Source: a virus. Taken from it: DNA of 58,484 bases. Numbering within the stretch: position 1 is the stretch's first letter; each line of letters starts with the position of its first letter. A program made the position numbers and the translations under genes. Shown here in pieces: positions 1-58,484 of this stretch. Under the pieces are notes generated by a model, which was not told the origin of the DNA, searched no databases, and saw only the letters and a list, made by a program, of their open reading frames with translations. Location: IMG/VR virus record IMGVR_UViG_3300020185_003230, positions 1 to 58,484 of that record. The stretch is one strand, 5' to 3'.

Positions 1-262
1 TGTTCTTTAAGTTGCCATCGTGGTTGCCTAGAATAATGTAGGTCGGCGCAATCTCCGCTAAACTACGGAAGAAGTCTGAGCACATCTCAACAAACTCTGG
101 TGAGATTTGTGTCTTTGTGTGTGCGATGTCTCCGCAGTGGACAATGTAATCCACTTTTCGTTCTCGCAGGGTTTGGTATAATTGTTCGAATACAATCTTA
201 TACTCGTAATGATACTTTAAATTTTTGATGTGTGTGTCAGCCAGATGCGCGATAATAGCCAC
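1..262 (-). CDS. SbcD/Mre11/gp47-like metallophosphoesterase (N-terminal part)
   Basis: Partial gene that runs off the left edge of the window; 87 residues are visible. The motifs of a calcineurin-like phosphoesterase are present in order: HLADTH near the N-terminus (Asp/His metal ligands), CGDI in the middle and LGNHD at the cut end. This arrangement is known from SbcD, Mre11 and T4 gp47, the nuclease subunit of a DNA end-processing complex used in recombination and replication. The start is a GTG at 262, chosen because GGAG lies 5 bases upstream. A sigma70-type promoter at 389-417 precedes it. The partner ATPase (SbcC/gp46) would be expected beyond the left edge. A different phosphoesterase of the family cannot be excluded because the C-terminus is missing. 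Confidence 0.85.
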   Translation of the reverse strand, partial: MAIIAHLADTHIKNLKYHYEYKIVFEQLYQTLRERKVDYIVHCGDIAHTKTQISPEFVEMCSDFFRSLAEIAPTYIILGNHDGNLKN

Positions 263-371
263 ATTTTCTCCAAGCTTTGTTGTTTGTTGTCTTGTTTGTT
301 GTTTTCAGAATCAGTTGAATACTTTCGCTAAGACTTCTTATTTACAAATTTCAAAATACCTCCATATAAGT

Positions 372-414
372 ACAGCCTCTATTATACAAGTATACCTTGC
401 ATGATAGAGGCTGT
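372..414. repeat. 11-bp inverted repeat overlapping a promoter
   Basis: ACAGCCTCTAT (372-382) and its exact reverse complement ATAGAGGCTGT (404-414) are separated by 21 bases. One arm overlaps the -35 box and spacer, and the other lies just downstream of the -10. This position fits a repressor operator. There is no T-run after it on the minus strand, so it is a poor terminator. Confidence 0.6.
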
Positions 415-417
415 CAA
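389..417 (-). promoter_or_regulatory. sigma70-type promoter of the SbcD-like gene
   Basis: On the minus strand TTGACA (412-417) is followed after exactly 17 bases by TATACT (389-394). A second TATAAT lies just downstream. The predicted transcript has a leader of about 120 bases before the GTG at 262. The promoter is embedded in a perfect 11-bp inverted repeat (372-382 with 404-414), listed separately. Confidence 0.75.
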
Positions 418-430
418 GTGTTATTATAGG

Positions 431-1516
431 TTATGCGTTAAGGTATCTGTTTATCTCTTCCTTAATAATCTCTTCTATTTCCTGTGAACCGGACGAAGGA
501 TCGGGATTATAATTTTGCTCACCCGTTATTTTTTCAATCTCTTCAGCGCTGAGGTATGGACCGAACATAATACTATTATACGTGTCTTCCACTGACATTC
601 CGGACAAGGGAAGTTCTCCATTATAAACTTGCTCTAGTGCATCGAAGTCTGGCAGTATAGCTTGCGCTTGTTTCATCTGTTTACCCGATTTGTATATTTG
701 CCCACCTATAGCATATTTTCCTACTAGCTCTTCAGCTTGTAACTCATCATAGTACCCGATGTTATTGAAATCTTCCATAAATTCTTGCGCTTCGGCACCA
801 TCAGTGTTTATATTACTGTAGAAGTTATCGATATCAATCTCAAGATCCTTGATTTGCTCCATATCACTGGGCATCCCGTACCTCATGGTACCTGCTTTTT
901 TGTCTTTAAGGACTTGCAAAAATACACTGTATTCAGGGGGCATAACTGTAAATTTTCTTCCTGGTAGTTCCTCGAATTCCATCATTGGGTATAGTGAAGT
1001 GCTATTTTTGTTTCCGCTCCATACCCATGCGTTGAAGTTATTTATCTGCTTATACATCTCTTGCGTCTTAGTATCAAGGCTGCTTAAGTCTGCCGTTACT
1101 TTATCCATATGCGCGACGCGCCTGGATGCTTTGGCATCCGAGTCGGAGTCAACCGCTAAACCAAGAGCACCCACTGCCCCAATAGTTAGTCCTGCAACGA
1201 CTGTCGGAAACCAACTTCTGCCCTCTAGCATAATCTCATTAATCCCGTGCTCAGCAAAAGACTCAAGATAGAGGCTCGATAGATTGTCTTCTCGATTAAC
1301 CACCTCAACTTCTTCCAATATTATCTTTTGCAGCTGCTCTTTGGTAATGTTCATTTCTTTTTTTATTCCTTTTGCATGGCGGGCAGCCGATGACTTCTCG
1401 AAGGCTTGTTTATTTTTCCAGCATTTTCTTTCGCCGCCGCTCTTTTTGATCGTCACGAATGCCCCTGATTCTCCGGAAGCATTTTTGCATTTTTCATTTC
1501 GCTTAAAGTATGGCAT
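431..1516 (-). CDS. Unrecognised membrane-anchored phage protein
   Basis: Encodes 361 residues with no family I can name. The first 50 residues form a small Cys-containing basic module (Cys10, Cys32, with GAFVTIKKSGGERKCW between). It is followed by an amphipathic helix (ITKEQLQKIILEEV, about 57-70) and one clear hydrophobic segment at about 103-122 rich in Gly and Ala. The rest is acidic and hydrophilic and ends in another amphipathic helix (EIEEIIKEEINRYL). The gene starts one base after the primase stop, so it is probably co-transcribed and translationally coupled. A downstream start at Met55 would remove the N-terminal module, but no better ribosome site is seen there. A virion-internal or head-assembly role is possible but unproven. 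Confidence 0.55.
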   Translation of the reverse strand: MPYFKRNEKCKNASGESGAFVTIKKSGGERKCWKNKQAFEKSSAARHAKGIKKEMNITKEQLQKIILEEVEVVNREDNLSSLYLESFAEHGINEIMLEGRSWFPTVVAGLTIGAVGALGLAVDSDSDAKASRRVAHMDKVTADLSSLDTKTQEMYKQINNFNAWVWSGNKNSTSLYPMMEFEELPGRKFTVMPPEYSVFLQVLKDKKAGTMRYGMPSDMEQIKDLEIDIDNFYSNINTDGAEAQEFMEDFNNIGYYDELQAEELVGKYAIGGQIYKSGKQMKQAQAILPDFDALEQVYNGELPLSGMSVEDTYNSIMFGPYLSAEEIEKITGEQNYNPDPSSGSQEIEEIIKEEINRYLNA

Positions 1517-1517
1517 C

Positions 1518-2480
1518 CTAAACCGCTGCTAATAAATCCCTCAATAAATAGTCGCCACCATCTATAAACACAGCACTCTTTTTTCTCTGCTCAAATACAT
1601 GCTTGGGCATAGACCCAACATCCTCATATCCGGAAACATCAATCTTATAAAGCTCAATGTCATATTTGAGCAATGTCTTGATAATCCTCCTCTCCTTGTG
1701 AGCAGCATCGGGATCAAGTGCAATGTAAACTGGTGTATCGTTTTTCACAATCTCACGCAGCAACTTTGAGTTCTTTCTTAAGGTAGATCCCAAAATAGGA
1801 ACAGCGTTGCCAGCAACTACTGCGTCAAAGACCCCCTCGACCATTACGAGATCACTGTTCCAGTTAATATAAAGCTCGTTAAAGGTTATATCTTTGCTAA
1901 CACGCGGGTTCTTGTATTTATAAGAGTCTCCGGAGTAAGATCTAGCGATGAAATAACTAATGTCCCCGTCCTGATCGAATGAGGGGATGATTATTCTATT
2001 TCTGTACTCTCCACCAAAACAATATCCAATCTTCCATCTCACGATGTCGTCGTATGTGACGCCTCTGTTTCTCAGATACTTTAGTGCGTATTTTCCTGTG
2101 GCTGGTATATTCTTGGCGCACAGGCTTATAAACTCTTCAGGTAGCTCTATCTTTTCTTGAACTTCGATAGGTTCTTCTGCAAAGAGATCCGAAAACTTTT
2201 CAAGATCCGTTCGGCTTGTAATTGAGTCCCAGGACTGTAGTTGTGTGAACGACCCAAATCGCCTGACAATACGACGGATATTACGACCGCGATAATCACA
2301 AACCCAACAATGATAAACGTTTTTATCTAAGTTAACAGCAAACTTAGGTTTGTGGTGGTTGCACTCAGGACACTTGTAGTAGTGCTCATCTTTTGAAGTT
2401 GGTCTATCTGGACCTAGAATTTGACGCAAGATCTTGAGAGCAGCACTCTTGTTTATCACAGTATTCTTTAAATCTCTCAT
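1518..2480 (-). CDS. DnaG-type DNA primase with CHC2-like zinc finger and Toprim domain
   Basis: Encodes 320 residues that would make RNA primers for lagging-strand synthesis. A zinc ribbon sits at the N-terminus: Cys37, Cys40, Cys58 and Cys61 (YKCPEC and YHCWVC). A Toprim catalytic domain follows, with Glu215 in LVMVEGVFDA and the DxD of IALDPDA at about 256-258. The layout matches phage primases such as T4 gp61, which work with the replicative helicase. No helicase gene is in the window. At 320 residues it is shorter than bacterial DnaG and lacks the C-terminal helicase-binding domain, which is usual for phage primases. The gene ends one base before the next start. The upstream stretch holds a terminator for FKBP. 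Confidence 0.9.
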   Translation of the reverse strand: MRDLKNTVINKSAALKILRQILGPDRPTSKDEHYYKCPECNHHKPKFAVNLDKNVYHCWVCDYRGRNIRRIVRRFGSFTQLQSWDSITSRTDLEKFSDLFAEEPIEVQEKIELPEEFISLCAKNIPATGKYALKYLRNRGVTYDDIVRWKIGYCFGGEYRNRIIIPSFDQDGDISYFIARSYSGDSYKYKNPRVSKDITFNELYINWNSDLVMVEGVFDAVVAGNAVPILGSTLRKNSKLLREIVKNDTPVYIALDPDAAHKERRIIKTLLKYDIELYKIDVSGYEDVGSMPKHVFEQRKKSAVFIDGGDYLLRDLLAAV

Positions 2481-2522
2481 ATTAGATCTCGCGTTATTCC
2501 AGTTTTGTTAATGCTAATAAAC

Positions 2523-2556
2523 AAACAAGCCCCCCAGAATTCTGAGGGGCTTGTTT
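2523..2556 (-). terminator. Rho-independent terminator after the FKBP gene
   Basis: An 11-bp perfect stem (AAACAAGCCCC with GGGGCTTGTTT) encloses a loop that itself contains palindromic CAGAATTCTG. On the minus strand the stem is followed by TGTTTATTA, a T-rich tail. It lies between the FKBP stop and the primase start, so it would end the FKBP transcript. Confidence 0.75.
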
Positions 2557-2571
2557 ACTCTATCTAGTCAG

Positions 2572-3000
2572 TCACTCGCTCACAGACACGACTTCAACTT
2601 CAAAATTAAGTTCGTGACCCGCAAGAGGGTGATTCATATCAAGCACAATCTGGCTTTCCTGAACCTCTTGAATCTTAGCTAGAAACTGACCACTTGGACC
2701 ATTACCCTGAATAGTTCCTCCGATCTCGAATTCGAAATCTTGAGAAAAAGCAGAGCGAGGGACAGTCTGTAGGGCTGCCTCATTACGGGGACCATATCCC
2801 TGCTCTGGGGTAAGCCTAAAGGTCTTGGTCTCTCCGGCAGTCATACCCACAACTGCGTTGCTAAATCCAGGGATCATTTGCCCAGAACCCACCTTGAAAC
2901 TAACCGTTTCTCCTCGGGTGTGAGAGTTATCAAACTCGGTACCATCAGTAAAGGTGCCCACGTAATGAACACTGACATTGTGTCCGCTTGTTACTTTCAT
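2572..3000 (-). CDS. FKBP-type (SlyD-like) peptidyl-prolyl cis-trans isomerase
   Basis: Encodes 142 residues. The FKBP fold is plain: VHYVGTFTDGTEFDNS at about 11-26, then FKVGSGQMIPGF, then LTPEQGYGPRNE. An insert-in-flap stretch (VPRSAF) and a returning C-terminal strand with HPLAGHELNFEVEV follow, as in SlyD and other FKBP chaperones. These enzymes speed X-Pro isomerisation and hold unfolded protein. I placed the start at 3000 rather than 3048 because GGA precedes this ATG, and because the -10 box of a strong promoter (3037-3065) would lie inside the longer reading frame. The gene has its own promoter and its own terminator. A phage-encoded chaperone may help fold the giant virion proteins; that is inference. 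Confidence 0.9.
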   Translation of the reverse strand: MKVTSGHNVSVHYVGTFTDGTEFDNSHTRGETVSFKVGSGQMIPGFSNAVVGMTAGETKTFRLTPEQGYGPRNEAALQTVPRSAFSQDFEFEIGGTIQGNGPSGQFLAKIQEVQESQIVLDMNHPLAGHELNFEVEVVSVSE

Positions 3001-3036
3001 TTTATTTCCTATGTACGATGCTCTAGCATCATATGT

Positions 3037-3065
3037 ATAATAGCACAAGGAAACCTGACTGTCAA
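3037..3065 (-). promoter_or_regulatory. Near-consensus sigma70 promoter of the FKBP gene
   Basis: On the minus strand TTGACA (3060-3065), a 17-base spacer, then TATTAT (3037-3042). The transcript would start near 3030. It would carry a small hairpin (GATGC-TAGA-GCATC, 3018-3031) before the AGGAAATAAA ribosome site. Confidence 0.8.
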
Positions 3066-3081
3066 CTAAAGTTTAATGAAC

Positions 3082-3522
3082 TCAAGAATCTTTTTCTAAA
3101 GTTCCTGTCAGGATGTCCATAAGTGGCAGCACCACGCCCCAGCTTTTATTCTGATTTTTCATGTGGTGATTCCAGTGCCAAGGGAAGTACTTCTTCGTGA
3201 ATTCAGGGTGACGGTGTTGGTAATTGTGTACAACGAAGAAAGTTATAGCATATGCCGCCATACCAAAATATATCGCCGGTGCCAGAAATAGTAACGGCAA
3301 GTGTAGTAGTAATAATATTGGACCCCCGATCAACTCAATCTTTGATAGTCGCTTGTCAACAAATTGGTTTGCCCTGCTAACCAAGTGGTGATCTCGAAGA
3401 TGAAAGGAGAAGATGCTCTTCTTCTTTTTACCCAAACCATGGAACAGGTACTTGTGAACTCCATATTCCAAGGCGTTTCCGAGCATAAGTCCAATCATAA
3501 ATAGAGCGATGTTGTGTATCAT
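3082..3522 (-). CDS. Fatty-acid hydroxylase / sterol desaturase-superfamily membrane enzyme
   Basis: Encodes 146 residues, mostly hydrophobic, with about three to four membrane segments (near 4-18, 66-82 and 84-98). The histidine clusters of the di-iron hydroxylase superfamily are complete: His23 and His28 (HKYLFH), His41, His45 and His46 (HLRDHH), His99, His103 and His105 (HNYQHRH), and His116, His119 and His120 (HWNHH). Known members hydroxylate or desaturate fatty acids, sterols or carotenoids at the membrane using oxygen. The substrate here cannot be told. The ATG is preceded by GGGAGCC. A weak promoter-like pair (TAGACA, 18 bases, TACTAT) lies upstream. The gene stands between FKBP and the RuvC-like gene and is not obviously linked to either. 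It would be an auxiliary metabolic gene acting on host lipid. Confidence 0.75.
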   Translation of the reverse strand: MIHNIALFMIGLMLGNALEYGVHKYLFHGLGKKKKSIFSFHLRDHHLVSRANQFVDKRLSKIELIGGPILLLLHLPLLFLAPAIYFGMAAYAITFFVVHNYQHRHPEFTKKYFPWHWNHHMKNQNKSWGVVLPLMDILTGTLEKDS

Positions 3523-3578
3523 GATGGCTCCCTATATTATGATAGTATCACCAATAACTACTCGCTGTCTATTCTTTT

Positions 3579-4109
3579 TTATATATTTTCTACTTGCCAG
3601 CCAGCTTTTGCTATAACAATCGCATCTGCCTGATCGTATGATTCGGGTTTAGGGTTTCCAAATCTGGTGTATTCTATTTTAAAACTACTCTCATTCTCTA
3701 GAAGATGGACCAGTACTACTTGCTTAGCTTTCTTTCCTCTCGGGACTTTTATGCCGGCGTGCTTACGAGCTGATGTTGATCCAATAAACTTCGGCTTAAT
3801 CTCAAACAGTTCATAGATAAGCCAAGAAACTATACCATTGAATCGAGTAAGCGTTGAGAGTGTTTTAGCTGATGACTTTCCTCCCATAAACATATGCAGA
3901 GATTGTTCTACGTAGATATGCTCAACTGTCTTATCTTTTTCAAGTTGACATTTTTCGAGCAAATCAAGCAAGTACTGCTTCATTACGACTGTCTTCTCGA
4001 AAACATCCTTGTATTTTCGTAAATCAACCGAGTCGTAGTGAATAAGTTTCCCCTCGGATACAATCGCCACGCCAGTTATGCTTGTGCTTATGTCAAAGCC
4101 GATAATCAT
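3579..4109 (-). CDS. RuvC-like Holliday junction resolvase
   Basis: Encodes 176 residues with the RNase H-fold layout of RuvC. The first acidic residue is Asp6 in IIGFDISTSITG, the second Glu68 in IYVEQS, and the C-terminal pair Asp159 and Asp162 sits in YDQADAIVIA. These residues would hold the two metal ions that cut branched DNA. In phages such proteins resolve recombination intermediates or debranch DNA before packaging, the role filled by T4 gp49 in another fold. The start at 4109 has no good ribosome site; the upstream bases are A/T-rich (TATAATATAAAT). The gene lies immediately downstream of the tail genes, so it may be expressed late. Confidence 0.85.
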   Translation of the reverse strand: MIIGFDISTSITGVAIVSEGKLIHYDSVDLRKYKDVFEKTVVMKQYLLDLLEKCQLEKDKTVEHIYVEQSLHMFMGGKSSAKTLSTLTRFNGIVSWLIYELFEIKPKFIGSTSARKHAGIKVPRGKKAKQVVLVHLLENESSFKIEYTRFGNPKPESYDQADAIVIAKAGWQVENI

Positions 4110-4121
4110 ATTTATATTATA

Positions 4122-5429
4122 CTATATGTCTATCTTAAGTTTAAATGAAAGATTATCACTTTCTTTCTTTAATATTGGATTTGACAATGTAGCAACGCCG
4201 ATGAGGTTCTTGTATTTGTCATAAACTGCGACTCTTGAAATATACACCTGCCTCTCGAATGATGCGGAATAATCTGAGTGACTGGAACTGACTGTATTCT
4301 TTATTTTTCGATCTGACGTTTCTTCATAAATATGTGAAGAGGTATATTCCATTTGAGTTTGTCCCTTTTCAATGAAAGTAGGATTGTTGGAATAATTAAC
4401 CTCTCCGACTTCTGCGTGAGCAAACATAGTCGCAACCTGGGTCTCAGTGTGTCCCTTGAAGTCGAGAGAAAAGGAAGCGGTTACAAAGGTAGCTCCGCCG
4501 ACTGTTGTTTGATTTACATCATCGTTCGAGCCAGCGCCGTAAAATAACCAAGAAGGATTGGAAAGAGTCCCGCCAGAACCAGAGGTCATTGCAATCTGGG
4601 TTGTAGACAAGTTCCAAGATCCGGTGAGAAGCAAAAACCCTTCTTCGTACAAAGCAACTCCGGCAACAGAACCAGAGCCAGTGCTGCCAGGAGGTCCTAC
4701 TTGAATCAATTCCCCATTCTGTCTTTGATCTTGCAACTCTCCGATCAGGGATCCTGAGAAATACCACTTAAGAGAAATAGAACCAGGATTTATCTTGGTG
4801 CCATAGAAGATCGATGGTATAGAGATTAAGTTTAGTGTTTGCGTGTCTTTGTTCCAAAGTGGAGACGAGTTGCTTACCTTATAGTGTCTACTCCTAACCG
4901 CATAGAAATTTAGTTTATTCCTCAGCGCCACATAATGAGAATTGTATGATGATGTCGACGCATATGGCGTAGTTATGTACTCTCTAGTGATCGAAGAAGA
5001 TAACGGATAAGATGCTGTCAGAATTGAGCCATACTGAAACTCATTGTAATCGGAATTGGCTCCGACGGTCTTGAAACTTGACCGTGCGCTATCTTTACTA
5101 ATGTAAGGGTAAATCCTCGCGTTATCCAGTAAGAAATCTACTGCCGAGCCGGAGGCTGTATAGTCAATAACCTTAGCGTCATAACTTACCGTTGGTCCCT
5201 CTCCAACGATCCTGTCAGTATCAACAAGAGGGCGGTCGATATTGTATTCATACAGACTTAGAAAACCATTGCTGGTATTTCTTACTTGTCCAGTGCTATT
5301 ACGAGTTCCTGTCTGCTTCGGTATGTTATTATAGTATACCTGTCCATCATAAACAAAGAAGCTACTTTTTGGAGTAGCCTCCATTGTATTTAATAAGATA
5401 TCGCTTTTTTTAAATTTCTTATAGGACAT
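4122..5429 (-). CDS. Tail structural protein, paralogue of the next gene
   Basis: Encodes 435 residues rich in Ser, Thr, Gly, Tyr and Asn, with a beta-sheet look typical of tail fibre or tail tip proteins. No named domain is visible. The last 45 residues (YISRVAVYD..LIGVATLSNP..KLKID) align by eye with the end of the protein at 5449-6492. NYSNNPTF also matches NYSSNPTY there. The two therefore share a C-terminal domain and probably arose by duplication. The start has GGAG seven bases upstream. The gene is the most promoter-distal of the virion genes in this operon. Confidence 0.65.
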   Translation of the reverse strand: MSYKKFKKSDILLNTMEATPKSSFFVYDGQVYYNNIPKQTGTRNSTGQVRNTSNGFLSLYEYNIDRPLVDTDRIVGEGPTVSYDAKVIDYTASGSAVDFLLDNARIYPYISKDSARSSFKTVGANSDYNEFQYGSILTASYPLSSSITREYITTPYASTSSYNSHYVALRNKLNFYAVRSRHYKVSNSSPLWNKDTQTLNLISIPSIFYGTKINPGSISLKWYFSGSLIGELQDQRQNGELIQVGPPGSTGSGSVAGVALYEEGFLLLTGSWNLSTTQIAMTSGSGGTLSNPSWLFYGAGSNDDVNQTTVGGATFVTASFSLDFKGHTETQVATMFAHAEVGEVNYSNNPTFIEKGQTQMEYTSSHIYEETSDRKIKNTVSSSHSDYSASFERQVYISRVAVYDKYKNLIGVATLSNPILKKESDNLSFKLKIDI

Positions 5430-5448
5430 GCGCGGACTCCAAAGTGCT

Positions 5449-6492
5449 CTAGTAGTCCAATCGCACCCTTAGAATTAACTCGTTCGAAGGATCCTTGCGA
5501 AGCGGCTCAGATAGTTTTGCTGTTGCCATTAGCTCATTAGCCGAGTTGTATAGACCGACGGTCGTGATATAAGCCACTGGAGAATCTGTCGCAACCTCCT
5601 TGACTCTAATCTTACTACCAGATACATATGTCGGGTTAGAGCTATAGTTGAACTTGTTGTGTGGAACGCGACAGAAATAAATCTTGGAGTTAATCTCAGT
5701 AGTGTTGTTGTACGACAAGTTCTGTACGCGGCGGCGAAGAACATCGCAAGCTCCACTGATCGAAGATGTCTGCAGTGTCTGTGCGACTGTTTGATATCCT
5801 GCAGAAGCTGAGTTGAACTGTGTTACTCCACCAAAGATTGAAGAGCTGATTACAGCAATTCCAGCTTGATAGAACAAAACACCGTGTGCCACTGAGGATC
5901 CTGACTGAAATAGGACTCCGTAGTCTCCTCCAAACGTGTTAGTGGTCTCACCTGTGTTTGATGCGCTCACATCATAGAGAGTCTTTGTGCCCGCAAATGG
6001 TGATGCCCAAGACCCAGTGCCGAGTGTGAGGCTGAATGTTCCTTTCTTTACTTGATCTTTCGTCAAGAGACGTGCAAAACTAACAATGAAAATATCCTTC
6101 ATTGTTCCTGTACCATCAAGAGTCAGATCACTTTCAAACTTTCTAACTCCGTCTGTTGTAGAGCCGGTGTAACCAAGAAGAACCTGAGAGAACTGATTGT
6201 ATAAGTTGATCTTCTTGCTGTTCTGTGTCGCAGCAGAAGATGATAGAGGGCTAGACTCATCAAACCCAACTGTTAGATCGAAGATGTGGTTAGCAGAAGA
6301 GCTTAGGTACGGGTAATCGTACACAGACTGAAACATGCCGTGGGAATAGTTTTTGATATTAGTATCATCTGGCCAGGTTCCATAAGCGCCACTTAAAATA
6401 GTGCCAGTTACAGGAATCACTTCGTGTAGCAACGTTCTAGTAGTTGTTACATCTGAGTTGATATCTATATTTTCATAATTTTGGACTGCCAT
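5449..6492 (-). CDS. Tail structural protein, paralogue of the previous gene
   Basis: Encodes 347 residues, Ser/Thr/Gly-rich, predicted mainly beta. The C-terminal block (YITTVGLYNSANELMATAKL, then RLDY at the end) matches the neighbour at 4122-5429 in order and spacing. The middle contains TLYDVSASNTG and FQSGSSVAHGVLFYQAG, loosely like a structural beta-sandwich. CGGAGATACAA precedes the ATG, a good ribosome site. The location between other tail proteins and the paralogy support a virion role such as a collar, fibre or decoration protein. The exact place in the particle is unknown. Confidence 0.65.
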   Translation of the reverse strand: MAVQNYENIDINSDVTTTRTLLHEVIPVTGTILSGAYGTWPDDTNIKNYSHGMFQSVYDYPYLSSSANHIFDLTVGFDESSPLSSSAATQNSKKINLYNQFSQVLLGYTGSTTDGVRKFESDLTLDGTGTMKDIFIVSFARLLTKDQVKKGTFSLTLGTGSWASPFAGTKTLYDVSASNTGETTNTFGGDYGVLFQSGSSVAHGVLFYQAGIAVISSSIFGGVTQFNSASAGYQTVAQTLQTSSISGACDVLRRRVQNLSYNNTTEINSKIYFCRVPHNKFNYSSNPTYVSGSKIRVKEVATDSPVAYITTVGLYNSANELMATAKLSEPLRKDPSNELILRVRLDY

Positions 6493-6509
6493 TTGTATCT
6501 CCGTTTATA

Positions 6510-7514
6510 CTATGCTGGTGTATTGAGTCTAATAAGTCTGACAGGTATTTGGGCTGCGGCTGTGGACCTGACACCTGTTATGTATACCGTTGTATCGATA
6601 TAATCAAACGTGTCGCCTGAAGCAAACAAGTTTTGAGCCGTCTTCCCGTACTGAGTAAATACTGACGGAGTTGCTGTTCCGGAACCACCGGTATACGTTG
6701 TGCTGAAGTTAACAGCGGCGGCAGATCCTCTGGGTCCAGCTAATACTGACTTCTCAGAACGACCACTAGTTGTAGGAGTATAGAGCAAGTTAGCAACTCC
6801 TCTGGCTGAGTAGTTTGAGTAACTTGCCAAGTTTGTAGCTGAAGTTGAAGAACCTGCACTCTCCAAGCTATCTGGGACAGTTATTGTTGTAGAGGAGGCG
6901 GGAGCCGAGAAAGTACTAGCACCGTTAAGCTGCCAAACACCACTGAACAATCGATTATCGACCTGTACCGTGAAAGAGCTGTCCATCATATCGTTAGAGA
7001 CAATGTAGTTTGCGCGGTTTGTGGAGTCAGCTGTTAGGGTGGAGTCATCGATTCCAGACTCTACATATAATAGCTGTGTGTCTGTTGCGCTATTTGCTAA
7101 CATTACTTTTTTGCTATCGATACCTAGTAGCGAAGCTGTTCTCAACTTCTCTCTTGTCTCAGAGTTTGTTGCAACATAAAAGATTGTACCAGAAATCTGA
7201 AGCGCCTTATCGAAGTTCTGATTAACTTTGATTGATGGCATATACAACAGATTAGTGTTCGTCATAGAAAGCAATCCGTAGTTTATAGCAGAGTTCTGTG
7301 CTGTGACTGCCTCTAGGACAGGAGTCTGCAGGATCTCCAAGTCGTAATATGCCGACCCGGACGGATGAGATCGATTGTATTGACTGTAGTTGACCTCATC
7401 GTCACCCAGAGCAAACTTAGTAATTGAAAAATTACCATCTGCCATTCTGCGTCTTCCGACCTCTGTCAATACGGCATCCATGATGATGTCGTTTGAGTTA
7501 TCTAAAATTGCCAT
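6510..7514 (-). CDS. Tail structural protein with 'LTxxGR...FALGDDEVxY' N-terminal module
   Basis: Encodes 334 residues. The N-terminal 45 residues (DAVLTEVGRRRMADGNF, then KFALGDDEVNYSQYN) are almost the same as those of the protein at 7579-8571 and recognisably like those at 15935-16909. The C-termini of this protein and the 7579 neighbour also match (NLFASGDTFDYIDTTVYI against NLFGSSERYDFIESSIYI, both followed by VPIRIVR or VPVRLIR). They are full-length paralogues. I know no enzyme with this module; it looks like a virion-protein module of large phages. GAGGAAAATAA gives a good ribosome site. Confidence 0.65.
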   Translation of the reverse strand: MAILDNSNDIIMDAVLTEVGRRRMADGNFSITKFALGDDEVNYSQYNRSHPSGSAYYDLEILQTPVLEAVTAQNSAINYGLLSMTNTNLLYMPSIKVNQNFDKALQISGTIFYVATNSETREKLRTASLLGIDSKKVMLANSATDTQLLYVESGIDDSTLTADSTNRANYIVSNDMMDSSFTVQVDNRLFSGVWQLNGASTFSAPASSTTITVPDSLESAGSSTSATNLASYSNYSARGVANLLYTPTTSGRSEKSVLAGPRGSAAAVNFSTTYTGGSGTATPSVFTQYGKTAQNLFASGDTFDYIDTTVYITGVRSTAAAQIPVRLIRLNTPA

Positions 7515-7578
7515 TTATTTTCCTCTTCTTTCATAAATAGTTGCTTTTTTGTTTGTTTGACGATAAGAATCTTTTTTA

Positions 7579-8571
7579 TTAGACTGATCCGGAGTATCGT
7601 ACAATCCGAATTGGGACATTTAATGTCGAGTTTGTAGATAATCCCTGTATGTATATAGATGATTCAATGAAATCGTATCTTTCAGAAGAACCAAATAAGT
7701 TATAGCTAGTCTCTCCGAATTTTGAATATCTAAAGTTAGTTGGAGAACTAGAGTCTGCGGAGATATCATTAATGGTCTTTAGGTTCAGTGCAAAAATCGT
7801 GGATCTCGGTCCCCCAAACATCGAGTGTGTCTCTCCGGATCCAGCAGCTACCTCAACCACGCCATTGTCTGACGCCTGTACTCGATAGCAATCGTAGTTG
7901 TCAATGATTCCAGGTAGGGAGACTTTAGTACCAGTCTTTAAAGGACCCAGGTTCATATAAAGCACATCATTCTCGTCATTCTCGAATTGAGAGTCAGATG
8001 GAGAGAATAACACGTTTTCGATAAACCTTGTATCAACATAAGTAAGATAATACTTGTCATACAAATCTAGATTGTAAATGTATGACTCTTTATTTTGATG
8101 TGTGGGGTCAATGTCTAGTACTGTGTCTGGGATGATTCCAGATTCGATAACCAACTTTGCCTGATCGTGACGATCATTTTCTATGATGAAAGAAGAGCCT
8201 ATGCTTGGTTCAAGGCGACGACGAGTCTCTTTGTTGACTGCAAGGTAGTAAAAACCATCAGTATGCGCGCTTGTCGAGGAGCTAACTAAGTTATTGACCA
8301 TAACTTGTGGAATATACATAACATCCACTCTTGCAAAATTCATCAGTGAATTATTTAGAGTGCCTACTTCTGTCGCGAATGATTCTAGAATCGGTGGGAA
8401 TGAGTCAAGAGAGAAGTTGCCAGTGTCTCGATTTCCCAGAGTGTAGTCTACCTCGTCGTCACCCAAAGCGAACTTAGATACTCGAAAGTTGCCCTGAGCT
8501 AACTTTCTTCTACCAAGGTCTGTCAGCACAGCGTCTAAGACTATTCCGCCTGCATTATCCTGAAAAGCCAT
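7579..8571 (-). CDS. Tail structural protein, close paralogue of the adjacent gene
   Basis: Encodes 330 residues. It shares DAVLTDLGRRKLAQGNF and KFALGDDEVDYTLGN with its neighbour, plus a matching C-terminal strand region ending in RIVRYSGSV. The central parts have diverged, as expected if they face different partners or hosts. The ATG overlaps the stop of the 1053-residue protein (TAATG), so translation is coupled. The two paralogues could form a hetero-oligomer, or be sequential parts of the tail tip. This is inference from position and similarity only. Confidence 0.65.
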   Translation of the reverse strand: MAFQDNAGGIVLDAVLTDLGRRKLAQGNFRVSKFALGDDEVDYTLGNRDTGNFSLDSFPPILESFATEVGTLNNSLMNFARVDVMYIPQVMVNNLVSSSTSAHTDGFYYLAVNKETRRRLEPSIGSSFIIENDRHDQAKLVIESGIIPDTVLDIDPTHQNKESYIYNLDLYDKYYLTYVDTRFIENVLFSPSDSQFENDENDVLYMNLGPLKTGTKVSLPGIIDNYDCYRVQASDNGVVEVAAGSGETHSMFGGPRSTIFALNLKTINDISADSSSPTNFRYSKFGETSYNLFGSSERYDFIESSIYIQGLSTNSTLNVPIRIVRYSGSV

Positions 8572-11500
8572 TATGAGTCCTTCAACTTATACGTAATGTT
8601 TAGATCTATTTTCTTGCCTGTTTTTTTGGAGGTTAGCCTAAATTTAAAGCTCTTATCCCAGATTAAGTCTTCCGCTGCTCCGACAGTCAAGTTACCAACT
8701 TGCGATGCAGCAGTCTCCTCATAATCGACATCGGAATCATCGTATATCAAGTGATTTATTGACGGCTTGATGTCTAAGATCTTCTTAAACGCTATACTGA
8801 TATCTCTGGGAGCCTCTTGTTCAAACTCTGATTCGTAGATCACATCAAATTCGGTATACTTGTATCCGCCATCATCTTTTAGCTCTACAACTTGCACAGG
8901 GGGCAAATGACCTGTTATTCCATTCGCATTAACAAATCTAAATAAGTAATAGAATTTCTTATTTGTTTGAACCTTCTCTTCGTAAAAGCAATTTGAGTAA
9001 TAGTTCTGACCAGTTGAGTTGTTGATCAAATCCTTTGTGTATACCAGATTTCCATCAAAATTAGATATTGAGGTCGGTTCTTTGTCGATCCTGTACACTT
9101 GCAAAGATACTATCGGGGACACCGAGTCTTTAGAGAGAATACTGCTGTCTAGTAAATTGTTATAAGACAAATAGTTAGCTCTAGCCTCTGCGTCTGCGAC
9201 ACTAATAGGAGTCGGATATTGACCTGTCTTTATTTTGGTTTCGTTCTCTATTTCAGTCTTTGGAGTTACTCTGAACGCCTCTTTGTTGATGTAGAATCCA
9301 ATAATCTGTGAGTTGTCCATTCTTTGATATGGAGTTATATCTGGTGCCACAGGTGGGTGATCTAGTGTCGCAACAACTTTGGTTGCAATCAGTTGCCGGA
9401 CTATCTTATAAGTCGGACGATAATCCATATAAAAGTCAGCCATATATTTATACGGTGAAGAGATCTGCGCGTTTGTAGCATAGGTGTTTGGGGCTATTGT
9501 GACCAGCGATATTTCTGTTCCAGTGTCTACTGTACTGCCTTCATAAGTTAACCCTGTGTTACTTTGGATTATATACTGAACCGATTGTTCTGCCCAAGAG
9601 GCATAGAATTCATCTATTGCTGCGTGGGGGTTTGTACTTAAACCCAAAGCTATTTTCTCTTCCAACATTGTCTTAAGATCTTCGTCGCTCTGGAGTGCAT
9701 CGATAAACGCGATAATTGGAAGTGTAATCTCTACACCGCTGTCCTGATAGTCTATACCTAAGTATACGTGCCGCTCTATTGCTTCTGCCTGCGGAGTACT
9801 TAGGTGTGTTACTGTGACGTTGTTTGAGTTTAGGTTCGTCTGCAGATTTAATAACTGTTCAGTTGTGGCTCCTGTCGATGCGTCGAAAAACTCTATGCAA
9901 TTATCATCGGCTTCTATGGTTGATATTCCCGATCCCAGCGTTGTCTCTCCGATACCTATTGCTTCTCGAATCTTGTCGCCTGACGTTACTGTCCCTATGT
10001 TTCTAGAAGCTCTGAGGTTGCTGTATCTGTAACTTGACCCTGGAATTGCAATATATGCATAAACAAAATATGTATACTGCTTTCCGTATTGAACTTGTGT
10101 ATCATAATATTTTAAGTTCAGTCCGTCGTGCGAAGTAAGAGAGCCGTTGTTTAGGAAAAACATCTGCTGGATCGTTCTAAAATCCTGACCGGTAGTTACT
10201 GGGGTGCCTTGTACTTTCTCGATGCTGTATGCTACTGTCTCTGTTTCTGATAACGGCGTGATTAGATCAAGAGACTCCATAAGTCCTTGCATACTTTCTG
10301 GTTCGTCTAAACCGATCTCTGTTGCTCTTTTTTCTAAAGTCTCCACAACTTCAGTCAATGCTTGTGTCGCAGCTATAGATTTTCCGTATCGATAAGCAGC
10401 ACCTGTGTTCTTGGCAATTGCTGTTTGCAGTTTTTTTCTATCAACAATCATCGAGTCGCCTGATATCTGCGCAGTATTCTGGCTAGCTATTCTCAAAAAC
10501 ATTGCTGGAATATCAATGGATTGGTGTGCTGCGCTTTCTGATTCTGTTATCTCTAATAAACCAGTGTCATCACTTGAAGGACCCAACCTAGTTGTTTCTC
10601 TTACATAATCTATTCTACTAAGAGCCCCTCCGATGCTTGAGGCGTTAGCGTAGCTGCTGGCTAAATAAGCCAACACCTCTTCTTCTAATTCATTATTTTT
10701 GATTATTTCCAGCAGGGTTCCTGAGCCCTCGGAGTGCTCCACGGGAATAGACACTTCTATATTTAGAGGATATCTTTCTATCGGGCTGCCAGCCACTTCA
10801 CGATCGATCAGTTTAAAAATATTTTCATCTGTCTCGTGCGTAGGTATATAAAATAGATTACTGGTCATCGCTTCAATCTGACTAGTTGTGGAACTAGAGA
10901 GATTATTTTGTACAAACGCTCCCGTCAAAAAACTTCTCAGGTTTAGTTTATAATCGTAGTACTCGCCACTTGTCGGAGACACATCTGTTAGCTTGGCAGG
11001 GAAAGGAGGCGGTGCGTTTACTACCTGCTTCTCTTTCGGCAGATGTATCTTCTCTAAATCGCGAGTCCCTTCGTGCGATACAAAATTTACAAGAGCCGAT
11101 TCATATGTTGATTTGTCGCTCTCTGTGTATCCTTCAAATAAAGAATCTAAATATACATTTGGTAGCGTCTTTTCGGGGAGGTTTGCCATCTTCCTTTGTG
11201 CGCGGTCATAATAGTCTTCGTATGTGTATCCTATATCGTAATGACGATAATCAGGAGACATATTCCCAGAAGCATCAAGGGTTCTCGCTGCTATCGCAGA
11301 ATAAGGTATTTCGTACTCAAAAGAATTTGCATTGAATGCCCCTTCGGTCACAAGGCGCGAATACGAAGATGTTCCATAAGAACCTCCCTGTAATATTGCG
11401 ACCCACTCAGCGTCTGTCTTAATCTTAGATTCGTCTGCTATGATTCTGACAGGAATCCTAAAGTTAGGAACAATGAGTTCAGAAGAAGCCGTCGTAATCA

Positions 11501-11732
11501 AAGCTGAGTTGATCTGAACATAGTTAAGGATACTGTCAGTAGTGATTTCTGATGCTTGGACTTCCGAAATATCTGTATACTCTGCTATAGCTGCGGAGTT
11601 TAGAGCGATCCTACTCCCTTCATCGGAGGAGGATACATAATAATACGATCCCAGCGCGGTTCTTAAAGTGTTGTTGGACCCAGAAAATAGATCCGAATCA
11701 ATGTTCTTTAAATTTATAGCAATCCCACTCAT
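8571..11732 (-). CDS. Large tail/baseplate structural protein (1053 residues)
   Basis: Unrecognised as a whole. Two stretches look like fibronectin type III or Ig-like strands: YGKQYTYFVYAYIAIPG with SNLRAS at about 560-590, and KKFYYLFRFVNANGITG at about 940-960. The rest is mixed alpha/beta with many acidic and Ser residues and no transmembrane or signal segment. It overlaps the genes on both sides by 1 and 4 bases, which suggests fixed stoichiometry in one virion assembly. Candidates are a baseplate wedge component or a fibre-attachment protein. No catalytic motif was seen. Confidence 0.6.
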   Translation of the reverse strand: MSGIAINLKNIDSDLFSGSNNTLRTALGSYYYVSSSDEGSRIALNSAAIAEYTDISEVQASEITTDSILNYVQINSALITTASSELIVPNFRIPVRIIADESKIKTDAEWVAILQGGSYGTSSYSRLVTEGAFNANSFEYEIPYSAIAARTLDASGNMSPDYRHYDIGYTYEDYYDRAQRKMANLPEKTLPNVYLDSLFEGYTESDKSTYESALVNFVSHEGTRDLEKIHLPKEKQVVNAPPPFPAKLTDVSPTSGEYYDYKLNLRSFLTGAFVQNNLSSSTTSQIEAMTSNLFYIPTHETDENIFKLIDREVAGSPIERYPLNIEVSIPVEHSEGSGTLLEIIKNNELEEEVLAYLASSYANASSIGGALSRIDYVRETTRLGPSSDDTGLLEITESESAAHQSIDIPAMFLRIASQNTAQISGDSMIVDRKKLQTAIAKNTGAAYRYGKSIAATQALTEVVETLEKRATEIGLDEPESMQGLMESLDLITPLSETETVAYSIEKVQGTPVTTGQDFRTIQQMFFLNNGSLTSHDGLNLKYYDTQVQYGKQYTYFVYAYIAIPGSSYRYSNLRASRNIGTVTSGDKIREAIGIGETTLGSGISTIEADDNCIEFFDASTGATTEQLLNLQTNLNSNNVTVTHLSTPQAEAIERHVYLGIDYQDSGVEITLPIIAFIDALQSDEDLKTMLEEKIALGLSTNPHAAIDEFYASWAEQSVQYIIQSNTGLTYEGSTVDTGTEISLVTIAPNTYATNAQISSPYKYMADFYMDYRPTYKIVRQLIATKVVATLDHPPVAPDITPYQRMDNSQIIGFYINKEAFRVTPKTEIENETKIKTGQYPTPISVADAEARANYLSYNNLLDSSILSKDSVSPIVSLQVYRIDKEPTSISNFDGNLVYTKDLINNSTGQNYYSNCFYEEKVQTNKKFYYLFRFVNANGITGHLPPVQVVELKDDGGYKYTEFDVIYESEFEQEAPRDISIAFKKILDIKPSINHLIYDDSDVDYEETAASQVGNLTVGAAEDLIWDKSFKFRLTSKKTGKKIDLNITYKLKDS

Positions 11733-12532
11733 AGTGTATACGATGCCTCTGTGGTGGATGTTGTTGATATAGAGATTTGTGTTGAAATTTCTTGTCCGGA
11801 GTCTTCTATATTTTTTATTGTCAATCTTTGTGGTCTGATTGTTTTCGCTGTATAAACACGAGACACTAACGTTTGGTATGCATCTGCTGCAGCGGACTCG
11901 AAGGCGGCTGATACTTGAGACTCAACCGACTCTCCGTTGGCAGGAGCGCCAAACTTATCGTTTATTGCCTGCTCTTCAAGGTTGTAATACTGCGGCAATA
12001 GGACAATTTCAAACGTTGCGAGTGGGTTGGCTAAATCTTCAGGGACCGCCTCCGCAACTTCAATTGTTCGAGTGATGGTGGTAGAGGCACCAAACAAAGT
12101 CCCAGTCGTTGTTGTATTAAGAACAGAAGAGGCTGATCCGGTAGGCGATGAAACACTGAATAGGGGATAGCTTACGTCAAACCCCTGGAGTGGTCTGTAC
12201 ATTCGAATGAGCGGGACATATGACGGCTCCCAATCTTGTGGTGGGTATATTGTCTCAACGATAGACATATTTCCCTCTCCGATTAAATCAGAATCATCGC
12301 TGGTTATCTGCTCGTCATAACTAAAAGACAGAGTAAATTCAGGGTCTATTAACCCGATAGAGTCAACTTTCGTTATGGAACTCGCGATATAAGTTAGAGG
12401 ATCATCTCCAGAAACAAGAAAACTAGCTGCGTCTTCAAATTTAGCCGACCCTGACGACGCAACTTGTGTTGGGTCTTTTATTTTATCAGGGTTATCAGCT
12501 AATCGTGCAGATGTCGATCTATATGTTGTCAT
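11729..12532 (-). CDS. Virion-module protein, unrecognised (267 residues)
   Basis: Encodes 267 residues, Ser/Thr-rich, without a signal peptide or membrane segment. A helical Ala-rich stretch at about 200-225 (SQVSAAFESAAADAYQTLVS) separates two likely beta regions. ATGA overlaps join it to both neighbours (8571-11732 and 12529-13122). No family recognised. From its place in an unbroken run of tail genes it is probably a baseplate or tail accessory protein. Confidence 0.5.
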   Translation of the reverse strand: MTTYRSTSARLADNPDKIKDPTQVASSGSAKFEDAASFLVSGDDPLTYIASSITKVDSIGLIDPEFTLSFSYDEQITSDDSDLIGEGNMSIVETIYPPQDWEPSYVPLIRMYRPLQGFDVSYPLFSVSSPTGSASSVLNTTTTGTLFGASTTITRTIEVAEAVPEDLANPLATFEIVLLPQYYNLEEQAINDKFGAPANGESVESQVSAAFESAAADAYQTLVSRVYTAKTIRPQRLTIKNIEDSGQEISTQISISTTSTTEASYTL

Positions 12533-13122
12533 TTTTGTTTCTTCATTTTTAATCCGCGCAAGGTCGGAGAAATGCCGTTACGGTTGCCGTAGTTAATGTC
12601 TATCATTCTCGAAGCTACGTTTATCAGGCTTGGTTCAGTCTTCTTCTTAGATCTATCTTTTTCATTTTTGTAGTTGTCAGAAATATCTTCATCCAGATAA
12701 TAAATAGCATCATTATCAGATTTAAGGATCCCCTCCAGTGAGACATTTACTTTTCTGATTTCTTTAAAGTTCTCTGAGTCGAGTTTATTCGGGTTGTCAA
12801 CTACCTCTTTGTCTGTTTTTACGCTAAGAAGTGAAAAGTCTGCTTTATTGATCGACTCTTCAGTTATTGATGTGCATCCGAGAGTTGCCAAGAGATCTTC
12901 TGATATCTGTGACGTTGTGGCAGAATCTCTCTGTGGTGGTGTTAGTCCGTTTGATACAAGCTCCTGGTTCACTTGCCTGACTTTAATCGTACTATTGCTC
13001 TTTCCCTTAGTTGTTCTTACTACTTTGTTACCGACTATTTGCTCTTCTAAAGACGTGTTCGCCATTTGCGATACTTTTGACGAGTCCTTGATGGTCGATA
13101 TTGTAATAGTTAATTTTGGCAT
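12529..13122 (-). CDS. Virion-module protein, hydrophilic, unrecognised (197 residues)
   Basis: Encodes 197 residues, strongly charged (Lys/Asp/Glu) with few hydrophobic stretches, and ending in a basic tail (RGLKMKKQK). It begins with a predicted beta strand (KLTITISTI) and then looks largely unstructured. It overlaps the following gene by 4 bases. The composition suits a linker, chaperone or scaffold-like component more than a rigid shell protein. No known domain seen. Confidence 0.5.
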   Translation of the reverse strand: MPKLTITISTIKDSSKVSQMANTSLEEQIVGNKVVRTTKGKSNSTIKVRQVNQELVSNGLTPPQRDSATTSQISEDLLATLGCTSITEESINKADFSLLSVKTDKEVVDNPNKLDSENFKEIRKVNVSLEGILKSDNDAIYYLDEDISDNYKNEKDRSKKKTEPSLINVASRMIDINYGNRNGISPTLRGLKMKKQK

Positions 13123-13145
13123 TTGTGTTTATTTTCGCTTGTCTA

Positions 13146-15944
13146 TTAAAGTGTTTCGCTAGAGGTAGATTCTTCTAAATCTTCAAATATATCGTCGTTC
13201 TGCCCCGGAGCGCCAGGATTTGGATCAAAAGGAAATCCAGCTTCTCCGCCTATATCTGGCGAGAGACCACCACCGCTACCACCACCGCTACCACCGCCGC
13301 TACCACCGCCACCTGGACCGCCTCCTGGCGGTCCACTCCCATCCGTCTTGGTCGGCATAGATAGATTAATTGTCTCTGGTAACGGCTGGAATATTGATTC
13401 GAAACCGGTGACTGATGAGGAGTCTCCAAATATTATTGAACGTTCCGCCTCTAACCCAGCAGCTACGCCGGCTGGAGTATTATTAGACGGAAGATCTGTG
13501 CTTTCATAATAGGATGTATATAGTGAGCTTATCTTATCTCTGAATGATTCAATCGCACCTATTGTGCCTGTATCTGGGGCAATCGCTTCTGTATCTGCCA
13601 TAGCTGCAGCATACAGCGCAGTCATATCTCCGTTAAACTCATTAAATACTAGCTCTCGATGCATGTAATATACAATCGGCATCAGATACCATGGAGCCAT
13701 ATGTGGAGAGTCAGAATAAGATTCTGTTGCGCCAGTGATGAAAAAGTCATTGAAAAAACCATCTGTATTATTGTAACTGCATTGCTCTGTGGCTGTTTGA
13801 TAATAATCTTCGAATTCTCCATCGATTAGTTTTTTATAGTTGTTTACTATTGATTCATAGATCGACAGAGTATTATCTACTATTGAGACTTTATACCTAA
13901 GAAAACTAGTAGACCAAATATCTTCTCTTCCCGCTGATTCATAGATCGAGAAAGGACCAGCACATTCTTGGTGTTCAAAGCACATCAGGCGATATCCGTT
14001 CAATCCTCCGGATTCTATGGATCCTGTATTAGTGGTATTGAAGCTTCGAAGTATACAATACGTAAACTCTTCACTGTCTGTATCAGTTAAATCAACGCCA
14101 GAAATGCCCAAAACACGAACACTAGAAATGCCCAGATCCTCTAGACCACTACTAATGAATTCGGTTCCCAACTCTGCTGCCGCTTGCGAGGATGCTGGTG
14201 CGCGTCCTTGCACGGCGCGTGCTGGCGAATCTGGATCGTTATCAGATCCGAAAGTAGGAGGTGCTTCTACATAAACATCACGCGCTAGTGGGTATTGTCC
14301 TTCACTATTATCATAAGAGTAATTTGTTGTAATCTCGCCGCAAGAATTATAGTCATCTATCGAGGGGGAGACTTTATTTTGCCTGCCTCGATATGAATCT
14401 TTTTCACGAGCCTTCTCTGTCCAGGCACCTCTCATAATGTTTGTGTTATCTAATCTAAAGGCACTATTCAGCACCTTGTCGCTTATGCTGAGCAGTTGCT
14501 GCATTCGTTTAATATCAAATATTTTAGAGATATTTGAAGTACTAATGAGTGCCTTCTCATAATCAAATAGCCAGAATCCGTAAAGATATTCATTAATTGC
14601 ATGTATGAGATCCATCGGGGAACCTGGATCGGTGTAGACACCGATCTGGTCAACATAGGTTATATACTTTGCTTGATCTACATAAATGAAGTTTGAAGTT
14701 AAACTGGGATCATAGCTCTCGTCCCAAGAAGGGGCATTGTATTCAATTGAAGTTAATGGTCTCAAATCTATCAAAACCGGGCTGACATTTAGTTGCTTCC
14801 TTAACTGTGTTCCGCGAACGACCGCATTGTTTGTATTAAAAAGGGTTCGCTCGAATACTTCATAAAATCTACCGACAGGCGTGACTGTACTGGTCTCAGT
14901 AAAAGACTTGCGCATCTGGTTCATTTCTTGAAGCAGTTTATTGTCTGCGCCGTATACCTCTAGAATATAGTTTAGTTGATCAAACATATTCTGCAAATCT
15001 TCATCACTCGTAGTTCCGATTAATTGCTTAAAGGTGCTAACTATCGATTGCTTTGCTGTTGTTGATCTGTGATAGTTTCCATCAATTGCCTGAATGATGA
15101 AGTTCGGGTCTGATGCGATGGTCCCACTAGCATCGACGAAAACAAAGTATTCTCCATTCTTTATCTTTCCGTCTTTAGCTATCTGCTCATATGAGATATC
15201 AGAAACCTTAGTCTCCAGCATTTTGGTTGCTGGGTGCTTTGTTTTTATCGCGCTAACGATATCGTTATTCAAGTTCAAATTAACAAGGTTAATCTCTTCA
15301 GTTGTCATATTGGTTGAGAAGCAAGCCAAGTTGGCTTCTTGTATTATATTAGATTCTGCGAGGCTTAAGTAATCTGCATAATATTCTGGGTATGCTTCAA
15401 TTTGGTTGCCTATCTCCATTTCCATAACATATCGGTAGTACGGCACGCCGGATGAATCATACAGAAGTTCACGAGTGCCAGTATCCATCAACTCTGAAAA
15501 AGATTTCTGATGAAACGTTTGATTGTCTGGATAAAATATAGCGTATGCGTCGGATGTCTGTGAATCTTTCATGCTGACGAACGTTTGCTCCGAAGAGAAG
15601 CCGCTGTACAGTAGCTCAAAAATTGACTTGACTCCGCTCTCCAGACTCTCAAAACGGCGAGTACCCAACTCACCTCTTTCGTCCTCCAGTACCCGTGTTT
15701 GTGCGTCAGAGACGGTCGAAGCAACAAAATCTGCTATATTGACAACGTATATCGACAAGCTATTATACAAATAGGACTCGTATTCTTTGAAGATGTCTGT
15801 TTCTTCTTCTCCGATATTCACATTTACATAGACAGATATTTGCACAGACATACGGTTCTCGTATATCTTAATCTTCTCCATATAGGGAGTTGGTAAGTTC
15901 CTGCCGAACTTTTGTATTTTTTCACCTTCTACGTTTAGAGGCAT
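13146..15944 (-). CDS. Large virion-module protein with Gly-rich C-terminal linker (932 residues)
   Basis: Encodes 932 residues, mostly helical and acidic for the first 800. Near the C-terminus lies a repetitive GGGSGGG linker (encoded at about 13267-13320), followed by a Pro/Asn/Asp-rich tail ending in SSSETL. A Gly/Ser linker before an exposed tail is common in proteins that bridge two virion parts. No catalytic motif or membrane segment is seen. The start overlaps the 324-residue gene by 10 bases. Function unknown; the neighbourhood suggests baseplate or tail. Confidence 0.6.
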   Translation of the reverse strand: MPLNVEGEKIQKFGRNLPTPYMEKIKIYENRMSVQISVYVNVNIGEEETDIFKEYESYLYNSLSIYVVNIADFVASTVSDAQTRVLEDERGELGTRRFESLESGVKSIFELLYSGFSSEQTFVSMKDSQTSDAYAIFYPDNQTFHQKSFSELMDTGTRELLYDSSGVPYYRYVMEMEIGNQIEAYPEYYADYLSLAESNIIQEANLACFSTNMTTEEINLVNLNLNNDIVSAIKTKHPATKMLETKVSDISYEQIAKDGKIKNGEYFVFVDASGTIASDPNFIIQAIDGNYHRSTTAKQSIVSTFKQLIGTTSDEDLQNMFDQLNYILEVYGADNKLLQEMNQMRKSFTETSTVTPVGRFYEVFERTLFNTNNAVVRGTQLRKQLNVSPVLIDLRPLTSIEYNAPSWDESYDPSLTSNFIYVDQAKYITYVDQIGVYTDPGSPMDLIHAINEYLYGFWLFDYEKALISTSNISKIFDIKRMQQLLSISDKVLNSAFRLDNTNIMRGAWTEKAREKDSYRGRQNKVSPSIDDYNSCGEITTNYSYDNSEGQYPLARDVYVEAPPTFGSDNDPDSPARAVQGRAPASSQAAAELGTEFISSGLEDLGISSVRVLGISGVDLTDTDSEEFTYCILRSFNTTNTGSIESGGLNGYRLMCFEHQECAGPFSIYESAGREDIWSTSFLRYKVSIVDNTLSIYESIVNNYKKLIDGEFEDYYQTATEQCSYNNTDGFFNDFFITGATESYSDSPHMAPWYLMPIVYYMHRELVFNEFNGDMTALYAAAMADTEAIAPDTGTIGAIESFRDKISSLYTSYYESTDLPSNNTPAGVAAGLEAERSIIFGDSSSVTGFESIFQPLPETINLSMPTKTDGSGPPGGGPGGGGSGGGSGGGSGGGLSPDIGGEAGFPFDPNPGAPGQNDDIFEDLEESTSSETL
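13267..13320. repeat. Short tandem repeat encoding a Gly/Ser linker
   Basis: Imperfect 12-base units of the type CGCTACCACCAC on the plus strand encode Gly-Gly-Gly-Ser units in the 932-residue protein. Such runs can slip during replication, so linker length may vary between relatives. Confidence 0.65.
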
Positions 15945-16909
15945 ATCTCTGGCTCCGTAACTGGTCCGTAAATATCAAAGTAATAGTTTTCCGGAGTCTG
16001 TTCGTTATAGCAATCAAAATCTAAGTCGATATAATATGATTGTTTGTTGAATATCTCTGCACCTTTGCATGCAACTTTGTGATCTGCAGATTGATCTTTT
16101 CGTATCTCAAAGTAGTATTCTACATCATCTGTTGTAAAATCTGTATCTAAATTATTGTAATTGTCCAGATACTCTTGTGTGATGAAGCCGCCGTCGATTC
16201 TTTTATTATTTTTAGCAAACCTTTTTCTCTCTAGCTTTTGTTTGCCAGAACTGTTATCAATCTCAAAGACTTCGATATCAAAATTCTCATTCAGTAAGAT
16301 TGTGTTTAACTCTTCTGCGTAAATCATTAGATCGTCCGGTTCTATCTTTATATATTTATCATCTATAAAAATATTACCTTCGCTCTGGTCTGAGGATAAC
16401 TGCGAACTGTTCTTTATCTTCTTTCTGTACGTCATCGTCATATTGACTTGCGGGACCATTATATCGTTTGTTGTGTCTTTCTGTTGAGAAGAGGATATCT
16501 CTCCGTCTAATGTTACTATTTTCCAAGCTGGGGCAGACTGGGTGTCAGCCTCAAGTCTAGCATCGCCAATCATCGAATCGTATCTGAAGGTGTCTTTTCT
16601 CGGGTTGACTGCTGTTGCATCCATATCTACAGCGAAAGCTTCTCCGGTTGTCGAGGTATATGGAATGTTTTGGTCTTCCACGTCTTCAAACAAAACTAGA
16701 CTCTCAATATAAGACGTATTGCTCTTTATTCTCTCGTGAATCTCGTTCTGTTTCTCTGTCAATCCGACGTAACTTGCATCGTAAATTACATTATCGTCGT
16801 AAAATGCATACATTTCCGGCTTGAATCTACCTTGAGACAGCAAATAATTTCCATAAGAAGTAAGTTTAAAATCAATAACTTGTTCTTTTTTATTTAGAAA
16901 TTTAGCCAT
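15935..16909 (-). CDS. Virion protein with divergent 'LTxxG...GDDxVxY'-type N-terminus
   Basis: Encodes 324 residues. The first 45 (DFKLTSYGNYLLSQGRF, then MYAFYDDNVIYDAS) follow the same pattern as the paralogues at 6510-7514 and 7579-8571, but with FYDDN in place of LGDDE. The remainder is different, charged and rich in Asp, Glu, Lys and Tyr. It starts one base inside the stop of the 3212-residue gene (TGATGG). This looks like the third copy of an N-terminal module attached to different bodies, possibly a common docking surface in the tail. Confidence 0.6.
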   Translation of the reverse strand: MAKFLNKKEQVIDFKLTSYGNYLLSQGRFKPEMYAFYDDNVIYDASYVGLTEKQNEIHERIKSNTSYIESLVLFEDVEDQNIPYTSTTGEAFAVDMDATAVNPRKDTFRYDSMIGDARLEADTQSAPAWKIVTLDGEISSSQQKDTTNDIMVPQVNMTMTYRKKIKNSSQLSSDQSEGNIFIDDKYIKIEPDDLMIYAEELNTILLNENFDIEVFEIDNSSGKQKLERKRFAKNNKRIDGGFITQEYLDNYNNLDTDFTTDDVEYYFEIRKDQSADHKVACKGAEIFNKQSYYIDLDFDCYNEQTPENYYFDIYGPVTEPEICL

Positions 16910-19900
16910 CAGTTATTCTCTCCAGAGGGTAGCAGTGTTCTACTGACAGTACTTGGGATATTATTTTGGGAGGGCTGAGCTTTGATCTTGGGTGTGCCCC
17001 TGGCTGTTGAATACATATTTGTTTCGTTCCCGTCATCTATTTTGGCATTTTTCTTCTTCATTTTTCTATTGCCTATCTCTTCTTTTGGTTGAGAATACTT
17101 GATGTCAACGTTGATTTTTGCCATTTCAACAAAAGAAACATAATCATATGGCCAGTTGTACTTCATTTGGTATTGTGGTGCTTCTTCTAATCCAATTTTT
17201 GTATTTGGGCGAAGGTTTTCTTGAGCCTGCGTATCAACATAGTCCCAATAGTCATCTTGCCCCTTCTGCTTAACCTTAAATATCATCCATCTCAAGTTTT
17301 GGTTTTCTTCCAGCACTGTTTCATTCAATAGTTCCGCATCCATGAGTTCGTGAGCAATTGACTGATTTTCGATCTTCATCTTCTTATAGTCTCTCGGTGC
17401 TATGTTTTGCCAGATGTAGGATAGATCCGACTTATCCAGATCGTACTCAAACTCGAATATATACATTACAAACGGATCGACTGCGTTTTCAGGATTATTT
17501 ATAAAGTCAAGTTGTGGGGGGAATACATATCTATCCATTTTTTGCAATTGCTTGCTTAAGCTGGATCCTGCTGTTTCAAAACTGTCTCCGGTGGCAGTCC
17601 CGTAAGATTGTTTTTGAGCAGCCTTGTAGCGTTCCTGGGGGATAGAGATAAAGAATTTACTAGTTTGACCCAGCTCTTTCTGTGGTTCACTCTCATTATC
17701 TGGCTGCGATCTCTGTGTGATGTATGGGATAGCTACGACCGCTTCTCTAAGCTTGGCATTCTCCTTAAGTTCACCTAGGCGCTTCTTATTTTCTGTATTG
17801 AATCCAACGAGATCTGCCAAGGACTTGACGTTCCTGTATAATGTTGAATCAGCAGTACCATTGTTGTAGGAGCTTGCGTTCTCGATCACATCATAATGGT
17901 TTTGCAGCCAGTTCTTTGGTACGTCTTCGATACTAATAAAGATTCCCTTCGATGCATCCTCCGGCGGAATTCCATACTGATGCCACATACCGTGAGGTAC
18001 TGATTCTCCACCAAAGTTTGCGGGAAGCGATAAATTGATGCCGGGAGCGGAAGGAATCGTACTTCCACTAATGGGGTTCAACCCTGAATCAGAAAAGTTC
18101 ATCATCGGAGTCTCAAACTTAGGGCGGATAACCCATCGTTTGCCGACAGTTGTACCAGGGCGACTTTCTTGGACAAGTCCTTGCCTATCCTTCACTGTGA
18201 ATTCTGTTGTCTCTATTCCGAATAAGTTTAGACTGGCGTCTATTTGCATCGAACTTGAGTTAATCAGTTTTCCATCGTATGGGGCAGTCGGAAGACCTCC
18301 GGTAAGTGCATTATTCGAGTAAATTAAACTACGGTAACCGAAGCCGGTTCCTGCAGTGGATCCTGTCATACTGCCAGTAATGGGTCGACCTGCATCGAAT
18401 CTCCAAAGAACTTTTTTACACTCAGCCATTATTTTTTCTAAGTTATAATCTACTGAAGAAGTCGGTCGGAACACTAAGTCACACCATGCCTCGCCATTTG
18501 TGTAAGCCGGTGTATATGCTGGGTTAAATCCACTAATACTGTCAAAAGTGCCGGCAAAATGATATGGCTGCGGGAAACTTCCGACTGTCAGTACTGGGCT
18601 TGGTCGACCTGCGAGATCTGGACCGAACGCGCTTGGTCTACTAAACATCGTAAACGTCTCTTTAAAGCTAACAGAGCTACCAGAACCTATCGAGTATCTT
18701 GGATCCTGTGGGACTGGGAAGTATCTCGTGCTACTGTAATCTGAGCCAATGTAAGCTTTTGCTCCAAACTTAGTAAACACATTCTCTTCTGAGGAGCTGG
18801 CTATACTTGCAACATTGTTCAGAAGACCATCCACTTCATTTGTGTAGACTCTCGGACCAGTCGTCGAGCGCTCCATCTTAACTCGCATCATATAGACTTC
18901 GTTTTCTCCAAACCTAAACGTTTCAGAAATGGGCTCGGACTTAATGCTAGCAAACTCCTGATCCTTGAGGAAGAAAGAGGGGACAGCGCCGAAGAAGTTT
19001 CTTGATATACTATTGTACGATTCGTCTGATTCTCCCGGCACCCACGAACAAGTTACATACGGCATAGATGCCGATGGATGCGCTTCCATATCGTAAAAGC
19101 TCAAGCCTTGCAGATGTTTTTTTGGCTCGATTAGCGTCTCAAATGGTAACCTCTTATCAAAAAAACTAGTTGACTCCGTGCTCGTGTCTGTCAGCATAGA
19201 TACTGAATATAACTCTTCGTATAGATCAGGTCCAGACTTTGAAACCTTAAACTGTGTGCGACTAATCTTGGAAGGCTTCATTACAATCGGATAATCAACT
19301 GCCATTCCTGATTTGATCGTATTGAACATCAGTCCTGGCGAGAACATCTTTGTCATAAATGGTCTTGCTAGTCCGGAAGCTCCAGACATGTTGGGATGCA
19401 ACAATGTCCCGCTAATCACGCCAGGGGGCATCTCAGTTATTCCAGACCCAGATGGTCCACCGCCAATAACCAAAGAGGAAGTAGCCGCGCAAAGGCTGGA
19501 TATTACGTTATTATAGTGAGAATCTTTAAACTGACTAACAAGATCTAGTGTACGCTGTGCTGGATAAAACCCCTTGTATGGATTAAAGCGAATAGCTCCA
19601 GTACAAGAGACCATTATCTCTGTTGCATTTAAGAGAGATTCGTTCTTAATTTTCAAAAAGTCTTGCAAGAATTCTGAGTTAGAATACGTTATATAGAATT
19701 TGTCATTTACCCTAGAGTTTTCAGAGGTGTGTGGCAGTTCTAATCCAAGATCTTGATAAGGGTTATATCCACCATCAGAGTTTTCATATTCTGTTAGGTT
19801 TTCGCTGATTCTGTATTCTGGTATTACTGCGAATCCTTTTGCAGCTAGCTTGAGTTCGTACTTAAAATCGTCGTAATCATTAAACCAGGGCTCTGATGGA

Positions 19901-22900
19901 GCTAAGATGAATAGTTGCGTCTTATTTGTTTGATCGTAGCCAACATAACCAGCTTTGGTCGGAGCATCCCAGTAAGCCTCGCCGCCTCCGATGTCAATGC
20001 TATAATTAGCATTGCCGGATATTGCTCTTTCTACATCCTGCACCGTCATCGATGAACTTTGGAAAGCGTAGGGTAGTGATGGTCCATATGGGGCGCGGGT
20101 GGATATCGGAGTAGGTATAATGTGTTTTCTGGCGTAAAGAGCACCTGCTGCCGCCTGTCGACCGATCAATAGCGAGTCCAAACAGTCATCAACTTCGTCA
20201 GTTCCAACAGAGGAGGATGCGTACAGGTCTGCAAAATATGCGCCGGTCAAGAATCCTAGGTATGGGTTCTGTAGTTCTCCAGCGTATTGCGAGTTGAATC
20301 TTAGTGTATCCCCAAATGTGCTAGCTGTGACTGTTCCATTTGTGAGAATAGGCTCTGTACGGCTTAGGAAGTTATTTGGAGCGTCTAGCGGCCAAGAACT
20401 CTGTGCTACGTAGATGCCTGCACTGTTTACTGCAGTTACAGAGCCGGCGGGGGTTCCAAATCTAGAGGTCTCAGTATCAGTCGTATTTCTATCAGTTCTG
20501 CTATCTCTCCAGTACAGGTTATCGTATCCAGTCTTGTTTGTGGATGAGGATAAGAATTCGTTCCTAATCGAGGGGAAAAGCTGCTGAGAATATATAACCC
20601 AGTTAAGCAAGTAGCCCGTTGATCTTCCTAAGTGCATTAACTGGATATCTGGAGTAGAGAAGGAACTGAAAGACGGAGCTAATCGATTATTCATGTCGAC
20701 TGAGTTATAATATATTTTCTCGTTCTCTGCAGTTGATCTTATCGTGTATATCGCACTTGCCCCAGACACTTGAAAGTTAATCGTGTTAGGTCGCCCACGG
20801 TTGGATATAGGGGGTAAGTCATAGATGGTTATGTTACTGTTTGAGCCACTCAAGCCAGCAATTGAAATTTTATTATTTATTCTCTCATCTCTAACGATCG
20901 GGTGACTGTCTTGTCGCAACTGTTTCCAAGACGGGAAACCATACTGGTTACCTCTTTTAAACATCAGTGCGTTGAAAGCAGGAACTGCTGCAAGCTTTGA
21001 ATGTCTCTCGTCAATGATTCCTTGGGTGTTTAGGTATTGAGTCTGACTGGCTGCGCTCGGAGGGTCCGCTACGACCGGAACTGTACTTGGGTACCCTAAG
21101 ACATTAGTGCTAGATGTTATTGGCTCGTGAACGTTCAAGTTTAAGTGAGTAACAGATGGGATCAAGCCAGTCCACGGTCCAACAGCTGAGACTTGACTTG
21201 GTGTTTGACCAAACTTTCTTTCATTAGAAATAGAAGTGTGGTAGCTGCCGTACTCACTTGAACTAAGGAAACTGTAAGGTGACGTATAATAATTCGTTAG
21301 TAGTCCAATCTCTGTGCCCTTGACCAAATAATTCTCTGGAGTAAATCCTAACCAGCCATTATCTGAAACCAAAGACTGAGTAATCCAAGCATACTGCTTA
21401 GAGGATCTAGGGATCTGATGTTGTACGCTAAAGTTATCATTTGAGGATCTTGTCGCATATGTCGGAACATTGCCGACATATCCAGATATTCTTACAAGAT
21501 CTAAGTTGTTTCTGTGGACTTTATGGAAACCAGGGAGTTCATTATATGATGCGCCGGGAGAATCGACAAAGAGAGAATCGCGACCAAACCTTGCAGTGTG
21601 GCGCGCAAGATGAGAATATAATCCGTAATCTTTTCCGTGAATGTCATAAACTTGAATATTTGTTGTATCGCCGGACGTTGCAGGGGTTGAGATTGTACCA
21701 GATGGTCCCTGTGATGGCTTAAGAACTGAAAGGTTCCTGTATGCTAACCCACCGTATACTGAAAACTCTGATGCCCTGATATCTTGATATCCGCGAGTTT
21801 GTACTTCTATTCCGCCTGGAGCACTAAATCTAGATATGATTACAGACTTATTTGCGGCACCAGTTAGATAACTTGTCGAATACTCCTCAGATAGAGGGAT
21901 GTGTCCGTTTGTTGTTCTGTGAACATCTAAGATTGTGCGTACAGATGTTGAACTTGTAGCTAAACCTTGGTTTGCTGTAGGAGGTAACACCGGTTGATTA
22001 TTGACAAAGTGTCTCGGGTTAGAGTATGCGCCTACTGTTTGGACATATTCGTATGTTTCTCTATAGTTACCTAATATCGTGGAGCCGGTTGTTAACCTTA
22101 TGTTCTTAAAGTTGACCGGGCGCTTTGCAACGTGATCACGATAGTATATGGCTTTCTGTGGGCGAGTGTCTGGGTATGGTCTTGCTGCTATGTAATCATC
22201 GTTATTGGGATAATCCGGACCAACCATTCCGATAGCTCCAGATGCGATGTCAGTACAGGTACCAAGCATAATTCGCCAAGCTTCTGGTCTGGTGAACCAA
22301 GTTTCTGTACCATCTGACAATCTAATGTGTCGAGATTGGTGACCACCAACTGCGTAATCGGTGAAAGGTCCCTGCATCGGAACCTCCATATCTGGTCCAT
22401 ATACATCATTGTGCAAGTTGACAATCTGTATCTGGGCTCCTGTTAGTCTCTCGTATACTTCTTTTTGATATCCGGTATTGACTAGGTTTGAGGAACTAAT
22501 GATATTGAAAGGGAAAGCCATGGAGGACTTGAGGTTAGAATACCCCAAACCTTCTTCATATTCTTTGCCGCTCAGAACCTTAAGGTATCTCTTATCAACA
22601 ATGTTTTCTGGTCTTGGATCGTTCGACTTAAAATCCTGAACCAAATCAGACATAAAGGAGAGCAAAACATTTTGTGGGACAATCTTGCCGCTTTCTGTAT
22701 TTATCTTTCCTGCGGGATGCAGAGAGTTCAAAGTAAAGTGGATATTTTTCTTATCTGTAAAGTTTATACCACCCTTGATAATCTTAGTTTGCTTAGTATC
22801 GTAGATGTAGCTCCGAACAAGACGGCGGCGCTTGTAGGAGTTTGGATCAGCATAGGGTGTTCCAGCATCAGATAGCTGCTCAATAGTACTGCTTAAGAAT

Positions 22901-25900
22901 GGTACTGTGTTAATAACTTTTCTGAATGTTTCACGTTGTGCATCGATGATTGCGTCACCGGAACTGATTTCGGCTGCGGATCTCTCTGCGCGGTTCTTCC
23001 AATACACCTCGTTAACGTTTGTATCTCTTGGAGACTGCGGAGGGGGTGAGAAGCCTACTGCGTATGGGTAACTTGCCTCTGAGCGTCCGTATACAGCGCC
23101 GGCAGGCTCTGGTGTTCTTGATTCTAGCGTCGGGAACTTGGTTTGATATTTGTTTCTCTCCAATACGTGACTTTCAATAACATTGTTCACATCTTCGATG
23201 CCATCGATGGATGCCGGCATCAGCTGCTTAATGATTGTACTTAGAGCATCGTCAAACCATTTGTAGTATCCAATAAACTTCTCAACGTCTGTAACAGTTG
23301 TTACTCTTTTGAAGAATGCTTCTCGTAGCTTTTCGATCTCTTTATATCTGTCTCGATAGCGGTTGACCGGCGCTCCCACCAACTGGTTGAAGTCAATAGC
23401 GCCGGCAAAGAAGTTGATCATCTCAGAAGAGATCGCATCATACATATTCTTTTCTATAGAGTATGTGTAACTTGGCAAGATCTTTTCTACTCCGAATACC
23501 TCATCATCCTCGGTTAAGATACTAATCATATCAGAGGCGACAGATTGCTCTGGATCTATAAACCTAAAAGAGTTAATACGACGCTGTTCGACCACCGAAG
23601 TCGATGATGTGGCAAACGAGTATCCATACCCAGAATGTTGGAATCCAGCAATTGTGCCTAGCCAACCATAGTTGCTTCTCATTTCCGAAGAACCAGAGCT
23701 ATAATCTTGAACAGTAAATGTGCCGGCGTTAGTCGACGAGGTTACATTGTTGAATGTCCAGTTAAGGGCTAAAGTCTGCTTGTTTGTTAGGTCTCCAGTA
23801 GCACCAACAACATCAATTGGGGAAATATTCATATAGGAATCTTGAATTCCAGAGTTTTCTTTCCCGAAAGAGTGTAAATCGAGCGAAGCGGTATTGATGA
23901 ATCTCGTCCAATATCGAGCGTTCAATACTTCGATATCGGTCTTGTGGATGACTGCACCTGTTAAGTTGGTGCGAGAAGCACCAACATATAGCCTCTTTGG
24001 CGCTCTAAGTAGCCCAGAACCCGATGCATTTACGATTGTGCTAGATAGTTCGAATGTATTTTTTACAACGCCCAGTTCAGTGTTTACGCCTCTGAATATA
24101 ACATCATAAGTATTTGATAATGAACTTGATACCATTCCAGCAATCGGAAAGTCTTTTGGTTTAATTCTGACTGATAGGTTCCACCTAGAATCGTCATATA
24201 CATTAAAGAATGTACTACTGGTAAGCTCAGGTAATGGATACGGAGAATACGAAGACGTTAATTTGAAATATACATTCTTGGATCCCAGCTTGTCCCTCAA
24301 AGCTAACACTTGGAAGTTAGCGAGATCGGAAGCAAGGAAAGTGGTATCTGTACCATCTTTTGTTGCTGTTGAACCTGTATCGACTGTGTGTATTCCGAAT
24401 ATAGAACTTGTTATAAAGTCTCTATCGAATGTCGTTTTGTTCTTAAGATACTTTGGAAAGATAATGTCGACTTCCGCAGTTGCTCCGTTGTGCTCCTCCG
24501 GACCATATGCACCATCTCCCTGCGATCCAGAAATAAATCCAGAAGAGTCTGAGTTTAAAGTGTTCTTTCTCTGGTATACGATGGCACTGTTGTTATCCGC
24601 AGTGTCAAAGTTAATAGCAGTTTTCTCTACAACAGTTTGCTTAAGATTATCTTTGATTGTGTATCGTGAGTTGTTGTTATATACCTTTATGCTTATCAAC
24701 TCGTCGTCTAAGTTAAAGCACCTCATCACATTTCTAATGGCTTTCTCGGTGCCTTTCGATTTGTAAATGTTTGTTAGGTTATTATAAAGATTGAGGTATA
24801 TTAAGTTCTTTGTATCATTTAGCTTTGATTCAAAATGTTCTGTCTTTGTTCTGTCGGATAGGTTCTCTAGTATTGTTGCGTCAACAAATAAGTCTGGTAC
24901 ATATAATCCTAGTGACGTTGGCAAGTGTGATGCAAATGGAATAGGAGCATGAGAAGCAGTCGTGTAGTTTACTTGCTTAAATGTCGGAATCTGTGCCGCA
25001 AGCAAGTACATTTTATCCATGTACGCTCCGACCATGTGAGAGATAATTTTTAAGTTTTTATTCTCGGTCTCATCGTGTAAATCTAACACCCAAGATGGAG
25101 CATAGTTGAGGAATGATGAGTTATTATTAACGTCGTGATTTGAACCAGAGGTTATTAGATTAGAGTTTAATGTAATGTAATCCGGGTGTGCGGCTCGCAC
25201 CACTGGCTCTTTATATTCTTTTGTAGCAGCGCCGGCAAGGACTATAGCGGATCCTGTATTTCTTGAGGATTCTCCATACCCAACCCAAACACCATTGGAT
25301 ATTCTGCCAGAGTAATCTAGCACCGTGCTATCAATTGTGCTGTCTGTAGTTATACCTTCATTGAATTTGTAATAAACCCCCAAAGTCGTATTTGAGATAT
25401 CAGTGTTCGAACCTCCGCCAACATTATCAAAGTAATTTACTGATATCTGTTCTGAGTTGCGGCTGGCTTTCCAAAATCTAAAATCATCAATAGAGCCAGA
25501 TAGTTTTCCGTCTCCTCTGATCGCAGTACTGCCAGAAGGGGGTCCAACAAGCGCGCCAATTGTTGCTAGCATACTACCGGATGTAATGTCTCCGAGTGTG
25601 TTGGAAGCATATGTGTTTGTGTCGTTTAGATTTCCATCTACATATAACTTTGCAACAAGATTGCTTCCTGTATTGTAAAATCTAAATGCATAGTGATGCC
25701 AAGCGGACAAGGATCCTGTTGTTAGTGAATCTCCGATGCTGCTGTTAGAAACAGAAGCAGAGACTGTTCCAGATTGCGCTGTGATTATAAATGGACTGCC
25801 GGAAGCCGCCCCTGTTAGTGCGAGAGTTAGCCTACCGTATCCAGCAGAACCAGAAGATCCGCTGTTCCATAGGTCAAAGACTACTTCTTTCTCGCTTAGC

Positions 25901-26547
25901 GAATTATTGAACGCATCTTTTTTAAGCCAAAACTCAACTGTGACTCCGGTGTCAAAATTGGTTCTCAGGTTTGATTCTCTGGTACCTTGTCCGTAATCTG
26001 AAGGAAGACCCGCAGTTGTGTATAACGAGGTATCGTATATGTTGGCGTTTTGGTACTTGTTGTTATATGGATTGTTGACTATTGAAGATAGAGATCCAGA
26101 CGTTCCGTGAGGTCCACCTTTGAATATGATATACTCTTTCGTGTTAGGTTGACCATAACCATCTGCAGTTACTGTGCCGGTTCCCCAGCCAGTAGCGCTT
26201 AAGATACCATAGCCGTTAAATCGAGGATATTTCTTATCAAAGATATATCTCTCAACTGGCATCAAGCCATTATAGAATTTATTCTTTTCTGCATCAGACC
26301 CGTCATATGGGTAGTAATCGATGATATGCGTCATCGCACCGCTGTAGTAAAGTTCTGCTGATCCAAATTTGGCAAACTTGTGCGGTTGAGAATAATCTAC
26401 TTGTGGGACAAAGGTATTCTTCTCTATGGAGATTTCACTTGCATTTCTGGATGACTCAACTGAATCGAAAGTCGTCTTATCATCAGCGTAATCAGAATAG
26501 TCGCGAGAGTCTGTTCGGTGTTGTGAAAATAGTTTTTTAATGCTCAT
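16909..26547 (-). CDS. Giant virion protein (3212 residues) with LamG-like domain
   Basis: The largest gene in the window. Residues about 197-375 form a laminin-G/concanavalin-like sandwich: GVTVEFWLKK, LSAWHHYAFRFYNTGS, KLYVDGNLND and GSIDDFRFWKASRNSEQI are the characteristic strands. Such domains often bind carbohydrate. The remaining 2800 residues are Ser/Tyr/Asn/Gly-rich beta-type sequence with no named domain, apart from a helical patch near 1080-1170. The extreme C-terminus is basic and disordered. It sits directly after gp6 and the DNRLRE-like gene, where T4 has the large wedge protein gp7. A giant baseplate-wedge, fibre or adhesin protein is the most economical reading. It is one uninterrupted frame of 9.6 kb. 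Confidence 0.7.
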   Translation of the reverse strand: MSIKKLFSQHRTDSRDYSDYADDKTTFDSVESSRNASEISIEKNTFVPQVDYSQPHKFAKFGSAELYYSGAMTHIIDYYPYDGSDAEKNKFYNGLMPVERYIFDKKYPRFNGYGILSATGWGTGTVTADGYGQPNTKEYIIFKGGPHGTSGSLSSIVNNPYNNKYQNANIYDTSLYTTAGLPSDYGQGTRESNLRTNFDTGVTVEFWLKKDAFNNSLSEKEVVFDLWNSGSSGSAGYGRLTLALTGAASGSPFIITAQSGTVSASVSNSSIGDSLTTGSLSAWHHYAFRFYNTGSNLVAKLYVDGNLNDTNTYASNTLGDITSGSMLATIGALVGPPSGSTAIRGDGKLSGSIDDFRFWKASRNSEQISVNYFDNVGGGSNTDISNTTLGVYYKFNEGITTDSTIDSTVLDYSGRISNGVWVGYGESSRNTGSAIVLAGAATKEYKEPVVRAAHPDYITLNSNLITSGSNHDVNNNSSFLNYAPSWVLDLHDETENKNLKIISHMVGAYMDKMYLLAAQIPTFKQVNYTTASHAPIPFASHLPTSLGLYVPDLFVDATILENLSDRTKTEHFESKLNDTKNLIYLNLYNNLTNIYKSKGTEKAIRNVMRCFNLDDELISIKVYNNNSRYTIKDNLKQTVVEKTAINFDTADNNSAIVYQRKNTLNSDSSGFISGSQGDGAYGPEEHNGATAEVDIIFPKYLKNKTTFDRDFITSSIFGIHTVDTGSTATKDGTDTTFLASDLANFQVLALRDKLGSKNVYFKLTSSYSPYPLPELTSSTFFNVYDDSRWNLSVRIKPKDFPIAGMVSSSLSNTYDVIFRGVNTELGVVKNTFELSSTIVNASGSGLLRAPKRLYVGASRTNLTGAVIHKTDIEVLNARYWTRFINTASLDLHSFGKENSGIQDSYMNISPIDVVGATGDLTNKQTLALNWTFNNVTSSTNAGTFTVQDYSSGSSEMRSNYGWLGTIAGFQHSGYGYSFATSSTSVVEQRRINSFRFIDPEQSVASDMISILTEDDEVFGVEKILPSYTYSIEKNMYDAISSEMINFFAGAIDFNQLVGAPVNRYRDRYKEIEKLREAFFKRVTTVTDVEKFIGYYKWFDDALSTIIKQLMPASIDGIEDVNNVIESHVLERNKYQTKFPTLESRTPEPAGAVYGRSEASYPYAVGFSPPPQSPRDTNVNEVYWKNRAERSAAEISSGDAIIDAQRETFRKVINTVPFLSSTIEQLSDAGTPYADPNSYKRRRLVRSYIYDTKQTKIIKGGINFTDKKNIHFTLNSLHPAGKINTESGKIVPQNVLLSFMSDLVQDFKSNDPRPENIVDKRYLKVLSGKEYEEGLGYSNLKSSMAFPFNIISSSNLVNTGYQKEVYERLTGAQIQIVNLHNDVYGPDMEVPMQGPFTDYAVGGHQSRHIRLSDGTETWFTRPEAWRIMLGTCTDIASGAIGMVGPDYPNNDDYIAARPYPDTRPQKAIYYRDHVAKRPVNFKNIRLTTGSTILGNYRETYEYVQTVGAYSNPRHFVNNQPVLPPTANQGLATSSTSVRTILDVHRTTNGHIPLSEEYSTSYLTGAANKSVIISRFSAPGGIEVQTRGYQDIRASEFSVYGGLAYRNLSVLKPSQGPSGTISTPATSGDTTNIQVYDIHGKDYGLYSHLARHTARFGRDSLFVDSPGASYNELPGFHKVHRNNLDLVRISGYVGNVPTYATRSSNDNFSVQHQIPRSSKQYAWITQSLVSDNGWLGFTPENYLVKGTEIGLLTNYYTSPYSFLSSSEYGSYHTSISNERKFGQTPSQVSAVGPWTGLIPSVTHLNLNVHEPITSSTNVLGYPSTVPVVADPPSAASQTQYLNTQGIIDERHSKLAAVPAFNALMFKRGNQYGFPSWKQLRQDSHPIVRDERINNKISIAGLSGSNSNITIYDLPPISNRGRPNTINFQVSGASAIYTIRSTAENEKIYYNSVDMNNRLAPSFSSFSTPDIQLMHLGRSTGYLLNWVIYSQQLFPSIRNEFLSSSTNKTGYDNLYWRDSRTDRNTTDTETSRFGTPAGSVTAVNSAGIYVAQSSWPLDAPNNFLSRTEPILTNGTVTASTFGDTLRFNSQYAGELQNPYLGFLTGAYFADLYASSSVGTDEVDDCLDSLLIGRQAAAGALYARKHIIPTPISTRAPYGPSLPYAFQSSSMTVQDVERAISGNANYSIDIGGGEAYWDAPTKAGYVGYDQTNKTQLFILAPSEPWFNDYDDFKYELKLAAKGFAVIPEYRISENLTEYENSDGGYNPYQDLGLELPHTSENSRVNDKFYITYSNSEFLQDFLKIKNESLLNATEIMVSCTGAIRFNPYKGFYPAQRTLDLVSQFKDSHYNNVISSLCAATSSLVIGGGPSGSGITEMPPGVISGTLLHPNMSGASGLARPFMTKMFSPGLMFNTIKSGMAVDYPIVMKPSKISRTQFKVSKSGPDLYEELYSVSMLTDTSTESTSFFDKRLPFETLIEPKKHLQGLSFYDMEAHPSASMPYVTCSWVPGESDESYNSISRNFFGAVPSFFLKDQEFASIKSEPISETFRFGENEVYMMRVKMERSTTGPRVYTNEVDGLLNNVASIASSSEENVFTKFGAKAYIGSDYSSTRYFPVPQDPRYSIGSGSSVSFKETFTMFSRPSAFGPDLAGRPSPVLTVGSFPQPYHFAGTFDSISGFNPAYTPAYTNGEAWCDLVFRPTSSVDYNLEKIMAECKKVLWRFDAGRPITGSMTGSTAGTGFGYRSLIYSNNALTGGLPTAPYDGKLINSSSMQIDASLNLFGIETTEFTVKDRQGLVQESRPGTTVGKRWVIRPKFETPMMNFSDSGLNPISGSTIPSAPGINLSLPANFGGESVPHGMWHQYGIPPEDASKGIFISIEDVPKNWLQNHYDVIENASSYNNGTADSTLYRNVKSLADLVGFNTENKKRLGELKENAKLREAVVAIPYITQRSQPDNESEPQKELGQTSKFFISIPQERYKAAQKQSYGTATGDSFETAGSSLSKQLQKMDRYVFPPQLDFINNPENAVDPFVMYIFEFEYDLDKSDLSYIWQNIAPRDYKKMKIENQSIAHELMDAELLNETVLEENQNLRWMIFKVKQKGQDDYWDYVDTQAQENLRPNTKIGLEEAPQYQMKYNWPYDYVSFVEMAKINVDIKYSQPKEEIGNRKMKKKNAKIDDGNETNMYSTARGTPKIKAQPSQNNIPSTVSRTLLPSGENN

Positions 26548-26558
26548 ATTTATTTATC

Positions 26559-28082
26559 TCAACTCTCTACTCTAAATTTGAAATCTTCGTTTTGCTCTTT
26601 CCATGAGTTGGTTATCGGATCATAGAAAGCAAATTTGAATTTATATTCATATCCAGATTCTAACAAGTTCATATCGAAATCAAAATAATTCCCTTTAGAA
26701 TCGTATGAAAGTAAAGTGTGCAAATCAGAACCAGTACCATACGGTATTACTTCCAGATTATCCAGAGACCGGATAACTCGGTAAGAAGCACTGTGAATCG
26801 TTGTTGTTTCAACGGTATTGTTTGCGACTGTATAGATCGTTGGTTGCCAGAACTTATTTCGAACGAACAGATTAACTCTCGTTAGTTGGTCATTTCTGTA
26901 TGCATTCTGTAAGTTTGTTATATTCAAATAATATGTCTTCTCAGATGTAGAGAAGTTTGCCGAACGTACTTCTGGCACGATTGTCCCTGTATGGAATTCT
27001 GTGGCTCCGGAGTGCCATACATCGTAGAGTGTAGTGGTCGATGAGGAATTGATGCCCACAGAGCAAGAGTATAAACCGGTAGATACCCAGCCTCCTGTTA
27101 TATTTGTATTTCCATCGTATAACGTTAATTTAGAACCAGATGGAGCAGAGTTGTCTGCGGATCCAGAATACAGGCTAACTAAAATCTCCCCTGTTCCGAT
27201 ACTTGGAATGTTCGTCAGGGCTCCGTTAATGATATTGTACAGATATATTGTATTTAAGTTATCTGCTGCTGGTGCAAGGGAGCTACTGTAATAGAAATCT
27301 CCTCTATCATCTTGCGTGGTTGAATCCCACCTTGCTTCGATAACCGGCTTTTTAAAGTAATATTGCGTTCCACGTGCGAAAAAACGCTTTGTATAATATG
27401 ATTTTGTGGCACCATCAAGATTATTTAATATGCTACCATCATCAGTACCACCAGATCCAGAATAGTAAGCTTCATAACTAGAGGAGAGGTATATACCGAC
27501 ACCGTAGTTATCAACCGTACTAGCCAGCCACCTCTCGACCAATTCTGATATATCAACTTCTAAGTCCTCCAGTCCTGTCTCGAACGTTTGTATTTGATTT
27601 ATCGATGCTGTGTTTGTTATATAATCCCCTCCAACTTTTGTCCAAGCAGAAGAGTTGGATGCAGACATCCAATTCGCCCCTGGATTCCCTTTTGTTAGAT
27701 CTGCGTAGCCCTCAAGATCAAGACCTACTCCCTCTTGCCAAGAACGAGAGACAGGATGAACTACAAGCTTAAAATCACGTGGGACAGTCTTGCTCTGTTC
27801 TGCATTGTGTAATTTCAGATAAAACTTCACACTCCCGCTAGCAGGGACAGTGCCGGCGAGACGATCTGCAGAGATCCCCTCAGTGGGGAATTTAATCAAG
27901 ATTCTAGATAACTCTTGAGATCCTTGGTAAGTTGAGCTGCTAGCCTGTTGGCGTCCGTATATAGAGAATGTCTCTAAAACGTCAGCTAAGCCAGCATTTG
28001 AGCCAGTTCCACGTGTAGTCAAGTTTGGCTGATAGGCATTGACTATTGTAGTATCAGCGGAAGCAGTATATCTCTTAAGCAT
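26559..28082 (-). CDS. Tail protein with DNRLRE-like N-terminal domain
   Basis: Encodes 507 residues. The N-terminal 200 resemble the DNRLRE/carbohydrate-associated beta domain: SADTTIVNAY at the start, ELSRILIKFPT, then SVKFYLKLHNA, SRSWQEG and VDISELVERW. In this family the domain is found on secreted or surface proteins and in phage tails. The C-terminal half is further beta sequence (YYLNITNLQNAYRND, YEYKFKFAFYDPIT). The gene starts in a TAATG overlap with the gp6 stop. Probably part of the baseplate periphery or a short fibre; the enzyme or ligand is unknown. Confidence 0.6.
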   Translation of the reverse strand: MLKRYTASADTTIVNAYQPNLTTRGTGSNAGLADVLETFSIYGRQQASSSTYQGSQELSRILIKFPTEGISADRLAGTVPASGSVKFYLKLHNAEQSKTVPRDFKLVVHPVSRSWQEGVGLDLEGYADLTKGNPGANWMSASNSSAWTKVGGDYITNTASINQIQTFETGLEDLEVDISELVERWLASTVDNYGVGIYLSSSYEAYYSGSGGTDDGSILNNLDGATKSYYTKRFFARGTQYYFKKPVIEARWDSTTQDDRGDFYYSSSLAPAADNLNTIYLYNIINGALTNIPSIGTGEILVSLYSGSADNSAPSGSKLTLYDGNTNITGGWVSTGLYSCSVGINSSSTTTLYDVWHSGATEFHTGTIVPEVRSANFSTSEKTYYLNITNLQNAYRNDQLTRVNLFVRNKFWQPTIYTVANNTVETTTIHSASYRVIRSLDNLEVIPYGTGSDLHTLLSYDSKGNYFDFDMNLLESGYEYKFKFAFYDPITNSWKEQNEDFKFRVES

Positions 28083-29878
28083 TATCTAACCTTTCCTCGT
28101 ACATCTACATCTGGGTATTTAATTTCGAATATTGCATTCTTTGGGCAAATCAGGTAAGTGCCATCGGGAGATGTATTCGAGTTGATATCAAACTTGATAT
28201 TCGAATATTCTCCGCCTGTTTTTGAGTTTATCTTCACTGTGATCACATCTAAGATCGATTGAGACTCTTTAAGTTTTGAGTAAATGTCACTTATGTACAT
28301 GTGCTCTCCGATGAAAAACCCTTCCTCAAACATACTTTTGATAATTCTAAGAGAATCATCAAGAGCATCTGCTCTCGATACACCAGAAACTGGCTTAACC
28401 ATCACATCAATACCAATGTTTATCACATGAGCATCTAAGATATCGATCGTATCGTTAATCATTCTATAATCATTTAACCAAGTTTTTAAATTATTTTTGA
28501 TTGTATTGTTCGATTTGGTTAGTTTCTTAAAAGAATCTTCAGAAATAACGTACATGTTTAGGTTTCTTTTTAGGGAGTCTGGGTCCTTCTGTACGCTGAC
28601 TCTTTTTACTGATCCATACTTAGGAGACATGCGGTAGGCAATGCTTTCATAGTCCGACTGAGTTACAGCCCTGTTCTGTGTTGGGAATGTATCATAGATC
28701 CTTCTCTTGACTTCCGTTGTCGATGGGTTTGATACATCTCCCACAATCGGGGTTTCGTTAGAAACTTCAAAAGAATTAATAATCTGTGTCACTGAAGTGG
28801 GGCTTAGAGTGCTTTCATCGTTGAACCTTAGTCTTGCATTGGTGACTTTATTTAAATTCCCAACTGCGACGTTGGAGTTACTCGGGTTTGTTGAGCGATA
28901 TAATACAGTCAGTGTTGTATTGACTGGCACGATACCAAAATTATTGTTTTTGCTTAACCTTGTTGGATCGAATGAAGTATCGCTAGTATAGCTTTTACCA
29001 AATGCGTTCATTGCTACTGATTGTGGTTGCGCCACTACATTAGACTCAGCGGGGTCTCCGCTGCCAAACTGAAGCATAACACCGTTGCGAGTTCTCTCAA
29101 CAACAAACTTTCTAGAAACCAAAAGAGGCTTTATAATAGAGGGCACATTATCGTTTTTGAAGTTTACGTTTGGTATTTCTTTGAATACCATATCTTGTGA
29201 CAAGTATTCGACTTCAAAATATTCGTTGCCCTCCTGATCAAACACAGAGATTATTTCGGATAAGTTGGCGGCACTCAGTGAGACTTTTTTAAACCTCTCG
29301 TATGCACCAATAGTAATCTCTTTCTGCCCAAAGCGACCAGATATAACATTCCCATTTGCTTTGATTGCATAGTGGGTTGGCGCGCCAGTAGTGTTGTCTA
29401 CTCTAGCGACCACCACCTCGTTGGACGGATCATTGAAATCGATATTATCAGTTAAGATAAACGCCAGCCCAGTATTGGTAGTGAAAGAGGTTCCCCTTGA
29501 TGCTATCGGGATGTACTTAGAATCCGGACCCATACCCGTTGAAGATGCCGGCACCAACACAAACATCGAAGCTATGCCTGTAGTCGATGGTCTACCTGGA
29601 TCTTTATATCCTAGCACTCGACCGTGCCTGAGCACATTTTCTAGTTGAAAGGATGTATCAAGAAAGGACTCGTTAACATTGAAGTCAATATATAAAGCCA
29701 TCTGATCTGCGACATAAGCAGTTGCATCCAACATCATAGCTCCGAACGAGGCTTCACTAAAGTCTTGAAAGTTTTCTGGATAGAAGCGTTCAACTAGTTC
29801 AAGCAGATCTTCTCTGATTGAGGAGAACTCTCGACTTGTGTATTTTATCGGTAAGTTATTTTTTTGGTCGTCTGACAT
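28082..29878 (-). CDS. Baseplate wedge protein, T4 gp6 / baseplate J-like
   Basis: Encodes 598 residues. The opening (YTSREFSSIREDLLELVERF, then FGAMMLDATAYVADQMALYI) is the conserved start of T4 gp6-type wedge proteins. The region at about 385-480 (RRIYDTFPTQNRAVTQSDYE, then VKRVSVQKDP) matches the baseplate-J core. gp6 forms the inner ring of the contractile-tail baseplate that changes shape during sheath contraction. It follows gp25 directly, the usual order. TTTTGAGGCATATAC before the ATG gives a ribosome site. The length is near that of T4 gp6 (660). Confidence 0.9.
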   Translation of the reverse strand: MSDDQKNNLPIKYTSREFSSIREDLLELVERFYPENFQDFSEASFGAMMLDATAYVADQMALYIDFNVNESFLDTSFQLENVLRHGRVLGYKDPGRPSTTGIASMFVLVPASSTGMGPDSKYIPIASRGTSFTTNTGLAFILTDNIDFNDPSNEVVVARVDNTTGAPTHYAIKANGNVISGRFGQKEITIGAYERFKKVSLSAANLSEIISVFDQEGNEYFEVEYLSQDMVFKEIPNVNFKNDNVPSIIKPLLVSRKFVVERTRNGVMLQFGSGDPAESNVVAQPQSVAMNAFGKSYTSDTSFDPTRLSKNNNFGIVPVNTTLTVLYRSTNPSNSNVAVGNLNKVTNARLRFNDESTLSPTSVTQIINSFEVSNETPIVGDVSNPSTTEVKRRIYDTFPTQNRAVTQSDYESIAYRMSPKYGSVKRVSVQKDPDSLKRNLNMYVISEDSFKKLTKSNNTIKNNLKTWLNDYRMINDTIDILDAHVINIGIDVMVKPVSGVSRADALDDSLRIIKSMFEEGFFIGEHMYISDIYSKLKESQSILDVITVKINSKTGGEYSNIKFDINSNTSPDGTYLICPKNAIFEIKYPDVDVRGKVR

Positions 29879-29894
29879 GTATATGCCTCAAAAG

Positions 29895-30263
29895 CTAAAT
29901 AGTAAATTCTAACAAATCTTTTACCCCAATATCTGGTATAGAGTATATTATCGACATTGATAGTGAGTTGGTGTCCGGGTTGCTTCCAAGAAAGTTTACT
30001 GAATCTATTCGAACAGCCGGCATATATATCGCCACTTGTCTGGTTACTCTTTGCTTTATGTCTGACTGGATATTTTCTGAGAAGTTTTGGAATAAATAAC
30101 GTTTTATACCAACTCCAAACTCGGGTTCCATAACTCTCTCGCCGGGATTTGTTAAAACCAGCATCTTTAAATTCTGCTTCACGGTGTCGCGAATACCCTT
30201 AAGCATTGCGAACCCGTCGACACTATCCTTCTCTATTGGTAACGCTACTCCGATTGATGACAC
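29895..30263 (-). CDS. Baseplate wedge protein, T4 gp25-like
   Basis: Encodes 122 residues of the gp25 family, the small wedge protein that joins gp6 and gp53 around the tail hub. Diagnostic features are LKMLVLTNPGERVMEPEFG followed by GIKRYLFQNF. The C-terminal beta region (LSMSIIYSIPDIG) also fits. Length is typical for the family (about 130). The start is GTG at 30263, chosen because AGGAGG lies eight bases upstream. It precedes gp6 by 16 bases in the same operon. Confidence 0.9.
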   Translation of the reverse strand: MSSIGVALPIEKDSVDGFAMLKGIRDTVKQNLKMLVLTNPGERVMEPEFGVGIKRYLFQNFSENIQSDIKQRVTRQVAIYMPAVRIDSVNFLGSNPDTNSLSMSIIYSIPDIGVKDLLEFTI

Positions 30264-30293
30264 AGCAAATTCCTCCTAGTAAATATCACTTGG

Positions 30294-33200
30294 TTACTTT
30301 TTTTCACATAATTTACCCTTAGAGTCAAACGGGTTGCTTCTAAGCTTCGATCGTTTCCACCATGGCAGCAGTCCGACAGCTGGACGTTCTTTCATTGCTG
30401 ACTTGAGATTGTTTACCACAGTCCTTGCTGCTCCGGTCGCACTATCATCGTTTCCTGGCTTAAAGTCTCTCAAGTTGTACAGTGTTTTAAAGCTCTTCTT
30501 TATTCTACTCTTTGAATTTCTTAACAAGACTTGATCCCACTCATCCCACATTCTTGTAAATGGTGTAAATCTTGGACGATCATCAATATGCTGCCAGCCA
30601 GGGGTTGCCTCATACGAGACAACTTCGCCGGTGTCATCGTCTATAATGACCCTAGCTCCTGGTTTGTCAGATATATCATCGACACCAGATTGATTGGCTC
30701 CCTCGTCAGTGGTAAGTTGTCCAATCGATGGCAAAAATCCCATATCATTATATATTGCGACAGTGGCTGTTACCTTTGGTAGTGGGAAAATATATCTTGC
30801 GATTAACCCAAATTTCTCATCATCTTTTAGGTTCTTAAGTAGGCAGTAGAGAAGTTTTGTGTTTCCTTCTAGAGATGGCATTTGTGAAGTCTTAAGATCT
30901 AATGCATCGACTTCTGCAGATGTTACCTCTCTAGGTATTCCGTCAACAATAACCGAGAACTTAAGACCATATCTCACTCCCAAGTTTCCCTTTATTCCAA
31001 CCACTCTTGTATCTGAAGAGCCTTCCGGATATCCGCTTCCAATAACTGGCGCTGAGTCTGGATCTGTATATTCGTACCTGTTGATTGTTTTGATCGGTGC
31101 TGCTTCTCCATACAAGTTCTTTTTTACCTCATCAGCATAAACCAACTCGATGTCTCCAGGGTACACATCAGATATGTTAAGATCGGGATCGTTCGCTTTT
31201 ATAATTTCAACAGCTTCGTCGGGAGCATAACGAACTCCGTTAACACTAATATACTTCTCTATCATAAATGGCTTAGTTGATGTACTAACTGAGCCCAAGG
31301 CTGCCACATCTCCTATCGGTACTGTTATCTTGTCTGCGTATACGTTTAATTCATTATGCAATGTGTCTGAATGGTACTCTCCTTCCATATAAATGACATT
31401 ACCGTCTTGGTCAGTATGCACGTGATAATACCCGATGTAAGGTATGCCGTCACTTGTGCTAAGTTCTGCTCCGTTGGTGTATAATTCCTCTCCAGAATCA
31501 GGCAAAGAAGTCGCTGTTTCAACTATTTCTTTGTCCAAGTCAAGGCTTCCTCCACCGGTTGACAGTTCGCTCATAAGGTAATAATCCATATCTGTAAACT
31601 TTGGAGCCATACCGACCTCGCCTAGATTTTCTACAAAGCGTTCTCCCATATAGTTTAATTCTGTGATTACCATCTCTTTCAAAACAAGCTTTGCGTCTTC
31701 CTCTGTTGCCCTAACTGCGTCTAGGTTCTTTTCGTATCTCCAGCTTTTCAGTGTTCGAAATGTTCCGGCTGCTCCTGTCTCTTTAGCTGCTTTTAAGTTT
31801 TCTCTATATGGAAATCTATATTCGTCTTGAGCATCATTCAATCTAAATAGTGCTTGTAATACAGAATCTGGCGGGTCGATGATTGTTCCATCGTCCACAA
31901 GCCTAGCATATGTTTGGACAGACTGCTCTAGGAAAGCATACCAGAACTCTTCGTCCTTAAATGTGCTTATCTCCCATGCAGCTCCTTGAGAGTCCTTCAT
32001 AGATGCTTCCATATTTTCAACCACGTATGCTGCATATATAGAACTATATGTTTCTGTGAACTTTGGTGCAAAAGTAGTGAATGTCGCCAGCGACTTGACA
32101 AAGTGTGTGCTAGAATAAACTCGACAAGCTGCTTTTATTAATCCCTGGATTCCTGCTTTTGAATATCTTTCTAATACTCTATTGTACGGCTTCTCAACTA
32201 TACAGTCTGGATCTGATTTAAGTCTCTGGTCTTCTGGCATACTTTCATATGATTTTGAGACCTCCTCGCTAAGGTCTTCGAAATCTACGATGTCAGTCCG
32301 AGAAGGCTTGCACGGGCTGATTTCTGGGAACATAACATCTACGAAACCTAGCCAAGCTTTGTTTTCAAGAGGTTTAATATATATTGGAGGATTTATATAG
32401 TTTCCACCATATGTCATCGGATCAAGATAGAAAACTCTATTTTTTCTTCCACTGCCCTGAGTCTCTTCGTATTGCATTCTGCTTATTCCCATAAGCATAT
32501 CGTCATTCTCAATATCTCGGGTGCCGTCAGGATTTCCATCGGAATCATAATCAGTTACTTCGGCTTCGCCGTATTCAGTGCCTGCTGGTGATAAGGTATC
32601 TCCAGACCTTACAACATAATCCAAGTCATCAGAGTTCAAATCATCAAGTTGAGCCCCGAACTGCCATGCTGCTTTCGCAGGTCCACCAAAATCATCAGTA
32701 GTTCCAGCAACTTCTTCTATTAAGGAGGAGAAAATATTACTCATAATAGAGTCATATGATGGTTTTATTTCCGCCGGCGATAGTGATATCATCTCAGATA
32801 ACATAATGATCTGAGGTAGGTATTCTTGTGCAGCTTTCTGTGTTTGAAAGAACTCTGGATAGTTTTCAATTTGGATATCTGATAGAGTGTCGTCAACAGA
32901 TGAAAATTCAAACCTTCGATCCTTGACTAGCGATACCCCTTCTTTTAGTCTTTTCTTGAATTCTTCTTTAGCTTTAGCTCTCTGGTCCTTACTCATCCCT
33001 TTATAATTTTGGTCTAACAATGGAGCAAACCTGTAATAGTCTACAATCGAAATTCTAACATTGTCTGTTGGTTGGTTAACAACAACGCTGTTATCTGAAC
33101 TGTCCTTTCTTGTCTCAAGATCTGATAGGAAAAAGTTTACTTTAAATCCGTATTCATATTCTTCCGTCTCTCCTAGTGACTTTCTACCTTGACTGTTATC

Positions 33201-36200
33201 TTCAAAGAATAGAGATATATCTGCTTTCTTTTTGCGACCCTTCCTTATGATCCTTACCTCTTGCTCTTCCATATTTGGTAGAACTTTTACATTGTAACCA
33301 AAATCAGGTAGGGAGAGGAGATTTAACCCTCCCCAGTATGGATCAACACCAAGCTCTCTGAAACTCTTCTTATATATCTTCTTTGGGCTCCATTCGTTGT
33401 TGGACGAAAATTCCGGGGCTAGATCTGACATTTGAGATTGGAGCCATTCCGCAACATAACCTGGAAACTGACCTTTCTGGGCTTCAGTTGGTCTTGGGTT
33501 CATAAAGATGGCTTCAATCAAATTGTCGGGGGCATCCACATTTGAGACCAAATCAACATAATCTGGTCGAAGGAACTCATTCCTCATATGTGCAGTCAGG
33601 GGTGCTCCGCTTGTATCAGATAAAATCAGATTCATTAAGCCCCAATTGGATTTACCGGGTCCATTACCAATCATATCTGTGGAGAAATCTATCTTTAACT
33701 GTTCCATACTCTGAGCTAATGTCTGAGATGCTGTGCTAACTGAATCCTCCGATTCAAATGGTATTAACCCATCATCACAGCCGGGGGTCGAGACTAGTGG
33801 AGGGAGGGCATCCTCCAGCATTGCTGGTATGCCACCTTGCAGGACGTTGTTTAATTGATCCAAATCTTCGATCATCTCATCTTGCATTTCTTTAAACATT
33901 TGATCGCACTGCTCGGGAGTGGCTCGACCAGACAGTAGGGTACATCTTCTATCTTTAAAGTTATCAAGGTCTTCTGGGTTTGCACATAAAGATGGATTTG
34001 CCGGCATATCATCAACTGCGGGAAGGGCATTAAGCAAATCACGAATAGCGCCTCGGACTGAAACAGGAAATAAGTTTCCGCAGTTTTCAAAGAAATCTGA
34101 TAGGGATTGCTTTGAACCGAGACCTTCAGCAAATTGAGGATATTGATTAACTAATATTGTGTGAGTAACATCAAGAAAGTCGTTGCTAGCAGTTCCGCTG
34201 AACGCTTCTAGCATTTCTCTTCTGGTAACTGCATTTGATATATCATTTGTAAAACTCTTCACAGATTCCGAATCAGATAATGCAGCCCCTCCAACACCAA
34301 GCTTTTCAAACATTTCTGCTATTGTTGCATCGACTTGTGCTTCATTCGCATCTGGTCCACAAATAGACTCTCTTATCACATCTGAAAATGTTGACCTCCC
34401 TGTTACTATAGCTGGAAGTGATGATGCCATATCACCTCTTGATTCAATCGCTTTGCAGATAGCATCCCCAATGACTTCGCATACTTTTGTTAAAAGTGCT
34501 TTGATCACTTGTATGAGCGCTGCATAGATTGCTGCTACTAGCGCAGCAAACAACTGTCTTGGCCAATCTGTTACTTCTGGCTTCCATGCAAATGGGTTTT
34601 CCATTCTTGGTAATGTTATCTCATTAATGTTTCGACAAAAAGGCATCTCAATGCTCTTAATAAAATCCACAACGCTTGGATCAAAGAGTGGCGCACTCGG
34701 ACAATCTACAATAGCAATGATGTTGGCTATGATTTCTGCGCCTGGGAATTTGTTCATCAAATCGACAAGCTGTAGAGGGTCGTCCGCATATACCTCAATC
34801 ATTGCTAAGGTGTATGCTTCCATTATTTTATCTGGATTCAATCGATTGCCAGAGTTTATTCCAACATCATACTGTTGAGCCAGGGTCCTATTGTTTCTGT
34901 CGAATGAATCGTCGGATTCAAGTACCTCTCTATCCTCCCACGGATATACAATTACAACTTCTCCGATCAATGGGATGTCGTCGTTATCATATGATTCTGA
35001 CCCAGAGGATACAGCATCAGAAAGTTTCTGTGCTCCGGTGCCACTCACAATCAAATCGTTGTTCTCTAGTTTTCTCTTAACAAGGGCGTCTAATTCTGAT
35101 TGTTTTCTTGGCGGCAGTCCAACAAACAATTTTCCAAAGTTTTCAATTGACATGGCGCGCAGGGCAGCTCGAAGAGAGCTTGAGAGAGCGTCCTCTAAAG
35201 ACATACCCTTGAATAAGCACTGGATCGAATCAAGCATCATATCGAGAAGACCACAGACTTTTATCTTCTGGAGTCCAAATTTGTAAAAGTCTCTGAAGAA
35301 CTCATCCGAAGATGTAACTGGCACTGCTCCTTGTAGCATGCTGGCACACATTTGGACGAATATTTGATCAGTATCTTCCATCTCCCTAAACGCTTGATCA
35401 GCAGCTAGAGCCCCAATAGTGGTTGTTTTTTTGTTGTCTCTCGGGTCTATTATCTTTCCAAAATCCAGGGACTGTCTATCTGGATTTCTTCCGGTTGGGT
35501 TGTTCTTATAGATTAGCCCTAGATTTGTTTTATCGTCTATAAGCTGCTCTCTATCTTTATAGCAGATATTCCTATGAAACTGGTAGGCGACTGCATCTCC
35601 AACGCTGAAGATACTATCTACCACATCTTGACCGAGTTGCTTTCCTTCTTCTGCTAGTGCGTCAGCTACGCAGCTTATTGCGGAGGCAGTTGCGCCAGGA
35701 ATATTAGAAGGCTCCTCGTCCATTGGGTAATCAAAAACGGCTGTAACTTGGGGGTATGTGTACTCCTCTATAAACTCGGTCCAGGGTCTTTCCACTCTGG
35801 CTGATAGGAAATTGACGATATCGTCTAATCTCATAAAATAAGCGACAGCGGTTGAATCTTTCCACGATTCCTTAGACTTAAGAGAATTTAATCTCCTCTC
35901 GCCGAACACTCTCGGCTTATCACCGCAACCAACTGTCCACACTTTTATCTTTTTAAGCTTAAACTCGGAACTAACCGTGAACTCTATTCTTTTGGCTCGA
36001 TCTCTAGAAAAACTGGGTGAACCAGTTCCAAAGATATTCATCCCCCGATCATTCATCCAACTGTCCAAATCGGATAATATATCTTTCATTCTTGAATTGC
36101 CGACAAAAAATCCGGGGTCTCCATACCTATCAAACTGATTTTTAGTGAAAACCTTTCCGGAGTCTACAAACTTAAATACCCCGTTTTCAATCGCATTATA

Positions 36201-36800
36201 AACCCTGTAGTAACGAGAAAACATATGCATTGCTTTTCTCATTGTCAGTAGTTTATCGTTTATTTGCTCGGCTTGGTATTCAACAACCACATCACCAGTG
36301 TCAGTTGCTTCTTCCTCTTCATCGGTGCCAGGACGCTCTTCGATTGGAGCAAATAAGTCATATGGGATTGTATATAAAAGTTTGACAGTAGAAAACGGTC
36401 GAGCGCTGAGATCGTATTTTGTATAATCGATCGATTCAGTGAGCTTCTGTATAACTTCAGCGGTCTCTATCTTATTAAATTTGTCGAGCAGTGACTCGAC
36501 AGCTGCCGGGGCATTGTCTGCAAATAAGCTATTTAGGAACTCTTTCGACTCTTCTTCTGTTGCACCCTCTGTAGGAATTAAGGACTGCTCTGACGTTACT
36601 ACGGTACACTGGAATGAACAGTATTTTTCATTAAACCACGGATCTTCAACTGTCTTTGTTTTCCACTTTGGAGTAATTGCATTTGGGTTACGCTTACAGG
36701 ATGGACAGTTTTTTGTCGGAATAGTCTCGACATCATCACAAACGTCTATTAATCCGTCTTGATTTTTATCTTGATATTTTAAATATTTAGAATCTGCCAT
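30294..36800 (-). CDS. Giant virion-module protein (2168 residues) with Ca- and Zn-binding-like N-terminus
   Basis: Not recognised as a known family. Near the N-terminus a dockerin/EF-hand-like loop (DKNQDGLIDVCDD, about 11-23) is followed by Cys pairs (CPSCKRN and YCSFQC) that could form a zinc site. At about 760-800 there is a long apolar helical stretch (LFAALVAAIYAALIQVIKAL) in an otherwise hydrophilic protein. The rest is acidic, rich in Asp and Glu, with helices. Position between the putative spike and gp25 puts it in the baseplate/tail module. A tape measure or ejected protein is possible because of the single apolar segment. A scaffold-like wedge protein is equally possible. GGGGAGATGACCTA before the ATG is a good ribosome site. 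Confidence 0.6.
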   Translation of the reverse strand: MADSKYLKYQDKNQDGLIDVCDDVETIPTKNCPSCKRNPNAITPKWKTKTVEDPWFNEKYCSFQCTVVTSEQSLIPTEGATEEESKEFLNSLFADNAPAAVESLLDKFNKIETAEVIQKLTESIDYTKYDLSARPFSTVKLLYTIPYDLFAPIEERPGTDEEEEATDTGDVVVEYQAEQINDKLLTMRKAMHMFSRYYRVYNAIENGVFKFVDSGKVFTKNQFDRYGDPGFFVGNSRMKDILSDLDSWMNDRGMNIFGTGSPSFSRDRAKRIEFTVSSEFKLKKIKVWTVGCGDKPRVFGERRLNSLKSKESWKDSTAVAYFMRLDDIVNFLSARVERPWTEFIEEYTYPQVTAVFDYPMDEEPSNIPGATASAISCVADALAEEGKQLGQDVVDSIFSVGDAVAYQFHRNICYKDREQLIDDKTNLGLIYKNNPTGRNPDRQSLDFGKIIDPRDNKKTTTIGALAADQAFREMEDTDQIFVQMCASMLQGAVPVTSSDEFFRDFYKFGLQKIKVCGLLDMMLDSIQCLFKGMSLEDALSSSLRAALRAMSIENFGKLFVGLPPRKQSELDALVKRKLENNDLIVSGTGAQKLSDAVSSGSESYDNDDIPLIGEVVIVYPWEDREVLESDDSFDRNNRTLAQQYDVGINSGNRLNPDKIMEAYTLAMIEVYADDPLQLVDLMNKFPGAEIIANIIAIVDCPSAPLFDPSVVDFIKSIEMPFCRNINEITLPRMENPFAWKPEVTDWPRQLFAALVAAIYAALIQVIKALLTKVCEVIGDAICKAIESRGDMASSLPAIVTGRSTFSDVIRESICGPDANEAQVDATIAEMFEKLGVGGAALSDSESVKSFTNDISNAVTRREMLEAFSGTASNDFLDVTHTILVNQYPQFAEGLGSKQSLSDFFENCGNLFPVSVRGAIRDLLNALPAVDDMPANPSLCANPEDLDNFKDRRCTLLSGRATPEQCDQMFKEMQDEMIEDLDQLNNVLQGGIPAMLEDALPPLVSTPGCDDGLIPFESEDSVSTASQTLAQSMEQLKIDFSTDMIGNGPGKSNWGLMNLILSDTSGAPLTAHMRNEFLRPDYVDLVSNVDAPDNLIEAIFMNPRPTEAQKGQFPGYVAEWLQSQMSDLAPEFSSNNEWSPKKIYKKSFRELGVDPYWGGLNLLSLPDFGYNVKVLPNMEEQEVRIIRKGRKKKADISLFFEDNSQGRKSLGETEEYEYGFKVNFFLSDLETRKDSSDNSVVVNQPTDNVRISIVDYYRFAPLLDQNYKGMSKDQRAKAKEEFKKRLKEGVSLVKDRRFEFSSVDDTLSDIQIENYPEFFQTQKAAQEYLPQIIMLSEMISLSPAEIKPSYDSIMSNIFSSLIEEVAGTTDDFGGPAKAAWQFGAQLDDLNSDDLDYVVRSGDTLSPAGTEYGEAEVTDYDSDGNPDGTRDIENDDMLMGISRMQYEETQGSGRKNRVFYLDPMTYGGNYINPPIYIKPLENKAWLGFVDVMFPEISPCKPSRTDIVDFEDLSEEVSKSYESMPEDQRLKSDPDCIVEKPYNRVLERYSKAGIQGLIKAACRVYSSTHFVKSLATFTTFAPKFTETYSSIYAAYVVENMEASMKDSQGAAWEISTFKDEEFWYAFLEQSVQTYARLVDDGTIIDPPDSVLQALFRLNDAQDEYRFPYRENLKAAKETGAAGTFRTLKSWRYEKNLDAVRATEEDAKLVLKEMVITELNYMGERFVENLGEVGMAPKFTDMDYYLMSELSTGGGSLDLDKEIVETATSLPDSGEELYTNGAELSTSDGIPYIGYYHVHTDQDGNVIYMEGEYHSDTLHNELNVYADKITVPIGDVAALGSVSTSTKPFMIEKYISVNGVRYAPDEAVEIIKANDPDLNISDVYPGDIELVYADEVKKNLYGEAAPIKTINRYEYTDPDSAPVIGSGYPEGSSDTRVVGIKGNLGVRYGLKFSVIVDGIPREVTSAEVDALDLKTSQMPSLEGNTKLLYCLLKNLKDDEKFGLIARYIFPLPKVTATVAIYNDMGFLPSIGQLTTDEGANQSGVDDISDKPGARVIIDDDTGEVVSYEATPGWQHIDDRPRFTPFTRMWDEWDQVLLRNSKSRIKKSFKTLYNLRDFKPGNDDSATGAARTVVNNLKSAMKERPAVGLLPWWKRSKLRSNPFDSKGKLCEKK

Positions 36801-36815
36801 TAGGTCATCTCCCCG

Positions 36816-37880
36816 CTAGGTTGAGTAAACATTTCTGCTCGCCACATATTTGTATCCAACTGGTGAAGTATAGTTGATATTGTATAGATTGTTTTGGATC
36901 CTCAACTGCCATAAAGCACTCTCGATCCAAGCCATTGTCGAGGCGACTGTCGTGCCGGCTGCCCCTGCTCGCCACGGCTCAAGACCTGTCACTCCAACTA
37001 CTGAGTTCATTGCAGTCTGAATCAATGCCAGTCGATCGACTGCGCCGGTGAGTAAATCAAGGAGTTTGGCTACTTCTCTAAGAGCGTCGGCAGTGAATTC
37101 ACCTCTTGCAACTCCTTGAAGATTATTAACTTTTTCTTTCGGATTATACAATCCTCCGAAAACATATCTGTCATCAGTATTGTTTCCTGCGATAAGTTCA
37201 ATAGGAGGAGCAGGTTGTGTAATGGGTGTTCCTCTGGACGTAACGTCCCCCTTGACTCCAGTATTTTTAAATGCATATGTGCGACCGGTTACGATTTTTA
37301 CTCCCTCTCTGCCTATGATTCTGACACCATCAGCTTTAAGTCCGATGGCGGATCCTGGCTTAAGTTTTTGACCATCTCCAGCGGCAGAACCCAATATACC
37401 CGGAGATAGACCGAAGTTTAAATCGATTTCAGTTAACTGACTCACATATATTCTAGCTGCGTCACAAACAAAAGACGGATTAACTGCCTTCAATAGTCCT
37501 TTCGATAGAGAGTCTTTCTTACAAGACATTCGCCCGACTACAATATCAATAGTGTTTGATCCTGCTACCCCTTTGCCACCCATGCCTGATGCAAGGGTTC
37601 CTGGTCTATCATATCCCAATACTATTGCGGCATTACCATCATTCGAAGATATACTTTTCTCAGCCGGACCAGCAACAAAGTTGATCCTTGGCTGCATTGG
37701 TTCAGTTTGAGCTAGACCACTATTTGGCGGCAGAGTTCCCATAGCACTGCGAAGCTTTCTCTTAAGCCCTTCTGAATCTCTCGCATCGATGTCTGCTTGG
37801 AGGCTCTGGTTGTTTTGACCGCTGGGGCTCTTTTTTAGGTTCTTTAGGAACTCTTTATCTAAGCCGGTATATTTCGCCAT
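36816..37880 (-). CDS. Putative baseplate spike / hub-associated structural protein
   Basis: Encodes 354 residues. The middle third reads as regular beta turns with Gly every few residues: IDIVVGRMSCKKD, ARIYVSQLTEIDLNFG, then SAIGLKADGVRIIGREGVKI and VTGRTYAF. This could be a beta-helix such as those of cell-puncturing spikes. The C-terminal 100 residues are helical (LREVAKLLDLLTGAVDRLAL). No catalytic motif is seen. It is flanked by the putative M15-peptidase baseplate protein and the 2168-residue protein, a place where hub or spike genes are expected. The assignment is structural inference only. Confidence 0.5.
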   Translation of the reverse strand: MAKYTGLDKEFLKNLKKSPSGQNNQSLQADIDARDSEGLKRKLRSAMGTLPPNSGLAQTEPMQPRINFVAGPAEKSISSNDGNAAIVLGYDRPGTLASGMGGKGVAGSNTIDIVVGRMSCKKDSLSKGLLKAVNPSFVCDAARIYVSQLTEIDLNFGLSPGILGSAAGDGQKLKPGSAIGLKADGVRIIGREGVKIVTGRTYAFKNTGVKGDVTSRGTPITQPAPPIELIAGNNTDDRYVFGGLYNPKEKVNNLQGVARGEFTADALREVAKLLDLLTGAVDRLALIQTAMNSVVGVTGLEPWRAGAAGTTVASTMAWIESALWQLRIQNNLYNINYTSPVGYKYVASRNVYST

Positions 37881-37912
37881 TATGTTTTCCTATTCTAAAT
37901 GATAAATAGTTC

Positions 37913-39130
37913 TCAAATAGATTCTGGATACTCTTCTATTGGCTCGCTACTTTGCTCACTGGTCGACAGTGATGGGAATAGATCTGACTGCGCGAATCTT
38001 TCGCCGAAATCACCAGGATCCACATTTTTTAAATCATATTGAACATGTACTGCATTATTATTTCTTTCTATAATTGAGCCTCCTTTATTCAGTCCCTGAA
38101 ATATTACATATGGTTCACCGCGACTCTTATGTATTTCCGACTGAGCATTTGCATCTTCAACAGCAGCCCAAATATTATTTAGGTCCGCACCGGATATATC
38201 GAAGGCATTGATTCCCTCTTTTGCGCCGTGACCCTTGCCAACATTGCGTCCTACAATGAGCCCTGGTCCATCTGGTTTTTTTGTTTTGATAAATTTATGC
38301 AGTTTGTCATAATCAGATTCGGTTTGTGGATTCAGTGGTCCCTCATAATTGTATTGCTTTGCGTAATCATTTGCAAAATTCTTAATTATTCTGTTTTGAT
38401 CCTTTTGGGTTCTTACTGCACTTGTTAAAACGGCTCCATTTGGCAAAAACTGTTTTAAATAATTCCAAGCAAACTCTCTTTTTCTGGCTTCTTCGGCGGA
38501 GTCCATGTCATTATCTGATGGACCGAATCTTACCCTGCTGGACACCCTGGTATCTCCAACCTCGAACTCTCCCAGTGTTCCAGAAAAATCCCCAAATAAG
38601 CTAGCTAATGTGCTACATTCATTTTTGCTAGCTTCGCTTTGAACAGTCAAATAAGAGCTTTGCAAAGAATCTACAGTAGCGTATTGTAGATCCATCTTGA
38701 AGTCACCCTTTCTCATCGTGACTCTGCACCTGTCTCCAACCTTTAAATGCCCATCGCTCCATCCAAGTGGAGTAAAGCAGGTAGTGTGCAGCGCTGCGTA
38801 GGCAAATGCAAGTTGAGCATTATTAGAATCTGCATACGACAAGTTACATGGATCCGGTATTGGCAGATGCGGACTCATAAAAAATTCTGATTCGATTCGT
38901 CCTTGAAACTGCTGTATTTTTTCAGGCTCCACCTCAGTAGCAACCTCTTGACCGGCTGTGGTCGTGGGCACACCTGTTATTTCAGCGACTTCAGCGGCTG
39001 AGCGAAAGATTGGTGGAGAAATAACTTTAACTGTGAAAGTTACTAAGTCCCCTATAGTGTCAACAGTATGGGCATCTCTAATCGCCTTCGCTAATAGTTG
39101 TGGTCCCTCTGTTGGGTTTGATATACTCAT
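37913..39130 (-). CDS. Baseplate protein with putative M15-type peptidase (peptidoglycan) domain
   Basis: Encodes 405 residues. Residues about 230-370 look like a D-Ala-D-Ala carboxypeptidase/endopeptidase of the VanY/M15 group. TSAVRTQKDQNRII holds the usual Arg and Gln. GKGHGAKEGINAFDISG gives His301 and Asp311 as metal ligands, and NNAVHVQYD gives His362. Zinc enzymes of this group cut peptide cross-links in the cell wall. The N-terminal 200 residues contain a likely beta-barrel (DGHLKVGDRCRVTM) as in hub proteins. A tail-borne wall-degrading enzyme next to the putative spike fits, analogous in role to T4 gp5 lysozyme but with different chemistry. The general-base residue could not be assigned with confidence. 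Confidence 0.65.
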   Translation of the reverse strand: MSISNPTEGPQLLAKAIRDAHTVDTIGDLVTFTVKVISPPIFRSAAEVAEITGVPTTTAGQEVATEVEPEKIQQFQGRIESEFFMSPHLPIPDPCNLSYADSNNAQLAFAYAALHTTCFTPLGWSDGHLKVGDRCRVTMRKGDFKMDLQYATVDSLQSSYLTVQSEASKNECSTLASLFGDFSGTLGEFEVGDTRVSSRVRFGPSDNDMDSAEEARKREFAWNYLKQFLPNGAVLTSAVRTQKDQNRIIKNFANDYAKQYNYEGPLNPQTESDYDKLHKFIKTKKPDGPGLIVGRNVGKGHGAKEGINAFDISGADLNNIWAAVEDANAQSEIHKSRGEPYVIFQGLNKGGSIIERNNNAVHVQYDLKNVDPGDFGERFAQSDLFPSLSTSEQSSEPIEEYPESI

Positions 39131-39185
39131 AATTTGGTGGATTCCTTATATCACTATATATCTCGACCAAAAGTTTATGTTGCTG

Positions 39186-39485
39186 TTAAGATGAATCCTG
39201 TTCTTGTAGCATATCAAACAATTCATCTTTCTCGTCATCCGATAAAGAAGCATTCTTAGGTTGATTTTTTTGTGTAATCGCTATAATCTTCACTAGTTGC
39301 TCATTTGAGCGCTGAAGAGTTTCTATGTGTTTCGCTGCGACTGGGCTTAAGTACTTATTGTGATCTGGATCTTTAGCTATTTGATTGGCGACTTCGTTGA
39401 GAAACTCTCTAGATATCTTTCGGTCGTCACGTATATTTTCGAGCGCTTCTTCAAGCAGACTGTCTAGATCTTTTTTCTTGCTCAT
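39186..39485 (-). CDS. Small acidic helical protein next to the late sigma factor
   Basis: Encodes 99 residues, helical and highly charged, ending DDEKDELFDMLQEQDSS. I set the start at 39485, where ATG overlaps the sigma stop (ATGA) and AGGA lies five bases upstream. A longer start at 39503 is possible but has a worse ribosome site. Unrecognised. The acidic-hydrophobic C-terminus and the coupling to a gp55-like gene recall T4 gp33, the late co-activator that docks on the sliding clamp. The helical middle (VAAKHIETLQRSNEQLVKII) could also suit a small terminase or other oligomer. Neither is proven. Confidence 0.55.
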   Translation of the reverse strand: MSKKKDLDSLLEEALENIRDDRKISREFLNEVANQIAKDPDHNKYLSPVAAKHIETLQRSNEQLVKIIAITQKNQPKNASLSDDEKDELFDMLQEQDSS

Positions 39486-40216
39486 ATCTTTCCTGCTTCC
39501 CATTCGTCTCTAAAGCTAGAATACTTTTTTCTAAACTTCTTTAGTGAATTTACTATCTGCTTTGTGTTTAGGTTTGTTATCTCTCTCAGATAAAGATATA
39601 TCGCCTTCTTATTGAAGATCTCTATATCGTCCTGTGATTCAAATAAGATTAAGACCGCCTTGTATACCCTTAGATCATTGTCCTTCATCTGACTCGAATC
39701 CCAAGACTTCATTTCATCATAAAAGCATTTCCAAAACTCATTCTCCTCTCTATCCGACTCATATGATTCTGTTGTCGACAGATACTCTTCTTCATAAGTT
39801 TTTGATACATTGTCAAAGTCAACTTCTCTCTTGTTTCTTTTCTGTTGTCTTTTGACCTTATGGATAAACCAGTTCTTAGTTATTACCGAGAAGTATGAGA
39901 ATGCTTTGTGCCCCTTGCTAGGATCATATTTGTCAAGTATCGTCATCAACCAAACTTTGCACTCATCTCTAAGATAATCAATGTTTGGTAAGTTTGTGAA
40001 CTTATATGTAAATACTATCTTGTCGACCATCTCGTTAAATGCTGGACCAATCCAATTTACATATAATTTTGTTCTTTGTCGGTTACAAGTTGTCTTAGTA
40101 TATGCAACTATTGCGTCTTCGTGATCTTGCGTGAAGTAGTGATTCTTCTTGCTAGCAGTTCTACGTCTTCTTTTCTTTGTTGTTGTTTTTGGATCACTTA
40201 CTGTGGTGGTAGACAT
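39482..40216 (-). CDS. gp55-like RNA polymerase sigma factor for late transcription
   Basis: Encodes 244 residues. The core (VDKIVFTYKFTNL at about 64-76, LRDECKVWLMTILDKYDPSK at 82-101, and AFSYFSVITKNWFIHKVKR at 105-123) is the sigma region-2 signature of T4 gp55-type factors. These bind host core polymerase and recognise a short phage late promoter. The N-terminus is very basic (KKRRRRTASKK) and the C-terminus again basic. No clear acidic clamp-binding tail is visible at its own C-terminus, unlike T4 gp55. The downstream 99-residue protein could supply that function. It begins immediately after the stop of the 113-residue membrane protein. It likely drives the virion operon. Confidence 0.85.
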   Translation of the reverse strand: MSTTTVSDPKTTTKKRRRRTASKKNHYFTQDHEDAIVAYTKTTCNRQRTKLYVNWIGPAFNEMVDKIVFTYKFTNLPNIDYLRDECKVWLMTILDKYDPSKGHKAFSYFSVITKNWFIHKVKRQQKRNKREVDFDNVSKTYEEEYLSTTESYESDREENEFWKCFYDEMKSWDSSQMKDNDLRVYKAVLILFESQDDIEIFNKKAIYLYLREITNLNTKQIVNSLKKFRKKYSSFRDEWEAGKI

Positions 40217-40558
40217 TTATGCTTGCTCCTCTATCTCAGTTTCTTCTTCTACTTCTAGATCCGCTGCTGGGGCTTCTTCACTAAGCTGGTAAACATAGTT
40301 AAATGTTTCCATCTGATCAACAAAGGAGTTGGCATGCTCCATAAGTCCACGCAAAGTCTCATCCCCATAAAACATATCCATTTCGTATATGCTGGTGAGA
40401 TGGGATGAGAACGTGTTAATCATCTGTTGCAGATCTCCAAGTTCTTCGGATGCCGTCATAAGAACACTAATCGCCCTTCTAGCGTAGACGAACACAATGA
40501 TGTTAAACGCCGATGATAGAATCAGTAAGGCTATTAGTATTATTTCAAGACGGCTCAT
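40217..40558 (-). CDS. Small single-pass membrane protein, unrecognised
   Basis: Encodes 113 residues. A strong N-terminal membrane helix (LEIILIALLILSSAFNIIVF, about 4-23) is followed by a helical soluble part (EELGDLQQMINTF) and an acidic tail (EEAPAADLEVEEETEIEEQA). I set the start at 40558 because AAAGGA lies five bases before this ATG; the ATG at 40564 has none. The gene overlaps the zinc-ribbon gene and ends one base before the sigma factor. Such proteins recur in phage late-regulation clusters, but I cannot name a function. Confidence 0.6.
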   Translation of the reverse strand: MSRLEIILIALLILSSAFNIIVFVYARRAISVLMTASEELGDLQQMINTFSSHLTSIYEMDMFYGDETLRGLMEHANSFVDQMETFNYVYQLSEEAPAADLEVEEETEIEEQA

Positions 40559-40817
40559 ATTCATCCTTTGCAGCTATTTGTTTCTCTTGTTCTAAGATCT
40601 TACGGTTCTCTTCAATATATTCCTTAGTCAAAGATCCTACTGGTTCGTTATTCCCGCCAGTTGATCCTTTATTTGAAATGTTAAAAAGGGATGAAAAATC
40701 TCTCCGTAGCGTGCTTTGTTCTCCACAGTTTGGGCAGGTATCGGGCTCTTGCCCTATTAAAAGGCGAAAGGTACTTATCTCTTGACAATCTAAGCATTTA
40801 AATCGATACCTTGGCAT
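40545..40817 (-). CDS. FmdB-like zinc ribbon protein
   Basis: Encodes 90 residues. The N-terminus is a four-Cys zinc ribbon with Cys8, Cys11, Cys28 and Cys31 (RFKCLDC and DTCPNCGE), the pattern of the FmdB/CxxC_CxxC regulatory-protein family. The C-terminal half is charged and helical. In phages such small zinc ribbons are found near transcription or packaging genes. Its stop overlaps the next start and its start overlaps the stop of the 72-residue gene, so it belongs to the sigma-factor operon. Molecular role not known. Confidence 0.7.
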   Translation of the reverse strand: MPRYRFKCLDCQEISTFRLLIGQEPDTCPNCGEQSTLRRDFSSLFNISNKGSTGGNNEPVGSLTKEYIEENRKILEQEKQIAAKDEYEPS

Positions 40818-41035
40818 TATTCTACCATGTTTTTTAAATCATCTGTAGAGATTTGTGAATCCTCTCCGTACCTTACAGTTGGTGGATTAGTTACGACTAG
40901 TCCCTCTTTTGAGTTCGCTAGTTCAAACCCCTTTAGGATTGGAACGATATCTAACTGATTCAGAAGAGACTCCTGTAGTGCCATCATAATAGCCCCTAGG
41001 GCTTGATTGGATAGTTTTTGTGTGTTCGTGCTCAT
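40817..41035 (-). CDS. Small protein, unrecognised (72 residues)
   Basis: Encodes 72 residues beginning MSTNTQKLSNQALGAIMM. The frame is open much further upstream (to 41218), but I chose 41035 because AGAGGACATAAG provides a ribosome site. The upstream 42 codons also look like a fragment of an unrelated protein (see the pseudogene entry). The body is an amphipathic helix (ALQESLLNQLDIVPILKGF) followed by a short beta-like tail. Possibly a small structural or regulatory protein of the sigma-factor cluster. Confidence 0.55.
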   Translation of the reverse strand: MSTNTQKLSNQALGAIMMALQESLLNQLDIVPILKGFELANSKEGLVVTNPPTVRYGEDSQISTDDLKNMVE

Positions 41036-41162
41036 CTTATGTCCTCTATTGTTTGTTGTGTTTCTGTCTTTTTGGTTGATTCTTAATATTATTTCATCAT
41101 AAAAGTTCCAAGCTAGAACCGCTACTTCATAATCGCCGCTAGTCGGCAGACTTTCTAGTGAT
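41036..41162 (-). pseudogene. Remnant of a C-methyltransferase C-terminus
   Basis: In the frame that runs into the 72-residue gene, the codons between the HAD-gene stop and 41036 read IKSLESLPTSGDYEVAVLAW, then NFYDEIILRI. 'DYxxxLAWNFxDEI' is the hallmark of the C-terminal domain of sugar C-methyltransferases (the Methyltransf_14-type domain), where it is followed by a Pro-rich end. Here only about 40 residues remain, and nothing upstream encodes the SAM-binding domain. I read it as the scar of a deletion or recombination at the edge of the sugar cassette. Alternatively the long frame is translated as a fusion. Confidence 0.5.
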
Positions 41163-41591
41163 TTAATTGGTATATTTAACTTTGGTATTATTTTCTCCTT
41201 TTTTAAAAAATTCCTCATTTAAGAAACATATTGTGGAATTCCAGTTTTCAAAACGATATCCCTTATCATCAATATAGATAAGGGCATGAGGCTTTCCCCA
41301 TACCACATCCTTAACGAACTTCTTAACTCCTCTTTCTTCGAGCCATTGATATATCAATTGAATACCTGTCTTAGAGTCCACCAGTGGGCGCTCAGGGTGG
41401 CATTTGCAACTATACAGTACTATGTCATACCCTTTGTGGAAAAGCGCTTCAATAGATTCTAGAGAGCCTTCAATCGGATCTCCATAAATAGTTCCGTCAT
41501 GATACCCCAAGTGATGGTTATGAATCACTCCGTCAAAATCTATTGCTATGACGTTAGCCTCATCAGATGTAAATTTGTTTTGATAACTCAA
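41163..41591 (-). CDS. HAD-superfamily phosphatase-like protein
   Basis: Encodes 142 residues. The HAD nucleophile motif is IAIDFDGVIH (Asp18 and Asp20). Lys100 lies in WGKPHALIYIDDKGYRF, with Asp108 and Asp109 as the C-terminal metal ligands, so a small-cap phosphatase is likely. The start is TTG at 41591, inside a TTGA overlap with the aldolase stop and with GAGAGG six bases upstream. In 2-keto-3-deoxy sugar pathways a HAD phosphatase (for example KdsC) dephosphorylates the aldolase product before CMP activation. The neighbours make that role attractive here. It could equally act on another sugar phosphate or nucleotide. Confidence 0.7.
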   Translation of the reverse strand: MSYQNKFTSDEANVIAIDFDGVIHNHHLGYHDGTIYGDPIEGSLESIEALFHKGYDIVLYSCKCHPERPLVDSKTGIQLIYQWLEERGVKKFVKDVVWGKPHALIYIDDKGYRFENWNSTICFLNEEFFKKGENNTKVKYTN

Positions 41592-42304
41592 GGCGTGCCT
41601 CTCTCTTTGATCGCTCTTGTTCTATCTGACACTGCTTTGCTGGCGAAATTATAGTTAACTAAAGTTCTATCCAAAAAAGTTGTCTCAATTTTAAAGGCTT
41701 CTTCAAGTACTGATGGCATCTTTTTCTCATCCGAACACGCCTCCATTATAACCTTTCTTGTTTCAAACCTATCCAACAATCCTTTTTGGTGCATCTTAGA
41801 TACCCATGCAACACTATTGGTATTAACAGATCCGCCCATAGTAGTGATAAGATTGTATTTCTTAGCCACAGTAAGTGCCTTCTCTACTTGTTCCATTACA
41901 ATTTCTGAATCTACCACAGATTTCGACAGACCCATTGAAAGAGCCAAGTCTGTCCTACCTACAACAATACCATTGATTTTTTCATGGTTGTCACGCAGAA
42001 TTTCTTCTAAATTTTTGACTGCTGTTATTGTTTCGATATTTATATTTCTTTCATCATAATAGTTGCTCCAAGTATTAGTGGCATGGATAAACTTTTTAGC
42101 AGCAAAGTTACTTTCGATCATTGGAGCAACTATACACTTTGCTCCATAATTGATTGACTTCTCAATATCTGATTTTGCTTCACATCCTCCAATCTTAAAG
42201 GCTAGAGGAATGTTTCTTTCTTTTGAAATAGAGGATAAAATTTGCACTTCAAAATCTCTTAGCCCTTCGTCTTCAAAAGATCCTTTTAAAAATATAATAT
42301 TCAT
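41588..42304 (-). CDS. HpcH/HpaI-family aldolase (2-keto-3-deoxy acid type)
   Basis: Encodes 238 residues of a TIM-barrel lyase. Family marks are LAFKIGGCEAKSDI (about 34-47), AKCIVAPMIES (55-65), INGIVVGRTDLALSMG (110-125) and TTMGGSVNTNS. Glu64 and Asp119 are probable metal or active-site residues. The family cleaves or forms C-C bonds between pyruvate and an aldehyde, giving 2-keto-3-deoxy acids; it includes citrate lyase beta. GGAG-TAAAAA precedes the ATG. Sitting directly between a CMP-sugar synthetase and a HAD phosphatase, it could supply the ulosonic acid for activation. The true substrate is unknown. Confidence 0.75.
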   Translation of the reverse strand: MNIIFLKGSFEDEGLRDFEVQILSSISKERNIPLAFKIGGCEAKSDIEKSINYGAKCIVAPMIESNFAAKKFIHATNTWSNYYDERNINIETITAVKNLEEILRDNHEKINGIVVGRTDLALSMGLSKSVVDSEIVMEQVEKALTVAKKYNLITTMGGSVNTNSVAWVSKMHQKGLLDRFETRKVIMEACSDEKKMPSVLEEAFKIETTFLDRTLVNYNFASKAVSDRTRAIKERGTP

Positions 42305-42307
42305 TTT

Positions 42308-43033
42308 TTACTCCTTATTGGCAAATTTGCTTTTTAAAAATTCTAGCTGCCATGTGTCATCAATTTCCATACACGTTTCCTGAATATATGGATAAACGTT
42401 TTCTCCTAGCCACTGATATGGGAGTTTACCTGTTTTTGAGAATATATTTCTTCTTCTAGTTAACCAAAAAGATCCATTAAAAAAATATATATCACCGGCG
42501 CTTCCTTTGTCGTTTATTAGGTTACTTCTTTTATTTTCTAGAATTTCTTTTTCATCTAAAAAAGTTTCAACTTTGTTATCGATTATCTTCATTGCCCTAA
42601 ATGGGTTAAACATATTAAATTTAGAAACACTTTCTACGCTATCAATACTTGGGTTTTCTTTAATGATTTTGTATGCATTAGATATATCTTCTGATTTCAT
42701 TCCACAAGAATTTCCTAATAGTACCAAAATTAAGTCTACTTTATTTTTAGTTTGTTTTTCTATTTCTAAAATAGCGTGTTTCATGACTTCCTTATGGCTT
42801 GAATAATCAAGACATAAGTTTTTAGGTCGATCTATTATTTGAACCTTACTAGACATATTGTAGTTTTTAATATAATCACAATCTGTTGAAATAAAAATTT
42901 TCTTTATTAATTGATTTTTTTCACATTCTGAAACATTGTGATAAAAGAGTGGTTTTTTATCAATAATTTTAATATTCTTATTTGGAACTGACTTACTTCC
43001 GGCACGTGCAGTTTGCAGGGCAAATATTTTCAC
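42308..43033 (-). CDS. CMP-sugar (acylneuraminate-type) cytidylyltransferase
   Basis: Encodes 241 residues. The nucleotide-binding signature TARAGSKSVPNKNI is near the N-terminus (about 8-21), followed by KIFISTDCDYI and an acidic KVDLILVLLGNSCGM segment. This is the pattern of NeuA/KdsB-like enzymes, which join CTP to a 2-keto-3-deoxy sugar acid. The usual LLQPTSP block is replaced here by LLGNSCG, so the sugar may be atypical. The start is GTG at 43033, five bases after AAGGAG; a GTG at 43039 lies on top of the ribosome site. The gene is strikingly AT-rich compared with the virion genes. Confidence 0.8.
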   Translation of the reverse strand: MKIFALQTARAGSKSVPNKNIKIIDKKPLFYHNVSECEKNQLIKKIFISTDCDYIKNYNMSSKVQIIDRPKNLCLDYSSHKEVMKHAILEIEKQTKNKVDLILVLLGNSCGMKSEDISNAYKIIKENPSIDSVESVSKFNMFNPFRAMKIIDNKVETFLDEKEILENKRSNLINDKGSAGDIYFFNGSFWLTRRRNIFSKTGKLPYQWLGENVYPYIQETCMEIDDTWQLEFLKSKFANKE

Positions 43034-43035
43034 TC

Positions 43036-43119
43036 TCACTCCTTAAGGGATAGATCTCTTGCGAGATCAAAATTAATATTAAAATCACTAATGCTCATAG
43101 CAACTACATCTTGTTTCAT
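43036..43119 (-). CDS. 27-residue coupled ORF between sugar genes
   Basis: A short frame starting in an ATGA overlap with the stop of the GT42/DUF115-like gene and ending just before the cytidylyltransferase start. It encodes MKQDVVAMSISDFNINFDLA and 7 more residues. The AAGGAG ribosome site of the next gene lies in its last codons. It may be a coupling peptide or the shortened N-terminus of a lost gene. No independent evidence of function. Confidence 0.3.
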   Translation of the reverse strand: MKQDVVAMSISDFNINFDLARDLSLKE

Positions 43120-43898
43120 AATCTAAACCTGTTAACGTTTTGATGAATATAACACTGCTCTGAGTCATAGCAACTTAAGTTTATTTCATTTTTTATGAAT
43201 AGATTATTAAAGTCATTTGATAGTATAATCGAATTTATTATCTCGTCAGAGTCTGGTTGTTCTGCGGGATTTTGAAAACTAAACCTATTACTCTCTGAGT
43301 AAAAGTGTTTAATGTAGGATCGATCATTCGGATCTTTATAATCCCATCCGATTGTTTTTATGTTTTTAAATCCCAAATGCAATAAAAAATAAAACACTGT
43401 TTCGTACATAATCCCAGGACCCCAGCATCTTGTTTGCCCAGTTTTATTAAAAGTCCAATCTTCTAAGTTTCTAGTCACAGTTAGTGGGAATCCATTATTT
43501 ACCCCCCTCACAACTTGAACATTGATGTCATAGTTGAGTCCTCTTACTGTACTATTCATTTGATTTTCGGTAAGGAAATCAGCTTGTGCAATATGTATGC
43601 AACCATTTGATTGTTTATAGGGCATTAAGTTATTGCTATTATATACTTGAAAGTTACTTAATTTTTCACATAGTTTATGCGCAGCCTTTATCGTCAAAAC
43701 ATAATTATTACCAAGCTCTTCTATCAATTTAACACGACCTTCTCCGGCTAATGCCTCCCCAATAGAAGGTCCGCAACCAAGAACATAACATGTTTCTCCT
43801 AAAAACTTGTTATGAAGAAATTGAATAGCCTCTTTATGAGAAGATATTAACTTAGAAGTTTGAAATATCTCTACACCTTCTTTTGATAAATTAATCAT
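43116..43898 (-). CDS. Putative glycosyltransferase, GT42/DUF115-like fold
   Basis: Encodes 260 residues. Near the N-terminus ETCYVLGCGPSIGEAL is a nucleotide-sugar style Gly-rich loop. In the second half WGPGIMYETVFYFLLHLGFK, then NIKTIGWDYKD and KHFYSES, recall the 'S/GxxM...ALxLGxKxIxLxGxDxY' segment of Campylobacter-type sialyltransferases (family GT42) and of DUF115/Maf proteins. These use CMP-activated nonulosonic acids or modify flagellin. The gene sits next to a CMP-sugar synthetase, which supports a CMP-sugar transferase. The match is by eye and the catalytic His is not firmly located, so a DUF115 enzyme of another chemistry remains possible. Base composition is AT-rich like the next gene. 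Confidence 0.55.
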   Translation of the reverse strand: MINLSKEGVEIFQTSKLISSHKEAIQFLHNKFLGETCYVLGCGPSIGEALAGEGRVKLIEELGNNYVLTIKAAHKLCEKLSNFQVYNSNNLMPYKQSNGCIHIAQADFLTENQMNSTVRGLNYDINVQVVRGVNNGFPLTVTRNLEDWTFNKTGQTRCWGPGIMYETVFYFLLHLGFKNIKTIGWDYKDPNDRSYIKHFYSESNRFSFQNPAEQPDSDEIINSIILSNDFNNLFIKNEINLSCYDSEQCYIHQNVNRFRL

Positions 43899-43907
43899 AT
43901 TAAATAT

Positions 43908-44891
43908 CTATTCCCTTTTTACGCCTCTCAGATCCTCTTCGAACATCATAGCGGCTAATTCTTTAAATGAAACTTTTGGCTGCCAGTTGAGAATTCTTTT
44001 TGCTTTCGATGGGTCTCCCCAGAGCTTAGGAACTTCGCATGGTCGATAAAACTTTGAATCTATTATAACATGGTCTTCTACATTAAGTTCAGCATAATCG
44101 AACACATAATTTAAAAAATCTTGTACTGAGTTAGTTTCGCCTGTCGCCACAACATAATCATCAGGCTCTGAATGGTGTAGCATCTTGTGCATCACCTCAA
44201 CATAGTCTCCAGCAAAGCCCCAGTCTCTCTGGGCTTCGAGATTTCCAAGCCTGAGTTCGTCTTGAAGACCCATTTTTATTCTTGCTGCAGCCTTTGTAAT
44301 CTTCCTCGTAACAAAGTTTTCCCCACGTCGTGGCGACTCGTGGTTAAACAGGATCCCAGAGCATGCAAAAATGTTATATGACTTTCGATATGTCCCCACC
44401 ATATGGTGTGCTGCAAGTTTGGCGCAAGCATAAGGAGATACCGGAGAAAAGTGAGTATTTTCGTTTTGTGGGCACTTGACATTATCTCCAAACATCTCAC
44501 TAGTTGAAGCTTGGTAGAATTTAATCTTTGGATCAAGCAAGCGTATTGTCTCTAGAAGATTTAAACAACCATTTAGATTAATCTCTGATGTCGACACTGG
44601 AGATTTAAAAGAAGTGCCCACGTGGGATTGTGCAGCGAGGTTGTATATTTCTTGTGGTCGATATTCGTCGACGATACGCTGCAATGACGGAAGATCTGTG
44701 ACATCTCCTTGTTCGATTATTAGCCTTTCATTATTTAAGAGATGACCGATGTTTTTCATTTTATGTTTTGAGTCGCATACAGTTCTGCGCTCAAGTCCGA
44801 TGACGGTATAATCACGGTCTAGTAGCAACTCTGCTAAATAGGAACCATCTTGTCCAGAGATACCAGTCACAAATGCTTTCTTTTCCATCAT
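43908..44891 (-). CDS. gmd: GDP-mannose 4,6-dehydratase
   Basis: Encodes 327 residues of an extended short-chain dehydrogenase. VTGISGQDGSYLAELLL binds NADP. The catalytic residues are in QASTSEMFG (about 128-135) and in SPYACAKLAAHH (Tyr154, Lys158). HESPRRGENFVTRKI and DWGFAGDYV are GMD-specific. It converts GDP-mannose to GDP-4-keto-6-deoxymannose, the precursor of GDP-fucose, GDP-rhamnose, GDP-perosamine and others. The partner enzyme for the second step is not in the window and may be host-encoded. I set the start at 44891, where ATGATGG overlaps the stop of the upstream glycosyltransferase. The longer frame would overlap that gene by 67 bases. Confidence 0.92.
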   Translation of the reverse strand: MMEKKAFVTGISGQDGSYLAELLLDRDYTVIGLERRTVCDSKHKMKNIGHLLNNERLIIEQGDVTDLPSLQRIVDEYRPQEIYNLAAQSHVGTSFKSPVSTSEINLNGCLNLLETIRLLDPKIKFYQASTSEMFGDNVKCPQNENTHFSPVSPYACAKLAAHHMVGTYRKSYNIFACSGILFNHESPRRGENFVTRKITKAAARIKMGLQDELRLGNLEAQRDWGFAGDYVEVMHKMLHHSEPDDYVVATGETNSVQDFLNYVFDYAELNVEDHVIIDSKFYRPCEVPKLWGDPSKAKRILNWQPKVSFKELAAMMFEEDLRGVKRE

Positions 44892-46294
44892 GATATTCCT
44901 ATAGCTTCTTTCATTATGTTTGTTGTATTTTCGATCGAAAGATAGCTGCTGCAATATTCGTAGCTTTCCTTACCGAGTTTCGAAAAGTTATCTGGAGAGT
45001 CTTTATATAAGTTATAGCAGCTTCTCATTTGTTCTCTAGTTGATCTAATGCTGCATTCAACATAATTTTGTTCAAATGAATATAACCCAGGAGAGTTTGG
45101 CATCCCAAAGCAGGGTTCATATGAACTTTCAATATAAAATGAATTAGGGTGACAAAAGTCTAAATGTCCGCCTTTGTCTGGAACTATTACTGGCTTTTCG
45201 AAGTGTAGAAATTCAGCAATCGGCAATCCAAACCCCTCTCCGCGTGTAGTAGTAACATATGCATCAGAGTTTTGATAAATCGAGTTAATCTGCTCTTTGC
45301 TCATTATACTAGAAAGTATAACTATTTTACACCTATAGTTAGGAATGACTTTACCATTATGTTGTATTGTCGACTTAATACCGTCAATTATCTGTGCGAA
45401 ATACTTATTCTGCGCTTCAGTCGTTTCTTCTATTGAGGCATAAGTTTTTAGAAATAAAGTAACGTCTTCTTTATAAAACTCCATCAAATATGATTTGATA
45501 AGTATGTCAAACCCTTTACGATGACTCCATTGTGCAACTGAGCACATAGCAAAATTTTCTTTTTTGATCTCTCTAAGTTTTTGCCCTAACTCTACATTGT
45601 AATCTGTTTTTGGAGATATGGTGTACGGTACAGTTACCCCTGAGACCTCGATACTTGAGTCATCTAAAGTATTCTTGTTCCATTCACAGGCGCACAAAAC
45701 ATTTTCTATGTTTGGTGTATGTTTATATCCCTTGATGCATAGATCTGGTACCTTATCTGTTTCCCATACAAAGCAAGGATATACCCTAGATGCCTGGAGG
45801 GTTATCCCGTATATATTAATCAATAGGCGATCGCCTAACTTAAAAAGTACTTTATTTTCTCTATTCTGTCGATCACTTATAGGCAGTAAATCCTCTACAG
45901 GGAAAGAACCATCTTCTGAATCCCACGGTGAGGCTAGCCAAGCGTTTATGAGAAAATAAACTAACTCATACCCCTCTTCAATAAATTTAAGACTGTCTTC
46001 GCTAAGCTCGACATTGTTGGAAGCTATGGACTCATCAATATCCATATTAGTAATATAGAGCCTACTCAATAGATTCTTAGCGGATAACTTTTGAAATATT
46101 TCTGGATCTATATCTGTTCCAATTTGATTCCCATCTACATCTTCCCTTGTGACTGATTCACATGAAAAATTAACAATCTTTAGATTTATTAATCCCTGTT
46201 CCTCAAGCTTCAGAAGAGATTTAAAATAAGAGCGGGCGGCAGATCCATATCCAGAAATATCAGTCAACTGTCCGATTAGTAGGACGTTTTTCAT
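44888..46294 (-). CDS. GT4-family glycosyltransferase
   Basis: Encodes 468 residues with a two-Rossmann GT-B layout. An N-terminal ISGYGSAARSYFKSLL is followed in the C-domain by VAQWSHRKGFDILIKSYL, VTLFLKTYAS, and the donor-binding segment DAYVTTTRGEGFGLPIAEFL with the family E-x7-E pair, then KPVIVPDKGGHLDF. Such retaining transferases move a hexose from a nucleotide sugar to an acceptor. It overlaps the next gene by four bases at each end. Donor is possibly the GDP-6-deoxyhexose made by the adjacent dehydratase; acceptor unknown. Confidence 0.85.
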   Translation of the reverse strand: MKNVLLIGQLTDISGYGSAARSYFKSLLKLEEQGLINLKIVNFSCESVTREDVDGNQIGTDIDPEIFQKLSAKNLLSRLYITNMDIDESIASNNVELSEDSLKFIEEGYELVYFLINAWLASPWDSEDGSFPVEDLLPISDRQNRENKVLFKLGDRLLINIYGITLQASRVYPCFVWETDKVPDLCIKGYKHTPNIENVLCACEWNKNTLDDSSIEVSGVTVPYTISPKTDYNVELGQKLREIKKENFAMCSVAQWSHRKGFDILIKSYLMEFYKEDVTLFLKTYASIEETTEAQNKYFAQIIDGIKSTIQHNGKVIPNYRCKIVILSSIMSKEQINSIYQNSDAYVTTTRGEGFGLPIAEFLHFEKPVIVPDKGGHLDFCHPNSFYIESSYEPCFGMPNSPGLYSFEQNYVECSIRSTREQMRSCYNLYKDSPDNFSKLGKESYEYCSSYLSIENTTNIMKEAIGIS

Positions 46295-47520
46295 AGTATA
46301 GCTAATCCATCGCTAATGTCTTGTTGCATGGGGTTGCAAGCTTCTTCTACTTGACGCACAAAATTTGCATACATCTTTTCTTCACTGAATCGTTCTTTTA
46401 ACTCTTCTTTGTATACAAGGGCATCATCGCTTGTCTCTCTTTGATCATAACATAATCTCATCTTCTCTTTTGCAGAAGACTCTCTCGGGTATGCCCACAT
46501 AGACTGTTCTACAAGAACACCGGACCATACAACCTCTTTCTGCACGTGTTGTAGGTCGTAGGAGACATTATAAAACCGATCCTTGCCACTCTCATCAACC
46601 AAAAAATCTAACTGCCCTGACCACCCTGTAGCCACGACTGGAAGACCGCTGTATGCAGCTTCAAACATTGGAAGACCGAAGCCCTCACCGTGGGCTAGGT
46701 TGATAAGACCAAAGATTTGCGGGTGACTGTAGAGTGCATGCACTTCTTCATCTGACATGTCGCCGTGAATCAAGTGAATCTTACACTTCTTTTCTCCAAG
46801 CTTCCCTACGAACTCTGCAAGTTGTGACGCAAGATTCTGCCTATCTATCAAACAGTTCTTTGCAATGTTTCCCTTAATCACCAATCCAACTTCTTCGTTT
46901 CTGAACTCTTCAATAAACCATTTAATTGTGTTCATTAGATTCTTTCTTGGGGAAAACTGAGCTACACACAAGAAGTTATTATCATAAGGCAGCTTAATAC
47001 CCAGGTCAGGCAAATCATCGCCATAATCTTTAACTGGATAGTTTGCGTGTTCTACCGGAATAGTTAAAGTAAGTTTTACCGGCGTTCCGGCAGGATCAGT
47101 TGCTTCCCAAGAAGTATCCTTAAATACATTTGCTGAGTGACTGGATACGACAATCAGAGAATTAATCTGGTTGCTGATCTGCAACCACTCGTGGGCAACC
47201 TTTGTAGTCTCTATACCGGCTGTATATCCGATATTGACTGCTGCTAGATTTTGAAACTCGTTTGGTATAGTAGATTGTACGGAAACGTCAAAGCGACCTT
47301 TAGATTGAATATAAGCAATCGTCTCTTCAATTTTCTTATCCATCCAGGCGCGTTCTTCATCGTTCTCAATCATCCATCCATTTTGTCCCCAAGTAGTGGG
47401 TTGGATATAGATGTCATATAAGTCCTCGCGACTTCGCAAGGACCTCAAGGCAAACCTAGTCTGCTCTCCATAGCCGGAACGTGTAAGGACTGGTCCTTTT
47501 AATAATACTGACTTCTTCAT
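46291..47520 (-). CDS. GT4-family glycosyltransferase
   Basis: Encodes 409 residues. Start set at 47520 (MKKSVLLKGPVLTRSGYGEQ), two bases after the stop of the upstream gene; the longer frame would overlap that gene needlessly. The GT-B features are LCVAQFSPRKNLMNTIKWFI, EVGLVIKGNIAK and INLAHGEGFGLPMFEAAYSG. A SGxG loop at the N-terminus resembles the other two transferases in the cluster, so the three probably arose by duplication. Likely adds a sugar to the same glycan. No signal or membrane segment is seen, so it acts in the cytoplasm. Confidence 0.85.
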   Translation of the reverse strand: MKKSVLLKGPVLTRSGYGEQTRFALRSLRSREDLYDIYIQPTTWGQNGWMIENDEERAWMDKKIEETIAYIQSKGRFDVSVQSTIPNEFQNLAAVNIGYTAGIETTKVAHEWLQISNQINSLIVVSSHSANVFKDTSWEATDPAGTPVKLTLTIPVEHANYPVKDYGDDLPDLGIKLPYDNNFLCVAQFSPRKNLMNTIKWFIEEFRNEEVGLVIKGNIAKNCLIDRQNLASQLAEFVGKLGEKKCKIHLIHGDMSDEEVHALYSHPQIFGLINLAHGEGFGLPMFEAAYSGLPVVATGWSGQLDFLVDESGKDRFYNVSYDLQHVQKEVVWSGVLVEQSMWAYPRESSAKEKMRLCYDQRETSDDALVYKEELKERFSEEKMYANFVRQVEEACNPMQQDISDGLAIL

Positions 47521-47521
47521 T

Positions 47522-48805
47522 TTATGCCACCTCCAGCAAATGCCATCGTTTATAACCGACCCTAGTCTCCCAAGAGCCATGCTTTTCAATAACCTCATCC
47601 ATTGTCTCTACCCATCGACTCTCATACTCTTCAAAATTATAGTTGTCTTTAACGTGCTGCATACCTGCTTTCGACATTGTATTATACTTTGCCTTGGGTA
47701 GCTTGATTGCTTTTTCTAGAGTTTTCGTAAAATCAGCTTGATTAATTCTGTCTTCATAAATATAAGGCACCTGAAGCGAACCAATAACTGACTTCGAAGA
47801 TGGTTGAATTCCCCACCCAAACCAGTTCTTTCCATCAGTTACTTGCTCTTGGAGTCCACCAGTCATATTAACAATGATTGGAGTACCGCATGATAGCGAC
47901 TCTAGTGTTCCTAGACCGAAACCTTCAGCATCAGAAATATTAATTGTAAAATCAGCTGCGTTATACATAAGAGCTAAGTCTTCCGCCGACACCTTCTCTG
48001 TTGATAGCAGAACCTGCCCATCATTTATACCTAAGTGCTTAATAATTGCCGGCAAATCTTGACCGTGTGGATCACGAGCATCAGTGTGCATCAATAGCGA
48101 TGCTTTGTCGTGACCAACTTTATCTAGAAACTCCTTGAACCACCAAATAAGTGTTCCAGATTGCTTACGTCGAGCGTTCCTGTTATTCCAAAAGAAGACT
48201 TTCTTTTTCGGGTTCTGGTACTTATCGCTTGATGAAGTAATCTTTGTTCTGAGTGCTTCAATCTTCTGCTTACTCTCAGCATCAGTATACTTCTTGAAGT
48301 GCTCTTGGTGTACTGCATGCGGCAAATATCGACTAGATGTCTCTGGTGCAACCTTCTTTAAAATTTCGTGCGTTACTTTGGAAATGCATACAACTTCGTC
48401 TGTTGAGTTATAGAACCTAGCATTGAACTCTGGGGCAGGGTAGTTGTCCCAAACATGATAGTATACCAGCGGTGCGTGCGGGCGAACTTCGTTTTCCATC
48501 TCCCAGAGCCACTCGTAAAAACGAGGGTCAGTCATAAACCACACTGCATCAGGTCGCTCTTTTTGCATGACTGAACGAATAAGCTCTGGCGTTCCATAAC
48601 CGTCAATAGGATATATGATCCAGTCAGTTCCATATGGATCAACCTTCACTGGGTTGTAAGCTTGGTGCTTGACTGCTCCACCCATGCAAATAAACTTATA
48701 GCGCCCTGTTTTAAGGAGCGCCTCAATCATATACTTTGTTTGAGTGCCAACACCAGATGGCGAAAGCGGGTGGTCAGACAGGACCAAAATCTTCTTTTTA
48801 CTCAT
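47522..48805 (-). CDS. GT4-family glycosyltransferase
   Basis: Encodes 427 residues. The N-domain begins KKKILVLSDHPLSPSGVGTQ, a typical GT4 opening. The C-domain has KVFFWNNRNARRKQSGTLIW, ASLLMHTDARDPHG, and the signature FTINISDAEGFGLGTLESLS followed by CGTPIIVNMTGG. GAGGAATAA before the ATG is a clear ribosome site, and the gene is the first of the sugar transcription unit after the RecB-like nuclease gene. GC content is like the phage backbone, unlike the cytidylyltransferase region. Confidence 0.87.
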   Translation of the reverse strand: MSKKKILVLSDHPLSPSGVGTQTKYMIEALLKTGRYKFICMGGAVKHQAYNPVKVDPYGTDWIIYPIDGYGTPELIRSVMQKERPDAVWFMTDPRFYEWLWEMENEVRPHAPLVYYHVWDNYPAPEFNARFYNSTDEVVCISKVTHEILKKVAPETSSRYLPHAVHQEHFKKYTDAESKQKIEALRTKITSSSDKYQNPKKKVFFWNNRNARRKQSGTLIWWFKEFLDKVGHDKASLLMHTDARDPHGQDLPAIIKHLGINDGQVLLSTEKVSAEDLALMYNAADFTINISDAEGFGLGTLESLSCGTPIIVNMTGGLQEQVTDGKNWFGWGIQPSSKSVIGSLQVPYIYEDRINQADFTKTLEKAIKLPKAKYNTMSKAGMQHVKDNYNFEEYESRWVETMDEVIEKHGSWETRVGYKRWHLLEVA

Positions 48806-48812
48806 TTATTCC

Positions 48813-49583
48813 TCATGAACAGTGTTTTGTATTATAAAACTTGCATCCAAATCCGGAAGTACAAGATAAGCGATTCTTAATGTAGCGCTTGTTTTTTATA
48901 TTATACAGTGCAGTGTTCAAAGTTTTAAGCGCATTTTCAGTTTTTCTATTACCGCTTGTTACTCTAAAAAATTCAACACGATTTTTCTTAGCAGTGCGCT
49001 TGAGTAGTGCAAAGTGTGTTTCTACTTCTTTTGGATCGATGTTCAGCTTCTGACAGAAGAATTTCTTGTACAAAGTAAGTTGGTATGTTACCATCTTATC
49101 TGAACGCTTTCTAGAATCCCAACCCCAAGAACAAGTCTTCCAATCAAAAATATGCACTTTATTGTCGGGAGTCTTCACAATAGCGTCGATATATCCTTTG
49201 AACTTATACTCATCTTCTCCTTCGATTGGCTCCATCAATGGAAGCTCAACCGCAAGAACCTCATACTCTTCAAAATAATCATCAAGAGCATCTTGGATCT
49301 CAGGGATAATTTGATTTCCCTGTGTTTTCATATTTGAGATGAGCTTACTATCAACCTCTACGTCATCCGGCAGCTTGACAATATTCTTTTCGAACTCTTC
49401 GATAAAGAAATTCTCACTCATTTCTTCTTGCAGTAGTTTCTTCTCACACACAGAGTGAATTGCAGAACCAAACGCGGTATAGGCATTACCCTTGAAACCA
49501 TCGATGCCATCGACTCTCGTCAATTTGTGGTAGTGCGCGCAATGCACCCAATCTTTAAGTTCAGAATAAGAGATGTGTGGCAC
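48813..49583 (-). CDS. RecB/Cas4-like PD-(D/E)XK exonuclease with probable Fe-S cluster
   Basis: Encodes 256 residues. Motifs in order: AFGSAIH (His43), YKFKGYIDAIV (Asp133), VHIFDWKTC (Asp147, Lys149), and YQLTLY (Gln168, Tyr172), the complete RecB-nuclease set. Four cysteines (15, 241, 247 and 255) bracket the domain, as in AddB and Cas4 where they hold a 4Fe-4S cluster. The start is GTG at 49583 because GGAG lies six bases upstream. A TTG at 49595 would leave almost no leader from the promoter at 49615-49643. Probable role: processing DNA ends in phage recombination or host DNA breakdown. No cas1 or cas2 neighbour, so it is not read as a CRISPR Cas4. Confidence 0.8.
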   Translation of the reverse strand: MPHISYSELKDWVHCAHYHKLTRVDGIDGFKGNAYTAFGSAIHSVCEKKLLQEEMSENFFIEEFEKNIVKLPDDVEVDSKLISNMKTQGNQIIPEIQDALDDYFEEYEVLAVELPLMEPIEGEDEYKFKGYIDAIVKTPDNKVHIFDWKTCSWGWDSRKRSDKMVTYQLTLYKKFFCQKLNIDPKEVETHFALLKRTAKKNRVEFFRVTSGNRKTENALKTLNTALYNIKNKRYIKNRLSCTSGFGCKFYNTKHCS

Positions 49584-49614
49584 AAGAGGCTCCAACTATG
49601 AGTGTTTATATACT

Positions 49615-49643
49615 AATATAACACTTCCATACTCAGTTGTCAA
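49615..49643 (-). promoter_or_regulatory. sigma70 promoter of the RecB-like nuclease and sugar genes
   Basis: Minus strand TTGACA (49638-49643), 17 bases, TATATT (49615-49620). Transcription would begin near 49608 and read the nuclease gene, then possibly the glycosyltransferases. The -35 box touches the end of the metallopeptidase gene. Confidence 0.75.
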
Positions 49644-50329
49644 TCATTATCTGCGTGCAAGCTGTGTATTTTTTTATACAACTGGGGGCAGGTGCTTTTC
49701 ATATAGTTATGTGAGTCTGATCTTAATAGAAAATCAGTAAACCCAGTAGCAAAATATTCCCTTAAGGATGTTGGGGCATACGCACTAATAAATATCCCGT
49801 TACAATATTGAATAAGTTTGTCGTAACCTACTGTTTGCAACAGAAACATATCAAAATCTTGATCGTATTCCACTTCAGTGAACTTTTTCTTTGGTACCCG
49901 GTAGCCAGCTGACCATAGTATATCGTGAAGAATGAGTCTTTTGTCTAGGAACTCGTTTTTCACTTTATTGTCTCCGTATATGAAATATCCCTGAACCTCC
50001 TCAACCGAGTGAGCTACTTCATGTACGATGTCATCGACAATATCTAATTCATTATCTTGTTCGTTGGAAATGCAAACCATACCATCGGCATAGAAAGCAT
50101 TGATTCCTCTTTCATCAAATTCTTCGAAATGTCCAACCATGATCATTTCAATCTCAGACATCAGGTGTGAAGGGACCACACTCTCTACTTCTGCAATTGC
50201 TTTATCAAAATCAATATCTGGATTTTCTATCTTATCTTTAAAATATATGTGCAGTCCGCGAGTGGTATAAAAGTCACTCACCTTCTGTTGCTGTCTTTTC
50301 TGGATTTCTTGTAAATCCTTTATAAGCAT
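49640..50329 (-). CDS. Putative cytosolic zinc metallopeptidase (HExxH)
   Basis: Encodes 229 residues. DDIVHEVAHSVEE contains HExxH (His103, Glu104, His107). A second conserved-looking block, APTSLREYFATGFTDFLL, offers Glu191 as third zinc ligand, the gluzincin arrangement seen in lethal-factor-like peptidases. No signal peptide. The start at 50329 overlaps the upstream gene by 56 bases. An in-frame GTG at 50281 would shorten the overlap to eight bases but has a weak ribosome site. Proteins of this kind occur in phages close to PhoH; possible roles are processing of a virion protein or attack on a host factor. Neither is shown by the sequence. Confidence 0.6.
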   Translation of the reverse strand: MLIKDLQEIQKRQQQKVSDFYTTRGLHIYFKDKIENPDIDFDKAIAEVESVVPSHLMSEIEMIMVGHFEEFDERGINAFYADGMVCISNEQDNELDIVDDIVHEVAHSVEEVQGYFIYGDNKVKNEFLDKRLILHDILWSAGYRVPKKKFTEVEYDQDFDMFLLQTVGYDKLIQYCNGIFISAYAPTSLREYFATGFTDFLLRSDSHNYMKSTCPQLYKKIHSLHADND

Positions 50330-50573
50330 CGTCTAATCCTAGTTCATAACCTCTGATGAAGTTCTCTTCAGCTAGCACAAATACTAATTCTGGGAATTCG
50401 TGAGCTAGTGTTTGGATGATCATTTCAACTGAGACGTTTTGTTGTTGCAACCTCTCTCCGGCATAATTTACCAAAAGAGTCTTTAACTCAGATTCTCCGG
50501 TCTCTGTTGGTAATGCCAAGAGAGGATTCATATGAGCTTCTTGCTCTGTAAGTGCTTTGATGTTGTCACTCAT
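50274..50573 (-). CDS. Small conserved-looking phage protein, unrecognised (99 residues)
   Basis: Encodes 99 residues, helical. The core ERLQQQNVSVEMIIQTLAHE then FPELVFVLAEENFIRGYELG looks like a compact helical domain with an exposed acidic tail. AAGGAG before the ATG gives a strong ribosome site. It lies between PhoH and the metallopeptidase in one operon. No function can be given. Confidence 0.6.
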   Translation of the reverse strand: MSDNIKALTEQEAHMNPLLALPTETGESELKTLLVNYAGERLQQQNVSVEMIIQTLAHEFPELVFVLAEENFIRGYELGLDDAYKGFTRNPEKTATEGE

Positions 50574-50589
50574 AATAAGTTCTCCTTCT

Positions 50590-51921
50590 TTATAGTACTT
50601 TAGATGCGAGGGTAGCTAGTTCCGATCTCTCACCCTTCTTGAAGGTCATATGTCCGGAAATACGATATGACTTGAATTTCTCTACAGCATGAGCAAGACC
50701 ATTAGATGTCTCGTTCACATACATATTGTCGATTTGCTCAACATCTCCAGTTAAGATAATCTTCGTACCCTCACCAATGCGAGTAATAATTGTCTTAATT
50801 TCATGCTTTGTTAAGTTCTGAGCCTCGTCGATTACAATAAATGCGTTTGAGATAGAGCGTCCACGAATGTATGTGAGGGCTTCGATCTCAATCTTTCCCT
50901 TATCTATATACATCTCAAGCGAGGTACGGTCACCCATCAAGAACTTAAGGTTATCCTGAATTGGCATCAACCAAGGGAGCATTTTTTCTTCCATGGTTCC
51001 CGGCAGGAATCCGATGTCCTTTCCGAGTGGTTGAATCGGACGAGAAACTATCAAACGAGAATAATAATTGTTCTCAGAACGCAATCCGATCGTTTGCTGC
51101 AATCCAGCAGCAATTGCCAAAAGAGTCTTTCCCGATCCTGCTCTACCAACAAGCGAAACAATCTTAATATCAGGGTCCATTAGCATATCAATAGCAAATG
51201 CCTGTTCTTTGTTTCTGGCATCTATTTTCCAATCATGAAGCTTCTTATGAACCATAGGTCTCAAGGGCTCGTGATGATTTATAAAGCGAGCTAGTGCAGA
51301 TTTCTTTTCATTAGCATTCGAAACCATCATAACATATTGATTTGCGTGCATCTTTTCTACAGCTTCGTCCTCTCGAAGAAAGATCTCATCACCTGCATAA
51401 TACCGGTCTATCACCTCATCATCAAAAGGCTGTATCGAAAAACCAGCATATAATTCATCAGAAGAAATAACCGCCCGATCAGTCTTATAATCTTCTGCCG
51501 GCAGTCCAATTGAATCACAAATAACTCGCATGTTAATATCACGAGAAACCATAATTGTTCGACGAGTGCCGGATGCCTGAATTGACTTCGCGGTAGCTAT
51601 AATCGTATGATCTGGAATTTTAATATCTAGTTCTGCTGGAAATATACTCTCATCTATATGAGGGAGTGGAACTACTTTTATAATCCCCTTTCCTTTCTCA
51701 ATCCTTATTCCAGATTCTAAATTACCTTTTCCTCTGAATTCATCTAATGTACGAATAAATATTCTAGCGTTGGCTCCAACAGAATCTTGTCTCTTCTTAT
51801 GGTTGTCAACTTCTTCCAATACTTTAAGTGGTATGAAAATATCGTGATTATCAAATTTGAATATAGACAGAGCATCTGTCAGGAAGACACTGGTATCAAT
51901 AACGTAATTTTTCTTAGCCAT
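50590..51921 (-). CDS. PhoH-family ATPase with N-terminal PIN domain
   Basis: Encodes 443 residues. The N-terminal PIN nuclease-like domain has VIDTSVFL (Asp9), IPLKVLEEVD and the later VSRDINMR acidic site. The C-terminal P-loop domain has SLVGRAGSGKTLL (Walker A, about 259-266), FIVIDEAQNLT (Walker B, about 365-368) and IILTGDVEQID. This PhoH2-type fusion is known from bacteria as an RNA helicase/RNase toxin-like protein; phages often carry PhoH, with role unclear. The start MAKKNYVIDT at 51921 was chosen because it begins the fold. The frame is open to 51987, but that stretch lacks a ribosome site and is not PIN-like. Confidence 0.88.
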   Translation of the reverse strand: MAKKNYVIDTSVFLTDALSIFKFDNHDIFIPLKVLEEVDNHKKRQDSVGANARIFIRTLDEFRGKGNLESGIRIEKGKGIIKVVPLPHIDESIFPAELDIKIPDHTIIATAKSIQASGTRRTIMVSRDINMRVICDSIGLPAEDYKTDRAVISSDELYAGFSIQPFDDEVIDRYYAGDEIFLREDEAVEKMHANQYVMMVSNANEKKSALARFINHHEPLRPMVHKKLHDWKIDARNKEQAFAIDMLMDPDIKIVSLVGRAGSGKTLLAIAAGLQQTIGLRSENNYYSRLIVSRPIQPLGKDIGFLPGTMEEKMLPWLMPIQDNLKFLMGDRTSLEMYIDKGKIEIEALTYIRGRSISNAFIVIDEAQNLTKHEIKTIITRIGEGTKIILTGDVEQIDNMYVNETSNGLAHAVEKFKSYRISGHMTFKKGERSELATLASKVL

Positions 51922-52033
51922 GTTTTGCTGCTCTCGGTGGGCACAGTAAATAGTGAAGTTTAGACATTTGATGTCTTCTGGTTTCATTATAGATTTGTTT
52001 CTGCAATCTGTATATCTTATTTTTAATTAAAGG

Positions 52034-52118
52034 CGGAGAGAGAGGGATTCGAACCCTCGGTAGGTTGCCCCACACTCGCTTTCCAAGCGAGCACCTTCGT
52101 CCACTCGGTCATCTCTCC
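52034..52118 (-). tRNA. tRNA-Ser(GGA)
   Basis: An 85-base cloverleaf with a 7-bp acceptor stem (GGAGAGA with TCTCTCC), discriminator G, and an anticodon stem CTCGC/GCGAG with loop TTGGAAA (anticodon GGA, reading UCC/UCU). It has the long variable arm expected of tRNA-Ser and a TTCGAAT T-loop. CCA is not fully encoded. It follows the tRNA-Thr gene by 11 bases and probably shares its transcript. Confidence 0.92.
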
Positions 52119-52129
52119 TTTTCTTTAAA

Positions 52130-52205
52130 TGGAGCCACTTAACAGATTCGAACTGTTGACCTACGGTTTACAAAACCGTTGCTCTACCAACTGAGCTAAA
52201 GTGGC
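52130..52205 (-). tRNA. tRNA-Thr(TGT)
   Basis: A 76-base cloverleaf including an encoded CCA. The acceptor stem is GCCACTT/AAGTGGC, the D-loop has AGCTCAGTTGGTAGAGC, and the anticodon loop TTTGTAA has anticodon TGT (reads ACA/ACG). The T-loop is TTCGAAT. Transcribed from the promoter region at 52212-52246. Confidence 0.93.
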
Positions 52206-52211
52206 ATTAGT

Positions 52212-52246
52212 TTTTAAATTATACTCCACATTCTTGTCAATGTATA
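52212..52246 (-). promoter_or_regulatory. Promoter region for the tRNA pair
   Basis: On the minus strand TTGACA (52235-52240) is followed by TATAAT (52218-52223). The spacing is only 11 bases. The usable pairs are either TTGACA with TTAAAA (52212-52217, spacer 17) or TATAAT with TATACA (52241-52246, spacer 17). Either would start transcription just before the tRNA-Thr 5' end. Confidence 0.55.
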
Positions 52247-52251
52247 ATATA

Positions 52252-52863
52252 TTATTTAACGGGTGGTACTTTTCCAGATCTTAAAACAATTTCACATATG
52301 TGTTCTAGCCTCTCAATATGTTCAAAAGCATCCCACGGTGTTTTGCCAACTGCACATACTCCATGGTTTGCTTGACCAACAACTTCATATTCCAGGCTGC
52401 CGTCTCTTTTGAGACCAAACGCAATTGAGGTTTTGTCTGCTAGGGCTTGAGATATTGCCGGCAATTTTGGTACATTTGGACCAACACGAGTATATCGAAA
52501 CACTTCTGGGAAGTCTTCTGCTAATGCTTGTAAATCCCAGCCGGCATACATAGCTGCCACTATATTCGTCGAATGAACGTGTAAAACACATCTAGTTTTT
52601 TTTGTATTCTGCAAAAGCTGCCAATGCATCTCAAGCTCTCCAGAAGGTGAACTGTTTTTGTCCAATATCAGGCGGCTATTACTGCCAGGAGCAATCTTTA
52701 TTCTAAGAACGGACTCAGGGTGTATTATGTTTTTTCTAACAGCAGAAGGGGTTATAGCAATCTTTAATTCTCCCTTTCTTCGAACCGAGCAGTTTCCATC
52801 GCGGGTGGTTATCCATCCCCGCTTGTAACACTCTCTCATAACATCGCCAATTGCAGTAATCAT
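52252..52863 (-). CDS. Class II aldolase/adducin-family protein
   Basis: Encodes 203 residues. Family marks are TTRDGNCSVR (about 19-28), SPSGELEMHWQLL (catalytic Glu76 or Glu78), VLHVHSTN (zinc ligands His95 and His97) and NHGVCAVGKTPWDAFEHIE (His167). The family includes L-fuculose-1-phosphate and L-ribulose-5-phosphate aldolases/epimerases and methylthioribulose-phosphate dehydratase. The exact substrate cannot be read. No good ribosome site lies before the ATG at 52863; a CTATTTA motif is eight to fourteen bases upstream. It is separated from the sugar cassette by PhoH and the tRNAs, but it could feed sugar or lactaldehyde metabolism during infection. Confidence 0.8.
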   Translation of the reverse strand: MITAIGDVMRECYKRGWITTRDGNCSVRRKGELKIAITPSAVRKNIIHPESVLRIKIAPGSNSRLILDKNSSPSGELEMHWQLLQNTKKTRCVLHVHSTNIVAAMYAGWDLQALAEDFPEVFRYTRVGPNVPKLPAISQALADKTSIAFGLKRDGSLEYEVVGQANHGVCAVGKTPWDAFEHIERLEHICEIVLRSGKVPPVK

Positions 52864-52881
52864 AGACTTAAATAGACAAGA

Positions 52882-52926
52882 ATAAAAAGAAAAGCCGGTT
52901 TTTCATCTAGAAGCAGGAAAACCGGC
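52882..52926 (-). terminator. Rho-independent terminator after the 83-residue gene
   Basis: Stem GCCGGTTTT / AAAACCGGC (ends at 52894 and 52926) with a loop of about 15 bases, followed on the minus strand by TTTTCTTTTT. It would stop transcripts arriving from the HNH/83-residue genes. Confidence 0.8.
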
Positions 52927-52932
52927 AAACCT

Positions 52933-52982
52933 CTGCCTACGTGACGATCGGCAGCCACGTTTTGCTTATATAGCGAGCAAAA
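52933..52982. other. Non-coding stretch with two small hairpins
   Basis: Two inverted repeats lie in the gap between the 83-residue gene and the terminator: CTGCC/GGCAG (52933-52937 with 52950-52954) and TTTTGCT/AGCAAAA (52960-52966 with 52976-52982). They could be part of a short structured RNA read through to the terminator, or operator sites. No promoter of its own was found. Confidence 0.35.
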
Positions 52983-53005
52983 TAGCGCTTTGAATCAACA
53001 ATCCT

Positions 53006-53257
53006 TTACGGCTTATCAATCCAGATAATAACGTTGTCACTTCTGTAATTGTTTTTAATATAGCTAGCTGATGTTGTCAGTGGCAAGATATCATTTATAT
53101 TTATTATTGCAGATACTAGGTTATCCCCACCACCTACAAGAGCTGGGAAGTCAATAATTAAGCTTTTCAAAACTAAAGCCTTCTGTTCAGTTGGGTACCA
53201 AAAATTATTGTGACCTATTTCAGACAAATAACAAACGATATATTCCTCTGTTTTCAT
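53006..53257 (-). CDS. Small protein, unrecognised (83 residues)
   Basis: Encodes 83 residues of mixed alpha/beta type, without Cys clusters or membrane segments. It starts within the HNH gene stop (ATGA), so the two are translationally coupled. A terminator follows. No family recognised; the coupling suggests it might assist or regulate the nuclease, but this is only position. Confidence 0.5.
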   Translation of the reverse strand: MKTEEYIVCYLSEIGHNNFWYPTEQKALVLKSLIIDFPALVGGGDNLVSAIININDILPLTTSASYIKNNYRSDNVIIWIDKP

Positions 53258-53784
53258 ATTTTCTCATCCCACAAATAATTAATCCATATATCACTCATTT
53301 GTTCTTTGTTTATGTGCCTTAAAATACTTGGTTTTGGTTTAATCGGCTCTTTTAACGGATGCATACCTGACTCTTTCGTGGTTTTGCATCCCTTTTTTTG
53401 ATTACACTTTCGGCACGCCGCAACTAAGTTTTCCCATATATTTCTGCCTCCTCTACTTTTTGGTAAAATATGGTCCATAGTCAAATGTTCAGTAGCGAAT
53501 GTCTTTCCGCAATATTGGCAAACATTCTTGTCTCTCATCACTACATTTCTTCTATTGCAGGACACTATTGTAAACTTAAAGTTTACTATTGTGTTTAGAA
53601 CGATGACAGAAGGTAGGCTAAATGATCGAGTCGGGGAGTTGACTACAACCCCTTCATACGATTCTATTGTTTTAGCTTTTCCGACAAGACACATAACCAG
53701 AGCTTCTAGTGCATCAATGACTGCGATAGGTCGATAGGTGGAATCTAATTTTAATGCTTTCATTTGTTTTGGATCCACGACCAT
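53254..53784 (-). CDS. HNH endonuclease
   Basis: Encodes 176 residues. The C-terminal half is a textbook zinc-bound HNH: VCQYCGKTF (Cys89, Cys92), LTMDHILPKSRGG (Asp104-His105), WENLVAACRKCNQKKG (Asn119, Cys124, Cys127, Asn128). The N-terminal half (TYRPIAVIDALEALVMCLVG) matches the host-type HNH family that begins with a small beta/alpha domain. Stand-alone HNH proteins in phages act in homing, DNA packaging or host DNA degradation. It is not next to a terminase here. The start is uncertain: ATG at 53784 or at 53763 (MKALKLDST). Confidence 0.85.
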   Translation of the reverse strand: MVVDPKQMKALKLDSTYRPIAVIDALEALVMCLVGKAKTIESYEGVVVNSPTRSFSLPSVIVLNTIVNFKFTIVSCNRRNVVMRDKNVCQYCGKTFATEHLTMDHILPKSRGGRNIWENLVAACRKCNQKKGCKTTKESGMHPLKEPIKPKPSILRHINKEQMSDIWINYLWDEKI

Positions 53785-53815
53785 ACCATAACTATGCCAA
53801 TAAAGGTTTCAAAGT

Positions 53816-54310
53816 TTATCTATCTGATTCTGTAGAAGTCGTTCTATTTGGGGGTACTTGAAAATCTCTAACTTTTCTGGCTAAATCAGATGAGCTATCT
53901 AGCTTTTCTTCTCCACCAATAGCCCACAGTAATTCCACACCTATCTCTTCGCAAACAGACTGTTCTGGCGTATTTGCTTTTCCTCGATCTCCACCATTAG
54001 CAAAATAAGTTGGCTTTAATCTTCTAATCGCTTCGCATACAGTGTTATCACTGTCATCTACTGAGTCGACCAAAATAACTCCTTTGATTGCGTTAAGGAT
54101 TTCGATACGGCGCTCGAACTCCATAAATACAAAGCCCTTCTTTCTAAATAACCAATCATCGGAATTGGCTATTATAATCACGTTTCCGTATTCGGCTGCG
54201 TGCCTAATCATTCGAATATGTCCTGCGTGAACTGGATCAAACCCGCCAGAAACCATTATTGTTGGCTTTTCGTTCTCATTCTCATCAAACATATCACCGT
54301 GAACAGTCAT
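53816..54310 (-). CDS. Cytidylyltransferase-like protein (RfaE/glycerol-3-P cytidylyltransferase fold)
   Basis: Encodes 164 residues. IMVSGGFDPVHAGHIRMIRH (about 18-37) is the HxGH-type nucleotide-binding motif, and IIIANSDDWLFRKKG with FMEFERRIEIL follows as in HldE-C, TagD and FAD-synthetase-like enzymes. These link CTP or ATP to a phosphorylated sugar, glycerol or cofactor. Without the rest of a heptose pathway the substrate is open; it could activate a sugar for the nearby glycosyltransferases. AGAGAAGGCAA precedes the ATG, and an extended -10 box lies at 54337-54345. Confidence 0.8.
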   Translation of the reverse strand: MTVHGDMFDENENEKPTIMVSGGFDPVHAGHIRMIRHAAEYGNVIIIANSDDWLFRKKGFVFMEFERRIEILNAIKGVILVDSVDDSDNTVCEAIRRLKPTYFANGGDRGKANTPEQSVCEEIGVELLWAIGGEEKLDSSSDLARKVRDFQVPPNRTTSTESDR

Positions 54311-54336
54311 TTGCCTTCTCTTGTTTAGTTTTGCTT

Positions 54337-54345
54337 ATTATAGCA
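54337..54345 (-). promoter_or_regulatory. Extended -10 promoter element
   Basis: TGCTATAAT on the minus strand, a perfect extended -10. The -35 region is weak. A palindrome TAGCATGCTA (54341-54350) overlaps it and could be an operator. It would drive the cytidylyltransferase-like gene. Confidence 0.5.
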
Positions 54346-54369
54346 TGCTAAAAATATTTGTATAGAAGA

Positions 54370-55383
54370 TTATGGTCCAGTATCGCCGGTATCAGCTCCA
54401 TAAGGATTTTCTGGATCGTAGTGATATGCCACGTCTACACTATCATTTGATTCTGGTATGTTTGTGAAATATACCGTATTATTAGACCGGTCGTAATACC
54501 AGTCCCAGTTGGGTACACCATTAACGAACACCCTCATAGAGGATTCGTGAGATGGAAAATAGGTTAATTCAATGAACTCATATGGTTCAAGACGTGAAGA
54601 AGCATCTTTAACTCCAGATGCCCAATCTATATCACATATATCGACTATGACTCCTCCAAAAAAGTTAGTTACCTCCATATACCGATAGCCAATGTTAGAC
54701 GCAACAGGAGACGGTGTACACACTGAGTCAGCTTTATTTACATTAATTATGCTAGCAATATACCCAGAGCCACCACGCTGGTTTCCATACCAAGACTTAA
54801 AATCATCAACGTTATAAAAATTTGTATTACTCTGTTCTTCCTCATCGGAGACAAATACAACAAGCAGCGCTGCATCTTGTCTCATCCAAGTAGAGGCATA
54901 TGGATTATTAGTTATGTATTCATATACTGCATCGAAGCCTTTCTCTTGCGCACCAAACTTCATTATGCTAAACATATTTATAGCATCACCGATATCGTCT
55001 CCGGGTACTAAAGGAAACTGAGCTTCGAGAGCAGAAGCATATGGATCGCTGCTCATCATAGCTAAACGCCAGCCAGATTCTGGCAGAGCGTTCATCATAG
55101 CTTCAATTCCTGCTAATAATTCTGGATCATATTCATCCATTGAGCACGATCTATCGATAACCCACAATATATCAACACCATCAACACTTGACGGTTGAGT
55201 AAACGAGTCGACCCAGATCTCTCCATATTCGGTGCTCCTGGGTACATCTGTTAATATATAACCTGGAACTTCAAATCTATTATTTTCACGCTCACCGTGA
55301 ACAACATAGTCAATGCTGCTGCTGCAACCACCAAGCACTGTTATAAATAGCATTATAGCTAATTTTAATAAGTTATGTACCAT
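54370..55383 (-). CDS. Secreted lipoprotein with von Willebrand factor A domain
   Basis: Encodes 337 residues. An N-terminal signal (LLKLAIMLFITVLGGC) ends in a lipobox with Cys20, so the mature protein would be lipid-anchored in the envelope. A VWA domain follows. DILWVIDRSCSMDEYD carries the metal-dependent adhesion site DxSxS (Asp77, Ser79, Ser81), and VVFVSDEEEQS has a late Asp180. The last 80 residues are beta-type, and the C-terminus reads YGADTGDTGP. VWA proteins of this style (VIDxSCSM after a lipobox) are familiar from predatory and deltaproteobacterial genomes. In a phage, possible uses are superinfection exclusion or alteration of the host surface. Its start follows a short upstream frame (55389-55466). 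Confidence 0.8.
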   Translation of the reverse strand: MVHNLLKLAIMLFITVLGGCSSSIDYVVHGERENNRFEVPGYILTDVPRSTEYGEIWVDSFTQPSSVDGVDILWVIDRSCSMDEYDPELLAGIEAMMNALPESGWRLAMMSSDPYASALEAQFPLVPGDDIGDAINMFSIMKFGAQEKGFDAVYEYITNNPYASTWMRQDAALLVVFVSDEEEQSNTNFYNVDDFKSWYGNQRGGSGYIASIINVNKADSVCTPSPVASNIGYRYMEVTNFFGGVIVDICDIDWASGVKDASSRLEPYEFIELTYFPSHESSMRVFVNGVPNWDWYYDRSNNTVYFTNIPESNDSVDVAYHYDPENPYGADTGDTGP

Positions 55384-55388
55384 CCCTA

Positions 55389-55466
55389 TTAATACGTAGA
55401 GATGGGATTCGTAAAAAGTTGGTGTTCTTCTACATTTCTTTGATAGCTAGCATCATCTGTAGCCAT
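55389..55466 (-). CDS. Possible 25-residue leader ORF before the lipoprotein
   Basis: Open frame MATDDASYQRNVEEHQLFTN plus 5 residues, ending five bases before the lipoprotein start. The lipoprotein has no separate well-spaced ribosome site (AGGG touches its ATG), so translation by reinitiation from this frame is possible. No strong ribosome site for the small frame itself. Weak evidence. Confidence 0.25.
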   Translation of the reverse strand: MATDDASYQRNVEEHQLFTNPISTY

Positions 55467-55565
55467 CTGATAATCAGAACCCTAGACTTTTGGGCTCTTA
55501 AACAACATTAATGTCTTTTTTGAATCTTAGATAAAAATATTGTTTTAGTTGCTCTTCGAAGGATC

Positions 55566-55733
55566 TTATTTCTTTACATCAGAAAAATCGCTAATTTCTA
55601 CAAACAGTTTTTTTCTTTGTTTAAGCTTTTTTCTTTTTTCACTTAAGTGCCAAGAGTCTTCAATTTGACTATTGAACGTTTTGTTTAACAAGCTTTTTTT
55701 TTGTTTTCTGTTTGCGTTTATAACATTATTCAT
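55566..55733 (-). CDS. Small Lys-rich protein, unrecognised (55 residues)
   Basis: Encodes 55 residues, strongly basic (SEKRKKLKQRKKLF). I set the start at 55733 because AAAGGAGGAAAAA is a near-perfect ribosome site for that ATG; the frame is open slightly further. It overlaps the end of the 92-residue gene. A small basic protein of this type could bind nucleic acid or host RNA polymerase. That is a guess from composition. Confidence 0.55.
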   Translation of the reverse strand: MNNVINANRKQKKSLLNKTFNSQIEDSWHLSEKRKKLKQRKKLFVEISDFSDVKK

Positions 55734-56004
55734 TTTTTCCTCCTTTATCACCTATACTGGATACAATCTCAATCATTGAAGCTGGTAATATTTCCAAACT
55801 TCCTCTTTTAAACCAGTACACGTGTATCCTGTCATCAGCATATGATAGCCACGCTAACCACTCTTCACCTGCGTATGCTAACCTGTCTATATAGATGATT
55901 ATCCCATAAAGTGTATGAGAATCTGCCATAAGCCACGGTCTTTCTTTAACTACATCCCCTATTTCGTATCTAATATAATGTGATTTCTCTGATTTATTGG
56001 ACAT
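55726..56004 (-). CDS. Small protein, possible SH3-like beta barrel (92 residues)
   Basis: Encodes 92 residues. IGDVVKERPWLMADSHTLYG then IIIYIDRL..EEWLAWLSYA and RIHVYWFKRGSLEILPASMI read as the strands of a small barrel. The pattern 'GDVVK..YGIIIxI..VYWF..G..E.LP' recurs in small proteins of aquatic phages. No catalytic residues. It shares an operon with the 55-residue gene. Confidence 0.55.
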   Translation of the reverse strand: MSNKSEKSHYIRYEIGDVVKERPWLMADSHTLYGIIIYIDRLAYAGEEWLAWLSYADDRIHVYWFKRGSLEILPASMIEIVSSIGDKGGKNE

Positions 56005-56083
56005 TCTTTGTAGATAATCGGGTGGATCTCTTGCTCACCACGTGCTATTCTATAGTTTATTTAGTACGAAGACCTTTGTGTCG

Positions 56084-56109
56084 GAGGCACATAATAGACA
56101 TGGTGCCTC
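56084..56109. other. 7-bp stem hairpin between small genes
   Basis: GAGGCAC (56084-56090) pairs perfectly with GTGCCTC (56103-56109). No T-run follows on the minus strand, so it is probably an operator or a leader hairpin for the 92-residue gene rather than a terminator. Confidence 0.35.
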
Positions 56110-56149
56110 TATGATTGATAATCCAGTTAACCGATCAGTTTTAAAGTAA

Positions 56150-56482
56150 TTAGATATTAATCTCATAAGAGGAACATTGTTTAATAAATTCTAAGTATGT
56201 TAGACCTAAGAACCTTGCTGCATCTTTTTTAGAGTTAGTTGCTGAGATAGCAAATATCAACACTGCCTCTTTCACTATTGGAGTCATTCTTCTCCATATA
56301 TCAAAACCATATAATCGGTTGTTTATATAGCTACAAGAAAGTTCTAATTTTACAGCTATCAGTTCTTCTAAACTTAGTGAACTAATACAGACTATATTAA
56401 TATCAGATAATAAACCTTGATCTTTTAGTTTATTAGTGATACTAGTATTGCTAGTAGTTGACCTACTATCTTTAACTTTCAT
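56150..56482 (-). CDS. Putative Fis-like helix-turn-helix regulator
   Basis: Encodes 110 residues. The C-terminal 35 (VLIFAISATNSKKDAARFLG, then LTYLEFIKQ, about 74-102) match the shape of a Fis-type HTH: helix, 'N..xxAAxxLGlxxxxl', recognition helix. The middle (LEELIAVKLELSCSYINNRL, GFDIWRRMTPIV) is helical, as in small phage proteins of this kind. The gene stands alone behind a consensus promoter (56585-56613) with repeated sequence in its leader, which suggests autoregulation and early expression. A dimerisation domain is not obvious. Confidence 0.6.
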   Translation of the reverse strand: MKVKDSRSTTSNTSITNKLKDQGLLSDINIVCISSLSLEELIAVKLELSCSYINNRLYGFDIWRRMTPIVKEAVLIFAISATNSKKDAARFLGLTYLEFIKQCSSYEINI

Positions 56483-56554
56483 TAACTTTCACTGTTAGTA
56501 TTTTATTTAGTAGATTTAACTTTCATTGTTAGTTATTGAATGATTTAACTTTAG
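56472..56554. repeat. Direct repeats in the leader of the Fis-like gene
   Basis: TTAACTTTCA occurs at 56472-56481, 56482-56491 and 56516-56525, with a near copy at 56545-56554. The longer unit TTAACTTTCAYTGTTAGT is repeated with one mismatch at 56482-56499 and 56516-56533. On the transcribed strand each copy reads ATG/GTG-AAA-GTT-AA, so the gene's own start region has been duplicated upstream. They may be operators or mini-ORFs. Confidence 0.7.
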
Positions 56555-56584
56555 TGGGTATCTTTACGGGAACAGGACAAGTTG

Positions 56585-56613
56585 ATTATAACGATGATTA
56601 ATAATCTTGTCAA
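56585..56613 (-). promoter_or_regulatory. Perfect consensus sigma70 promoter before the Fis-like gene
   Basis: Minus strand TTGACA (56608-56613), 17 bases, TATAAT (56585-56590): full consensus. Predicted start near 56578 gives a leader of about 95 bases that contains the direct repeats. Confidence 0.85.
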
Positions 56614-56626
56614 GCTTTATTTTTAA

Positions 56627-57427
56627 TTATATTTCCAAATCTATGTGAGCGCCTTCTGCTAGCGGATCTGTGGGTTCATCCATTTTCTGCTTTGCAGACT
56701 TGTATGCTTGATTGGTCGGCTCATCTACAGATCCATCCAACTCTTCTTCAAACTTATCAAAGTACAACTTCAGGTTTGCAATCAAATAATCATAGAACAT
56801 TTCTTGGTCGTCTGGATCAGACAACAGTTCATAGTGATCGATTATTTGACTCTCAACTTGCTTGAATGATTCGTAAGCAACATTACGACCGGTAAGATCA
56901 CCCTCTACCCCAGTACCGAAAGCATCTCTAGGATCATCATCCACCTCTTCTTCATCGGATGATTTTTCTGCATCGGTTCTAATATCGATAAACTTATCGT
57001 CTTTTGTTGGATCCACTTTACCGATATTTACATCCAGTTCCTCTCCCATATCTTGTTCATCTAAGCTAGCGCCTCCAGCAGCGTCAGTATTAATTTGAGC
57101 AGGTGTCAAGGTATTAATAACAGCATTGATTATGTGTGCTCTGTATGATTGCCTCTGCTCAGGATTACTAGTTAGACCCTTGTAATCAGTTTCGAAGTTT
57201 TTAATAATCTTCAATAGAAGCTGCTCTAGCACATTGATGCCAGTTGATTTATTAGGAGTGGGATCTACTCCCGCTACTGAAGATTCCGATAGCATTGATT
57301 TAATTTCAAGTTTGATTAATCGATTGATTAAAGCATTTGCAGATTTCTCTTCTTTGATATTTGTGCGCTTAACGTGCCTTATAAGGCGGCGCACATTCTC
57401 TCTTAGTAGTTTCTCTTCTTGATTCAT
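56627..57427 (-). CDS. Acidic helical phage protein, unrecognised (266 residues)
   Basis: Encodes 266 residues, hydrophilic. The N-terminal EKLLRENVRRLIRHVKR is a basic amphipathic helix, followed by an acidic, partly disordered centre (SSDEEEVDDDPRDAFG). The C-terminal helical domain reads SFKQVESQIIDHYELLSD then FYDYLIANLKLYFDKFEEEL. This basic-acidic-helical layout could suit a scaffold or core protein, but there is no homology I recognise. It starts in an ATGA overlap with the nucleotidyltransferase, so the two are co-translated. Confidence 0.55.
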   Translation of the reverse strand: MNQEEKLLRENVRRLIRHVKRTNIKEEKSANALINRLIKLEIKSMLSESSVAGVDPTPNKSTGINVLEQLLLKIIKNFETDYKGLTSNPEQRQSYRAHIINAVINTLTPAQINTDAAGGASLDEQDMGEELDVNIGKVDPTKDDKFIDIRTDAEKSSDEEEVDDDPRDAFGTGVEGDLTGRNVAYESFKQVESQIIDHYELLSDPDDQEMFYDYLIANLKLYFDKFEEELDGSVDEPTNQAYKSAKQKMDEPTDPLAEGAHIDLEI

Positions 57428-58467
57428 CTTAAAACACCTCTTTCTATAATTAGTCTCATAACCTCATTGGCAATGATTAAACTCTCATTATTAGTTTTTC
57501 TCTTGGGTCTATCGGACCCAGATCCCAAAGGGGTAGAACTTCCAGCTACTGCACCACCACCCATACTTGCCATCTCATCAATTTTGTCTATTCCAAGTAT
57601 ACTCAAAACCATATCGACATTCTCTTCTCCAATAAAATCAGATATTTCTTCACGATTCTCTGGGTTGATAAGTGCATTACGAAACTCAGTCGCGCTGTAT
57701 GGTTCACCGCTTGGTCGTAATGTTGGCTCTACGGCTGTTTCTTGTGGATCAATTAATTGCACTCCGTCTTTAATATACTTTGCTGCCCTCGCCCACCTTG
57801 CTACATCTCTTCCTTTTCTGCTAGCACCTAATATAACTTTAGTGCCAGGATCTAGGGGACCATCTGATCCGATATATTCGTATGCTGCTGTTATAGGAGA
57901 AGCATGGTCTGAGATGCCTACCTCTACATTCGGAATAGACTTGGTTAGCTCTTTCCAGATAGCAAAAGAATCTTCAGCGGTGATCTCTCTTCCGTTTGGA
58001 AGTGTGCGCCCGCTCTTTGTTGGTTTCGATATAATCACGATTACTTTATCAGCCATAGAAGCGTATGCCTCCACCATATCTAAATGTCCCTTGTGTGGTG
58101 GCTTGAATGCCCCAGGAACGATTGCAATTGTTTGCTCGACAGTTGGGTCGATATCAAAATATTCTTCCTCTTCTTCCTCTTCTTCGCTTATTTGACTTGG
58201 AAATTTAGCACCCTTGTCGACAGCAAAGTTTGCGCGGCTAAATTCCAAACGGTCTACGAACTTGATTCCATTACCTGCGTGATCGACTGCGACATATCCC
58301 TCTGGATTACTAACTACTAAATCACCGCTACCATCATCGATAAAATGCTTTGTATTATATACAGCATTATTATATTTATTAATAAAGATGTTCTTGGCTT
58401 TATACAACAGTCGACTTATTTTGAATATATTAAGTATGTCTTCTTTCTTGTTGTTGAAAGATTGCAT
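57424..58467 (-). CDS. Nucleotidyltransferase-fold protein (HxGH motif), 5' end possibly cut by the window
   Basis: At least 347 residues. IAIVPGAFKPPHKGHLDMVE (about 114-133) is the nucleotidylyl-transferase HxGH motif. KVIVIISKPT, VILGASRKGRDVARW and the C-terminal PYSATEFRNAL, a phage version of the ISSTxIR loop, follow. Such NMNAT/cytidylyltransferase-like proteins occur in many aquatic phages, where NAD or phospholipid-precursor roles have been proposed. An N-terminal 95-residue extension ends in a poly-Glu run, and a C-terminal tail (NESLIIANEVMRLIIERG) is added. The first ATG at 58467 has no ribosome site and the frame stays open to the window edge, so the true start may lie outside. 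Confidence 0.75.
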   Translation of the reverse strand: MQSFNNKKEDILNIFKISRLLYKAKNIFINKYNNAVYNTKHFIDDGSGDLVVSNPEGYVAVDHAGNGIKFVDRLEFSRANFAVDKGAKFPSQISEEEEEEEEYFDIDPTVEQTIAIVPGAFKPPHKGHLDMVEAYASMADKVIVIISKPTKSGRTLPNGREITAEDSFAIWKELTKSIPNVEVGISDHASPITAAYEYIGSDGPLDPGTKVILGASRKGRDVARWARAAKYIKDGVQLIDPQETAVEPTLRPSGEPYSATEFRNALINPENREEISDFIGEENVDMVLSILGIDKIDEMASMGGGAVAGSSTPLGSGSDRPKRKTNNESLIIANEVMRLIIERGVLR

Positions 58468-58484
58468 TGTTTGCTGAGTGTTGT

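Follow-up and report, generated by a model that had tools for sequence, protein, structure and literature searches.

A phage-encoded MIDAS lipoprotein related to the surface adhesins of predatory bacteria

What use would a phage have for a surface lipoprotein of the kind found in predatory bacteria? The question is raised by a gene on the minus strand of a 58.5-kb virus record (the window: the whole stretch of DNA that was analysed), in whose product an earlier note had seen a VWA lipoprotein of deltaproteobacterial flavor, with a signal peptide, a lipobox Cys20, an intact MIDAS, and a DTGDTG-type tail. All of these elements are present and conserved in relatives (Table 1), and this conservation argues that they are not due to chance; its description as a VWA/MIDAS protein that is encoded by a phage and bears a lipoprotein signal is borne out by the lipobox rule, the fold model, and the match to the NCBIfam model NF052240, which describes a MIDAS adhesin of Bdellovibrio.

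Table 1. Features of the MIDAS lipoprotein gene and its immediate neighbors.
Feature	Position	Strand	Basis and remarks
MIDAS/VWA lipoprotein CDS (P0001)	54370..55383	-	ATG start, 337 aa; NF052240 (E=1.3e-7) and homologues
Signal peptide and lipobox, residues 1-20 (MVHNLLKLAIMLFITVLGGC)	55324..55383	-	PROSITE-style rule; Cys20
VWA domain, residues ~70-265	54589..55176	-	AlphaFold2 model, pLDDT 88; Foldseek: integrin beta, other VWA proteins
MIDAS loop 1, D77-R-S79-C-S81-M82 (DRSCSM)	55138..55155	-	invariant or nearly so in 70 phage and bacterial sequences
MIDAS loop 3, S179-D180-E181-E-E-Q-S185	54829..54849	-	aligned with A-D-E-D-E-R-S of Bd0875-type proteins
Small beta domain, C-terminal part, residues ~268-322	54418..54582	-	secondary structure of the model; Bd0875-type profile alignment spans both ends
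DTGDTG tail, residues 331-336	54376..54393	-	low confidence in the model
RfaE/HldE-like nucleotidyltransferase	53816..54310	-	PF01467 (E=1.9e-10), phrog_7878 (E=4.8e-18); listed as genomic context
25-codon ORF ending ...EEHQLFTNPISTY	55389..55466	-	directly 5' of the MIDAS gene; conserved C-terminal coding and ribosome-binding bases

Features and predicted fold

The window has 49 non-overlapping ORFs with a length of 60 aa or more, and of these only the MIDAS lipoprotein, which has a serine at +2, passes the lipobox rule. The lipid-attachment cysteine (scored as a Cys after [AGS], with at least nine uncharged residues) is kept in all 77 distinct full-length phage homologues, and the product would be a secreted, lipid-anchored MIDAS adhesin. 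An aspartate at +2, the enterobacterial inner-membrane signal for lipoproteins, is rare in the family (3 of 60 scored); the protein most likely reaches the outer membrane during infection, although the +2 rule may not apply in its host.

The metal-binding site appears complete: the DxSxS motif is intact and the acidic residues of loop 3 are in place. Across the 70 phage and bacterial sequences, D77, S79, M82, and R168 are invariant, and S81, E147, D180, and E181 are conserved to at least 90%; the site is predicted to bind a metal and, through it, a ligand. The chain ends in ADTGDTGP, which is probably flexible, as judged from the model. Of 76 distinct complete phage versions, 65 carry a D[TS]G tail; among the other ORFs from these loci, it is seen in 11 of 1143 (Fisher p ~4e-84, a value that ignores the relatedness of the sequences), and among cellular homologues in 4 of 85. 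It is thus a trait of the phage family and not the signature of a host, as which the earlier note had tentatively offered it.

The window protein has no Pfam match, no match among PDB sequences, and no significant PHROG match. The AlphaFold2 model, built from the 70 sequences (pTM 0.79), places the VWA domain as an insertion between two parts of a small β domain, which is formed from both chain ends and completed by an N-terminal strand (residues 55-62). The top PDB matches in Foldseek are integrin β headpieces (E=9e-9), followed by other VWA proteins, a pilus adhesin among them; in BFVD, the best matches are to VWA proteins encoded by giant viruses and, in a few cases, by phages. In the integrin β headpiece (e.g. 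6bxj), a MIDAS-bearing I-like domain is likewise inserted in a β domain, but at ~13% identity and TM-scores of ~0.4 the arrangement is held in common without close kinship, and the likeness does not amount to membership. The predicted layout would thus be that of an N-terminal lipid tether, a two-ended small β domain, and an inserted, metal-binding VWA head, resembling an integrin β headpiece.

Cellular relatives and origin

NF052240 matches 65 of the 70 members of the combined phage and bacterial alignment. The window protein scores 31.1 bits against it, below the 700-bit cut-off for equivalogs, meaning Bd0875 proper, which nine Bdellovibrionota genomes pass. A profile alignment with Bd0875-type proteins covers the VWA domain and the two parts of the small domain over the full length (98.7%, E=2.5e-16), by which the window protein belongs to the family of MIDAS lipoproteins that includes Bd0875. 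The latter is a surface lipoprotein by which Bdellovibrio invades its prey; it acts at the predator-prey interface and requires its MIDAS, and it is set apart by a cap tied to its special role (PMC11003981). The two proteins share the lipobox, the split small β domain, the inserted VWA domain with DxSxS and the loop-3 acids, and a conserved cysteine pair, but the window protein is phage-encoded, ~25% identical, and has its own C-terminal DTG tail; the cap region above the MIDAS is absent from it, appearing as a gap in the alignment. The same cap-less architecture is found in the MIDAS lipoproteins of Bd1483 type and in related VWA lipoproteins of Bdellovibrionota and Myxococcota. Tree and profile alike make these the nearest cellular relatives; the phage clade differs from them by a long stem and by its tail. 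The second-best model for family members is CglD (NF033765), a VWA lipoprotein of gliding motility in the predatory bacterium Myxococcus; the match is weak (E=0.023 for the window protein), and the model is far larger (1124 positions).

A scan of bacterial genomes returns mostly Bdellovibrionota and Myxococcota. When genomes were sampled by phylum, a match was present in 110 of 144 Bdellovibrionota and 98 of 141 Myxococcota, against 2 of 149 Fidelibacterota and none of 14 control genomes; the deltaproteobacterial flavor is thus real. Thirteen phage sequences form a single clade (100/100), sister to proteins of Bacteriovoracales type; this placement (93/91) is not decisive, and a grouping with the Myxococcota rows is not rejected (p 0.20-0.32). 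One further phage version, that of locus L014, pairs (100/100) with a bacterial sequence that falls among Myxococcota, which hints at a second acquisition, although a single phage origin is not rejected either (p=0.08); the bacterial partner, from a MAG labelled Klebsiella, looks like a case of mis-binning. Two MIDAS lipoproteins on a contig labelled Klebsiella pneumoniae (L170, CAMCWU010000042.1) likewise fall with Myxococcota, and the MAG is probably mis-labelled.

The gene was probably acquired by divergent T4-like phages from a bacterium of Bdellovibrionota or Myxococcota type, and the same two phyla are the favored candidates for the host. Three further approaches say little about the host: among 12 candidate host genomes, a C-terminal DTGDTG is found in one; phage contigs binned in MAGs yield two matches, in unrelated phyla; and the protease that accompanies the gene in many phages (see below) has only weak matches in both phyla, on the scale of DegP-like proteins.

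Genomic setting in the window and in related phages

The window is extended by 5.6 kb by an overlapping record (L002, 99.8% identity). The earlier note had placed the gene in a replication neighborhood, which is wrong: the primase lies ~52 kb away, and the baseplate genes ~24-27 kb. Downstream follow the RfaE-like nucleotidyltransferase, an HNH endonuclease, a class II aldolase, two tRNAs, and PhoH, and three glycosyltransferases and a sugar epimerase lie 6-11 kb from the gene (43908-48805, minus strand; possibly a glycan-modification cluster). The setting is one of sugar and accessory genes, and the phage plausibly alters surface glycans. Elsewhere on the minus strand, a 3212-aa ORF with a lectin-like Laminin_G_3 domain and no PHROG match (16909-26547) is a candidate giant tail fiber, and a HEVAH-containing protein (49640-50329) has a weak, below-cut-off match to the zinc metalloprotease model PF07737 (E=0.0072).

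The short ORF directly upstream resembles what is left of a small gene, of which relatives have an intact copy. A 16-nt element 5' of the start codon (CTACGTAYTAATAGGG) was considered as an RNA operator common to distant phages and rejected: alignment suggests that it is mostly the end of this small gene (...PTY-stop) together with ribosome-binding bases, and it has no Rfam match. The T4 late promoter TATAAATA is not found upstream of the MIDAS gene.

Relatives are encoded in 175 IMG/VR stretches by alignment search, of which 80 were kept, and a search of IMG/VR with a MIDAS DNA pattern returned 14; 50,697 annotated phage records gave no convincing match in tblastn with different family members as queries. 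A T4-like gp23 is present on 11 of 15 long contigs, its closest named relatives being those of Rhodothermus phage RM378 and Microcystis phage Mel-JY01 (33-46% identity); on this marker, the carriers are divergent T4-like phages.

In 54 of 80 distinct loci, a trypsin-like, secreted protease (PF13365, E=1.2e-13) is encoded within two genes of the MIDAS gene, on its 5' side or its 3' side depending on the lineage; the catalytic triad is invariant. In 6 further loci, the neighbor is a thioredoxin/AhpC-like protein, mostly with a lipobox. The protease occurs on 11 of the 15 long contigs, in five of them apart from the MIDAS gene; it is not found on several long contigs or in the window, fragments beyond which it may lie, and it is not found adjoining cellular MIDAS genes. 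A secreted protease in both orders and a thioredoxin-like lipoprotein as neighbors favor an envelope function, and genes that stay linked while their location changes suggest an accessory envelope cassette, of which the MIDAS gene would be part, usually with the protease and sometimes with the thioredoxin-like lipoprotein. A restriction of the homologues to tail genes, which the earlier note had named as counting against its view, is not seen: the gene lies within a tail module, between tail-tube or hub genes and a large ORF, in 7 of the 80 distinct loci, and 56-118 kb from gp23 in most other long contigs.

Three further features of these contigs deserve mention. A 1746-aa protein with an M23 peptidase domain at its C-terminus (L019:1025-6265, plus strand) belongs to a family that is encoded close to the MIDAS gene in 44 of 97 loci. 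In the contig of L005 (G009), an 899-aa ORF immediately 5' of the protease and MIDAS lipoprotein genes contains a second, more distant MIDAS VWA domain (158593-159444). Finally, several unrelated proteins (L002:1217-2524, plus strand, and genes in L007 and L019) have in common an N-terminal leader, MKLLLENWRxYL, which could target them to the capsid as in the internal head proteins of T4; the MIDAS protein lacks it.

Possible roles of the lipoprotein

The best reading overall, to which we assign a probability of about 0.45, is that the MIDAS lipoprotein forms part of the envelope cassette and binds a ligand at the surface of the infected cell: made during infection, it would grip an acidic ligand on a host-surface partner through its metal site, and the surface so gripped would be altered or blocked, keeping other phages out. 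The rarity of aspartate at +2, the conservation of the lipobox and MIDAS, the profile match to Bd0875-type proteins, the integrin-β-like arrangement, the adjacent protease and thioredoxin-like genes, and the sugar genes of the window count in its favor; the window without a protease gene, the seven tail-module loci, and the nature of known exclusion lipoproteins count against it. T5 Llp and T1 Cor are phage-encoded, secreted lipoproteins that exclude superinfection, Llp by blocking receptors (PMC9586334), and the window protein resembles them in its lipoprotein signal and possibly in its role; they are, however, small and periplasmic, target TonB-dependent receptors, and lack a VWA domain (PMC9586334). 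A member of this class would be expected to have a mature chain well below 100 aa, free of large domains, where the window protein has 337 aa and a VWA domain. In addition, llp adjoins the gene for a receptor-binding protein, an adjacency not seen here. By this analogy, superinfection exclusion by the MIDAS lipoprotein is plausible.

The protein might instead have kept the job of the ancestral adhesin, with infected cells of a predatory or gliding host remaining attached to, or invading, prey or particles; the phage would then supply its own adhesin while it matures, as an auxiliary behavior gene. This is possible if rather unlikely: the centering of the family on Bdellovibrionota and Myxococcota, its homology to the prey-invasion adhesin Bd0875, and the rank of CglD among the models speak for it, but the cap tied to Bd0875's special role is missing (PMC11003981), and donor and host phylum may differ. 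A partnership with the protease, in which the lipoprotein docks or regulates its neighbor and host envelope proteins are cleaved for receptor removal or progeny release, we consider improbable. Complement factor B, which joins a MIDAS VWA domain to a trypsin domain, offers an analogy, and the adjacency in both orders, the invariant triad, and the occurrence of the protease on most long contigs, even apart from the MIDAS gene, agree with it; its absence from the window and several long contigs does not, although fragments may lack the gene. That the protein is a virion component, such as a cell-binding decoration of tail or baseplate, would fit the tail-module loci and the short BFVD matches of its C-terminal β module to phage fiber and structural proteins, but is very improbable given a lipobox in every full-length homologue, most loci outside tail modules, and the distance from gp23.

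An unlikely, more far-reaching idea is that T4-like phages of predatory bacteria, equipped with a prey-type MIDAS adhesin and a secreted protease, reprogram the surface and the predatory behavior of the infected predator; the conserved DTG tail might be a built-in ligand whose aspartate is bound by the metal site of its own or of a neighboring molecule.

Whichever ligand the envelope lipoprotein may bind, it is probably a membrane-anchored, metal-dependent adhesin of the kind that predatory bacteria use on prey, of Bd0875/Bd1483 type. An adhesin of predator type is unusual among phage surface genes, and here a large group of uncultured phages carries one. With the protease and the thioredoxin-like lipoprotein it would make up a testable envelope cassette not seen in catalogued phage genomes, and it provides a handle on environmental phages that may infect Bdellovibrionota or Myxococcota.
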